This document shows, piece after piece, positions 1 to 39,828 of a stretch of DNA of 39,828 bases; position 1 is the stretch's first letter; each line of letters begins with the position of its first letter. A program made the translations under genes and the position numbers. Under the pieces are notes generated by a model. The model was given only the letters and a program-made list of their open reading frames with translations, made no database searches and had not been told where the DNA came from. Source of the stretch: Desulfobacterales bacterium (lineage in GTDB: Bacteria > Desulfobacterota > Desulfobacteria > Desulfobacterales > JANQIE01); the NCBI GenBank assembly GCA_028282295.1, contig JANQIE010000212.1, positions 1 through 39,828 of the forward strand, given 5' to 3'.

Positions 1-5
1 TCGTC

Positions 6-63
6 ATGCCGGACTTGATCCGGCATCCAGAATTGACGCTTGATTCCGGCGCTCGCCGGAATC
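6..63. repeat. Two adjacent short palindromes
   Basis: Two perfect dyads stand side by side. Positions 6-13 pair with 19-26 around a 5-nt loop, and 42-51 pair with 54-63 around a 2-nt loop. The first is built on GCCGGA/TCCGGC and the second on ATTCCGGC/GCCGGAAT. They resemble the REP-like intergenic palindromes common in proteobacterial genomes. They lie beyond the 3' end of pstA, where they could also act as a transcript-end structure, although no clear T tract follows. Confidence 0.6.
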
Positions 64-146
64 ACAATTTTAAAGGTATTTTATTGCCGGGTTAATAAAA
101 TAGAGCAAATGCCTTTATTCTTAATTCCAAATTCTTAATTGTCCTA

Positions 147-1931
147 CTAAAAGTGTCCCACATAATATTTGCGTTTCAAACGATTGCGGATATAAATGGC
201 GGCCGCGTTCATGATGGCGACCAGTGTTATTAAAAGCAATGTGGTCACGAAGACCATTGGCTTGCCGGCCTCGGAATTGCGGGATTGAAATCCGACGTCG
301 AAGATATGAAACCCGAGGTGCATGAAGCTTCGCTCCAAATGGATAAACGGAAAGATGGAATCGAGCGGCAGTTCCGGCGCCAGCTTGACAACCCCCACCA
401 GCATCAACGGGGCCACCTCTCCGGCGCCACGGGCCATGGCCAGGATCAGTCCGGTCATGATGCCGGGCATGGCCTTGGGCAGCACGATATTCTTGATTGT
501 CTGCCACTTGGAAGCCCCGCAGGCCAGTGAGCCTTCGCGCAGGGACGGCGGAACCGCCGCCAGTGCTTCTTCTGTGGCGACAATTACCACGGGAACGGTC
601 AGCAGCGCCAGGGTCAATGACGCCCACAGCACACCGCCGGTACCAAAGGTCGGACTCGGCAACCGTTCGGCAAAGAACAGGTTGTCGATGCCGCCGCCGA
701 TAATATAAGCAAAAAAGCCTAGCCCGAATACACCATAAACGATCGACGGCACCCCGGCCAGGTTATTGACGCTGATGCGGACGATGGAGACCAGCCGCCC
801 CTGTTTCGCGTATTCCCGCAGATACAGGGCGGCCATGACACCAAACGGCGCCACCGCAAGCACCATCAGCAGCGTCATGACAAAGGTGCCGAAAATCGCG
901 GGCATCACCCCGCCTTCGGTATTGGCTTCCCGGGGCTCGGCCGTCAAAAACTCGTACCACCGCGACAGGTAAACGCCAATTTTCTGAGTGAGCGTCAGCG
1001 AGTTGGCCGGATACAGACGCACAATGTCCGATAACGGAATCTTTTTTTCACGACCGCCGATTTCAACCAGTGTTACGGTATAGCGGGCATTTTCCTGCTT
1101 GAGTTCATTGGCGCGCCGTTGCAGGTTTGCGTATTTCTGCTCCAGCGACGCCATCTGTTTTCCGGTTTGCGCGACAGCGCGTTTGTATTCGCTGCCGGCC
1201 GTCCCTGCTTCCATGGCAATGCGGCGCAAGGCAAGACGTTTTTTCTCGATCTGATGGTTTATTTTACCGATTTGAGACCGCTCGATCTTGAGGATTGCAG
1301 CGCGGCGCGCCACCGCGCGCGAATGTTCCTGCTGCAGCAAATTCAAATGCTCCATGGCAAATGCAATGGTCTGGCCATCCAGGTTCAGATTGCCGATAAA
1401 TCCCACAAACGGGCCCCATTCAACCCGTTCCAGCATAAAAATGTCAGCCGGTTCGGCCACGCTGGTTACTTCGAACTCGGATACCCATTTAAAATCGTCA
1501 TTGTAGAAATCAAAGTTACCGGTTTTATAAAGGGTGCGCACCACCACATCATTGCCTGCGGCGATCTTGGCCCGGACATCGGCCGGCAGCCCCTGGATCG
1601 TGGCCGGATCAGGTGTATACGATTCGCTGCGGGTCGGTTCACCCGCCACAGTCCGGCCCGAAGTCAGTGTCAGCTTCAGAATCGACTTGGGATAAAAGGT
1701 CACAACACCGTTGTATACAATGAGCAACAAAAAAGCGACGATCATGACGATGCCGAAAATCAGCGCGCCACCCATCGTCCACAGGAAGGGTTCACCGCGC
1801 GCCGTTAAGTTGACACCGGTGGCAACTTGCCGCCTGGTTTGGGGATTGGTTGCGTTTTGCCTGGCGCGGTTCGAATTGTCCGGCTTTTGAGTGGAACGGT
1901 GATCTTGCATCTGTCCGTCTTTTTTCTGCAT
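147..1931 (-). CDS. pstA: Phosphate ABC transporter permease PstA, long form
   Basis: Inner-membrane permease subunit of the high-affinity phosphate importer PstSCAB. The 594-residue product is about twice the length of E. coli PstA. One membrane segment lies near residues 50-78, followed by an insert up to about residue 340 that holds a charged, coiled-coil-like stretch (about 200-290). The C-terminal permease domain (about 345-590) carries the EAA loop region common to binding-protein-dependent permeases. The gene is last in the pstS-pstC-pstA order, 36 bp after pstC. The start at 1931 gives the full N-terminus; an in-frame ATG seven codons later is possible. pstB and phoU are not in the window and may lie beyond its left edge. 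Long PstA/PstC forms are known from Pseudomonas and Vibrio type systems. Confidence 0.9.
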   Translation of the reverse strand: MQKKDGQMQDHRSTQKPDNSNRARQNATNPQTRRQVATGVNLTARGEPFLWTMGGALIFGIVMIVAFLLLIVYNGVVTFYPKSILKLTLTSGRTVAGEPTRSESYTPDPATIQGLPADVRAKIAAGNDVVVRTLYKTGNFDFYNDDFKWVSEFEVTSVAEPADIFMLERVEWGPFVGFIGNLNLDGQTIAFAMEHLNLLQQEHSRAVARRAAILKIERSQIGKINHQIEKKRLALRRIAMEAGTAGSEYKRAVAQTGKQMASLEQKYANLQRRANELKQENARYTVTLVEIGGREKKIPLSDIVRLYPANSLTLTQKIGVYLSRWYEFLTAEPREANTEGGVMPAIFGTFVMTLLMVLAVAPFGVMAALYLREYAKQGRLVSIVRISVNNLAGVPSIVYGVFGLGFFAYIIGGGIDNLFFAERLPSPTFGTGGVLWASLTLALLTVPVVIVATEEALAAVPPSLREGSLACGASKWQTIKNIVLPKAMPGIMTGLILAMARGAGEVAPLMLVGVVKLAPELPLDSIFPFIHLERSFMHLGFHIFDVGFQSRNSEAGKPMVFVTTLLLITLVAIMNAAAIYIRNRLKRKYYVGHF

Positions 1932-1967
1932 GTTTTTTCAAATCGCCTGTTGACTGAAGCGTATCAA

Positions 1968-4607
1968 TTACAACTGGGTGGCCCGTTTGCGAAAACGCAA
2001 CCGCACAACTTCAGCAACGGTATTTATGACAAATGTCATGGCAAACAGTACCAGCCCTGACAGAAACAATACGCGGTATAAGGTCCCCCCCTTAACGGCT
2101 TCGGGCAATTCTACCGCAATCGTGGCCGAAAGGGCCCGCAGGCCGTTAAATATGTTCCAATCCATCAGGGGCGTATTGCCGGCTGCCATGACAACGATCA
2201 TGGTCTCCCCCACGGCCCGCCCCATGCCGATCATCACGGCGGAAAAAACCCCGCTGACCGCTGTAGGTAAAATAACATACAGGGCGGTTTGCCACGGGGT
2301 CGCGCCACACCCCAAACTGGCGGCCCGCAAGTGTTCAGGGACGGCATTGAGGGCATCCTCGGCAATGGTGTAAATGATCGGAATAACGGCAAACCCCATG
2401 GCAAAGCCGACGACCAGCGTGTTGCGCTGCACGTAGGTATCGACGATATTCCCACGGGCATCGATGCCGACAAGCGTACCCAGCCAGGCCAATATATAGG
2501 CACCGACGATCGAGGCCATGGACAACAGTAACCATTTGACGATTTCCATCAACGCAGTTTGCAAAGGGCTCAACCGCGCCTGGTAGACTCTGATGGCCCG
2601 ACCGAAAAAACGGGTTATCAGCGCGGCGAGTCCCAGAAAAACAATCGGCATGAGCATCAGAAACAAAAACGGTTGCGCCGTTCCGGATTGCCCGTTCAAC
2701 CAGGCCTTGAAGTCGCCCTGGAAAAACAGGCGCTCAAACGGGGCGCCAAGAGGACGGGTCACGATCAGGGCCAGAACGACCACTGCGCAAATCAGGAAAA
2801 ACTTGGGCAGCCCCTGCCAGCGATTGGCCAGATGAATCGGCAGCAATTGCCAAAGATAGGCGCCGGCCATCAGGCTCACCGGTACGACAATAAACGACAG
2901 CACCACCGCGGCAATCCATGTTTCAACAATGGGCGCCAGCACCAGCGCCGCCACAAAACCGAGTACCACCGACGGCAGCGACGCCATCATTTCCATGGCC
3001 GGTTTCAAGGTGGCCCGCACACTCGGGTTCACGAATTCAGAGGTGTAAATAGCGCCCAAAATAGCGATGGGGACCGCGAAAAACAGCGAATACAGCGCCG
3101 CCTTGACCGACCCGAAAATCAGGGGGATCAGGGATAACTTCGGTTCAAAATCATCAGTGGCGGCCGATGACTGCCAGGTAAAGGTGGGCTGTTCATAGCC
3201 CTCGTACCAGACCTTGCGAAACAGTGTTTTAAAGGTCGTTTCCGGGTGTGGCACTTCAAACTCGGCGAAACGCACCGCGCCATCGCGCCCTAATTGCATC
3301 ACGCCGTCCAGACGGGGCGCCAGCGTCAATCCCACAGCCGGCTTATCATCCGTCGACGCGTATTGCCCTAACGTTTTCTGGCTGGTCCCGTGCAGAATTT
3401 TAAGCTGTCCTGCGGCATCAATCACAGCGAAGCTTTTATCGCGCACCGAAGGGCTGAATCTTACATAGGGGGTTTGATTTTTTTCAAAAGAACGGGCGTT
3501 GACCAACGCTCTTTTATCGATGGTGCCGTGTTCAGGGCGCTGCATCAGAAAAAAAATATCCAATGAGCCGGTGGAGTCGCCGATAAGGATGGATTGCCCG
3601 CCAAATAAAAACCGCATTAAACTCAAGGAGGTCGAATCACTGATCACCGGTGCGCTTTCAACCAACACCGGTTTTTGAAAATCACGGGTGTCATAACGGT
3701 AGATGCGTCCCTGTTTGCTGCCGATCAAGACCATATCGGCCTTTTCCGCGAGCAAGATCGCGTGCAACTGCGTATCAGCCGGCAGGTCGGGCAGTTGGGC
3801 TTTTTTTACGGCCACACGCCGTTTTCCGGTCAACAGGTTAATTCGGGAGGTGACCTGGTTCAACATCATCGCGCCGGCCCCGTCCACGGTGACAAAAGCC
3901 TTGGATTGACGTTCCGCTTCGCCGCCAACTCGGTAATCGATGGCAACAATGGGGGTGCCGGCCGGGGCGACGTTCAAAGCAGGCTCCAACTGCAGGTCAA
4001 AAACGATTTTGCGGAACTGGCCGCCAGGAATACTTGAGTAAACCGTCGTGCCGTCAGTTTGATCCCGGCCGTCGAGAGCAGTCAGATTGGCCGGCAATTC
4101 CTGGGACGTAACGATCGCTGCCTTGAATTGTGTTCGCGCCAGTCGCACGGTTCCATCCTGCAACCCGAAGGCCAAGTGGCGTTGATTGATGGTTTGTGCA
4201 AAAGCGGATATTTTTTGCCGTTTAAAATCGAGTGTGGGCGCGTGCAACGGTTTTCCGGACCGGGCATGAAACAGGGCCAGCGTACCGTCAGGGCTGATGA
4301 TATAGGCGATGGTTTTGTGCTCGTCCATCCCCAGGGCCAAAACACTGTCGGGGGTATTTGCCAGGTGATAGGCATGATCGGCCGTCACGTGTCCGCCACG
4401 AAACAGCGGTAGGGTTTCCTCAACCAAAAACACCAAAATCCCCAATACCGCAACGATTACGGCAATACCGCCAATGGTGATGATGCGGTCGGCCAAACGG
4501 TCAATGATCAAAACTGAACGCCGCACGTCTTTGCTTCGGCGCACCGGGACGGAACCGGCGGTGGCGGTTATCCGGGATGGAGCGACTTCGGTTGAAATAT
4601 TGGACAT
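1968..4607 (-). CDS. pstC: Phosphate ABC transporter permease PstC with large extra domain
   Basis: Second permease subunit of the phosphate importer, 879 residues from the chosen start. A membrane segment (about residues 40-65) is followed by some 400 residues of beta-rich repeats, probably periplasmic, that read like a propeller (recurring short strands, GS-rich turns). The BPD permease domain fills the last 350 or so residues, with several membrane segments and an EAA-like loop. I chose the ATG at 4607, which begins MSNIST, because an in-frame ATG further upstream (4685) would put the start inside the hairpin at 4637-4674. AAGG lies upstream of 4607 as a possible ribosome binding site. Classical PstC is about 320 residues, so the extra domain is the odd part. 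Its role is unknown; phosphate sensing or PstS docking would be guesses. Confidence 0.88.
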   Translation of the reverse strand: MSNISTEVAPSRITATAGSVPVRRSKDVRRSVLIIDRLADRIITIGGIAVIVAVLGILVFLVEETLPLFRGGHVTADHAYHLANTPDSVLALGMDEHKTIAYIISPDGTLALFHARSGKPLHAPTLDFKRQKISAFAQTINQRHLAFGLQDGTVRLARTQFKAAIVTSQELPANLTALDGRDQTDGTTVYSSIPGGQFRKIVFDLQLEPALNVAPAGTPIVAIDYRVGGEAERQSKAFVTVDGAGAMMLNQVTSRINLLTGKRRVAVKKAQLPDLPADTQLHAILLAEKADMVLIGSKQGRIYRYDTRDFQKPVLVESAPVISDSTSLSLMRFLFGGQSILIGDSTGSLDIFFLMQRPEHGTIDKRALVNARSFEKNQTPYVRFSPSVRDKSFAVIDAAGQLKILHGTSQKTLGQYASTDDKPAVGLTLAPRLDGVMQLGRDGAVRFAEFEVPHPETTFKTLFRKVWYEGYEQPTFTWQSSAATDDFEPKLSLIPLIFGSVKAALYSLFFAVPIAILGAIYTSEFVNPSVRATLKPAMEMMASLPSVVLGFVAALVLAPIVETWIAAVVLSFIVVPVSLMAGAYLWQLLPIHLANRWQGLPKFFLICAVVVLALIVTRPLGAPFERLFFQGDFKAWLNGQSGTAQPFLFLMLMPIVFLGLAALITRFFGRAIRVYQARLSPLQTALMEIVKWLLLSMASIVGAYILAWLGTLVGIDARGNIVDTYVQRNTLVVGFAMGFAVIPIIYTIAEDALNAVPEHLRAASLGCGATPWQTALYVILPTAVSGVFSAVMIGMGRAVGETMIVVMAAGNTPLMDWNIFNGLRALSATIAVELPEAVKGGTLYRVLFLSGLVLFAMTFVINTVAEVVRLRFRKRATQL

Positions 4608-4636
4608 GATCGGTAGGCCTTTTTGCGGGTGTATAA

Positions 4637-4674
4637 AAGGGCGGGTGCCTCTCACATGGCAAACACCCGCCCTT
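4637..4674 (-). terminator. Hairpin between pstS and pstC, likely attenuating terminator
   Basis: A perfect 11-bp stem pairs 4637-4647 with 4664-4674 around a 16-nt loop. Read on the minus strand it follows the pstS stop codon and ends in TTTTAT. Such structures between a binding-protein gene and its permease genes commonly let only part of the transcripts continue, and stabilise the binding-protein message. The position and the short T run fit that role here. Confidence 0.75.
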
Positions 4675-4692
4675 GTTTCTAACAAGTCTTGC

Positions 4693-5676
4693 TTAGCGGA
4701 TACTTAAAGCGCCCAGATCCTGATCGGCAATTTGCCGGGAAATCGGGTAGTACCCATCTTTGATGACCATGGTCTGACCGTTTTTGGAAAAAACGAACTT
4801 AACGAATTCGCGGCGCAGGGGGTCCAGGTCCCGGTTGGGGTTTTTGTTGACATATATATAGAGGAAACGCGCCAGCGGATAATCACCACTGTAAGCATTT
4901 TCCGCATTGGCATCGAAAGCTTGCTCGCCTTCGCCCACTGCAAGCGGGACGGTATTTACATCGGCGGTTTTGTAACCAACCCCGGAGTAACCGATGCCGT
5001 ATTTATCGGTGGCAATGCCTTGAACAACCGCCGATGAGCCGGGTTGTTCTTTGACTGAATCTTTGTAGTCGCCTTTGAACAGAGCCACTTTTTTAAAGTA
5101 ACCGTAGGTACCGGAAGCCGAATTACGGCCATAAAGCGAAATCGGTTTATCGGCCCACGCACCGGTCAATCCCAAGTCGCCCCAGGTTCGGATGTCCGAA
5201 TGGTAGCCACCTTTACGATTTTTAGAAAAAATGGCGTCAACCTGTTGCATGGTCAAAGAGCGAATCGGGTTATCCTTATGAACAAAAACCGCCAGGGCAT
5301 CGACGGCGACACGCATTTTGTTCGGTTTGTAACCGAATTTTTTTTCAAAGGCATCTCTTTCTTTGGGTTTCATCTCACGGGACATGGGACCAAACTGTGA
5401 GGTTCCCTGAATCAAGGCCGGCGGCGCCGTGGACGACCCCTTGCCTTCAATTTCAATTTTAACCGTGGGATAAAGCGAACGGAATCCCTCCGACCACAGG
5501 GTCATCAGATTGTTCAATGTATCTGAGCCGATCGATTTCAGATTGCCCGAAACCCCGCTGACCTGACTATACCGGCTCAGTTTGGGGTCCACGTCCAACG
5601 CAAACACGCCACCACCCATAAATAAAAAAACCGTTACTGCCGCAATCATTTTGATGCCAATAAATTTTTTAAACAT
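4693..5676 (-). CDS. pstS: Periplasmic phosphate-binding protein PstS
   Basis: Captures phosphate in the periplasm and delivers it to PstC/PstA. The 327-residue protein begins with a signal peptide (positively charged start, hydrophobic core, cleavage near residue 26 after VFA). The motif GSDTLNNLM near residue 50 and GSSTAPPAL near residue 80 are typical of PstS of the Pseudomonas/Vibrio type and line the phosphate site. GAGAGG lies directly upstream of the ATG at 5676. It is the first gene of the pst cluster, with a 369-bp divergent intergenic region before it. I could not recognise a PhoB box with confidence. Confidence 0.93.
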   Translation of the reverse strand: MFKKFIGIKMIAAVTVFLFMGGGVFALDVDPKLSRYSQVSGVSGNLKSIGSDTLNNLMTLWSEGFRSLYPTVKIEIEGKGSSTAPPALIQGTSQFGPMSREMKPKERDAFEKKFGYKPNKMRVAVDALAVFVHKDNPIRSLTMQQVDAIFSKNRKGGYHSDIRTWGDLGLTGAWADKPISLYGRNSASGTYGYFKKVALFKGDYKDSVKEQPGSSAVVQGIATDKYGIGYSGVGYKTADVNTVPLAVGEGEQAFDANAENAYSGDYPLARFLYIYVNKNPNRDLDPLRREFVKFVFSKNGQTMVIKDGYYPISRQIADQDLGALSIR

Positions 5677-5692
5677 GATCCTCTCCTTTTTT

Positions 5693-5768
5693 GGGCTCGC
5701 GCAAAAATAATTTCACATTCATTAGGCGCCCGGCTTCAGGTAATGTAAAATTATTTTTGCGCAAGCCC
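5693..5768. repeat. Large inverted repeat in the pstS 5' region
   Basis: Arms of 21 nt (5693-5713 and 5748-5768) are complementary at 20 of 21 positions around a 34-nt centre. The arms begin GGGCTCGCGCAAAAAT. The element starts 16 bp upstream of the pstS start codon, so it would fold in the pst leader RNA. Its right arm resembles sequence at 35362-35380 (TTTTTGC, then AGCCC), so it may be a mobile or dispersed palindrome rather than a dedicated leader. Confidence 0.7.
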
Positions 5769-5826
5769 TTAGCCCTCCGCACAAAGCAAGACTTAGTGCG
5801 GTGTTTCTGGTAAATAACCATCAAAT

Positions 5827-5868
5827 ATTAGGATTCCGTTAGAACTATGTTAATCCTGAATTAGGATT
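5827..5868. promoter_or_regulatory. Candidate operator: ATTAGGATT direct repeats and dyad
   Basis: ATTAGGATT occurs at 5827-5835 and again at 5860-5868, exactly 33 bp apart (about three helical turns). An inverted AATCCT at 5852-5857 makes a dyad with the second copy. It lies in the shared upstream region of pstS (minus) and the cytochrome gene (plus), which together with the spacing suggests a regulator site. The regulator is unknown. Confidence 0.35.
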
Positions 5869-6005
5869 TGACGGTTCGCTGCAGATCGTTTAAAAAGCTA
5901 ACGACCTGATACTATTTAGCAAAACGGCTATTCAAACCGTTTTTGCGCACATAGCGGCCAAGCTCACACTGGTGGTTGCGTCCTAATTAAACGGGGTATG
6001 TTAGA

Positions 6006-6015
6006 CTAACGTTAG
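6006..6015. promoter_or_regulatory. Palindrome CTAACGTTAG upstream of the cytochrome gene
   Basis: A perfect 10-bp palindrome stands 31 bp before the start codon at 6046, flanked by further TTAGA-like half sites at 6001 and 6012. It may be a repressor or activator site. Evidence is limited to symmetry and position. Confidence 0.3.
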
Positions 6016-6045
6016 ATTAGAACTAGAAAACAAAAAGGAAATGAC

Positions 6046-6756
6046 ATGATCAAGGCTATCTATGGGTTGCTGAATCAAATCGGTTATTTTCATCCGCTGC
6101 ATCCCGCCATTACCCATTTGCCGGTGGGATTGGTTCTGGGGGGCCTGATTTTCAGATTGATTGCCTGGTTCGCAAAAAACGACAGCTTGTCGCGCACGGC
6201 CGGACACTGCAGCGTGCTGGCCCTGCTGGCGGTTTTTCCAACCATTCTGGTCGGATACATGGATTGGCAGCAGTTTTATGGCGGCGCATGGTTGTTCCCG
6301 ATCAAGGTCAAACTGGCGTTAGCCGGCGCTTTAATCGTTTTGCTGTTCCTGCTGACCAGCCTTGGCCGACCGGGACACCGCCAGAATACGAGTACCATCA
6401 GCCTGGCAATCCTATGCGCATTAACCGTGGTCGGGCTGGGATTTTTCGGCGGTGAGCTGGTATACGGCAAGAAAGAACCGGCGGCGGCCGAGGAAACCAC
6501 CGATCCATTGGTGGCCCAAGGCAACAGCGTTTTTCAGCAATGGTGCAGTGGCTGCCATTTGGCCGAGGCCACGCAAACCAAGGTAGGACCGGGCTTAAAA
6601 GATCTGTTTAAACGCGACAGGCTGCAGGGCAGCGACTGGCCTATGAACGACGTCAATGTTCGCAAACAGATTACAACCCCTTTTAAAGCGATGCCGAAAC
6701 TGCCGCTGGCGGAAAAGGATGTGGATGCGGTGGTTGCCTACTTGAAAACACTATAG
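6046..6756 (+). CDS. Membrane-anchored c-type cytochrome with DUF2231-like domain
   Basis: A 236-residue protein with two parts. Residues 1-140 hold about four membrane segments and the HPLHPAITHLPVGL start typical of DUF2231-type membrane domains, whose histidines are candidate haem ligands. Residues 155-236 form a class I cytochrome c domain with the haem c site C167-S-G-C170-H171 and a likely distal Met in the KAMPKLPL stretch near the C-terminus. The cytochrome domain should face the periplasm and accept or donate electrons there; the partner is unknown. AAAAGGAA at 6033-6040 supports the start. The gene stands alone, divergent from pstS, and ends in a terminator. Confidence 0.85.
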   Translation: MIKAIYGLLNQIGYFHPLHPAITHLPVGLVLGGLIFRLIAWFAKNDSLSRTAGHCSVLALLAVFPTILVGYMDWQQFYGGAWLFPIKVKLALAGALIVLLFLLTSLGRPGHRQNTSTISLAILCALTVVGLGFFGGELVYGKKEPAAAEETTDPLVAQGNSVFQQWCSGCHLAEATQTKVGPGLKDLFKRDRLQGSDWPMNDVNVRKQITTPFKAMPKLPLAEKDVDAVVAYLKTL

Positions 6757-6758
6757 CT

Positions 6759-6804
6759 CTCTCCCCTGCTTCGAATCGTTGCGGACAGGGGGGGGATTTT
6801 TTTT
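6759..6804 (+). terminator. Rho-independent terminator after the cytochrome gene
   Basis: A G/C-rich stem pairs 6759-6768 with 6786-6795 and is followed by a run of eight T residues. It begins three bases after the cytochrome stop codon. The T run reaches the 3' end of the convergent protease gene. Confidence 0.85.
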
Positions 6805-8248
6805 ATTTATAAATCAGTTTAAACAGTGCGGCCGCCTTATCGGCGTCGATCCGTTTCAGAATTTTATATTCATCCAATGCCGCGACTTTATCGCCCCGCC
6901 GCAGAAAAACCGAACCGATATTAAAATGCGCCCGCCCGTCGTCCGGGTTGATCCGAATCGCCTCCTTAAAGGACTGAATCCCCTCGTTCAACTGCCCCAA
7001 CTCTCCATAGATGATCCCCATGTTGTTGTGCGCCAAAAAATGATTCGGGTTCAAGCGCACTGCCTGCTGATAAGCACCCAACGCACTTTGCAGGTCACCG
7101 GTTTTGCTGTAGGTCACACCGATGTTGTAATGGGCGTCGGCATTTTGGGGATTGATGCGCAGGACTTGCCGGTGAGCCCGGATGGCATCTTCATGATGCC
7201 CCATTTTGGCATAGGCCAACCCGATCCTGAAATGGGCGGTGGAGGCATCCGGATTCAAGCGGATCGCTTCCTTGTAAGCAATCACGGCGTCCTGGAGCTT
7301 ACCCAGTTTGTTGTAATAATTACCCAGCGACACATGTAGCTCGGCATTGTCGATATTGGCCCGGATGGCCTGTTTATAAGTGGCGATCGCCTCTTCGGGT
7401 TGATCGAGACCGGCATAGCAGTGCCCCAGACCATTCCAGGCAATAACGTTGTTCGGATCTTTCAACGTCGCGTCTTTGTAATACTGCAACGCTTTTTTCG
7501 GCTCGCCCCGGACTGAAAACTCAAACCCCTTTTTGCACAACTGTTCGGCCAGACGATGTTTGATCTTGCTTATGGCATAGGTCCATTCGGAAATCGTCGG
7601 GGCATTGGCCAGGGGCATCAATTTTTTCAATCCCTTGACCCCGACCGCGAAATTCAGGTTTTGCCCCTTGATGAACTGAAACGTCACCACGCCGACAACC
7701 AGGCCGTTCATATTGACGACAGGACTGCCGCTGGAGCCGGGCGAGATCGGTGCGGAAAGTTGAAAAAAACGGCCGACATAAGGCAGCTCACGCACAGCGG
7801 AAATGATCCCCTCGCTGACGGTTTGCTCCAATCCCATGGGGCTGCCGACAACCAGAACATGCTCGGCGATCTCCGGTATTTGCTCGGCGGTGGGCGCCCA
7901 CCGAAGGACATCGGCGGGGATCGCCACCTTCAGCTTAATGAGATCCAGATACTTGTTTTGGGCCAGTACGGCTTCAACCGGATACCGTTTGCCGTTGTGC
8001 ATCTTGATTTCCGCTGAAAATTTTCCTGCCAGCACATGGTAGTTCGTAATCAATTCGCCCTGATCGCTGATAAAAAAGCCGGTCCCGATACCGGATACTT
8101 CATGGTTGATATCATAAGTGACGACGGTAACAACGGCGGGTCGGATCTTTTTGACCAGAGCCGTCAGATTGGGTTTGGCTTCCACGGGAACCGGGCCAAA
8201 CAACACCGTCAAACCAACTAAAAACACACTAAATTTGTAAAACTTCAT
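6803..8248 (-). CDS. Secreted trypsin-like (HtrA-family) serine protease with TPR repeats
   Basis: A 481-residue exported protein. Residues 1-24 are a signal peptide. Residues 27-250 form a trypsin-like protease fold with the catalytic triad H71 (TNYHV), D102 (LDLIKL) and S173 (GSSGSP). The usual PDZ domains of DegP/HtrA are absent. Instead residues 275-475 hold about five or six tetratricopeptide repeats with typical NP or PDD turns, which bind peptides or partner proteins. It probably acts in periplasmic protein quality control or processing, with the TPRs selecting substrate. I chose the ATG at 8248 because a signal peptide follows and AGAGGA lies seven bases upstream; a longer reading frame reaches 8416 without either sign. 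Confidence 0.88.
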   Translation of the reverse strand: MKFYKFSVFLVGLTVLFGPVPVEAKPNLTALVKKIRPAVVTVVTYDINHEVSGIGTGFFISDQGELITNYHVLAGKFSAEIKMHNGKRYPVEAVLAQNKYLDLIKLKVAIPADVLRWAPTAEQIPEIAEHVLVVGSPMGLEQTVSEGIISAVRELPYVGRFFQLSAPISPGSSGSPVVNMNGLVVGVVTFQFIKGQNLNFAVGVKGLKKLMPLANAPTISEWTYAISKIKHRLAEQLCKKGFEFSVRGEPKKALQYYKDATLKDPNNVIAWNGLGHCYAGLDQPEEAIATYKQAIRANIDNAELHVSLGNYYNKLGKLQDAVIAYKEAIRLNPDASTAHFRIGLAYAKMGHHEDAIRAHRQVLRINPQNADAHYNIGVTYSKTGDLQSALGAYQQAVRLNPNHFLAHNNMGIIYGELGQLNEGIQSFKEAIRINPDDGRAHFNIGSVFLRRGDKVAALDEYKILKRIDADKAAALFKLIYK

Positions 8249-8503
8249 GGAACGTCCTCTTTCATGGCTGTTCAATACGCCCTGCAACCGGCACTGAGCA
8301 TCCGGTCCGGGCGACCCATTGTTAAGAACATAAGCAGTTTTGCATACGGCGCAAAGCAGGTTGCCACGGCCGGCAAGCCCACCAACCGAAAAAAACGCCG
8401 CCGCCAGTGGTTGCACTTGGAGTTTTCTGTTCTTTGGGAATCGATTATTTCGTTGACAGCACCGGCCAGCATGTTAAGAGGGTTGCAAAAACCTTTACGG
8501 GCC

Positions 8504-8533
8504 GCCTGCATTTGCCACAATGCAGGCTTTTTT
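8504..8533. terminator. Hairpin with T tract upstream of lnt
   Basis: A perfect 9-bp stem (8504-8512 with 8519-8527) is followed by six T residues on the plus strand. It has the form of a rho-independent terminator, but the nearest plus-strand gene ends at 6756 and no gene was found directly before it. It may end a small unannotated transcript or attenuate the lnt leader. The rest of 8249-8594 holds no recognisable gene. Confidence 0.5.
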
Positions 8534-8568
8534 ACGCATCTATTTTACACATCTGTTTTACGCATCTG
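8530..8568 (+). repeat. Three tandem 13-bp repeats
   Basis: Three copies of TTTTACGCATCT(A/G) run head to tail at 8530-8542, 8543-8555 and 8556-8568; the middle copy has one further change (CA for CG). They lie 27-65 bp before the chosen lnt start. They could be an expanded site for a DNA-binding protein or simple slippage. Confidence 0.7.
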
Positions 8569-8594
8569 TGGCACGACTATCCATCGAGCAATCA

Positions 8595-10172
8595 ATGCGG
8601 ATCAACATGTTCAACATCGGGCCGATCACCCGCGGGCAATACGTTGCCGCTGTGATCAGCGGCCTGCTCCTGACCGGGAGCTTACCTGACGCCGGTATCC
8701 ACTTACTGGCCTGGGTCGCCCTGCTGCCTCTTTTGGCGGCCATCCGTGACCAGTCACCGGGCGATGCAATGCGCCTTGGATTTATCACCGGCTTCATTCA
8801 TTTCATCACCCTGATGTATTGGCTGGCAGCCACCATGCAGACCTACGGCGGTCTGCCGATGTTCGCGGCGTTATTGCTGTTGGTGGCCCTGACCCTGTTT
8901 TTGGCACTCTATCCGGCCTTGTTTGCCTGGATTGTGATTGCGGCGGGCCGGCGCCCGGGCTATCTCATGCTACTGGTGCCCGCAAGCTGGGTAACCGTGG
9001 AATACCTGCGCGGCTACCTGTTTTCCGGCCTGCCCTGGGAGTTTCTGGGCTACTCGCAGCATCGTCTGCTGCCGCTTATCCAGGTGGCTGATCTCACCGG
9101 GGTATACGGCCTGTCATTTTTAATCGGTCTGGTAAACGCCGCGCTGTTTCTGCTGCACCTGGCCTTAACAGGCAAAAACTGGCAGGGTACACGGTTAGAC
9201 GTCAAAACCGCCGCCGCCTGGCTCGGATGCGCCCTTGCCGTGGTCGGTCTGGCAGGCGGCTACGGACTGCATCGAATCCGGCAAATCGATACCAATTATG
9301 CGCAGGCAACCGCATTGAAAACCGCCGTGGTTCAGGGCAACATCGAGCAAGCGCTCAAATGGGACACCGCCTATCAGATCCAGACGATCCAGAAATATGT
9401 CGCCCTGTCCCAACAGCTAAAGTCCGCAGATCCGGCGCTGGTGGTGTGGCCGGAAACCGCAACCCCGTTTTATTTCCTGCACGACAAAGTGCTCTCCCAA
9501 ATGGTCCTGGACGGGATCGCCGGTACCCGGGCCGCCTACTTGATCGGCAGTCCATCGTTCAATACCACCCCCGCCGGCACCGAACTTTACAACAGCGCGT
9601 TTTTGATCGACCGGAACAGCCAACCGCTCGGCAGGTACGACAAAGTCCATCTGGTTCCCTACGGCGAATATGTCCCCTTCAAAAAATGGTTGCCATTTAT
9701 CGACAAACTGGTGCATGCCGTGGGGGATTTCAAACCGGGCCGCATCGGCAATACCTTGACGTGGCAGGACCGCAAAATCGGCGTGCAGATCTGTTATGAA
9801 ATCATCTTTCCCCATCTGGCGCGACGCATGGTTAAAAACGGCGCCGATTTTTTAGTGAACATCACCAATGATGCCTGGTTCGGTCGTTCCGGCGCCCCGT
9901 ATCAACATTTTTCCATGGCTGTTTTCAGGGCGGTGGAAAACCGGCGTGCCTTGATCCGGTCCGCCAATACCGGCATCAGTGGATTTATCGACCCGGTGGG
10001 TCGCGTGCTCGTCCAAACCGGTTTGTTTGAGGACGCTACGGCAACGCAAACAATCAGACTGTTGCAGGGGCAATCCCTGTATACCCGCTGGGGCGACGTA
10101 TTCGCCCAGGCGTGCCTTTTGCTTACGATCGTAGGGACGATCGTCTGTCGAATCAAACATCGACGGCAGTAA
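8595..10172 (+). CDS. lnt: Apolipoprotein N-acyltransferase Lnt
   Basis: Adds the third acyl chain to the N-terminal cysteine of lipoproteins in the inner membrane, taking it from a phospholipid. The 525-residue protein has about seven membrane segments in residues 10-220 and then a nitrilase-fold domain. The catalytic triad is visible: E287 in VVWPET, K350 in DKVHLVPYGEY and C400 in GVQICYE. A final membrane segment lies near the C-terminus. The start is uncertain. An upstream ATG at 8520 lies inside the hairpin and would add unlikely residues; ATG 8595 and ATG 8607 are both in frame with weak ribosome binding sites. The next gene, prfB, begins 72 bp later. Confidence 0.92.
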   Translation: MRINMFNIGPITRGQYVAAVISGLLLTGSLPDAGIHLLAWVALLPLLAAIRDQSPGDAMRLGFITGFIHFITLMYWLAATMQTYGGLPMFAALLLLVALTLFLALYPALFAWIVIAAGRRPGYLMLLVPASWVTVEYLRGYLFSGLPWEFLGYSQHRLLPLIQVADLTGVYGLSFLIGLVNAALFLLHLALTGKNWQGTRLDVKTAAAWLGCALAVVGLAGGYGLHRIRQIDTNYAQATALKTAVVQGNIEQALKWDTAYQIQTIQKYVALSQQLKSADPALVVWPETATPFYFLHDKVLSQMVLDGIAGTRAAYLIGSPSFNTTPAGTELYNSAFLIDRNSQPLGRYDKVHLVPYGEYVPFKKWLPFIDKLVHAVGDFKPGRIGNTLTWQDRKIGVQICYEIIFPHLARRMVKNGADFLVNITNDAWFGRSGAPYQHFSMAVFRAVENRRALIRSANTGISGFIDPVGRVLVQTGLFEDATATQTIRLLQGQSLYTRWGDVFAQACLLLTIVGTIVCRIKHRRQ

Positions 10173-10244
10173 CACTGAACAAGCGGTTCATTTTTACCGT
10201 GGTTTTGTGGTAATAAATAAAAACTCAAACAAGGAGAAACGCTC

Positions 10245-11349
10245 ATGTCTGCTGAAATAAAACAAACCATCAAAGACCTGTATCAAAAACTCGACCAGGT
10301 GCGAGGTTGTCTTTGACCTAGCTGCCCTGGAAAAACGACTGCTCGAACTCGAACATCAAATTGCCGGCGAAAACTTCTGGGACCAGCCGGAGCGCAGCAA
10401 ACCGATTCTAAAGGAACGGACACAGCTCGAACGCAGGCTTTCCCGTTATCGCAACATCGCCAAGGACCTGGAAGACAGTGAAGTGCTCTTCGACCTGGCC
10501 CTGGAGGAATCCGACGCGGACACGCTCGCCGAGGTCGCCGCACAGACTCGGAAAATCGACGGGCAACTGGACCGGTTTTCCCTCGACCTGATGTTGAGCG
10601 GCGAGGACGACGCCAACAGCGCCATCGTTTCGATCAACGCCGGCGCCGGCGGAACCGAGGCCCAGGACTGGGCCGAGATGCTGTTTCGGATGTACCTGCG
10701 TTGGGTGGAACGCAAAGGATTTAAATCGGAGATCATCGATTTTCAACCAGGCGATGAAGCCGGTATCAAAAGCGTCACCTTCACCGCCGGCGGCGATTTC
10801 GCCTACGGCTATTTAAAAAGCGAAATCGGCGTGCATCGCTTGGTGCGCATTTCACCCTTCAACGCCAGCGGCAAACGGCATACCTCGTTTGCGTCGGTCT
10901 TTGTCTACCCGGAACTGGAAAACGAGATCGAAATCGATATCGAAGAAAAAGATCTGCGCATTGACGTTTACCGGGCCAGCGGCGCCGGCGGCCAGCACGT
11001 CAACAAAACCAGCAGCGCCGTGCGTATCACCCATCTGCCGTCGGGGATCGTGGTCCAGTGTCAGCAGGAAAAATCGCAACACCGCAATAAAGATATGGCC
11101 ATGAAAGTGCTCAAGGCCCGCCTTCATCAGGTTGAAAAGCAAAAGCAGGAAGACAAACTACAGCAGATTCACAACGGCAAGGACGATATCAATTTCGGCA
11201 GCCAGATTCGCTCCTACGTGCTCCACCCGTATCAGATGGTCAAGGACCATCGCATCGGTCTGGACATCGGCAATGTCAACAACGTGCTCGACGGCGACAT
11301 CGATCCGTTCATTCAGGGCGTGCTGCTGGCCGACAGCCAGGTCAAATGA
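10245..11349 (+). CDS. prfB: Peptide chain release factor 2, with programmed +1 frameshift
   Basis: Recognises UGA and UAA stop codons and releases the finished peptide. AAGGAG at 10231 precedes the ATG at 10245. The first 23 codons end with CTT and an in-frame TGA at 10314-10316. Translation continues in the +1 frame from 10315 (GAC CTA...), giving 367 residues. The tripeptide anticodon S203-P-F205 specific for RF2 and the catalytic G248-G-Q250 loop are both present. This is the classic autoregulated arrangement: when RF2 is scarce the ribosome shifts instead of stopping. It is an intact gene, not a frameshift pseudogene. The UGA decoding also matters for the two selenoprotein genes in the window, since RF2 competes with Sec insertion. 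Confidence 0.96.
10303..10317 (+). promoter_or_regulatory. RF2 programmed frameshift site
   Basis: The slippery sequence CTT TGA C at 10311-10317 is preceded by a Shine-Dalgarno-like GAGGT at 10303-10307, three bases before CTT. This is the spacing of the E. coli site, where the internal Shine-Dalgarno pushes the ribosome forward by one. Here that element is weaker than the E. coli AGGGGG. Confidence 0.93.
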
Positions 11350-11374
11350 TGCAAGAATACTATCCGGAAACCTG

Positions 11375-11917
11375 ATGGACCCTTTTGAAATCATCAACAC
11401 GTTTTACCGGCAGGGCACCAGGCCTTACAGGATCCTGGTCGATCACGGCCGTCAGGTAGCGGCCAAAGCCACGGCGATCGCCGCCCGCCTGCAGGCCCAA
11501 GGCGAACAGATCGACATCGCCTTTGTCAACGAGGCCGCACTGTTGCACGATATCGGCATGTTCATGACCGCCACGCCCAAACTGGGCTGCCACGGGCAGC
11601 ACCCGTATATCCGCCACGGGTTGCTGGGACGCGCCCTTCTGCAAGAGAAAGGATACCCGCGTCATGCCCTGGTCTGCGAAAGACACGTGGGCACCGGGTT
11701 GAGCGCCGCCGACATCGAACGCCAAAAGCTGCCCCTGCCCGTGCGCGACATGCGCCCGGTATCACTGGAAGAAGAAGTCATCTGTTTTGCGGATAAATTT
11801 TTTTCAAAAGACAACAACGGCAAGGAGAAATCGATAGCGAAGATCAGGACAAAAATTGCGGATTACGGAACCGCGGCACACAAGCAATTTGATGCATGGG
11901 TTGAACGATTCCTATAA
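11375..11917 (+). CDS. HD-domain phosphohydrolase-like protein
   Basis: A 180-residue HD-superfamily protein. The metal site shows as a histidine in the first helix (LVDHGRQVA), the HDIG pair in LLHDIGMF, and later histidines in GCHGQHPYIRHG and CERHVG. Relatives hydrolyse phosphate esters of nucleotides or related compounds; the substrate here cannot be told. It follows prfB by 25 bp and is probably co-transcribed. The start at 11375 begins MDPFEI; no strong ribosome binding site is seen, so coupling to prfB translation is possible. Confidence 0.8.
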   Translation: MDPFEIINTFYRQGTRPYRILVDHGRQVAAKATAIAARLQAQGEQIDIAFVNEAALLHDIGMFMTATPKLGCHGQHPYIRHGLLGRALLQEKGYPRHALVCERHVGTGLSAADIERQKLPLPVRDMRPVSLEEEVICFADKFFSKDNNGKEKSIAKIRTKIADYGTAAHKQFDAWVERFL

Positions 11918-11985
11918 AAGAAAGACACGCCCCCAAAACATCAAAAGCCCCCCATCCACAATTCCCAATTCCCAATTCTTAATTC

Positions 11986-12031
11986 AAAAAACGCCGGGGG
12001 AGGCCGCGTCCCCGCCACCCCTCCCCCGGCG
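11986..12031 (-). terminator. Rho-independent terminator of nfnB
   Basis: A perfect 12-bp G/C stem pairs 12020-12031 with 11992-12003. On the minus strand it is followed by six T residues (11986-11991). It stands 30 bp after the nfnB stop codon. Just beyond it (11957-11985) is an AATTCCC-type tandem stretch similar to one at 122-140. Confidence 0.88.
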
Positions 12032-12060
12032 CAACCAAAACGCCTCAACATCCCCAAAAA

Positions 12061-13476
12061 CTACCATCCCAACGTCAAATAATCATGGATCGAATCGGCG
12101 GCAATGCGCCCCGCACCCATAGCCAGGATAACCGTGGCGGCGCCGGTGACAATGTCGCCGCCGGCCCAGACACCCTTTTTACAGGTTTTACCGGTGGCTT
12201 CATCGGCAACGACATAGCCCCATTGATTCACCGTCAAATCCGGGGTTGTTTGGGTCAGCAGGGGATTGGCCCCCGAACCGACAGCCACGATGCACAGGTC
12301 ACATGTCAGTTCGAATTCAGACCCTTTGATGTGCACCGGCCGGCGACGACCGGAATCGTCAGGCTCGCCCAGTTCCATCTTCAGGCATTCCATCCCGGTG
12401 AGCCGTCCTTTTTCATTGCCGATGTACCGGGTGGGATTGGTGAGCAGATAAAACTCCAGCCCTTCTTCCTCCGCATGATGGATCTCGGCGGCGCGCGCGG
12501 GCATTTCATCGCGGGAACGGCGGTAGACGATCTTCACGTTTTGAGCGCCCAGGCGCATGGCGGTGCGGGCCGCGTCCATGGCCACGTTGCCGGCGCCGAG
12601 CACGACAACGTTCCTGCCCTTGGGAATCGGCGTATCGACGTCAGGAAATTTGTAGGCTTTCATTAAGTTGGCCCTTGTCAGGTATTCGTTGGCTGACAGG
12701 ATGCCGACCAGGTTCTCTCCCGGAATGTTCATGAAGCGGGGCAACCCGGCGCCGACCCCCAGGTAGACGGCATCGTAGCCTTCTTCAAACAATTCATCCA
12801 GGCTGACGGTGCGGCCGACCACGGCGTTGCACGCCACCTTGACCCCCAAACGCTCCAGAAAGTTAATCTCCTGGGCCACGATGGCCTTGGGCAGACGAAA
12901 TTCCGGAATGCCGTAAACCAGCACGCCGCCGGGCTTGTGAAAGGCTTCCAGGATAGTCACCTCGTGCCCCTTGACGATCAGATCACCGGCCACGGTCAAA
13001 CCCGACGGGCCGGAACCGACCACCGCGACCTTTTTGCCGGTGGGCGGCTGTTTGGGCGGCAATTCACCGGTGCCGTTTTCACGTTCGTAATCGGCGCAGA
13101 AGCGTTCCAGGTTGCCGATGGCAATCGGATCACCTTTTTTGCCCATAATGCACAAACCTTCACATTGAATCTCCTGCGGGCACACCCGGCCGCAAACCGC
13201 CGGCAGTGCATTCTTGCTCCACAAATTACGAATGGCGCCGGTCATGTCGCCTTCAGTGATCAACCTTATGAATCCGGGAATATCGACTTGCACCGGGCAG
13301 CCGGCAACGCAATTGGGCTTGCGGCACTGAATGCAGCGGGACGCCTCTTGTTGGGCCATCTGCATGGTGTAACCGGTGGGAACTTCCAAAAAATTACGGG
13401 CCCGCTCCCGCGGATCCTGTTCAGGCATGGCGACACGGGGTTCGCCCTTTATTTTTCTGGTCGGTTTTGCGGCCAT
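12061..13476 (-). CDS. nfnB: NfnB / glutamate-synthase-small-subunit-like flavoprotein
   Basis: A 471-residue FAD and iron-sulfur protein. The N-terminal region holds the cysteine cluster CIQCRKPNCVAGCP (about residues 48-61) and a second set near residue 95-110 for [4Fe-4S] centres. An FAD-binding GxGxxG (VVGSGPSGL, about 150) and an NADPH-binding one (VLGAGNVAMD, about 290) follow. With its upstream partner it matches the NfnAB transhydrogenase, which couples NADH, NADPH and ferredoxin by electron bifurcation; the same architecture is annotated as sulfide dehydrogenase SudA or as GltD-like. No glutamate synthase large subunit is nearby, which favours Nfn/Sud. GGAGGA precedes the ATG. It lies 32 bp after nfnA. 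Confidence 0.87.
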   Translation of the reverse strand: MAAKPTRKIKGEPRVAMPEQDPRERARNFLEVPTGYTMQMAQQEASRCIQCRKPNCVAGCPVQVDIPGFIRLITEGDMTGAIRNLWSKNALPAVCGRVCPQEIQCEGLCIMGKKGDPIAIGNLERFCADYERENGTGELPPKQPPTGKKVAVVGSGPSGLTVAGDLIVKGHEVTILEAFHKPGGVLVYGIPEFRLPKAIVAQEINFLERLGVKVACNAVVGRTVSLDELFEEGYDAVYLGVGAGLPRFMNIPGENLVGILSANEYLTRANLMKAYKFPDVDTPIPKGRNVVVLGAGNVAMDAARTAMRLGAQNVKIVYRRSRDEMPARAAEIHHAEEEGLEFYLLTNPTRYIGNEKGRLTGMECLKMELGEPDDSGRRRPVHIKGSEFELTCDLCIVAVGSGANPLLTQTTPDLTVNQWGYVVADEATGKTCKKGVWAGGDIVTGAATVILAMGAGRIAADSIHDYLTLGW

Positions 13477-13508
13477 TTATCTTCCTCCAAAATCAATCAA
13501 CGTGTTTA

Positions 13509-14345
13509 TTACTTGGCATCACGAATGGTGCAGTAGTCTTCGAAGCAGCCCTGTTCTTCGTCGCAGTAGGCTTGCAGGCGCAACATCAATTCATCGAAAT
13601 CGACCTGGTGGCCGTCAAATTCAGGCCCGTCAACACAGGCGAATTTGGTCTCGCCGCCCACCGACACGCGGCAGCCGCCGCACATACCGGTACCGTCCAC
13701 CATGATCGGGTTCAGGCTCACCAGGGTCGGGACCTGGTACTCTTTGGTCATCAAGGACACAAATTTCATCATCGGCACCGGGCCGATGGCGACCGCCATC
13801 TGAACATCACCTTGTTCCAACACATCCTTGAGCACATCGGTGACAAAGCCGTGGTGCCCGTAGGAGCCGTCATCGGTGCAAATGTGCAGGGTATGCGACG
13901 CCGCGCGCATTTCTTCTTCCATGATCAAGATGTCTTTACTGCGCGCGCCCACGATGCCGATCACGTTGTTGCCGGCCTGTTTCAAGGCGCGGGTGATGGG
14001 ATGCATCACGGCAATGCCGGTGCCGCCGCCGACACAAACCACATTGCCGACCTTTTCAATGTGGGTCGGTTTGCCCAAAGGGCCGATCACATCCTGGTAT
14101 CCCTGACCGGTCTGCAAATCGCGAAACAGGGCGGTCGATTTACCCACGACCATATAAATGATCGTAATGGTGCCTTTTTGCGGATCGGTGTCGGCCATGG
14201 TCAAGGGGATGCGTTCGCCGTCCTCGTTGGCCTTCAAAATGACAAATTGACCGGGCAATGCTTTGCGCGCGATTTTGGGGGCTTCAATCTCGTTGAGGAT
14301 GACAGTCCCACCGGCCATTTCCTTGCGGTTGACAATCTTAAACAT
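13509..14345 (-). CDS. nfnA: NfnA / ferredoxin-NADP reductase-like subunit
   Basis: A 278-residue partner of the flavoprotein downstream. The N-terminal half is an FAD-binding reductase domain (PGQFVIL, about 35; RIPLTMAD, about 55). A nucleotide-binding GGGTGIAVMHP stretch lies near 110-120. The C-terminal part has the cysteine set DGTGMCGGCRV plus a later CVDGPEF for a [2Fe-2S] centre, as in NfnA, SudB and dihydroorotate dehydrogenase electron-transfer subunits. AGGGAGG lies directly before the ATG at 14345, which is preferred over an in-frame start at 14414 that lacks such a site. Its place ahead of nfnB is the usual operon order. Confidence 0.88.
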   Translation of the reverse strand: MFKIVNRKEMAGGTVILNEIEAPKIARKALPGQFVILKANEDGERIPLTMADTDPQKGTITIIYMVVGKSTALFRDLQTGQGYQDVIGPLGKPTHIEKVGNVVCVGGGTGIAVMHPITRALKQAGNNVIGIVGARSKDILIMEEEMRAASHTLHICTDDGSYGHHGFVTDVLKDVLEQGDVQMAVAIGPVPMMKFVSLMTKEYQVPTLVSLNPIMVDGTGMCGGCRVSVGGETKFACVDGPEFDGHQVDFDELMLRLQAYCDEEQGCFEDYCTIRDAK

Positions 14346-14522
14346 GGATTCCTCCCTATAACATGAATTTTTGCAGGGGTTGTGTTGTGACCAATATGCG
14401 CTCCCATTGGGCACAAGGGATTAATTTAATCACTTGACTTTTGACAAATCAAGAGCATTGTTGCTTAAATCGCGCCACGGTGCTACGACCCCTGAGTTTG
14501 TAACAACCAATGAAGGAACGCC

Positions 14523-15320
14523 ATGCAATTAAAACTATTCGACAGTCATTGCCACATCGACGATAAAAGTTTTGAGACCGATTTTGACGCCATGTTGGCA
14601 CGGTTTCACCAGGCCGGCGGCCGGGCCCTGCTGGTGGCCGGTATCGATTCGGCGCGCTCGCAACGCGGCGTCCGGTTGGCCCGCACCCATGCGCCCATCT
14701 ATGCCTCGGTCGGTTTTCATCCCCATGACGCGCGCAACTGCAATGAAGACAAGCTGCAGGCGTTGATCGGGCTGGCCCGCGAGCCCAAAGTCTGCGCCTG
14801 GGGTGAAATCGGTTTGGACTTCAACCGGCAGTATTCTCCCCGGACGGATCAGGAACGCTGGTTTATCCGGCAGCTTGAGATCACGGATCAGATAGATCTG
14901 CCGATTATTTTGCACGAGCGGGACAGCGGGGGGCGCTTGCTGGAAATTCTGCGGCAGCAGCCGAACGCGGATCGCCGGGCGGTGGTGCACTGCTTCAGCG
15001 GCACCCGACAAGAATTGAGCCACTATCTTGAGATGGGCTTTTACATCGGCATTACCGGCATCCTGACCATTGCCAAAAGGGGCGGCCCTTTGCGATCGCT
15101 GGCAACGCACATTCCGGCCGACCGGCTCTTAATTGAAACCGACGCGCCCTACCTGACCCCGGCGCCCGAGAAAAACCGCACCCGCCGCAATGAACCGGCA
15201 TTTGTCAGGTCGACCTTGCTGAAACTGGCCGAAGTTCGCGGGGATGATCCTGAGATTTTAGCTGAAACCGCGTGGAACAATACCTGCCGGTTGTTCGGCA
15301 TTGGGGGGCAGGAATCATGA
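14523..15320 (+). CDS. tatD: TatD-family metal-dependent DNase
   Basis: A 265-residue TIM-barrel hydrolase. The metal ligands typical of the family are visible: DSHCHID at residues 7-13, GEIGLDF near 97, H in ILHERDSG near 133, H in VVHCFSG near 157, and the late aspartate in ETDAPYL near 210. TatD proteins are 3'-5' DNA exonucleases with roles in repair and nucleic-acid turnover. The stop codon overlaps the start of the next gene by four bases (ATGA), so the two are translationally coupled. Confidence 0.93.
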   Translation: MQLKLFDSHCHIDDKSFETDFDAMLARFHQAGGRALLVAGIDSARSQRGVRLARTHAPIYASVGFHPHDARNCNEDKLQALIGLAREPKVCAWGEIGLDFNRQYSPRTDQERWFIRQLEITDQIDLPIILHERDSGGRLLEILRQQPNADRRAVVHCFSGTRQELSHYLEMGFYIGITGILTIAKRGGPLRSLATHIPADRLLIETDAPYLTPAPEKNRTRRNEPAFVRSTLLKLAEVRGDDPEILAETAWNNTCRLFGIGGQES

Positions 15321-15664
15321 CCGGACTGGATGAACTGATGGCCGCCATACGCCGTTTCAACAATGACCGGGACTGGCACCAATTCCATTCGCCCAAAAAC
15401 CTGGTCATGGCGCTTGGGGTTGAGGTGGCCGAATTGACCGAACATTTTCAGTGGTTGACCCAGCAGCAAAGCCGCGCCCTGCCGCCGGACAAGCGCGAAG
15501 CCGTAACCCGGGAAATCGGTGATGTTCTGATCTACCTGCTCAATTTATCCGACCAACTGGGCATCGACCCCCTAAAGGCCGCCATGAAAAAAATGCAACA
15601 AAATCAGCGCAAATATCCGGTTGCGCTGGCCAAAGGATCGGCCAAAAAATACGACGAATTGTAG
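15317..15664 (+). CDS. MazG-like / RS21-C6-type nucleotide pyrophosphohydrolase
   Basis: A 115-residue all-alpha NTP-PPase. The metal-binding pattern shows as EVAELTEHFQW (about residues 34-44) followed by REIGDVLIYLLN (about 72-83), the ExxE and ExxD motifs of the MazG superfamily. The size and the HFQW motif match the short dCTPase-like subgroup that clears noncanonical or excess nucleotides. The ATG at 15317 overlaps the tatD stop and has CAGGA just before it. An earlier in-frame ATG at 15272 lies inside tatD and is less likely. Confidence 0.88.
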   Translation: MTGLDELMAAIRRFNNDRDWHQFHSPKNLVMALGVEVAELTEHFQWLTQQQSRALPPDKREAVTREIGDVLIYLLNLSDQLGIDPLKAAMKKMQQNQRKYPVALAKGSAKKYDEL

Positions 15665-15678
15665 TTGCCCGGCTTGTG

Positions 15679-16278
15679 TCAGCGTCTTCGCCTGGAAACA
15701 GCCGCCGGTGTGCGCAAACCGGTTACGCGCAGCACCCACCGGCCGGTCTGAAAAACCACCGTCATGGCGATAACCGGTACCCATACCCAGACAAATTCAC
15801 TTTTCAAGATCACCAGCGCCCGCCGGTTGAAAAAACGGGTCGGATCGACCGGGGACGTAAGAAGCGGCCGAAAATCCCAGAAAACACGCTGATCCGAAAA
15901 CGGAAGCCACAATCCGATGCCCAAACCGGCATCGGTGGCGGCGTCCAACAGGCCATGGGACGCCCCTGCGCAAAAAAACAGCATCGTGAGGTGTAGCCCG
16001 GCTTTGGAAAACAATTTTACGGAGCGGTACCCGCAACGCGTGAAAAATAACGCCACCAACGCAGCAAAGGCGAGCGAATGCATCATTCCGCGGTGCCCGA
16101 GAGGGTGCGCATAGGGAATCCCCAGTTTAAACGCAACCACATCCAGGTCCGGCAAAATCGCGGCAATGACCAGCAAGCCGGCAAGTTTGAATCGGGAGTC
16201 TTCCGGCGGGCCGCACTGCATCAGGCTGCCGCCCACCAGGGCATGGGTAAACGCGGTCGGCAAGGCGCTTCCTTTCAT
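15679..16278 (-). CDS. YdjM-like inner-membrane metal-dependent hydrolase
   Basis: A 199-residue membrane protein of the YdjM/LexA-regulated type. The family signs are THALVGG near residue 11, the IAAILPDLD stretch near 40-46, GHRGMMHS near 61-68 and SHGLLDAATDAGLG near 104-117, all with conserved histidines and aspartates that probably bind metal. Four or so membrane segments are present. The biochemical role of the family is not established. It is convergent with the MazG-like gene, 14 bp away. No strong ribosome binding site is seen before 16278. Confidence 0.8.
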   Translation of the reverse strand: MKGSALPTAFTHALVGGSLMQCGPPEDSRFKLAGLLVIAAILPDLDVVAFKLGIPYAHPLGHRGMMHSLAFAALVALFFTRCGYRSVKLFSKAGLHLTMLFFCAGASHGLLDAATDAGLGIGLWLPFSDQRVFWDFRPLLTSPVDPTRFFNRRALVILKSEFVWVWVPVIAMTVVFQTGRWVLRVTGLRTPAAVSRRRR

Positions 16279-16362
16279 TAACGTTCAGATACCGTTGCAA
16301 CGGTTCAATGTTGGATCGTAGCAAAAAATCGCCCCAAGACAAAGACCACCGCTTAAATCATC

Positions 16363-16396
16363 TCCATCCGGAAACGGCAGATTTCCGAATGGGCAC
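16363..16396. repeat. Minimal copy of the dispersed GTGCCC-TCCGGAAA element
   Basis: Both ends of the element described at 28728-28872 are present here almost back to back: CATCCGGAAA at 16365-16374 and TTTCCGAATGGGCAC at 16382-16396, with only seven bases between. It looks like a deletion derivative that lost the core. It starts four bases after the MORN gene stop codon, read on the minus strand. Confidence 0.6.
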
Positions 16397-16400
16397 CAAC

Positions 16401-16931
16401 TTATGGCATCAGCCGCTTGACCAGCTTTCCGTTTTTAAATTCACCGATCACCTGGCGGCCGTCGCTACGAATTAAAATCCCCTGCCCCGTGCGCTTGCCT
16501 TTGACAAACGAGCCGATGTACCGGCGACCGTCCGGAAAAAGCAATATCCCCCGGCCGTGACGCAGCCCGCCCTCAAACTCACCGATATACTTGCGTCCGT
16601 CCTGGCGCGACAACACGCCGAAACCGTTGCGTTCACGATAACGCCACTGCCCCGTGTACGTGTCACCATTTGGAAACGCGATAACCCCTTCACGAATGGC
16701 GCCCGCCTGCCACCGGCCGGTGATCCGTTTACCGTCCGGTCCGGTCATTACGGCGTGGCCGTGACGGCGTCCCTGCCTGAACTCACCGACGTATTTATGG
16801 CCGGTATCGAGTTGCAGCACGCCCCATCCGTCTTGACAGTCGCCGGACAGACAGCGGTCCTGCGACCAACTCACAATGGGAAAAAGCCAAAAAATCACGA
16901 TCAAGCCGCCGATCGTACCGCTAATTCTCAT
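16401..16931 (-). CDS. Exported MORN-repeat protein
   Basis: A 176-residue protein with an N-terminal signal peptide or anchor (residues 5-24) and about six MORN repeats of roughly 23 residues, with recurring units such as YVGEFRQGRRHG, YTGQWRYRERNG, YIGEFEGGLRHG and YIGSFVKGKRTG. A CLSGDCQDGWG stretch precedes the repeats. MORN repeats build an extended beta-sheet that binds lipids or partner proteins; a specific role cannot be told. GAGGTG precedes the ATG at 16931. The DUF3313 gene starts upstream on the same strand, 44 bp away, so they may be co-transcribed. Confidence 0.85.
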   Translation of the reverse strand: MRISGTIGGLIVIFWLFPIVSWSQDRCLSGDCQDGWGVLQLDTGHKYVGEFRQGRRHGHAVMTGPDGKRITGRWQAGAIREGVIAFPNGDTYTGQWRYRERNGFGVLSRQDGRKYIGEFEGGLRHGRGILLFPDGRRYIGSFVKGKRTGQGILIRSDGRQVIGEFKNGKLVKRLMP

Positions 16932-16975
16932 GACACACCTCAATTTGGGTTGAAAACACGAACCTTTAAAAACAC

Positions 16976-17647
16976 TTATTGCCTGCCGTGAACCTCGTCG
17001 AGCCAATGACGCAATCGCTGGGCCCAGAATTTGAAAGCACCCTTCGAGTGCCCCCATTTATCCATGCCGCTGATTACCTTGTATTTCTCGCCGGCTTTTC
17101 GGTCAACGGCCAAGGCCAGTCGCGTGTTGGTTGCCGAATCGAGCACTTCAGCCTCGATGGTGGCGGCGCCGACGTTGGCATGGGTGCCGGTCACCCCTTT
17201 TTTAATATGACTGATGGCCAGCCCCACCGGAATAATCGACGTCACCGTGTTGAGTCCCGGATTGCTCGGCTTCAAATCGGTAATGGCGGCCCTGAGCCGC
17301 AACACATCCGGTCCTGGATTCTCAACAATGGGGTAGGCCCCCTTGAGCGCGTCGGTAAGGGCCTGGTGGAAAGCGTCGGCGAGTTCCTGAAGTTCCTCGG
17401 GATGGATCCCCTGGTACTTGGCATCTTTCTTAAAATAAAAAACCACATGGTCGACCATCACCTTATCATAGCGGCTAAAATCGACCTCCGGTTTGATATA
17501 GCGCCAATCAGCACCGTCCGCGGGCCCCGGCTGCAGCAGGGCGTAATCCCCCAGGAAACCGGAGTGGTTTACATTTTGAGATTTACATCCGGCAATTACA
17601 AAGCCACACAACACCAACAACATGAGTATTTTGATACGTGCCGTCAT
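16976..17647 (-). CDS. DUF3313-family lipoprotein
   Basis: A 223-residue lipoprotein. The signal peptide ends in the lipobox VIAGC, with the lipidated cysteine at about residue 20. The mature part matches the DUF3313 pattern: FLGDYALLQPG near the start, YDKVMVDHVVFYF near 60, LRLRAAITDL near 115 and a C-terminal amphipathic region. The function of the family is unknown; it is expected to sit in the outer or inner membrane. A strong AGGAGG lies just before the ATG at 17647, which settles the start against a longer frame reaching 17716. Confidence 0.82.
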   Translation of the reverse strand: MTARIKILMLLVLCGFVIAGCKSQNVNHSGFLGDYALLQPGPADGADWRYIKPEVDFSRYDKVMVDHVVFYFKKDAKYQGIHPEELQELADAFHQALTDALKGAYPIVENPGPDVLRLRAAITDLKPSNPGLNTVTSIIPVGLAISHIKKGVTGTHANVGAATIEAEVLDSATNTRLALAVDRKAGEKYKVISGMDKWGHSKGAFKFWAQRLRHWLDEVHGRQ

Positions 17648-17857
17648 ACGACCTCCTTCGCGTTGGTTTGTTATTGTGCCGATCTTATGGACTGCAAATC
17701 CGCACCGGAACCACATTCGAATTGTAAGGTGTGTTTGGCAGAAGATGTGATGAAAACAAAATGGTCAGGCAGAATACGTCGGCCTATGAATGGTATTGGT
17801 AAAACATTAAACAAATCACTGCCGATTGCAACCCCATTGATGGATTCCCGTAAAACA

Positions 17858-17878
17858 GTGTCCATCCGGAAATAGCCT
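17858..17878. repeat. Partial copy of the dispersed element, in the hdrCB upstream region
   Basis: GTGTCCATCCGGAAATAGCC matches the terminal sequence of the element at 28728-28872 and 39733-39828. A weak counterpart, GGCTATGTTT then CGTGCCC (17908-17934), may be a decayed second end. The whole stretch 17648-18048 shows no convincing gene; it must hold the promoters of the DUF3313 gene and of hdrCB, which I could not place. Confidence 0.5.
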
Positions 17879-18048
17879 AATAACCATTGCCGTTTGTAAT
17901 GAAAAAGGCTATGTTTAAATCTTCGTGCCCAATTATTTGATTTGGGCCCATGGGATTGGCCTGGCGGCACGTCCCGATCCAAAATTCAAGACACGCATGG
18001 GATATCGGTTAAGCAAGAGTCCCAAAAACATAAACCAGGAGTTAAGAA

Positions 18049-19368
18049 ATGGCAGAAGCAATCAAACTTGGAGGTAAAAAGCAAGGTATCTTCAAGGACA
18101 AAGTTATGGCGCTGCTTCCCGAGGGCGGCAACTTAAACCTTTGCCTGACGTGTGGCATGTGCTCGTCGGGCTGCCCCGCAACCGGCCTGGAGGGCATGGA
18201 CCCGCGCAAATTGCTGCGCATGGCCGCTCTGGGTATGGATGAAGAAATACTGAGCTCGGATTGGGCCTGGATGTGCACCATGTGTCAACGCTGCATCTAT
18301 GTTTGCCCCATGAAAATCGACATTCCGCAACTGGTGTTCAACATCCGCAATCAAGGCAAACCGCGCGAGGAACGCCCCAAAGGGATCGTTGGTTCCTGCG
18401 ACATGGCCCTGCGCAGCGATACATGCAGCGCCATGGGCGCCACCGAAGAAGACTTTCAATTCGTGGTTGAAGATGTTCTGGAAGAATATCAGGAAGCTCA
18501 GCCCGAATTTAAAGACATGCAAGCCCCGGTTAACAAAGAGGGGGCCGAGTTCTTTCTAAACCAAAATTCACGCGAACCGGTGACCGAACCGGATGAAATG
18601 GTACCCTTGTGGAAAATCCTGCACACCGTCGGCGCCGACTGGACCTATGGCACCAAAGGCTGGGCCGCTGAAAACTACTGCATGTTCATGGCGGATAACG
18701 AAAACTGGGAACATATCGTTCGAACCAAGGCCAAAGCCGTTGACGATCTCAAATGCCGGGTCTGGCTTAACACCGAGTGAGGGCACGAACTCTTTGCAGT
18801 CCGGGCCGGACTGAAAAAATTCAACATCCCCTACAACTTCGAAATCAAAAGCATCATCCAATACTATGCCCAGTGGATTCGGGAAGACAAGCTCAAGGTG
18901 AATTCCGACTGGAACAAAGACCGGAAAATCAAGTTCACGGTTCAAGATCCCTGCCAACTGGTGCGTAAAACATTCGGCGATCCCGTGGCCGAAGACCTGC
19001 GTTTTGTCGTCAGATCGGTGGTCGGTGAAGAGAACTTCATCGATATGACGCCGAACCGGTCCAACAATTACTGCTGCGGTGGCGGCGGCGGCTTTCTGCA
19101 ATCCGGAATGCCCGACGCGCGCCGATACTATGGGCGCCTGAAAGACGAGCAAATCAAAAAGACCGGCGCCGCTTACTGCATCACCCCGTGTCACAACTGT
19201 CACGCCCAGGTGCACGATTTGAGCGAACATTATGAAGGCGGCTACCATACACTGCATCTTTGGACGTTGATCTGCTTGTCATTGGGCATATTAGGCCCCA
19301 ATGAACGGGAGTACCTCGGACCGGATCTGAAGGATGTCGACGTGTTTCATCCCGAGTCGGCCATGTAG
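18049..19368 (+). CDS. HdrC-HdrB-like fusion iron-sulfur protein, selenocysteine-containing
   Basis: A 439-residue protein if the in-frame TGA at 18778-18780 is read as selenocysteine (Sec244). The N-terminal HdrC-like part has two [4Fe-4S] motifs, C32-C35-C38-C42 and C76-C79-C82-C86. The C-terminal HdrB-like part has a CCG signature: C302, C342-C343-G344 and C381-x2-C384, with a further C377. The Sec sits in NTE-U-GHE, a place where relatives have Cys (the ECGH motif). The frame stays open and homologous on both sides of the TGA, and a SECIS-like hairpin follows. Such proteins pass electrons between thiols or low-potential carriers and flavin HdrA-type partners. No hdrA is in the window; metF lies 241 bp downstream on the same strand. 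AGGAG precedes the ATG at 18049. Confidence 0.9.
18778..18813 (+). promoter_or_regulatory. Sec UGA codon and bacterial SECIS-like hairpin of hdrCB
   Basis: The UGA at 18778-18780 is followed by a perfect stem, 18797-18802 (CAGTCC) with 18808-18813 (GGACTG), around a GGGCC loop. The loop begins 23 nt after the UGA and starts with G. Both features fit the bacterial SECIS pattern recognised by SelB. Confidence 0.8.
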
Positions 19369-19376
19369 CACAATCC

Positions 19377-19393
19377 GGTGGGCATGGCCCACC
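19377..19393. repeat. GTGGGC/GCCCAC intergenic dyad
   Basis: GGTGGGC (19377-19383) and GCCCACC (19387-19393) form a perfect 7-bp dyad, followed by CTACAATT. A related GTGGGCCGTGCTCACC lies about 45 bp on. This resembles short GTGGGC palindromic repeats found between genes in many bacteria. The stretch 19369-19609 between hdrCB and metF otherwise holds only the hairpin near the metF start. Confidence 0.5.
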
Positions 19394-19553
19394 CTACAAT
19401 TCTACCCGACGGCAAAAAACAGGCAGAGTGGGCCGTGCTCACCAACCGGATGATTTCCGAATGCGGCGACCCTGCAACCCGGCCATTGCTGAATTGACAT
19501 CCGGTTGAATTAAAGCTATACGTCAACCCTTTAAAATACTGCAAAAACCAAAT

Positions 19554-19590
19554 GGGGGGCGGCTGCTGCGAGCCATGGCAGCCAACCCCC
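19554..19590 (+). promoter_or_regulatory. Hairpin in the metF leader
   Basis: GGGGG at 19554-19558 pairs with CCCCC at 19586-19590, and GGCTGC at 19561-19566 pairs with GCAGCC at 19578-19583, with a small internal loop. It ends about eight bases before the metF ribosome binding site. It has no T tract, so control of translation or message stability is more likely than termination. I do not recognise a known riboswitch. Confidence 0.45.
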
Positions 19591-19609
19591 GCCTTATTGA
19601 GGAATGCCA

Positions 19610-20536
19610 ATGAAATCTGGAAGTAATCTGGAAAAAATACTGGAGGCGGGACACTTTGCTTTCACCGGCGAATTAGGTCCCCCCAGGGGTGCCAACGTGG
19701 AAGAAGTCCGCAAAAAAGCCCGCCCCCTCAAAGGTATGGTCGATAGTGTCAACATCACCGACAACCAGACCGCCATGGTCCGCATGTCGAGCTGGGCAGC
19801 CTCGCTGATTGCGATTCAAGAGGGTCTTGAACCCAACTATCAAATGGTCTGCCGGGATCGCAATCGCCTGGCCATGCAGGCGGATCTTCTGGGCGCATCC
19901 GCTCACGGCATCCGCAATCTGCTCTGCCTGTCGGGCGATCATCAGCAATTCGGCGACCATCCCAAAGCCAAAGGGGTTTTCGATATCGATTCAACCCAAC
20001 TGATCGGCATGGTCAAAAAAATGCGTGATGAGGGAAAATTCCTCAGTGGCGCCGAAATCGACGAGCCGCCCAAACTGTTCATCGGCGCAGCCGCCAACCC
20101 CTTTGCCGAGCCGTTGGAATGGCGGGTTCACCGTCTGGCCAAAAAAATCGAAGCCGGTGTCGATTTCATCCAAACCCAATGTATTTACAACATGAAAACC
20201 TTCCGTGAATGGATCAAACAAGCCAACGACATGGGCCTGACCGAAAAGGTCTACATCCTGGCGGGCGTCACCCCGATGAAAAGTGTCGGTATGGCCCGCT
20301 ACATGAAAAAATCGGTGCCCGGCATGGATGTCCCCGACGAGATTATCAAACGCCTGCAAGGGGCTCCCAAGGGCAAAGTCGCGGCCGAGGGGATCAAAAT
20401 GGCGTGCGAACAAATCGAAGAATTCAAGGAGATGAAAGGCGTTCACGGCGTGCACCTGATGGCTATCGAATGGGAACATAAAGTGCCCGAAATCGCCGAA
20501 CAGGCCAAGGTCCTGCCGCGTCCGCAGGTGGATTAA
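19610..20536 (+). CDS. metF: Methylenetetrahydrofolate reductase MetF
   Basis: A 308-residue flavoprotein of the MetF family (TIM barrel). It reduces 5,10-methylene-THF to 5-methyl-THF, a step of the methyl branch of the Wood-Ljungdahl pathway and of methionine synthesis. Family signs are FTGELGPPRGAN (about residue 18-29), VNITDNQ (about 47), GIRNLLCLSGDH (about 103-114), FIQTQCIYN (about 185) and GVTPMKS (about 222). The start at 19610 is favoured because GAGG lies seven bases before it; an ATG two codons earlier lies too close to that site. The hdrCB gene upstream on the same strand suggests that HdrCB-type electron carriers may feed or drain this enzyme. Confidence 0.92.
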   Translation: MKSGSNLEKILEAGHFAFTGELGPPRGANVEEVRKKARPLKGMVDSVNITDNQTAMVRMSSWAASLIAIQEGLEPNYQMVCRDRNRLAMQADLLGASAHGIRNLLCLSGDHQQFGDHPKAKGVFDIDSTQLIGMVKKMRDEGKFLSGAEIDEPPKLFIGAAANPFAEPLEWRVHRLAKKIEAGVDFIQTQCIYNMKTFREWIKQANDMGLTEKVYILAGVTPMKSVGMARYMKKSVPGMDVPDEIIKRLQGAPKGKVAAEGIKMACEQIEEFKEMKGVHGVHLMAIEWEHKVPEIAEQAKVLPRPQVD

Positions 20537-20580
20537 ACGTCACGGTCACGCGGCCAGCGCACGCCTTTTTACACAGATCC

Positions 20581-20620
20581 GAACCCGGCTCTCTAATCAA
20601 GAGAGTCCGGGTTCTTTTAT
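20581..20620. terminator. Bidirectional terminator between metF and fdhA
   Basis: A stem of eight pairs (20581-20588 with 20607-20614) continues, past one bulged T, with six more pairs around an AATCA loop. TTTTATTTT follows on the plus strand. The two flanking genes converge here, so it probably ends both transcripts, though the minus-strand T run is poor. Confidence 0.85.
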
Positions 20621-20621
20621 T

Positions 20622-23387
20622 TTAGGCTGCCTGGGTGATCTTCACGGCGCAGACTTTGTATTCCGGAATTTTGGAAACCGGATCCAAGGCCGCATTGGTC
20701 AGCTTGTTCGCCGCGGCCTGGGCATAGTGGAACGGGATAAACACTGTACCCGGTGTTGCTTTCGTGGAAATTTTGATCCGGGCGCTTATCCGTCCCCGGC
20801 GGGAAGCGATGTCGACGTTGGCCCCATCCGCCAAGCCGTATTTGGCCGCGTCGGCCGCGCTGATTTCCACAAAACTCTCCGGTGCCCGGTCGTTGAGGCC
20901 CTCGGACTTCATGGTCATGGTGCCGGTGTGGTACTGGTACAACACACGGCCGGTGGTGAGGTACAGGGGGTATTCCGCATCAACGGTCTCGGCGGCGTCG
21001 GTGTGTTCGATGGCGTGGAACAACCCCTTGCCGCGAGTGAACTGTTCCGTGTGTAAGATCGGCGTGTCCGGATGTTCCGGTGTGGGGCAGGGCCAGTGCA
21101 GCCCCTCATCTTCGATGCGCGCATAGGTGATGCCGCCATAGGATGGCGTCACCTTGGCAATTTCAGCCATGATCGCCTCGGCACTCTCGTACTGCATAGA
21201 GTACCCCATCCGGGTGGCGATTTCACAAATAATCTCCCAATCGGTTTTACAATCGCCGGGGGCGTCAACCGCTTTGCGAACTCTCTGCACCCGCCGTTCG
21301 GTGTTGGAAAAGGTACCTTCTTTCTCGGCGAAGCACTTGGAAGGGAGCACCACATCGGCCAACTCGGCGGTTTCAGTCATGAAAATATCCTGCACCACCA
21401 GAAAATCGAGATTGCGGATGCTTTTCTCCGCATGGTTCAGGTCCGGATCAGACACCAACGGATTTTCACCAATGACATAAAGGGCCTTGAACTCACCCCG
21501 ATGGGCCATGGGAAGCATCTCGGTGACTTTCAAGCCCGGTTTGTCCGATAGCTCAACGCCCCAGGCGTCGGCCATTTTTTTACGGGCGGCTTCATCGGCC
21601 ACCTTCTGATAGCCGGAGTACACATCCGGCAGGCCGCCCATGTCGCACGCGCCTTGAACGTTGTTCTGCCCACGCAACGGATTTACGCCACCACCGGCAA
21701 TTCCCATGTTGCCGCACAGCATGGCCAAATTGGCCAGCGACTTGACATTGTCCGTGCCGTTGGTGTGCTGAGTGATGCCCATGCAATAAAGGATGCTCGC
21801 CTTTTCGGCCTTGGCATACAGACGTGCGGCACCGATCAATTGATCGGCGTCAATACCGGTGATGGACTGCACATGCTCGGGGGAATACTTGTCAACGGTC
21901 ATTTTAAGCGCTTCGAAATCTTCGGTGCGGTTGGCCACGAATTCCTTGTCAAAAAGATCTTCCTTGATGATCACGTGCATCATGCCGTTCAGCCAGGCCA
22001 CATCGGTGCCCAGGTTTTGACGCAGGTAAATATCGGCAAACTCGGAAATCTTGATGCGACGCGGATCGACAACGATCAGTTTGGTATCTTTTTGGGTAAC
22101 GGCGCGCTTGACACCGCTGGAAATTACGGGATGGTTTTCGGTGGTGTTCGATCCTGTGATCAGGATCACATCGGCGTCTTCGATATCGGCTATAGTATTG
22201 GTCATCGCGCCACTTCCGAATGCTGCGGCCAGACCGGCCACGGTGGAGCTATGTCAGAGACGGGCGCAATGGTCGATGTTGTTCGTCTTGAGCACCGCCC
22301 GGGTGAATTTATTGGCTAAGTAGTTCTCTTCGTTGCTGATGCGCGCCGAAGTCAGGACGCCGATGGTGTCGGCCCCGGCGTCGTTTTTAATGGCTTTAAA
22401 TTTATCCGCCACCAGGTTCAGCGCCTCATCCCAGGAGGCTTCGCGAAACCGGTCGTTTTCCTTGATCAAGGGGGTGGTCAATCGCTTGTCCGAACCGATG
22501 AAATCATACCCAAACCGCCCCTTCACGCACAGGCTGCCGTGGTTTGGGGCCGCGCCTTCGACACCGTCGACTTTCATGACGCGGTTGTCCTTGACATGCA
22601 GATTCAGTTGGCAACCCACACCGCAATAGGTGCAGGTGGTGCGAACTTTTTGCGCCTCCCATTGGCGCAGTTCGTAGCGGGCATCCTTTTCCACCAGGGC
22701 GCCCACCGGACAGACCTGCAGGCACTCGCCGCAAAATACACAATCCGAATCGCCATAGGGCCGGTCGCCGGCGGCGATGATTTTGGTGGACGATCCGCGG
22801 TAGCCGAAGCTGATGGCTTTGTTGACCTGTACTTCGTTGCAGGCTTGCACGCAGCGGCCGCAGAGGACGCAACGCGAAAAATCGCGCACGATGAACGGAT
22901 TCACGGTTTCCATGGGATAGGGGGTGTGGGTGCCGTCGAAGCCATCCCCCGATACTTGATAGCGATAGGCAAGGTCCTGCAACCGGCAATCGCCCCACAC
23001 CGGACACAGCTCGGTGCTGCTGTCCGACTTGTGCGCGCCGAGCTGAAACTGGGTCCAGCCTTGTTCGTCCGAACCGCGCACGGCGCAATTGTGATTGCCG
23101 GAAGACAGCAACAGGCGAATCAGCAGCTTGCGGGCTTCGACAACCTTGGGCGATTCGGTCTGAACCACCATGCCGTTGCCGGCCGGCGCAGCGCAAGACG
23201 CCACCAGACTGCGCGCCCCCTCGACTTCGACCATGCAAATGCGGCACGCGCCGGTGGGCGTTGCCGCTTTAAGGTGGCAAAGGGTGGGAATGTCGATATT
23301 GTTATTACGGGCAACCTGGAGAATGGTTTCACCGGGTTCAAACGTAAAGTCATTGCCGTTGATAGAAATGATGTTCTTCGGTTCCAT
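20622..23387 (-). CDS. fdhA: Formate dehydrogenase catalytic subunit, selenocysteine-containing
   Basis: A 921-residue molybdenum or tungsten formate dehydrogenase if TGA at 22254-22256 is read as Sec378. Domains in order: [2Fe-2S] domain with C37, C48, C51 and C65; a NuoG-like region (about 80-140); two [4Fe-4S] ferredoxin motifs (CVLCGRCVQAC and CVFCGECLQVC, about 185-245); the Fe4S4 cluster of the catalytic part (CTYCGVGC then SLCVKGR, about 265-305); then the molybdopterin domains. The active site reads HCARL-U-HSST, as in known Sec formate dehydrogenases. It interconverts formate and CO2. The N-terminal clusters indicate a soluble enzyme linked to NAD, ferredoxin or an Hdr/Nuo-like partner, none of which is adjacent. 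The ATG at 23387 begins MEPKNI; AAAGGAG lies 13-19 bases upstream, so the start is slightly uncertain. TATAAT occurs at about 23516-23521 on this strand. Confidence 0.95.
22225..22256 (-). promoter_or_regulatory. Sec UGA codon and SECIS hairpin of fdhA
   Basis: Downstream of the UGA (22256-22254) the minus strand forms a stem, 22241-22236 with 22230-22225, around the loop GGTCT (22235-22231). The loop matches the GGUCU apical loop of the E. coli fdhF SECIS and lies 18 nt after the UGA, a fitting distance for SelB-dependent insertion. Confidence 0.88.
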
Positions 23388-23554
23388 GGTAACCGCGGGT
23401 CTCCTTTGGTAGTGATCTCCTTGCAATTTCAAGAGAGGACCGGACTGTCCCCTCGACAGCTAAACCGCCGCGCCGCTCCCGGCGCCATTGTTATCGCTAT
23501 GAACAGGTGAAACTATTATATCCCGGACGCTTTGTCAATGCGCGAAAAACGGGG

Positions 23555-23573
23555 ATGCAGGGTAACCCTGCAT
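23555..23573. promoter_or_regulatory. Palindrome between fdhA and the Hcp islet
   Basis: ATGCAGGGT and ACCCTGCAT form a perfect 9-bp dyad around a single A. It lies 36 bp past the end of the last islet gene on the minus strand and 168 bp upstream of fdhA. CCCCGTTTTT follows on the minus strand, so it may be a weak terminator of the islet operon; an operator for fdhA or a junction site is also possible. Confidence 0.4.
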
Positions 23574-23608
23574 AATCGATCTCGGCAAGATTGTTGAATA
23601 TTGTATTA

Positions 23609-23962
23609 TTAATGGTGCTCCCCCAACCAAACCGCATAATAATTGACACCAAGCATTTGTACCCCCAGCGCCAAAAAAAGTGCGGCTATCATCACACCAT
23701 TGATGATAACCTTGCTCTTGATTGGCTTCTTATATACAAATTCCTTGCCGAGGATGATCACAAATATTAAAATATAAACTGCAACAAAATATCGATTGAA
23801 AAAGAAATAGTGCGCGAACACATTGCCGGTCTGCAATAAATCGTCATAAAAGTCGCTCATTAAAGAATGATGCATCGCCATCAAAGCAATTTCCATACAG
23901 CCAATCAAAAGAAAAAGAATGTTCAGGCAATGCAGAAATCTATGGTTTTTTAATCTTGCCAT
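23609..23962 (-). CDS. Small membrane protein of the Hcp islet, unknown function
   Basis: A 117-residue protein I do not recognise. Three or four membrane segments are clear (about residues 10-31, 50-74, 83-103), with a basic N-terminus and a loop holding an acidic DFYDDLL stretch near 36-42. The start overlaps the end of the preceding gene by 23 bp, which points to translational coupling. AAGGA lies about nine bases before the ATG. The sequence is clearly A+T-richer than that of the flanking genes. Third in the order hcp, 150-residue protein, this gene: a membrane immunity protein for a secreted partner is one hypothesis, but nothing in the sequence proves it. Confidence 0.7.
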   Translation of the reverse strand: MARLKNHRFLHCLNILFLLIGCMEIALMAMHHSLMSDFYDDLLQTGNVFAHYFFFNRYFVAVYILIFVIILGKEFVYKKPIKSKVIINGVMIAALFLALGVQMLGVNYYAVWLGEHH

Positions 23963-24392
23963 GATACGTGATCCTTCCGTGGATTAACTTTGCGCGCAAA
24001 CGAAATCCTGTGGTCGCGTAACCGTTTGATGGGATATTAATTTTCTCGATTGTGTACCAAGGTTGATCCTGATCGTCGAAAATGGTTAGTTTTATGTCCA
24101 CATTTGAGAAACCATAGGCAGGTGATACTTCTATCTGTGCTGTTTTCCCATGAAATTCCTTTATCATTACCCCTCTATCTGGATCCCTAACCTTAAACCA
24201 TTTGGTTCCCAATAGAGACACACCAAAAGTACCATCTTTATTGAGAGACACAGGTTTGTGCATTACAAACTGTCTAATAATCGGTCCCTGTTTAAATTTA
24301 ATATGCAATCCATTAAAAGCTGACAGCCCTATCGCTTTGCTTTTTATTGGAATAGTGGCGCCCAATGATGTTGTTGTGAGGCGCATTTCCAT
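23940..24392 (-). CDS. Unknown protein directly downstream of hcp
   Basis: A 150-residue, cysteine-free, probably beta-rich protein of unknown family. It has no signal peptide and no membrane segment. Charged and aromatic short strands recur (GTKWFKVRDP, YGFSNVDIKL, DQPWYTIEKI), and the C-terminus is basic. AAAGGGGA lies five bases before the ATG at 24392; a TTG at 24413 would make it abut the hcp stop codon. Its place between an Hcp tube gene and a membrane-protein gene suggests a cargo carried by Hcp, an adaptor, or a structural partner. I see no catalytic motif. Confidence 0.68.
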   Translation of the reverse strand: MEMRLTTTSLGATIPIKSKAIGLSAFNGLHIKFKQGPIIRQFVMHKPVSLNKDGTFGVSLLGTKWFKVRDPDRGVMIKEFHGKTAQIEVSPAYGFSNVDIKLTIFDDQDQPWYTIEKINIPSNGYATTGFRLRAKLIHGRITYHGKIKKP

Positions 24393-24413
24393 ATATTCCC
24401 CTTTTGTTTCCAA

Positions 24414-24902
24414 CTAAATTTTACAATTTCTTTCGAGATCCCATCCAAAAGCAATCTGCCCGGCCGCACCACCCCCATTACGCCTCTGCTGAACATATAT
24501 CCATTCAATTTTACCGAAATTGATATGAACAACCTCCGCCGGGAATTCCCCACGGCCACCTCCAGTTGCAATGTCGCTGATTATGCAATTCGACATTCTA
24601 TACTCCATAAATTTCAGCTTTTCACCCCCCGCTCTGCACAGTTCGACTGTAACAGAATCAATATGGGTCCCGGCCGCACAAGCTAACGCTAATCTTGGCG
24701 ATGAAATATCAAGTTCCTTTGCAAATGAAAAATCTTCAAAATCTACCCTCTCTGCACTTGCACCTCCTACGCTGCTCACAGTAGGTGATATTATTTGTTT
24801 CACGCCCATCTTAAAAGCGAGGGTTTCAAACCAACGTTTGTGCTTCTCATCAATGCTTTCGCCTTCAATTCCGTCAATTCTTACAAACGCATCTAAAGTC
24901 AA
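24414..24902 (-). CDS. hcp: Hcp-family type VI secretion tube protein (orphan)
   Basis: A 162-residue member of the Hcp1 family, whose hexameric rings form the inner tube of type VI secretion systems and carry small effectors. The typical start is present: DAFVRIDGIEGESIDEKH at about residues 4-21, a GESxDxxH hallmark. Later strands follow the family pattern (VDFEDFSFAKELDISSPRL, then VTVELCRAGGEKLKFMEYRM, and ISDIATGGG). The start codon is TTG at 24902 with AAAGGA eight bases upstream; no better ATG exists and the N-terminus fits the family. No vgrG, tssB/C or other secretion gene is in the window, so it is either an orphan Hcp serving a machine elsewhere or a repurposed ring protein. Confidence 0.85.
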   Translation of the reverse strand: MTLDAFVRIDGIEGESIDEKHKRWFETLAFKMGVKQIISPTVSSVGGASAERVDFEDFSFAKELDISSPRLALACAAGTHIDSVTVELCRAGGEKLKFMEYRMSNCIISDIATGGGRGEFPAEVVHINFGKIEWIYVQQRRNGGGAAGQIAFGWDLERNCKI

Positions 24903-24973
24903 AATCCAATCCTTTCCAGCAATTTGTCAAATTATGACTGACTTTATTCTTCTATATTCATTCAGAAAAGCAA

Positions 24974-25468
24974 TCAACCAAACCGAAAAAGAACATGCCA
25001 CCTGGCGACAATTCTGTGATAAGCATACGCTCCCAGCAGTCCGCCAAGCGCATCGGCCAGCCAATCGAGCCCATCGGCGTGGCGGAAAGGCACCAGCGCC
25101 TGATGAAGTTCATCGCTCAGCCCATAAAGGGCGGTTGCCGCGACACTGGCCCACAGCGCCGTCGACGGGCTCAGGTTTCCGGTTCGAAATGCCCTTAAAA
25201 AAAGAGCGCCTAAAACTGCATACGCGGCAAAATGGACCAGCTTGTCCCCGTAAGACAGCTTTGCAAGGGGCTGCGCGGCCGGCAATGATGATTGGATAAA
25301 AATCATCAGACAATAGACCACCACCGGCAGCCAATAGAACAATATCCGGCGTGTCAACGACAGCGCGTTCAAAGACGGCGCTGTCACGGCGAGTTCCCCG
25401 TGGGCATCTTTTTCATGGTTGTAACGCTCTCGATCTTTCACGGCAACTTTGTCAGTCAAGGATATCAT
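24974..25468 (-). CDS. VanZ-family membrane protein
   Basis: A protein of about 164 residues with four membrane segments and the VanZ-like pattern: GDKLVHFAAYAVLG near residue 75-88, and YGLSDELHQALVPFRHADGLDWLADALGG near 115-145. VanZ-like proteins are small membrane proteins of unclear activity; one relative gives teicoplanin resistance. The start is uncertain: ATG at 25468 overlaps the end of thrS by 17 bases, which favours coupled translation, but a GTG at 25444 is also in frame and no strong ribosome binding site is seen. Confidence 0.8.
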   Translation of the reverse strand: MISLTDKVAVKDRERYNHEKDAHGELAVTAPSLNALSLTRRILFYWLPVVVYCLMIFIQSSLPAAQPLAKLSYGDKLVHFAAYAVLGALFLRAFRTGNLSPSTALWASVAATALYGLSDELHQALVPFRHADGLDWLADALGGLLGAYAYHRIVARWHVLFRFG

Positions 25469-27365
25469 AGTCCATTTTGCGCTGGGCCACATGCGCCCCG
25501 ACCGCCTGCATGAAGGCGTCCATGGGCACGCCGTGGCGGACCTTGCCGTCCAGGGTGCGCACGGCCAAAGTGCCGGCTTCTTTTTCCTTGGCGCCGATGG
25601 TCAGGATCAGGGGGATTTTGTTGAGCTGGGCCTCACGGATCTTTTTGTTCAAACTTTCGGTGCGATCATCCACTTTGACCCGCAATCCGTTTTGACCCAA
25701 TGCGGCCTTCAACTTTTCGGCATAGGGGGTCAGATCATCATTTATCGGCAGCAGGACGGTCTGCACCGGGGAGAGCCACAGGGGGAATTTGCCGGCAAAA
25801 TGCTCAACCAGAATCCCGAAAAACCGTTCGATGGATCCGTAGATCACCCGGTGAATCATGATGGGACGGTGCTTTTCATTGTCTTTGCCGATGTAATGCA
25901 AATCGAACCGCTCGGGCATGTTCATGTCCAGTTGCACGGTGCCGCACTGCCAGGTGCGGCCCAGTGCATCTTTGATATGCACATCGATTTTCGGTCCGTA
26001 AAACGCGCCGTCGCCTTCGTTGATTTTGTATTCCTGGCCGTAACTGTCCAGGGCGGCCGTCAATCCGTGGGTGGCTGTTTGCCACTGTTCATCGGTGCCG
26101 ATCGATTTGGCCGGCCGGGTGGAAAGCTCCAGGTGAAAGCCCAACCCGAAGGTGCCGTAAATGCGGGCCACGAGTTTCAATACGCCCAGGATTTCATCCT
26201 GGATCTGCTCCGGCGTCATGAAGATGTGGGCATCATCCTGATGAAAAGCACGCACGCGAAAAAGACCGGACAGCACGCCGCTCAGTTCATGGCGATGCAC
26301 CAAGCCGATTTCCGCCGCCCGCAGGGGCAGTTCGCGGTAGGAGTGGGGCCGCTCGCCGTAAAGTAACATTCCACCGGGACAATTCATCGGTTTGATGGCG
26401 TACTCGATATCATCGACCTTGCTGGTGTACATGTTTTCGCGATAGTTGTCCCAGTGCCCGCTACGCTCCCATAACTTGCGTTGCAGCATGATCGGTGTTT
26501 TGGTTTCCACGTAACCGGCTTCGCGGTGTGCTTCGCGCCAGTAGTCGAGCAGTTCGTTCCAGATGACCATGCCGTTGGGATGAAAAAAGGCCATGCCGGG
26601 GGCTTCTTCCTGGAAACTGAACAGATCCAGGGCTTCGCCCAGCTTGCGATGATTGCGCTTGCGCGCTTCCTCCAAAAAATGCAGGTGCTTTTTCAGTTCC
26701 TTTTTATCGAAAAAGGCGGTGCCGTAAACGCGCTGCAGTTGGGGGTTCTGGGGGTCGGCGCGCCAGTAGGCACCGGAAACCTTCATGAGTTTGAATGCCT
26801 TGACAAAACCGGTGTGGGGAACGTGCGGCCCCCGGCACAAATCGGTAAATTTGCCCTGTTCGTAAAACGAAATGGTGCCGTCGTCCAAATCGTTGATCAT
26901 TTCCAATTTGTAGGGCTCATCTTTGTAAAATGTCAGGGCTTCGGATTTGGGCACCTCGCGGCGACGAATCGGCAGTTTGGCTTTGACGATTTTTTTCATC
27001 TCGGCTTCGATTGCGGCAAAATCGTCTTCGGAAATCGCCTGCATGTCGATATCGTAATAGAATCCGTCTTCCACCACCGGTCCGATGGTCAGCCGGGCCC
27101 CGTCGTAAACCGCCAGGATCGCCTGGGCCATTACGTGAGCGGCGCTGTGCCGCATGATTTCAAGCGCCTCGGGGTCACGGGTGGTGATCAAACGCACCGT
27201 GGCATCCTTTTCAATGGGCGTGTGCAGATCCACCAGGTTGTCATTGCAATGCATGGCCACACAATCGCGGGCCAAACCATCGGAAATGCTTTTGGCGACG
27301 TCGTGGCCGCTGGGGATGGAGTCAAATGTTTTCGTGGTACCGTCCGGCAGGGTGATATTTACCAT
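25452..27365 (-). CDS. thrS: Threonyl-tRNA synthetase
   Basis: Charges tRNA-Thr in the cytoplasm. The 637-residue protein has the full bacterial layout: TGS domain (about 1-62), editing domain with HSAAHVMAQ near residue 73 and CRGPH near 178, class II catalytic core (about 240-530) with a zinc-binding cysteine in PMNCPGG, motif 2 in FRVRAFHQDDAHIF and motif 3 near RPIMIHRVIYGSIERFFG, and an anticodon-binding C-terminal domain. Length is normal for the family. It is probably co-transcribed with the VanZ-like gene that overlaps its 3' end. The upstream gap of 213 bp (27366-27578), shared with rnd, shows no feature I can name; a T-box is not apparent. Confidence 0.97.
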   Translation of the reverse strand: MVNITLPDGTTKTFDSIPSGHDVAKSISDGLARDCVAMHCNDNLVDLHTPIEKDATVRLITTRDPEALEIMRHSAAHVMAQAILAVYDGARLTIGPVVEDGFYYDIDMQAISEDDFAAIEAEMKKIVKAKLPIRRREVPKSEALTFYKDEPYKLEMINDLDDGTISFYEQGKFTDLCRGPHVPHTGFVKAFKLMKVSGAYWRADPQNPQLQRVYGTAFFDKKELKKHLHFLEEARKRNHRKLGEALDLFSFQEEAPGMAFFHPNGMVIWNELLDYWREAHREAGYVETKTPIMLQRKLWERSGHWDNYRENMYTSKVDDIEYAIKPMNCPGGMLLYGERPHSYRELPLRAAEIGLVHRHELSGVLSGLFRVRAFHQDDAHIFMTPEQIQDEILGVLKLVARIYGTFGLGFHLELSTRPAKSIGTDEQWQTATHGLTAALDSYGQEYKINEGDGAFYGPKIDVHIKDALGRTWQCGTVQLDMNMPERFDLHYIGKDNEKHRPIMIHRVIYGSIERFFGILVEHFAGKFPLWLSPVQTVLLPINDDLTPYAEKLKAALGQNGLRVKVDDRTESLNKKIREAQLNKIPLILTIGAKEKEAGTLAVRTLDGKVRHGVPMDAFMQAVGAHVAQRKMDYDILD

Positions 27366-27578
27366 GGTTTCTCGCTTTTAATTTTTTTATTGGTTTTTGT
27401 TCGCGCCTATGATTTAACGTGCAAAAATTTGGAATCGGTTTAAGTCCATGACTTTATATGCATTTTTTACATCGTTCAAGCTACAAGGCCCGTCATTGCC
27501 CCCTGTGCAATCGCGGCTTTAATTTTAATTCACAAAATCAGGTATTTAGGGAAAAGAACCCCATGGGTCAAGAAAAAT

Positions 27579-28727
27579 ATGCCTGCTTCAGTCCAGCCTG
27601 AATATTCATATATCGATACCAGGGCCAAACTGCAGGCAGCTATGAAGCACCTGCAAGCGGCCCAAATCCTCGCTCTCGATATTGAAGCCGATTCCATGTT
27701 CCATTTTAAGGAGCGGGTCTGTTTGATCCAGATTGCAGCCAATGAGTCGGTCTTTTTAATCGATCCGCTTGTGATCGAGGACCTGAGACCATTGAAGAAG
27801 CTGCTGAAAAACCGGTCGGTGCCGAAGGTGCTGCATGGCGCCGATTATGATGTCCGGTCTTTGTTTCGCGATTTTAAAATCGTCCTGCCCGGCCTTTTCG
27901 ACACACAAATCGCCTGCCGTTTCCTCGGAATCACCGAAACCGGATTGGATGCGGTGTTAAATGCACGGTTCAATCTGAAACTGGATAAACGCTTCCAAAA
28001 AAAAAATTGGTCGCAACGCCCCTTGCCACCTGAGATGCTCGCCTATGCCGCTTCTGATGTGGCCTTTCTGATCCCACTTTATGGCCAACTGGAAGCTGAG
28101 CTGCAAACCAAAGAACGCCTGACGTGGGTGCTGGAAGAGTGCCGACGCCTGAGCAAGGTGCGCCCCCCGGTGGAAGACGATTGCCCGCTGTTCATCGGTT
28201 TTAAAGGCGCCGGCCGTTTGCGGCGCCGCAATTTGGCGGTTTTGGAAGCACTGTTGCAGTATCGGCGCAAAATAGCGCAAAAAAAAGACCGCCCGCTTTT
28301 CAAGGTGTTCAGTAACAAAGGGCTGATGACTCTGGCCGCGCACCCGCCTAAAACGCTACAGGAGTTGGACATGTCGGCCACCCTGAGCAAACGGCAAATC
28401 TCAATGTATGGCACCGAATTAATTCGAACGATCAAGGAGGCGATGCGGATCCCGCCGGCCGAGTTGCCGGTTTACCCTCGCCAAAAGCCGTCGCCCCCCG
28501 ACCCTCGGCTGCCTAGACGTATCAAGGCGCTAAAAGCCTGGCGCGACGGTATGGCCGAAAAGCTATCCATCGATCCGGCTTTGATCGCCAATAAAAACGC
28601 GTTGACCGCGATAGCCGGTCACATGCCAAATCGCATCAAGGACCTGCGCGCCGTCGATTGCATGCAAAACTGGCAAATCAAAGCGTTCGGCAGGGAGATT
28701 ATTGCCGCGTTGGATCAGGTTCGATAG
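27579..28727 (+). CDS. rnd: Ribonuclease D
   Basis: A 3'-5' exoribonuclease of the DEDDy family that trims tRNA and other stable RNA precursors. The 382-residue protein has the exonuclease domain in residues 1-195 with all motifs: D34 and E36 (LDIEAD), D91 (HGADYDV), and Y156-D160 (YAASD). One or two HRDC domains follow (about 212-290 and 310-380), which bind RNA. Length matches the family. The ATG at 27579 has only AAGAAA upstream. A short frame beginning at ATG 27563, better placed behind AGGGAAAAG, overlaps it and ends at 27601. Confidence 0.93.
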   Translation: MPASVQPEYSYIDTRAKLQAAMKHLQAAQILALDIEADSMFHFKERVCLIQIAANESVFLIDPLVIEDLRPLKKLLKNRSVPKVLHGADYDVRSLFRDFKIVLPGLFDTQIACRFLGITETGLDAVLNARFNLKLDKRFQKKNWSQRPLPPEMLAYAASDVAFLIPLYGQLEAELQTKERLTWVLEECRRLSKVRPPVEDDCPLFIGFKGAGRLRRRNLAVLEALLQYRRKIAQKKDRPLFKVFSNKGLMTLAAHPPKTLQELDMSATLSKRQISMYGTELIRTIKEAMRIPPAELPVYPRQKPSPPDPRLPRRIKALKAWRDGMAEKLSIDPALIANKNALTAIAGHMPNRIKDLRAVDCMQNWQIKAFGREIIAALDQVR

Positions 28728-28872
28728 GGCCTCATCCGGAAATTGTAGCTTTTGGTTCCTGGCAAGGCCCGAATATTTTTGAAACCGCAGGCATAGCGCG
28801 CTATTCCGAGGATTTCAAAAATGTGAGAACGCCGCCGGGGACCCAAAGAAGCTATTTCCGGACGGGCACAAG
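28728..28872 (-). repeat. Dispersed palindromic element, full copy
   Basis: An element of about 145 bp fills the gap between the rnd stop codon and the rhomboid stop codon exactly. Its ends are imperfect inverted repeats: GTGCCCGTCCGGAAATAGC read from 28869 on the minus strand, and GGCCTCATCCGGAAATT from 28728 on the plus strand. Inner inverted parts and a central palindrome, ATAGCGCGCTAT, make the whole unit foldable. The partial copy at 39733-39828 matches it closely over about 95 bp. There is no coding capacity, so it is MITE-like or REP-like. I cannot see a target-site duplication. Confidence 0.8.
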
Positions 28873-29607
28873 TTAATGAATCGTCGGCTTATCTTTATCC
28901 CCTTTCTTTCCTTTAACCACGGTAAAGCGTGATCGGCGCTTCTTCTGCTTGAACTGAAAAAATTTCCAATACCACCAATTATAATCGAGCCATTGGGTCG
29001 GCCCCCGGAAATAAAGGTAACCGAACAAGATTCCCCCTAGATGATAGGCGCCAAAAACATTGACCGTAGCCAAAAAGGTCAAGGTGGTCACGATAATCGT
29101 GCCGTAACTGATAAATTTGGCCTTGATCGGCAGGATAAACATGAACAGCACGGTCGACTCGGGGTGCATAAACCCAAAGGTCACAATGAGCGCCAGCAGG
29201 CTGGGGCTCATTCCCGCAAAGGGCGCGTGCAGGAAGGGCAACCCGCTGAATGCAAATCCGATCAGTGCCCCGCCCACCGCGGCACTGACGTAAAGAATAA
29301 GGAACCGGCGGGTGCCCAGGGCGTTTTCAATAGTACCGGCAAAAAAATAAAACACCAGGCATTGAAGCAGAAAATTGATGGGGGCGCCCGGATTATGCAA
29401 AAAGGGATGCGTAAAGAACTGCCACAGATGAAATTGATTGCTGCCCAGCGGGCTCAGGGCCAGCAAGCGGTAAATGGGCACTCCCACCCAGTGCTCTAAA
29501 ATTAATTCCAGCACATACACTACCGCGTACATGATGAGCATTTTTTTGCCTAAATCGGTTAAGGATGTTCCAAACTGAAACGAACCGTATCCACGTTGCG
29601 CAAACAT
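28873..29607 (-). CDS. Rhomboid-family membrane protein, altered active-site motif
   Basis: A 244-residue membrane protein with about six membrane segments and a basic, lysine-rich C-terminal tail. The rhomboid fold shows as FTHPFLHNP near 65-73, a helix with FLLQCLVFYFFAGTIENALG near 79-98, the catalytic-serine region AGMS134PS, and the catalytic-histidine region AYH189LGG. Rhomboids are intramembrane serine proteases. The usual GxSG is here G-M-S-P, so Ser134 and His189 remain but the following glycine is replaced by proline. It may be an active variant or a pseudoprotease. AGGAGA precedes the ATG at 29607. Confidence 0.85.
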   Translation of the reverse strand: MFAQRGYGSFQFGTSLTDLGKKMLIMYAVVYVLELILEHWVGVPIYRLLALSPLGSNQFHLWQFFTHPFLHNPGAPINFLLQCLVFYFFAGTIENALGTRRFLILYVSAAVGGALIGFAFSGLPFLHAPFAGMSPSLLALIVTFGFMHPESTVLFMFILPIKAKFISYGTIIVTTLTFLATVNVFGAYHLGGILFGYLYFRGPTQWLDYNWWYWKFFQFKQKKRRSRFTVVKGKKGDKDKPTIH

Positions 29608-29752
29608 AACGTCTCCTATCCGCGGCGCGTTGCGTTATGATCCGCTCGGCCGCACCTGCCACCGTGCAATGACGGGGCCGATCCCCAAGATATTCATACC
29701 GGCTCAGGTCGGGTTGCCTCTTGGGAAGAGACCGCCGGTAAAATCCAATCTT

Positions 29753-29944
29753 TTAGTCTGAATCGTGATGGTAACATAATAACGGCAATCTTGTATTTTT
29801 AACCGCATATGATTCTGAAAGCAAGGAGTTCGCGTATTTTCGAACGGTTTCGTCTTCGATTAATAAAAGTATGTAACGGTCGTCCATTTCCGGATGGACA
29901 CCGGCCAAAAAATGTTCGATACTGTGAAACGCGGCGTCATTCAC
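29753..29944 (-). CDS. Possible small protein, 63 residues, divergent from the hydrolase
   Basis: A short frame beginning with GTG at 29944 and preceded by AAGAG. The product has no cysteine-rich or membrane features except a hydrophobic RYILLLIEDE patch, and a charged centre. It is not recognised. It contains the GTGTCCATCCGGAAA sequence of the dispersed element in its reading frame (GVHPEM), so that match may be coincidence or domestication. The remaining part of 29608-29954 shows no gene. Confidence 0.3.
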   Translation of the reverse strand: MNDAAFHSIEHFLAGVHPEMDDRYILLLIEDETVRKYANSLLSESYAVKNTRLPLLCYHHDSD

Positions 29945-29954
29945 GGAGGCACTC

Positions 29955-30563
29955 TTGACTGAACCGATCAAATTTAAATCGAGCGCGCTTTGCCTGGAAG
30001 GCCGATTGAATTTCAGGGCCCCCCACAAGGGAGTTGTCATTACGCACCCGCATCCCCTCTATGGTGGCGCCATGAACAATCCGGTGGTGACAACCATCGC
30101 CGAGGCGTATGCCCTGCAAGGCTATACAACGCTATGCTTTAATTTCCGCGGCGTGGGCGCCAGCCAGGGGGCGTTTGACAACGGCCGGGGTGAACAGAGT
30201 GATGTGCTGGCCGCCATGGCTTTTCTCGCCGGCAAGGGGGTGACCGAAATCCATCTGGCCGGTTATTCCTTTGGGGCCTGGGTCAATGCCAATCTGACGG
30301 CCGCGGGCGCCGACGTTCACCGGATGGTGATGGTCTCGCCGCCGGTGGCCTTTCTCGAATTTGCCGGTGATATGACGTTGCCGCAACTCGACCTGGTTGT
30401 TTGCGGCGACCAGGACGCCTTTGCCCCTTCTTCCATGCTCGGCCCGGCCGTCCGGCAGTGGCATCACCAGGCGCGCCTGGAATTTATCCCACAGTGCGAT
30501 CATTTTTATTCAAACGGACTTCGTTCGTTGCGGGCACGATTGACCGCCCACCTAGAAAACTGA
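29955..30563 (+). CDS. Alpha/beta hydrolase (dienelactone hydrolase-like)
   Basis: A 202-residue single-domain alpha/beta hydrolase. The family pattern is clear: THPHPLYGGAMNNPVV near residues 30-45, FNFRGVGASQG near 63-72, nucleophile S105 in GYSFGAW, an acid in GDQDAF (D154), and H183 in CDHFYSN. Close relatives are COG2945-like esterases of unknown substrate. The start is TTG at 29955 behind GGAGG (29945-29949). The gene stands alone; the gap to the next gene (30564-30732) is A+T-rich and carries two direct repeats. Confidence 0.9.
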   Translation: MTEPIKFKSSALCLEGRLNFRAPHKGVVITHPHPLYGGAMNNPVVTTIAEAYALQGYTTLCFNFRGVGASQGAFDNGRGEQSDVLAAMAFLAGKGVTEIHLAGYSFGAWVNANLTAAGADVHRMVMVSPPVAFLEFAGDMTLPQLDLVVCGDQDAFAPSSMLGPAVRQWHHQARLEFIPQCDHFYSNGLRSLRARLTAHLEN

Positions 30564-30623
30564 AATTGGTTTTGTGGACCGATTATGCTATATTATGAAA
30601 CGTATTGAATTTACTATTTTTTA

Positions 30624-30693
30624 AAGTTCGAATGATTTTTTACGATATATAGATGATGATAAAATGATGCGCTTCTGTCCGATAAGTTCGAAT
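30624..30693. repeat. AAGTTCGAAT direct repeat, 60 bp apart
   Basis: The 10-mer AAGTTCGAAT occurs at 30624-30633 and 30684-30693, upstream of a sensor kinase gene. Its core TTCGAA is palindromic, so both copies could be binding sites. The surrounding sequence is A+T-rich with several near -10 hexamers. No promoter can be assigned firmly. Confidence 0.35.
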
Positions 30694-30732
30694 TTTGTAA
30701 ATGCTGCAGAAACATAATTAATTAGCTCCGAA

Positions 30733-32916
30733 ATGCGCCCCAAAATATTTAGTTTCGATTTTTTGATATCCGCGTTCAAAAAACCTCCCGTCATCGACAG
30801 CCCTGCCGACAATCTTGACGCCATGCGCCGCCAGTTGTTGAATTTCGCGCTATCCCTCGGATTGCCCGGTGTCTGCATATTCGCGACAGCAACAGTTCTG
30901 CGGGAAGATGGATTGTTGAGTGTGTTCAACATTCTTTTAGTAATTGTGGTGGCAATCTCCTATTTCATGCTCCCGCGGGTCAAACACGCCGTCATTATTT
31001 TCAGATTTTTTTTGTTTCCGATTTATCTGCTCTACCTGTATGAATTGTCGCTGGGCGGAGCGTATGGCGCCATGATTCATTGGGCCTACATCCTGCCTTT
31101 GTTAACATTTTTTCTTTTAGGTAAAAACGAAGGGGCATATTGGGCGGGGGTCGAATTCGTAGCGGTTCAACTGCTACTATGGGTCGAGCAACCTTTTTTT
31201 GAAGTTTACCCCTATCCTGTTCAAATCAAGGCGCGCTTCACAGCGGCCTACTTCGCCGTTATCTGGCTGGCCTATGTTTTCGAAAAATCACGCCATCGCT
31301 TCCAGCATTGGCTTGAAGAGGAAAGAGACAAACTGGCCGCCGCGGGTATTGAAAAAGAAAAAGCCAATAGCGCCCTGGCCGAATCGAATATCAATTTGCA
31401 CCGGGCCAAAGAACAGGCTGAGATTGCCAATCAGGCTAAAAGTGAATTTCTGGCCAACATGAGTCATGAAATCCGCACGCCGATGAACGCTATTCTCGGT
31501 TACGCCGATTTGTTGTATTCGGATCTGAAAGATGAGCAGTACCAGCATTATGTCCATATCATCAGAACCAGCGGTTCGAACCTGCTGCGGTTGATAAACG
31601 ATATCCTGGACTTGTCCAAAATCGAGGCCGGCCGCATGGAAATTAACCGGACCCCGATCGATATACGTTCGCTATTTAAAGAAATTCAGAATATTTTCTC
31701 GATCACGACGGCTCAAAAGGAAATCGGCCTTAAAATAAATCTGGCCGAACGGATCCCGGAATATTTAATGATGGACGAGGCGCGCTTTCGCCAGGTGTTG
31801 TTCAATTTAATCGGCAATGCCGTCAAGTTTACCGAAAAGGGTGGTGTCGATGTCATCGTCGATGTCGTCGCCACAAACAATCCGCAAACATGGACCCTGC
31901 AAATCGATGTAAATGACACGGGCATCGGCATTGATCCCAAGTTGCAAAGCAAAATTTTTCAAAGTTTCTGCCACGACACCTCGTTATCGGAAAAAAACAT
32001 CGAAGGCACCGGTCTGGGGCTGGCGATATCGAAAAATCTGGTGGAAATGATGGATGGTCAGATTACCGTACAAAGCGAGGCGGGCAAAGGCAGCCAATTT
32101 AAGCTGGTTTTTAACAATGTGGCCGAAGCGAAACACTCCGAAGCAATGGCCACCGCATCCAACGAACAGTCACCTGATCAAATCATTTTTCAGGAAGCAA
32201 CTATTTTACTGGCGGACGACCTGGAAATTAACCGCGAATTGGTGCGCAACTACTTAAACTCAGCACCGCTGTCGATCCTGGAAGCCGCAGACGGCCGCGC
32301 CGCGGTCAAAATGGCCACCGAATACCGGCCGGATATCATCCTGCTCGATATCAGAATGCCTGAATTTGACGGTTACGAGGCCATCCACAGGATCCGCGCA
32401 AACAGTCTGGCACCGGATGTGCCTATCATCGCGGTGACCGCGTCGGGAACATCAAAGGATATCGACAAAATAAAAACAGCCGGATTCGACGACCATCTTA
32501 TCCGGCCGTTTAGCCGGGTGGATTTGTTTCAACTGCTCGCCCGGTATTTACCCCACGAAAACACGGATGAACAGCAGGCGCACAAACCGGTCGATGAGAT
32601 GGCCGCCATTATGTCCACCGCCAAACTCGACGACCTGACCCGCTTCCCGAACGTTGTCGAGACGCTGAACAACGATCTTATCATCAAATGGGAGTCTATC
32701 AACAAACGGCAGAACCTGCCGAGAATCGAAGCCTTCGCCAAAAAGAACCAATCCATAGGCCAGCAGTACAATCTCAAATCCCTTTCCAATTATGGCCTTT
32801 TGTTGCAAAAACATACTGAAAATTGCAACATCAGCGGCATCATCGCCACCATGGCCAAGTATCCGAACCTGATCGATAATATCTGCCAATTCCAGCAAAA
32901 CAATGGGGCGCAATAG
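30733..32916 (+). CDS. Membrane hybrid histidine kinase with receiver and novel C-terminal domain
   Basis: A 727-residue hybrid sensor kinase. Residues 33-185 hold about six membrane segments and no large external domain, so the signal is probably membrane-borne or intramembrane. A coiled coil (about 188-235) leads to HisKA with H245 in MSHEIRTP, then HATPase_c (about 350-470; N box [16 protein letters not shown] and GTGLGLA). A receiver domain follows (about 490-610) with phosphoacceptor D539 in [11 protein letters not shown] and LIRPF with the usual charged switch. Residues 640-727 form a helical domain shared with the kinase at 35481-38618. The start at 30733 lacks a strong ribosome binding site. 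There is no response regulator beside it. Confidence 0.92.
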
Positions 32917-33037
32917 CCCCTGCACCGCCCGCCGCAACTTTTGATTGACTTGACAAATCGTACTCATTAAATTGTCGCTTCGGAAATGATATTCGCTATT
33001 TGATTGCGCAATATGGTGACGTTAAGGAGTAGGCAAC

Positions 33038-34215
33038 ATGCATAAAGTCCTGATAATTGGGGCCGGGGGCGTCGGCGGAGTGGTCACCCAAAAATGTGCC
33101 CAGGCGCCGGACGTTTTCAACGAAATTGTTCTGGCCAGCCGCACGCCGGCCAAATGCGAAGCGATCAAAGCCCGGATCGCGCGTCCGATTGAAACGGCGC
33201 AGGTGGATGCGGACAATACTGCGGAATTAGTCACATTGATCCGCAATGTGAAACCGTCACTGATCATCAATGTGGCCCTGCCTTACCAGGACCTGACCAT
33301 TATGGATGCCTGCCTGGAGACCGGTGTCAACTATCTGGACACCGCCAATTACGAACCGCCCGATGAAGCCAGGTTCTGCTACAAATGGCAGTGGGATTAC
33401 CATGATCGCTTCAAGGAACGGGGCATCATGGCGCTTTTGGGATGCGGGTTCGATCCGGGTGTGACCAACGTTTTTTGCGCCCATGCGGCCCAACAGCATT
33501 TTGACGAAATGCACGACATCGATATCATGGATTGCAATGCCGGCGACCACGGCCATCCGTTCGCCACCAACTTCAATCCCGAAATCAACATCCGCGAAAT
33601 CACCCAGCGCGGCAAATACTACCAGGACGGTCAATGGATCGAAACCGAGCCCCTGTCGGTGCACAAAACCTTCGATTTTCCACAGATCGGACCGCGCCAG
33701 ATGTATTTGATGTATCATGAAGAAGAAGAATCATTGGTAAAGAACTTTCCTTCCATCAAACGAATCCGTTTCTGGATGACCTTTTCCAGGGAGTATTTAA
33801 CCCACCTGCGCGTACTTCAAAACGTCGGCATGACCGGCATCGACCCGGTGCGCTTTGAAGGGCACGACATCGTTCCGCTGAAATTCCTCAAAGCACTGTT
33901 GCCCGATCCATCCACACTGGGTGCCGGCTACCAGGGAAAAACCTGTATCGGATGTATGATAAAAGGTGTCAAGAACGGACAGTCCCGCAAATACTACATC
34001 TACAACATATGCGACCATGCTCAATGCTACCGGGAAGTAAACGCCCAGGCGGTTTCCTATACCACCGGCGTGCCGGCCATGATCGGCGCGCGCCTCATGC
34101 TATCGGGCCAATGGTCCGGCAAGGGCGTATTCAACGTTGAGGAATTTGATCCGCGTCCGTTCATGGACAGTCTTAACAAATACGGCCTGCCATGGCAGGA
34201 AATATTTTTGGAACC

Positions 34216-34219
<4 letters not shown>
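33038..34219 (+). CDS. Carboxynorspermidine / carboxyspermidine dehydrogenase
   Basis: A 393-residue saccharopine-dehydrogenase-like enzyme that condenses aspartate semialdehyde with a diamine and reduces it with NADPH, giving carboxynorspermidine or carboxyspermidine. It shows an N-terminal Rossmann fold (GAGGVGGVV, about residues 8-16), YLDTANYEPPDEA near 101-113 and GCGFDPGVTNVF near 133-144. The family is often annotated saccharopine dehydrogenase, but the decarboxylase immediately downstream identifies the polyamine role. AAGGAG is well placed before 33038. The stop overlaps the start of the next gene by four bases. Confidence 0.92.
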
Positions 34220-35355
<1,136 letters not shown>

Positions 35356-35361
35356 GCCGAC

Positions 35362-35478
35362 TTTTTGCACGAGCCCTAAGATTGCAAAAACCGGAGGACT
35401 CCGGAGCCAAGGGAAGCTGTAGTCAACCTACCGCGAGCCCTTGGCAACGCAGGATCTGAAGTCCTCCGGCTTTTGCAA
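35362..35478. repeat. Long hairpin between nspC and the second kinase
   Basis: The two convergent genes are separated by a large inverted repeat. TTGCAAAA(A)CCGGAGGAC at 35382-35399 pairs with GTCCTCCGG(C)TTTTGCAA at 35461-35478, and inside it GCCAAGGG (35406-35413) pairs with CCCTTGGC (35438-35445). The left flank, 35362-35380, is similar to the right arm of the repeat at 5693-5768. It may act as a bidirectional terminator and probably belongs to a dispersed palindrome family. Confidence 0.7.
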
Positions 35479-35480
35479 CC

Positions 35481-38400
35481 TCAGGGTTCACCGGGTGGCG
35501 GCAGTATTTGCTCCACCATGGCCGGGAAGCGATCCAGCATGGCTTTAATGCCGTCGATTTCAAAGCGTTGGACATACAGCGACAAGGTCTGACCGTACTC
35601 TTGCAGCATCGTCAAGTCATGTTGTTTGGCGATCCCCCGAACACCCTCGGCAAAATCCTCAATATCGGGAATGCGCTGTTTGCGACGCGCTTTTTCCCAT
35701 TTCACATTCAACGTCGTCTTCAGTACTTCAGCGACCTCGGGTGGGCATTGCCAAACGGCGGCCACCGCCTGTGCATCGCCTTTCGCTTCATCCGCACCGG
35801 CCGGATCGGTTTTGGGCGCTTCATGCTCATAGGGTAGATGACGTGTTAAAATCTTCAGCAACTCGAATTTATTGAACGGCCGGATGAGATAGCCGTCAAA
35901 GCCCGCTTTCAAAATTTTGGAAATATCCTCCTTCATACCGGCCGCCGTGATTGCCACGGCCGGAATGGCCTTAAGATCCTCATTGGCACGTATACGGGCG
36001 ATGGCACCATAACCGTCAAGTTCAGGCATTTTGATATCCATTAGGATAAGATCAGGCTTGTGTTTACGGGCCGCCTCAATGGCGGCGAGACCGTTCTCGG
36101 CCTCCAAAATTTTGATATCGGTGGCATCCAAGTATGTTCGAATCAAATCGCGATTGACTTCCAGGTCGTCCGCGACCAACACCCTGGCCGGATTGAAGAC
36201 AATGGTGTCCGGATCAAAATCGACGTATTCGAGCAGCGGCTGCAATGTCTTGGCATTTTTCGCTTCGGCAACATTGCGCAAGACGATTCTAAACACGCTG
36301 CCCTGGCCCACGCGACTGCGCAGACTGATTCGTCCCCCCATCATTTCGATCAGGTTTCTGGAAATGGCCAGTCCCAGGCCGGTCCCTTCGACCCTGCGGG
36401 TATTTGAAGCGGCGTGCTGCCGAAATGTTTCAAATATAACGTCATGCAATTTCGGGTCGATCCCCACACCGGTGTCCCTGACATCGATGGAAAGATCCCA
36501 GTGCTTCACTCGCCGCCCCGGCACCGCGGCCGCCGTGATTTTGATGTAGCCTTCATTGGTGAATTTCACGGCGTTGCCGATCAGATTAAACAACACCTGG
36601 CGCAATCGGGCCTCATCCAGTAACAAGATGCCGGGTATATCGGGGGAGACGTTCAGCAGCATTTGGATGTTCTTTTCGGCAATGCTTATCGAAAAGATCC
36701 GTTTTACTTCGCTTAACAAGGTTGGAATGCTGACCGGGGTGTTGTGGATCTCCATGCGGCCGGCTTCAATTTTGGACAAATCGAGAATATCGTTGATCAA
36801 CTGGAGTAAAGACGCGCCGCTGGATTTAATGGTTTGCGCATAATGCTTTTGTTGCGGGTCCGCAATCAATGCTTCAAGAATGTCGGCAAAACCGAGAATG
36901 GCGTTCATCGGTGTACGGATTTCATGACTCATATGGGCCAAAAATTCACTTTTGGCTTGATTGGCGGCTTCGGCCGCCTCGCGTTCCTTTTCAACCTGTT
37001 CTTTGGCGCGCCGACCGGTGATATCGATAAAAAAGCCCTCGAAATACTGCAATTGCCGGTCTTCGTTGTATACAGCGCGGACCGACAGAGAAACCCAAAT
37101 GATACTGTTGTCCTTGCGATAAATGCGCGTTTCAAAGCCGACCACCTGGCTTTGGTCGCTCAGACGACGACTCAGTTGTTTATAATCTTCAACATCGACG
37201 AAGATTTGCCGGGCGATATCGGTAATCTGCGTTTTCACTTCGTCGATGGATGCATATCCGAGCATCTCTACCAGGGCCGGATTCACCGAAATAAAACGTC
37301 CTGGATGAACCGTGCTTCGAAAAATGGCTTCAAGGGCGTTTTCGTATAGTGAGCGGTAATTTCGCTCGGATTTTTCCAATTGCGTCTTGGATTGGTGCAA
37401 GGCTTCAATGTACTGATCGATTTCATCGTTGCGCTTGTGTAAAATGGCAGTCATCTGATTAAATGACGCGGCCAGCGTGCCGATTTCATCCTTTGTTTTT
37501 ACCTGGACACGCTGGTCAAACCGTTTTTCGGTGGCGATCATGTGCATCTGCTGGGTAATGTCGGCCAGCGGCTGGGCGATCTTGCGCGTCAGGATAATGG
37601 TGATCGCCGTGGCGACGACCAGCCCGATCAGTAAACCCAGGCAGTAAAGATAGATAACCCGGCGCGCATTGGCGCGTAGCGGCTCCTTGGACACATAGGC
37701 AAACAAATACGCCACAATATCGGTCCGGTAGTAATACGGCGTCGTCATCATGTAATATTGTATGGCATCCGCCTTGACCGAAGACAACCGCTCGTCTTTT
37801 CGGGGCAGGTTAAGCGGATCGATATGGGTTTTATCAATATCCGGATGACTAGCGGTCAGCCAGAGCCCCTGGGCCGAACACAACGCCACACGGCTGCGTG
37901 CAAATTCAGCGAATTGCCGCAGCCGTGCCGCGGTGATATATTTTTCCAAAACAATCGCGGCTACCGGCGCGGTTTCGTATATATTGCGCGTTCGATCGAA
38001 TAGTGTCGCCTCGATAATTCCTTTGGCTTCGATGACAAAACGATTTTCACCAAAAAGAAAACGCACCTGGGCGGACTGCTGAAACACGTCGCTTACCGGC
38101 GTAAGCTTGCGTGGCTCCGTCGGCTGCCACAATTCGGTAGAAAACCGGATGCGTGCAGAAGGGCTGGCAGGAATATGGTGGACCGGCCGGCCCTGCTCAT
38201 CCGGGGTCACCACGACGATTCTTTGATGGCTGGCGTAGCCGTACAATTCGTCCGGGCCGTAGAGGGCCACAAAATCGTAGTCTTTATGGATAATCTTGGT
38301 TTGAAGCTGCTGAAGGATTTTGCTTTGCAGACTTCTTTTAAGGTCCCGGGTTTCCGGTTCGACCGATTCAAACAACACCTTGGCGTCTTCAGCCATACCG

Positions 38401-38618
38401 GCGGCGATATCTTCGGCCGCCAAAGTCTGTTTCAAATCCTCGACGATTCGGTCCAGCGTGGTTTTAAGTTGGGCATTGGCAATTCGCAGACTGGTTTGGG
38501 CGCTTTTTTTATTCTGGTCGGCAGTTATCCACAGCAGCGTAATCGTAACAAAGGTTGTTGCGAGCAGCAGCGGGATAATCGCTTCAAATAGCAGTTTGTC
38601 CCGAAGAGATAAGTACAT
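35481..38618 (-). CDS. Hybrid histidine kinase with Cache sensor, HAMP, PAS and receiver domains
   Basis: A 1045-residue sensor. Membrane segments at about residues 12-32 and 324-347 enclose a large periplasmic domain with a Cache-like pattern. HAMP (about 345-400), a PAS domain with its PAC-like end (about 425-545), HisKA with H565 in MSHEIRTP, HATPase_c (about 660-785) and a receiver with D861 in LMDIKMPELDG follow. The last 100 residues form the helical domain shared with the kinase at 30733-32916. The gene lies downstream of a periplasmic binding-protein gene on the same strand (39 bp gap), so the binding protein may present its ligand to the Cache domain. The output partner is not adjacent. 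Confidence 0.93.
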   Translation of the reverse strand: MYLSLRDKLLFEAIIPLLLATTFVTITLLWITADQNKKSAQTSLRIANAQLKTTLDRIVEDLKQTLAAEDIAAGMAEDAKVLFESVEPETRDLKRSLQSKILQQLQTKIIHKDYDFVALYGPDELYGYASHQRIVVVTPDEQGRPVHHIPASPSARIRFSTELWQPTEPRKLTPVSDVFQQSAQVRFLFGENRFVIEAKGIIEATLFDRTRNIYETAPVAAIVLEKYITAARLRQFAEFARSRVALCSAQGLWLTASHPDIDKTHIDPLNLPRKDERLSSVKADAIQYYMMTTPYYYRTDIVAYLFAYVSKEPLRANARRVIYLYCLGLLIGLVVATAITIILTRKIAQPLADITQQMHMIATEKRFDQRVQVKTKDEIGTLAASFNQMTAILHKRNDEIDQYIEALHQSKTQLEKSERNYRSLYENALEAIFRSTVHPGRFISVNPALVEMLGYASIDEVKTQITDIARQIFVDVEDYKQLSRRLSDQSQVVGFETRIYRKDNSIIWVSLSVRAVYNEDRQLQYFEGFFIDITGRRAKEQVEKEREAAEAANQAKSEFLAHMSHEIRTPMNAILGFADILEALIADPQQKHYAQTIKSSGASLLQLINDILDLSKIEAGRMEIHNTPVSIPTLLSEVKRIFSISIAEKNIQMLLNVSPDIPGILLLDEARLRQVLFNLIGNAVKFTNEGYIKITAAAVPGRRVKHWDLSIDVRDTGVGIDPKLHDVIFETFRQHAASNTRRVEGTGLGLAISRNLIEMMGGRISLRSRVGQGSVFRIVLRNVAEAKNAKTLQPLLEYVDFDPDTIVFNPARVLVADDLEVNRDLIRTYLDATDIKILEAENGLAAIEAARKHKPDLILMDIKMPELDGYGAIARIRANEDLKAIPAVAITAAGMKEDISKILKAGFDGYLIRPFNKFELLKILTRHLPYEHEAPKTDPAGADEAKGDAQAVAAVWQCPPEVAEVLKTTLNVKWEKARRKQRIPDIEDFAEGVRGIAKQHDLTMLQEYGQTLSLYVQRFEIDGIKAMLDRFPAMVEQILPPPGEP

Positions 38619-38638
38619 GCAAAAAACAGTCGGCTTTA

Positions 38639-38668
38639 GTGTCCACCCGGAAAAAGACTATTTCCAGC
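38639..38668. repeat. Partial dispersed element between binding protein and kinase
   Basis: GTGTCCACCCGGAAA (38639-38653) followed by CTATTTCCAG matches the ends of the dispersed element in reduced form. It overlaps the last codons of the binding-protein gene; its stop codon lies in CTATTTCCA. The similarity is short and could be partly chance. Confidence 0.4.
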
Positions 38669-39620
38669 GTCTATATTCCAGTGACAGGGCTTCAATTTGT
38701 TCAACATTGTGACGGTTCACCACGCCCAGGCCGGTATCCAGATTCGAAGGCACCAATTTGTGCTGATTTGCCAGCACCAGCATTTTAATAGACATAAAAC
38801 CTTGCAGATAGGGTTGTTGGTCAATGGTAAAGCCAACAAAGCCACTGCGGATATAGTTCAACGTCCGGTGCGACAGGTCAAAGCTGCCGATATACAAAGG
38901 ATGCTTCTTCGACTCAATAAATTGGCCGATCGGGTGCAATACCGATGGCCCCAGGCAAAAAACCGCCGTTAGGTCTTTATGGGTTTGATAAAATTTTTCA
39001 AATACCTTTTTGATTGTCCGCTCATTATTGGTGGTATCGAGTTTGACGACTTTGACACCCATCGGCGTCAAAACATCCATGATACCTTTGGTGCGCGCTT
39101 CCAATCCGACGTGGCCCGGTTGATGGTTCAAAACCACCGCGAAATTACCGAGTTGTCCGGACTTCAGGGCACAACGGCCGGCCAATTTCCCGGCCGCGTA
39201 ATCGTCGGTGCCAATGTAGGCCAGATAGGGGTTTTTCACGCGATCACCATCCAGCGGCCGGGCATTGAACGCCACTACCGGTATACCTAAAATTCGCGCC
39301 CGTTGCAAAGCGCGGGAAAACACGCCGGCATCGCTCAAGGTAACCGCTATACCAGCCGGTCGCGCCTTTAGCGCCGATTGCAGCAGTTCAAGCTGGCGCG
39401 TGATATCGTTGGGTGTTTCCGGAGCCAGGATGCGCAAAGGAACGCCGAACTCCCTGGCCGCGTCGTAGGCGCCTTTGAACTCGATTTTCCAGAAAGGGTC
39501 CGCCGCACCGGCATGCGAAACCATGAAATAGCGTTGTCCGGCATAAAGGATTGTACCGCCACCGAGCCCTAAAATCAGAATCAATCCGGCGGCCAGCAAT
39601 AGTTTGGTCTGTCGTTTCAT
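38658..39620 (-). CDS. Periplasmic sugar-binding-type protein, likely kinase partner
   Basis: A 320-residue protein of the periplasmic binding protein type used by ribose, galactose and AI-2 systems (Peripla_BP_4-like). An N-terminal hydrophobic segment (about residues 6-28) acts as a signal peptide or anchor. The two-lobed fold shows as FMVSHAGAADPFW near residue 32-44, ITRQLELLQSALKARPAGIAVTLSD near 70-95, GIPVVAFNARP near 111, and YIGTDDYAAGKLAG near 132-145. No ABC permease or ATPase genes follow; a hybrid kinase does, so signal presentation rather than transport is likely. The start is uncertain: ATG 39620 has no clear ribosome binding site, and a GTG at 39662 would add a short N-terminal extension. 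Confidence 0.85.
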   Translation of the reverse strand: MKRQTKLLLAAGLILILGLGGGTILYAGQRYFMVSHAGAADPFWKIEFKGAYDAAREFGVPLRILAPETPNDITRQLELLQSALKARPAGIAVTLSDAGVFSRALQRARILGIPVVAFNARPLDGDRVKNPYLAYIGTDDYAAGKLAGRCALKSGQLGNFAVVLNHQPGHVGLEARTKGIMDVLTPMGVKVVKLDTTNNERTIKKVFEKFYQTHKDLTAVFCLGPSVLHPIGQFIESKKHPLYIGSFDLSHRTLNYIRSGFVGFTIDQQPYLQGFMSIKMLVLANQHKLVPSNLDTGLGVVNRHNVEQIEALSLEYRRWK

Positions 39621-39732
39621 TTTTCTGTTTTTGACCAGATAATAAAGGAAAGCGGAGATCACGGCCCCTGAAATCAGTTGCCGGAATCGTTTACCGCGCT
39701 GATCCAGATTATAATCGGGTGGACATTAACTA

Positions 39733-39828
39733 GTGCCCATCCGGAAATAGCATCTTTTGGCCCCCGGCGGCGTTCTCGCATTTTTAAAATCCTCGACATA
39801 GCCCGCTATGCCTGCGATTTTAAAAATG
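39733..39828 (+). repeat. Dispersed palindromic element, cut by the window edge
   Basis: Starting with GTGCCCATCCGGAAATAGC, this stretch is close to the element at 28728-28872 read on the minus strand, and covers its first 95 or so bases, including the ATTTTTAAAAT(CC) and GCTATGCCTGCG parts of the core. Even the flanking CATTAACT is shared. The second end should lie just past 39828. Confidence 0.75.

What the first reader, a model, noticed from the sequence alone, without database searches (positions are those of the whole stretch)
28728..28872. MITE/REP-like palindromic element, several copies in 40 kb
The full 145-bp copy (28728-28872) and the edge copy (39733-39828) agree closely, including the flank CATTAACT. 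Partial ends occur at 16363, 17858 and 38639. No transposase is encoded, and the unit can fold almost end to end around ATAGCGCGCTAT. It may be a previously undescribed repeat family of this lineage.
Basis: seen in the sequence. Interest (0 to 1): 0.6.

Follow-up and report, generated by a model that had tools for sequence, protein, structure and literature searches.

The report
Non-autonomous ISNCY-type MITE, hundreds of copies
The palindrome is one of several hundred copies of a small jumping DNA element that encodes no enzyme and was most likely moved by an ISNCY-family transposase, which survives in related sulfate-reducer genomes but is only a 21-codon relic in this one.

Summary
The 145-bp unit (true ends 28727/28728-28869) belongs to a MITE family with at least 40 full copies found by similarity and 631 exact 15-bp ends against 0 control in this 5.46-Mb Desulfobacterales genome; an evenly chosen 522-kb sample gives about 730 elements genome-wide. 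Copies carry 32-bp imperfect TIRs (GTGYCCATCCGGAAATAG..), fold end to end (z -13), and are flanked by exactly 6-bp target duplications (36/89 exact; permuted mean 1.4; consensus TAGCTA), so it is a DDE-type MITE and not a REP. The same ends occur in 117/389 genomes of the order and elsewhere in the phylum. The partner was identified: 1.67-kb ISNCY insertion sequences (NF033593, E 6e-130) in relatives share the outer ends and the 6-bp TANNTA duplication. In genome G273 an identical IS+MITE composite sits at two sites with its own TSDs. This genome keeps only a transposase relic between two element ends. Both MITE arms resemble the IS 3' end only. Ordinary in kind; the family, partner, copy number and homotypic ends appear undescribed in the papers searched.

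The parts
28727..28869 (+). Full MITE copy (143-bp size class), left arm GTAGMTTTTGG type on + strand
   Evidence: Alignment with 46 other copies; ends read; DNA fold z -3.6, RNA fold z -6.6
28721..28726 (.). Left target flank TCGATA (decayed duplication, 3/6 match to right flank)
   Evidence: Sequence
28870..28875 (.). Right target flank AAGTTA
   Evidence: Sequence
39733..39828 (-). Second MITE copy, cut by the contig end
16363..16396 (.). 34-bp remnant: both terminal repeats with the interior deleted
17858..17877 (+). Single element end (remnant)
29887..29901 (-).
38639..38667 (+). Short remnant, two ends fused with mutations

Best explanation
[quoted passage not shown] It encodes nothing. 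A DDE transposase of the ISNCY family (NCBIfam transpos_ISNCY_1, 450-aa subgroup) binds its terminal repeats, mobilises it, and inserts it at a palindromic TA-rich 6-bp target (TAGCTA-like), which is duplicated. In this genome it multiplied to several hundred copies and the transposase gene then decayed to a relic, so the copies are now diverging in place. Shown: the repeats, the 6-bp duplications, dispersal, the matching insertion sequences in relatives, two copies of a joined IS-MITE unit in G273, and a transposase relic between element ends in this genome. Inferred: that the lost local transposase drove the burst, and the order of events.
For: At least 40 full copies and 631 exact ends vs 0 control. 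6-bp TSD exact in 36/89 pairs, 0 at 4, 5, 8-10 bp and 2 at 7 bp, permuted mean 1.4, max 7. ISNCY IS copies of 1.66-1.70 kb in G273, G324, G318, G289, G298, G069, G213, G021 begin and end GTGYYCRTCC or nearly so and carry 6-bp TANNTA duplications, mostly 6/6; family assignment E 5.7e-130, over the curated cut-off. An identical 1844-bp IS-TAATTA-MITE unit sits at two unrelated sites in G273 with TSDs CTTTTA/CTTTTA and TAGCTA/TAGTTA. G000 holds a 21-residue relic, 90% identical to an ISNCY transposase, inside a 445-bp stretch bounded by the MITE's own ends. Genomes with full-length transposase of this subgroup carry the ends in 15/18 cases vs 102/371 of the rest (Fisher p 2.6e-6; counts read by me; a few ends may be the IS's own). 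Both MITE arms score as IS 3' ends, +15 to +39 bits over the 5'-end profile, with the first 10 bp left out.
Against: No intact ISNCY gene in this genome, so movement here by this enzyme is inferred. IS and MITE share only about the outer 10-18 bp plus a T-rich block; MITE interiors are not recognisable IS sequence. No transposition was observed. The window copy has lost its own duplication.
Confidence: 0.9

Rival explanations
1. A REP/BIME-type palindrome spread by a RAYT (HUH, Y1) transposase.
For: Palindromic, intergenic, high copy number; solo and truncated ends are common.
Against: Exact 6-bp target duplications in 36/89 copies; REP insertion by HUH enzymes makes none (established knowledge). 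Ends match a DDE IS.
Confidence: 0.03
2. A selected RNA or terminator element (bidirectional terminator between convergent genes) rather than a mobile element.
For: The window copy lies exactly between the stops of convergent genes (28727 and 28873); consensus RNA fold -91.5 kcal/mol, z -13.
Against: Across 68 placeable intergenic elements 7 are convergent, 16 divergent, 45 co-directional, close to what intergenic space predicts (crude gene calls). No Rfam match and no terminator call at the element. TSDs and dispersal demand mobility. A secondary effect on transcription is not excluded.
Confidence: 0.04
3. The MITEs are moved by another, unidentified transposase that shares the outer 10-15 bp of ends with ISNCY elements.
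For: No intact ISNCY in G000 although it has the most copies; several MITE-rich genomes (G222, G321, G153) showed no full-length gene of this subgroup.
Against: Two copies of an ISNCY-MITE composite in G273; relic in G000; same target motif. Draft assemblies often lose multicopy IS.
Confidence: 0.07

Closest known systems
ISNCY family insertion sequences (NCBIfam NF033593; probably the ISDol1 group of ISfinder, from memory, not tested)
   Same: Ends GTGYCCATCC, 6-bp TANNTA target duplications
   Different: The MITE has no transposase and both its arms resemble the IS 3' end; IS 5' ends carry ATAACTA and a leader instead
Chunjie MITE of Geobacter uraniireducens
   Same: MITE with variable sizes and many truncated copies in another former deltaproteobacterium (PMC10969869)
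   Different: 235 bp, 38 conserved plus 57 partial copies; sequence not available here, so relation untested
ERIC/IRU
   Same: Hundreds of intergenic palindromic copies, up to 711 in Photorhabdus luminescens (PMC10969869)
   Different: Different host group and sequence; no ISNCY partner mentioned in the review
TIMEs (Tn3-derived inverted-repeat miniature elements)
   Same: Miniature elements that form mosaic mobile units with other DNA (PMC4133298, title and abstract only)
   Different: Tn3 family, not ISNCY

Membership tests
MITE | Short, non-coding, terminal inverted repeats | tested here: met
   142-143 and 164-165 bp classes, 32-bp imperfect TIR; no ORF of 120 aa or more within it
MITE | Target-site duplication of fixed length | tested here: met
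   6 bp, 36/89 exact, permuted mean 1.4
MITE | Dispersed high copy number with unrelated flanks | tested here: met
MITE of ISNCY (NF033593) | Same ends and TSD as an autonomous ISNCY element | tested here: met
   ends shared over the outer 10-18 bp
MITE of ISNCY (NF033593) | Mobilised by the ISNCY transposase | tested here: inconclusive
   Two copies of one IS-MITE composite with own TSDs in G273; no assay
MITE of ISNCY (NF033593) | Autonomous partner in the same genome | tested here: not met
   Only a 21-residue relic in G000; intact partner and MITEs coexist in G273
REP/BIME with RAYT | No target duplication; HUH transposase partner | tested here: not met
   Clear 6-bp duplications; RAYT gene not searched
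Rfam RNA family | Match above gathering score | tested here: not met

The most novel reading that the evidence does not exclude
The MITEs are built from two copies of the 3' end of an ISNCY element instead of being internal-deletion derivatives. This homotypic, fully palindromic substrate outcompeted the parent IS, amplified to several hundred copies in one genome and left the transposase to decay, while related MITE lineages persist across the phylum.
Probability: 0.35. Interest if true: 0.6.

Novelty: new member of a known kind. Interest (0 to 1): 0.45.

Why it matters
It assigns a partner transposase to a MITE family whose ends occur in about 30% of sampled Desulfobacterales genomes, in an IS family for which the papers found describe no such MITE. 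With an estimated 600-750 copies, G000 is near the highest count quoted for a prokaryotic MITE (711, ERIC), and the repeat probably explains much of the assembly's break-up into 326 contigs. G273, with identical IS copies and MITEs, offers a natural system to test whether a palindromic two-right-end substrate beats its parent IS.

Tried and rejected
1) Autonomous IS in G000 by pairing exact ends 1-3 kb apart: the one candidate, C50 7633-9165, holds two genes that look like KDO-8-P synthase and its phosphatase, not a transposase. 2) PF01609 in G000: one IS701 gene without these ends. 3) NF033594 (ISNCY_2): hits were other transposon types without these ends, but fetching one of those regions exposed the right IS by luck (L134). 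4) End pattern in IMG/VR: one match with no second end, taken as chance; MITE consensus in plasmid and phage collections: none. 5) Preference for convergent gene pairs: not supported. 6) Literature text search for the end sequence and for MITE with ISNCY or Desulfobacter: nothing relevant. 7) G031 L060: two genes between 46-bp inverted ends looked like a mobile cassette, but flanks show no duplication.

Full report
What was checked. The full copy, the edge copy and the three partial ends are all present. The edge copy is cut because the window is the entire contig C143. The two copies match at about 87-88% over 95 bp. The shared 'CATTAACT' flank is explained by target preference. A further end at 29887-29901 was missed.

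Scale. Searching the genome (G000, 5.46 Mb, 326 contigs) with the 145-bp unit gave at least 40 near-full copies at 88-93% identity, the scored list being capped. The 15-bp end GTGYCCATCCGGAAA occurs 631 times, the reversed control 0 times. In a 522-kb sample (the window plus 40 contigs chosen by number) there were 70 elements: 23 with both ends and 47 single ends. That extrapolates to about 730 per genome; contig breaks inside elements inflate single ends, so I give 600-750. The sample's 57 exact ends agree with the 60 expected. For comparison, a 2024 review quotes 711 ERIC copies in Photorhabdus luminescens as a high prokaryotic count (PMC10969869).

Anatomy. Two size classes dominate: 142-143 bp and 164-165 bp. 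The consensus of the first is GTGCCCATCCGGAAATAGTAGATTTTGGTTCC...GGGGCCAAAAGATGCTATTTCCGGATGGGCAC, so the terminal repeats run about 32 bp with a few mismatches. It folds end to end (-91.5 kcal/mol as RNA, z -13.1; window copy z -6.6). Mean identity to consensus is 93% for the 143 class and 89% for the 165 class, so the bulk of the amplification does not look recent.

Transposition. Of 89 element pairs with flanks, 36 have an exact 6-bp direct repeat and 56 at most one mismatch. Lengths 4, 5, 8, 9 and 10 give 0 exact, 3 gives 1 and 7 gives 2. Permuting flanks gives mean 1.4 and maximum 7. The target consensus is TAGCTA, itself palindromic. This is the signature of a DDE transposase and argues against REP/RAYT spread. 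Most placeable elements are intergenic (about 10% inside called genes against roughly three quarters of the DNA), with no preference for convergent pairs (gene calls are my own simple ones). The window copy's neat fit between the rnd-like gene (TIGR01388 best hit) and a rhomboid gene is therefore probably incidental. One detail: if the element starts at 28727, its first G completes the TAG stop of the rnd-like gene.

Distribution. The 18-bp end, with at most one mismatch, is found in 117 of 389 sampled genomes of the same order; an exact degenerate form is found in 16 of 395 of the phylum, including genomes outside the order; G491 has 125 ends. The order is Desulfobacterales: the G021 locus L062 is contained letter for letter in L091, record 'Desulfobacteraceae bacterium CSMAG_1163'. 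Interior sequence is significantly alike, in the same orientation, between G000 and G037, G273, G519 and G491 (p 0.002-0.006 by shuffling), but not with G709 or G003. So at least two interior lineages share the ends, and one spans different orders.

The partner. By fetching a region of G273, I found a 1697-bp element with a 454-aa transposase whose ends read GTGTTCATCC and GTGTCCGTCC. NCBIfam assigns it to ISNCY, NF033593, E 5.7e-130, above the curated cut-off. G273 holds 12 full-length identical transposase copies. Comparable IS in G324, G318, G289, G298, G069, G213, G021 and others are 1.66-1.70 kb with 6-bp TANNTA duplications, mostly perfect. A second ISNCY branch with proteins of about 490 aa showed no such ends in the same scan.

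Link between IS and MITE. In G273 the IS and a 141-bp MITE sit side by side, joined by TAATTA. The identical 1844-bp pair occurs at two unrelated sites, once with perfect outer duplications (CTTTTA) and once 5/6. The simplest reading is that one transposase used the outer end of the IS and the outer end of the MITE together. In G000 the family search finds only a 22-position fragment on C91 at E 3.8e-5. It reads DETVPASEKIVSIFEPHTDII, 19/21 identical to the G298 transposase, and lies in a 445-bp stretch bounded by GTGTCCATCCGGAAATAG ends. So the transposase was very probably once here. Genomes with a full-length gene of this subgroup have the ends in 15 of 18 cases against 102 of 371 others (p 2.6e-6; tallied by me).

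Structure of the arms. Using only positions 11-32, every MITE arm tested, left and right, scores as an IS 3' end (+15 to +39 bits over the 5' profile). The IS's own 5' ends score -11 to -49, one exception at +5. The MITEs therefore look like two 3' ends in inverted order and not like an IS with its middle deleted. This is the least expected result and is descriptive; no functional claim follows without an assay.

Verdict. An ordinary kind of element (MITE) with a newly assigned and well supported partner, unusual copy number, wide distribution and homotypic ends. I found no description in the papers searched, though ISfinder itself was not available.

Noticed in passing
L060 1421-3096 (G031): Two genes (an ACT-domain-like protein and a 2-dehydropantoate 2-reductase) lie between inverted 46-bp element ends; could be a passenger cassette, but the flanks show no target duplication.
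   Followed up: partly
L132 and L133 (G123 C88, G222 C329): Operons of an rve-type transposase with an AAA ATPase, Tn7/Mu-like, in two MITE-rich genomes; no matching ends nearby.
   Followed up: partly
L095 461-675 and 4460-4635 (G709), L101 3230-3404 (G569): Elements with doubled ends: an outer GTGTCCATCCGGAAATGATTTC.. end about 36 bp outside an inner TTTCCAATCCGGAAATGAGG end, seen repeatedly in one family outside the order.
   Followed up: no
G000 contig starts, e.g. C4, C7, C17, C18, C28, C31, C34 within the first 140 bp: Many contigs begin inside an element, so this repeat probably caused much of the assembly fragmentation.
   Followed up: partly
L069 134-233, L070 1-103 and other 165-bp copies: The longer class carries an extra AATGGCTCCGCCATT hairpin next to the centre, also seen inserted in some 143-type copies (L032, L036).
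   Followed up: no
window 30733-32916 and 35481-38618: Two large hybrid histidine kinases with TorS-like architecture; a rhizopine-type substrate-binding protein gene lies next to the second (38658-39662).
   Followed up: no

Follow-up and report, generated by a model that had tools for sequence, protein, structure and literature searches.

Do a solute-binding protein gene and the hybrid sensor kinase gene next to it, found on a contig of a Desulfobacterales bacterium, encode one sensor between them, and if so, for what ligand? The window, that is, the whole stretch of DNA analysed (39,828 nucleotides), is the entire contig. A sequence-only reading had described a Peripla_BP_4-like protein, devoid of transport genes, followed by a Cache-HAMP-PAS hybrid kinase, and had likened the two to LuxP/LuxQ, with AI-2 or sugars as possible signals. 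From the sequences, the binding protein and the kinase most likely form a joint outside-the-cell sensor, whose ligand is probably inositol-like or a related sugar rather than AI-2. The features discussed below are as follows.

38658..39620, minus strand: Peripla_BP_4 solute-binding protein, 320 aa, ATG at 39620 (Pfam)
Binding protein, minus strand, residues 7-25: hydrophobic N-terminal segment (hydropathy)
Binding protein, minus strand, residues D41, F43, W44, T94, D97, N119, R176, D248, D267, Q268: candidate pocket (aligned residues)
35481..38618, minus strand: hybrid sensor histidine kinase, 1045 aa (ORF and Pfam)
38526..38582, minus strand: first membrane segment of the kinase, residues 13-31 (hydropathy)
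37653..38525, minus strand: periplasmic sensor domain, residues 32-322, predicted double-Cache (structure prediction)
37587..37643, minus strand: second membrane segment, residues 326-344 (hydropathy)
37440..37592, minus strand: HAMP, residues 343-393 (Pfam)
37020..37361, minus strand: PAS, residues 420-533 (Pfam)
36759..36956, minus strand: HisKA, residues 555-620, with H565 (codon 36924-36926) (Pfam and residue check)
36276..36617, minus strand: HATPase_c, residues 668-781 (Pfam)
35847..36182, minus strand: receiver (REC), residues 813-924, with D861 (codon 36036-36038) (Pfam and residue check)
35505..35750, minus strand: C-terminal helical domain, weakly HPt-like in shape, with no conserved histidine (predicted structure and homologues)

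The tandem itself was confirmed by the ORFs and Pfam: a Peripla_BP_4 gene (PF13407, 141.8 bits, cut-off 35.1) is followed by a HAMP-PAS hybrid kinase gene on the same strand, 39 bases downstream. The binding protein might instead start from a GTG at 39662. The kinase is a hybrid sensor histidine kinase by its HisKA, HATPase, and REC domains, with H565 and D861 in place. We rejected an HPt output domain at its C terminus, since the helical model (mean pLDDT of 72, middling confidence) gave only weak HPt matches in the fold search (best E of 0.03) and a conserved histidine column was absent among three homologues; Pfam, too, showed no HPt match up to an E of 0.1.

The Cache domain fared differently in the two approaches applied to it. 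Pfam found no match in the periplasmic domain of the kinase, dCache_1 (PF02743) included, and dCache_1 was matched weakly (0.065) in one of seven homologues, while the predicted structure did give a double-Cache fold, in which a long N-terminal helix carries two PAS-like halves (AlphaFold; mean pLDDT of 81.3, pTM of 0.74). Foldseek and VIA gave matches of this model to dCache domains, and for the sensor domain alone no PDB sequence match was found at an E of 10. The periplasmic domain of LuxQ was among the structural relatives (2hje, Z of 11.4, rmsd of 3.3 over 185 residues), as were further LuxQ-type chains (3c30, Z of 11.2; 1zhh_B, Z of 10.9); the likeness is not LuxQ specific, with Tlp3 chains reaching 13.7 and the fold being common to many other receptors. 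Small ligands are listed for many of the highest-ranking structures, and the modelled fold would be equally compatible with direct ligand binding and with docking of a binding protein.

The AI-2 part of the sequence-only reading did not hold. If the pair were a true AI-2 receptor, homologous to LuxP/LuxQ, the kind and order of the genes, the LuxQ-like periplasmic fold (2hje), and the match of the kinase core to the LuxQ model would all be accounted for. Against this, the kinase scored 317.5 bits against the LuxQ equivalog NF041947 (NCBIfam), which has a cut-off of 1,200, over residues 396-925 only, LuxP did not occur among the best 60 of 71 PDB matches of the binding protein, no luxS was detected in the genome at an E of 0.001, and the nearest transporter-linked kin of the binding protein are of an inositol type. 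We therefore discarded the AI-2 receptor as the leading reading and hold it to be extremely improbable. What stood of the LuxP/LuxQ analogy was the layout of sensing through a binding protein, which is backed by the recurrence of the pair in Mariprofundaceae, the absence of transporter genes from the stretches read at three other loci with a near-complete relative of the binding protein, and the neighbour counts described below.

The relatives of the binding protein point to a different ligand. Its closest solved relative turned out to be PDB 3rot (1.9e-59; next match, 5.7e-26), which we take to come from Legionella pneumophila and which falls within the protein's own clade, supported at 99/99 in the tree; no paper was found in a literature search for 3ROT together with "periplasmic." This clade is joined to an inositol branch at 93/92, below the starred level; among relatives linked to transporters, the nearest are of the inositol/rhizopine type. 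Members of the adjoining branch sit in inositol operons, with iolD in Thermus, with IolN on C71 of the genome that the window belongs to, and with IolN and IolO in G166. Using positions presumed to touch the ligand, which we assigned from the pocket of ribose-type proteins, we found that the inositol/rhizopine binding proteins of Thermus and C71 carry the same letters at D41, W44, D97, N119, R176, D248, D267, and Q268, but have G where the clade of the window protein has R121. The binding protein reached 149.7 bits against the rhizopine/inositol equivalog NF052284, the cut-off of which is 420 bits. On the strength of this kinship and of the aligned residues, the ligand would most likely belong to the cyclitols, inositol among them, or else be a related sugar or sugar acid.

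The inositol/rhizopine binding proteins stand beside permease and ATPase genes, none of which was seen with the window protein's clade. As the sequence-only reading had it, no transport genes were seen in the portion read of the window (28000-39828). The upstream side of the binding-protein gene is out of view, because no more than 208 bases of the contig lie upstream of its start. The binding protein could thus serve an ABC importer lying beyond the contig end, with the kinase doing no more than regulating that importer, as the binding proteins of the adjoining branches do serve importers. Speaking against this, no permease or ATPase gene was found beside the clade's binding protein in the 16.9 kb read of Desulfonema magnum, the 11.4 kb of G043, or the 6.8 kb of Mariprofundaceae, which are the other loci with a near-complete relative, and we consider an importer very unlikely. 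The genome holds 18 PF02653 permease matches: C71 and C60 carry one each, accompanied on C71 by a binding protein of its own and on C60 by an ABC_sub_bind protein in the same operon, and the remaining 16 form eight two-permease pairs; operon content was read for the C71 and C60 matches only.

The neighbours on the other side could suggest another kind of ligand. Between the kinase of the pair and a second hybrid kinase lie nsp genes (33038-35355), namely, nspC (TIGR01047, 483.1 bits, cut-off of 409.05) and a carboxynorspermidine synthase-like gene (415.9 bits, below the cut-off of 800), which would fit a pair sensing norspermidine or another polyamine in the manner of NspS-MbaA. Yet nspC and the kinase gene are arranged tail to tail and therefore share no promoter, the binding protein is of a sugar type, known polyamine-binding proteins belonging to another fold class, and at four other loci that contain the binding protein, whole or as a fragment, no nsp genes were seen by eye in the stretches read. 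A norspermidine sensor was accordingly judged a weak candidate, and we assign it hardly any probability.

We then asked whether the two genes recur together. In a Mariprofundaceae MAG, the binding protein (48% identical) and a homologous sensor (29%) stand side by side in identical gene order, while the kinase has a domain layout different from that of the window kinase; the input pair is kept there and the rest is changed. In G067, the same sensor family follows immediately after a Bmp-family binding protein. Separate evolution of the two genes, named in the sequence-only reading as the contrary case, turned out to be partly true, as either partner was found alone. In D. magnum and G043, the binding protein (54% and 48%, respectively) occurs without a window-type kinase, G043 having no match in the sensor-family profile search. 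Conversely, G024 has the full-length kinase closest to that of the window (35% over 1,060 columns) with no binding protein beside it, and no match to the window binding protein was found in that genome at an E of 0.001; this kinase adjoins a REC-GGDEF gene.

The frequency of such neighbours was determined for the sensor family as a whole. With the single window sensor as a query against 395 genomes of the phylum, the sole match besides itself was in G280, and a seven-row profile was therefore used. The resulting 50 sensor loci comprised 48 near-full-length rows of the 67 from the profile search (19 partial or weak rows were left out), plus L038, the Mariprofundaceae locus, and L052, both added from other searches. 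In 19 of the 50, a Peripla_BP_4, Peripla_BP_6, or Bmp binding protein was encoded on the same strand at a distance of no more than 700 bases; nine of these 19 were examined with Pfam and all nine were confirmed, the other neighbours being judged by eye, and re-inspection of the sensor loci lacking a profile match revealed no further binding-protein neighbour. Sorted by output, the kinases and SpoIIE phosphatases had such a neighbour in 8 of 10 cases and the chemoreceptors in 9 of 38; two cut loci of unclassed output (L113 and L142) also had one. Outputs were classed by sequence motifs for L038, L074, L075, L124, and 27 chemoreceptors and by Pfam for the others.

The 40 best-scoring dCache_1 rows served as controls; they are mostly chemoreceptors, so the comparison does not separate output type from sensor type. 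None of the 40 had a binding protein of the three families, a figure biased by the fact that the binding-protein profiles were partly built from the binding proteins of these same sensor loci. Any binding protein was present in at least 5/40, all Pfam confirmed (L162, L166, L168, L183, and L185). A further control, L170, resembles L166 with no Pfam match, making 6/40 possible. When the two loci found via their binding protein were set aside, the kinases and phosphatases still exceeded the controls (6/8 versus 5/40; Fisher P of 0.0009), as did all outputs without the window and L038 (17/48 versus 5/40; P of 0.012), while chemoreceptors carrying the sensor family were not clearly above them (9/38 versus 5/40; P of 0.16). 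A second sample, from outside the order, had a binding-protein neighbour in 1 of 11 cases; pooled with it, the comparison was 18/59 versus 5/40, with a P of 0.03, or 0.06 if the sixth, doubtful control is counted.

These data also bear on whether the double-Cache domain of the kinase binds a small ligand of its own directly, the neighbouring binding protein being unrelated or only co-regulated. The full-length kinase relative in G024 without a binding protein, the small ligands listed for many of the best-matching double-Cache structures, and the adjoining binding proteins in at least 5/40 of even the dCache_1 controls all fit direct binding, as do the adjacent yet unlinked pairs reported in the relevant part of PMC11113362, where AgtS and AruS failed to bind their neighbouring binding proteins; adjacency is therefore no proof of contact. 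Direct binding explains less well why the same types of binding protein and sensor stand side by side on a different kinase chassis in Mariprofundaceae and why a binding protein lies beside 8/10 of the kinases and phosphatases of the sensor family. On balance, we regard it as unlikely.

The best explanation, to which as a whole we give a probability of roughly 0.7, is that a single periplasmic receptor is split between the two genes, one half in each, with a cyclitol, a related sugar, or a sugar acid as the likeliest ligand class. We counted in favour of a receptor pair the adjacent co-directional genes, the membership of the binding protein in the type I sugar/cyclitol kind, the two membrane segments flanking the predicted double-Cache domain, and the recurrence in Mariprofundaceae, and against it the G024 kinase without a binding protein and the binding protein without the kinase in D. 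magnum and G043. In such a receptor, the ligand-loaded binding protein would dock on the double-Cache domain and thereby shift the kinase between its autokinase and phosphatase states, with HAMP and PAS relaying the signal to H565, and from there to D861. Because no histidine is conserved in the C-terminal helical domain, the phosphate would probably leave through a separate phosphotransfer protein or stand-alone regulator. Cyclic di-GMP is a possible output, given the REC-GGDEF gene beside the close kinase relative in G024.

A wider and rather doubtful proposal, which we advance only tentatively, is that the sensor represents a widespread double-Cache family without a Pfam model of its own that docks type I solute-binding proteins from no fewer than three families (Peripla_BP_4, Peripla_BP_6, and Bmp), chiefly when carried by kinases and SpoIIE-type phosphatases; the window pair would then be a cyclitol-sensing branch whose binding-protein clade has given up transport.

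If the receptor reading is true, the soluble and easily screened binding protein offers a direct handle on the signal; according to the abstract of PMC6321045, most sensor systems still lack a known ligand. The sensor family supplies further candidate pairs (19 of the 50 loci, including 8 of the 10 kinases and phosphatases), and a double-Cache domain read via a binding protein would mean that the ligand of such a receptor should not be named on the evidence of its Cache domain only. Characterised couples of a kinase reading a binding protein are few, 11 in the count given in a section of PMC11113362, and in 10 of the 11 the two genes lie next to or very near each other.

The kind of system is already known, though not in this exact version. 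A search in one open-access library, which is not proof of absence, retrieved no paper that by its title was on an inositol-sensing system of a kinase and a solute-binding protein. TorT-TorS, which senses TMAO, likewise combines a Peripla_BP-type protein with a hybrid kinase. The TorT models gave weak matches to both the window binding protein (3.1e-8) and its Mariprofundaceae counterpart (1.8e-16). All scores stayed below the curated cut-offs: the TorT equivalogs gave 33.2 of 310 and 31.3 of 200 bits, and TorS, the best NCBIfam match of the kinase, gave 358.1 of 676.5 bits, over residues 543-934 only. In XylFII-LytS of Clostridium beijerinckii, a Peripla_BP-type protein also works with a sensor kinase, and PDB 5xsj (7.5e-19, among the best 60 of 71 PDB matches) is presumably the best-scoring match known to have a kinase partner. 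That system differs from the window pair, for which xylose is not indicated and whose kinase is a hybrid with a receiver domain, LytS having another domain layout and output. The 5XSJ structure is described in the consulted part of PMC6321045 as XylFII in complex with the LytS sensor domain. LuxP-LuxQ of Vibrio, the AI-2 receptor, shares with our pair the combination of a binding protein with a hybrid kinase, as well as the double-Cache/PAS fold of the periplasmic domain; it differs in the LuxQ score, the rank of LuxP, and the luxS result given above. The best reading of the sequences is that the window pair would work like LuxP/LuxQ but is not LuxP/LuxQ.

The sequence-only reading had described a binding protein followed by a hybrid kinase, and this observation was right. 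The two genes lie in this order, with the binding-protein gene first on the minus strand and a gap of 39 bases:

39620 to 38658, minus strand, Peripla_BP_4 protein of 320 residues (Pfam)
38618 to 35481, minus strand, hybrid kinase of 1045 residues (Pfam)

Since the window is an entire contig (the genome has 326), the view upstream of the binding-protein gene ends with it; an imperfect inverted repeat at 39779-39828 may explain why the assembly stopped there. In the kinase, Pfam identified HAMP, PAS, HisKA, HATPase, and receiver domains, whereas the region flanked by its two membrane segments gave no match to any sensor domain. Both phosphorylation residues are in place, histidine 565 (catalytic) and aspartate 861 (receiver). 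The C-terminal 100 residues make up a helical domain that also occurs in the neighboring MASE6-type hybrid kinase (30733-32916, plus strand), whose core is 48% identical to that of the pair's kinase (512 columns, HisKA to the end). This tail has seven matches in the genome, counting both window copies; its predicted structure weakly resembles HPt domains, and no conserved histidine was found in it. Between the two hybrid kinases lie nspC (above the cut-off) and a carboxynorspermidine synthase-like gene (33038-35355, plus strand).

A reading of the pair as an AI-2-sensing LuxP/LuxQ was not supported. The kinase missed the NCBIfam LuxQ model by far (317.5 of 1200), LuxP was absent from the best 60 of the 71 PDB matches of the binding protein, and a search of the genome for luxS at E 0.001 found none. 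The pair is probably not LuxP/LuxQ as such, and the AI-2 label is unlikely. A better candidate for AI-2 or rhamnose is a second pair of this genome, on contig C92 (locus L043, 2902-6343), in which the gene for a RhaS/LsrB-like Peripla_BP_4 protein (TIGR02637, 6.9e-63; LsrB, 1.1e-47; both under the cut-off) immediately precedes that for a HAMP-PAS hybrid kinase. Over 12 kb, no permease was seen there, and two more large membrane-receptor-like genes lie upstream. On contig C88 (L045, 1-2708), two similar consecutive binding proteins, one of them Bmp by Pfam, precede a sensor-like gene that runs off the contig.

We then determined how far the pair recurs. Close relatives of the binding protein were found in only two of the 194 related genomes, Desulfonema magnum (54%), which belongs to the same order, and G043 (48%), the next being at 30%; at E 1e-20, 6 of 389 class genomes were matched, the pair's own included. 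When one genome per species was scanned, matches came from D. magnum and from two MAGs, one of the Mariprofundaceae and one of the Azospirillaceae, the latter with a short fragment only (L039, 5601-5723; about 40 residues of the N-terminal part at 68% identity, suggestive of a truncated copy). In the Mariprofundaceae MAG, only 7 bases separate the binding-protein gene from a downstream kinase gene with a homologous sensor (29% identity over 431 columns, the alignment passing over the PAS domain); no receiver was seen in this kinase up to the contig end. Judged from sequence, this recurrence is the strongest sign that the two proteins would work together. The general interpretation, sensing through a binding protein, is likely. 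Upstream of that pair (L038, 585-3579) lie a PTS enzyme I-like gene, recognized by eye, and a gene for a LamB-type porin (Pfam, 4e-76), with which a sugar-related ligand is compatible.

Separate evolution of the two genes, which would speak against such coupling, was seen in part, because the Mariprofundaceae MAG keeps the pair but one partner occurs without the other in D. magnum, G043, and G024. No kinase adjoins the D. magnum gene within the stretch read, and G043 has a PAS kinase nearby on the opposite strand only. The closest full-length relative of the kinase (G024; 35% identity, 1060 columns) has no binding protein at its locus and is accompanied on the same strand by a WYL regulator and a REC-GGDEF protein (L074, 4238-9450), the latter suggesting that cyclic di-GMP may be the output. 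In D. magnum, the orphan gene is immediately preceded (L037, 3321-7846) by two genes for proteins with N-terminal Peripla_BP_6 domains, whose C-terminal parts weakly resemble Cys-loop ion channels (PDB E of about 0.01 for one and at least 0.3 for the other).

An AlphaFold model of the sensor domain, built from a seven-row alignment (mean pLDDT, 81), comprises two PAS-like sheets and a long first helix and falls among double-Cache domains by Foldseek and VIA-align. In the model, the domain has the fold of LuxQ (Z of 11.4 for 2hje and 10.9 for 1zhh_B, in complex with LuxP); this fold is not specific to LuxQ, since chemoreceptors, the best crystal-structure matches, score higher (e.g., Tlp3, 13.7). 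Residues 353-593 of a solved Desulfohalobium "extracellular ligand binding receptor" (5ere) also align with the domain. Pfam gave only weak matches to the domain in the 17 family members scanned, the best Cache-type one being dCache_3 (22.5 bits versus a cut-off of 25.7); that this sensor family lacks a Pfam model is a point of interest.

At E 0.001, the seven-row profile matched 37 of 194 related genomes; at E 1e-20, it matched 14 of 395 genomes from the phylum. Neighbors were counted at 50 loci (48 of the 67 profile-search rows, which were opened, plus two others), a binding protein being accepted at 700 bases or less on the same strand. Nineteen loci had one, nine of them Pfam-confirmed: Peripla_BP_4 in four (the window, the Mariprofundaceae, L118, and L126), Bmp in one (L075), and Peripla_BP_6-like in 14. 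By output, these were 8/10 kinases and SpoIIE phosphatases, 9/38 chemoreceptors, and 2/2 cut genes; outside the order, the count was 1/11. Of the 40 top-scoring dCache_1 genes in these genomes, none had such a neighbor by the same profiles, and at least five did once other families (ABC_sub_bind and NMT1-like) were sought. In four of these controls (L162, L168, L183, and L185) an ABC_sub_bind (PF04392) protein adjoins on the same strand, so it is not unusual in the order for a double-Cache receptor to have a binding-protein neighbor. With the window and Mariprofundaceae loci omitted, both having been found through their binding protein, the counts to set beside the controls (5/40) were 6/8 for kinases plus phosphatases (P = 0.0009) and 17/48 for all outputs (P = 0.012), and chemoreceptors alone did not differ (P = 0.16). 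It is therefore the kinases and phosphatases that account for the excess; because the controls are mostly chemoreceptors, output type instead of the sensor could be its source. By eye, a LivF-type ATPase lies directly upstream in L052, L218, and L127; in L229, the same place as L052, a Peripla_BP_6 gene lies 5.4 kb upstream. One chemoreceptor gene of the family is broken by an in-frame TGA (L150, 3829-5850; genome G076), and one Peripla_BP_6-like neighbor is spread over two open frames that overlap, which suggests a frameshift (L113, 6140-7422; genome G116).

The solved protein closest to the binding protein is 3rot (1.9e-59; next, 5.7e-26), and in a 19-row tree it forms one clade (99/99) with the window, D. 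magnum, G043, and Mariprofundaceae proteins. The adjoining branch (join, 93/92) contains transporter-linked proteins, several of them in inositol operons: in Thermus with iolD, on contig C71 of the window genome with the 3-dehydro-scyllo-inosose hydrolase IolN above and an IolG-like gene below the cut-off, and in G166 with IolN and IolO above it. A more distant relative, in Shinella, lies beside kduI and kduD, and the best NCBIfam match is a rhizopine protein, well below the cut-off. At the positions that we take to touch the sugar in ribose-type proteins, the clade mostly agrees with the inositol proteins; at 121 it has arginine versus their glycine, which could point to a charged ligand. The ligand class is a point of interest that is open to testing.

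If our inference holds, the pair would work like LuxP-LuxQ, TorT-TorS, and XylFII-LytS, the complexes of which have all been solved, as stated in PMC6321045. A binding-protein gene beside that of its kinase is usual, as PMC11113362 gives it for 10 of 11 couples; the same paper reports that two neighboring binding proteins, when tested, did not bind. The kind of system is already known, and the pair is a new case of it.
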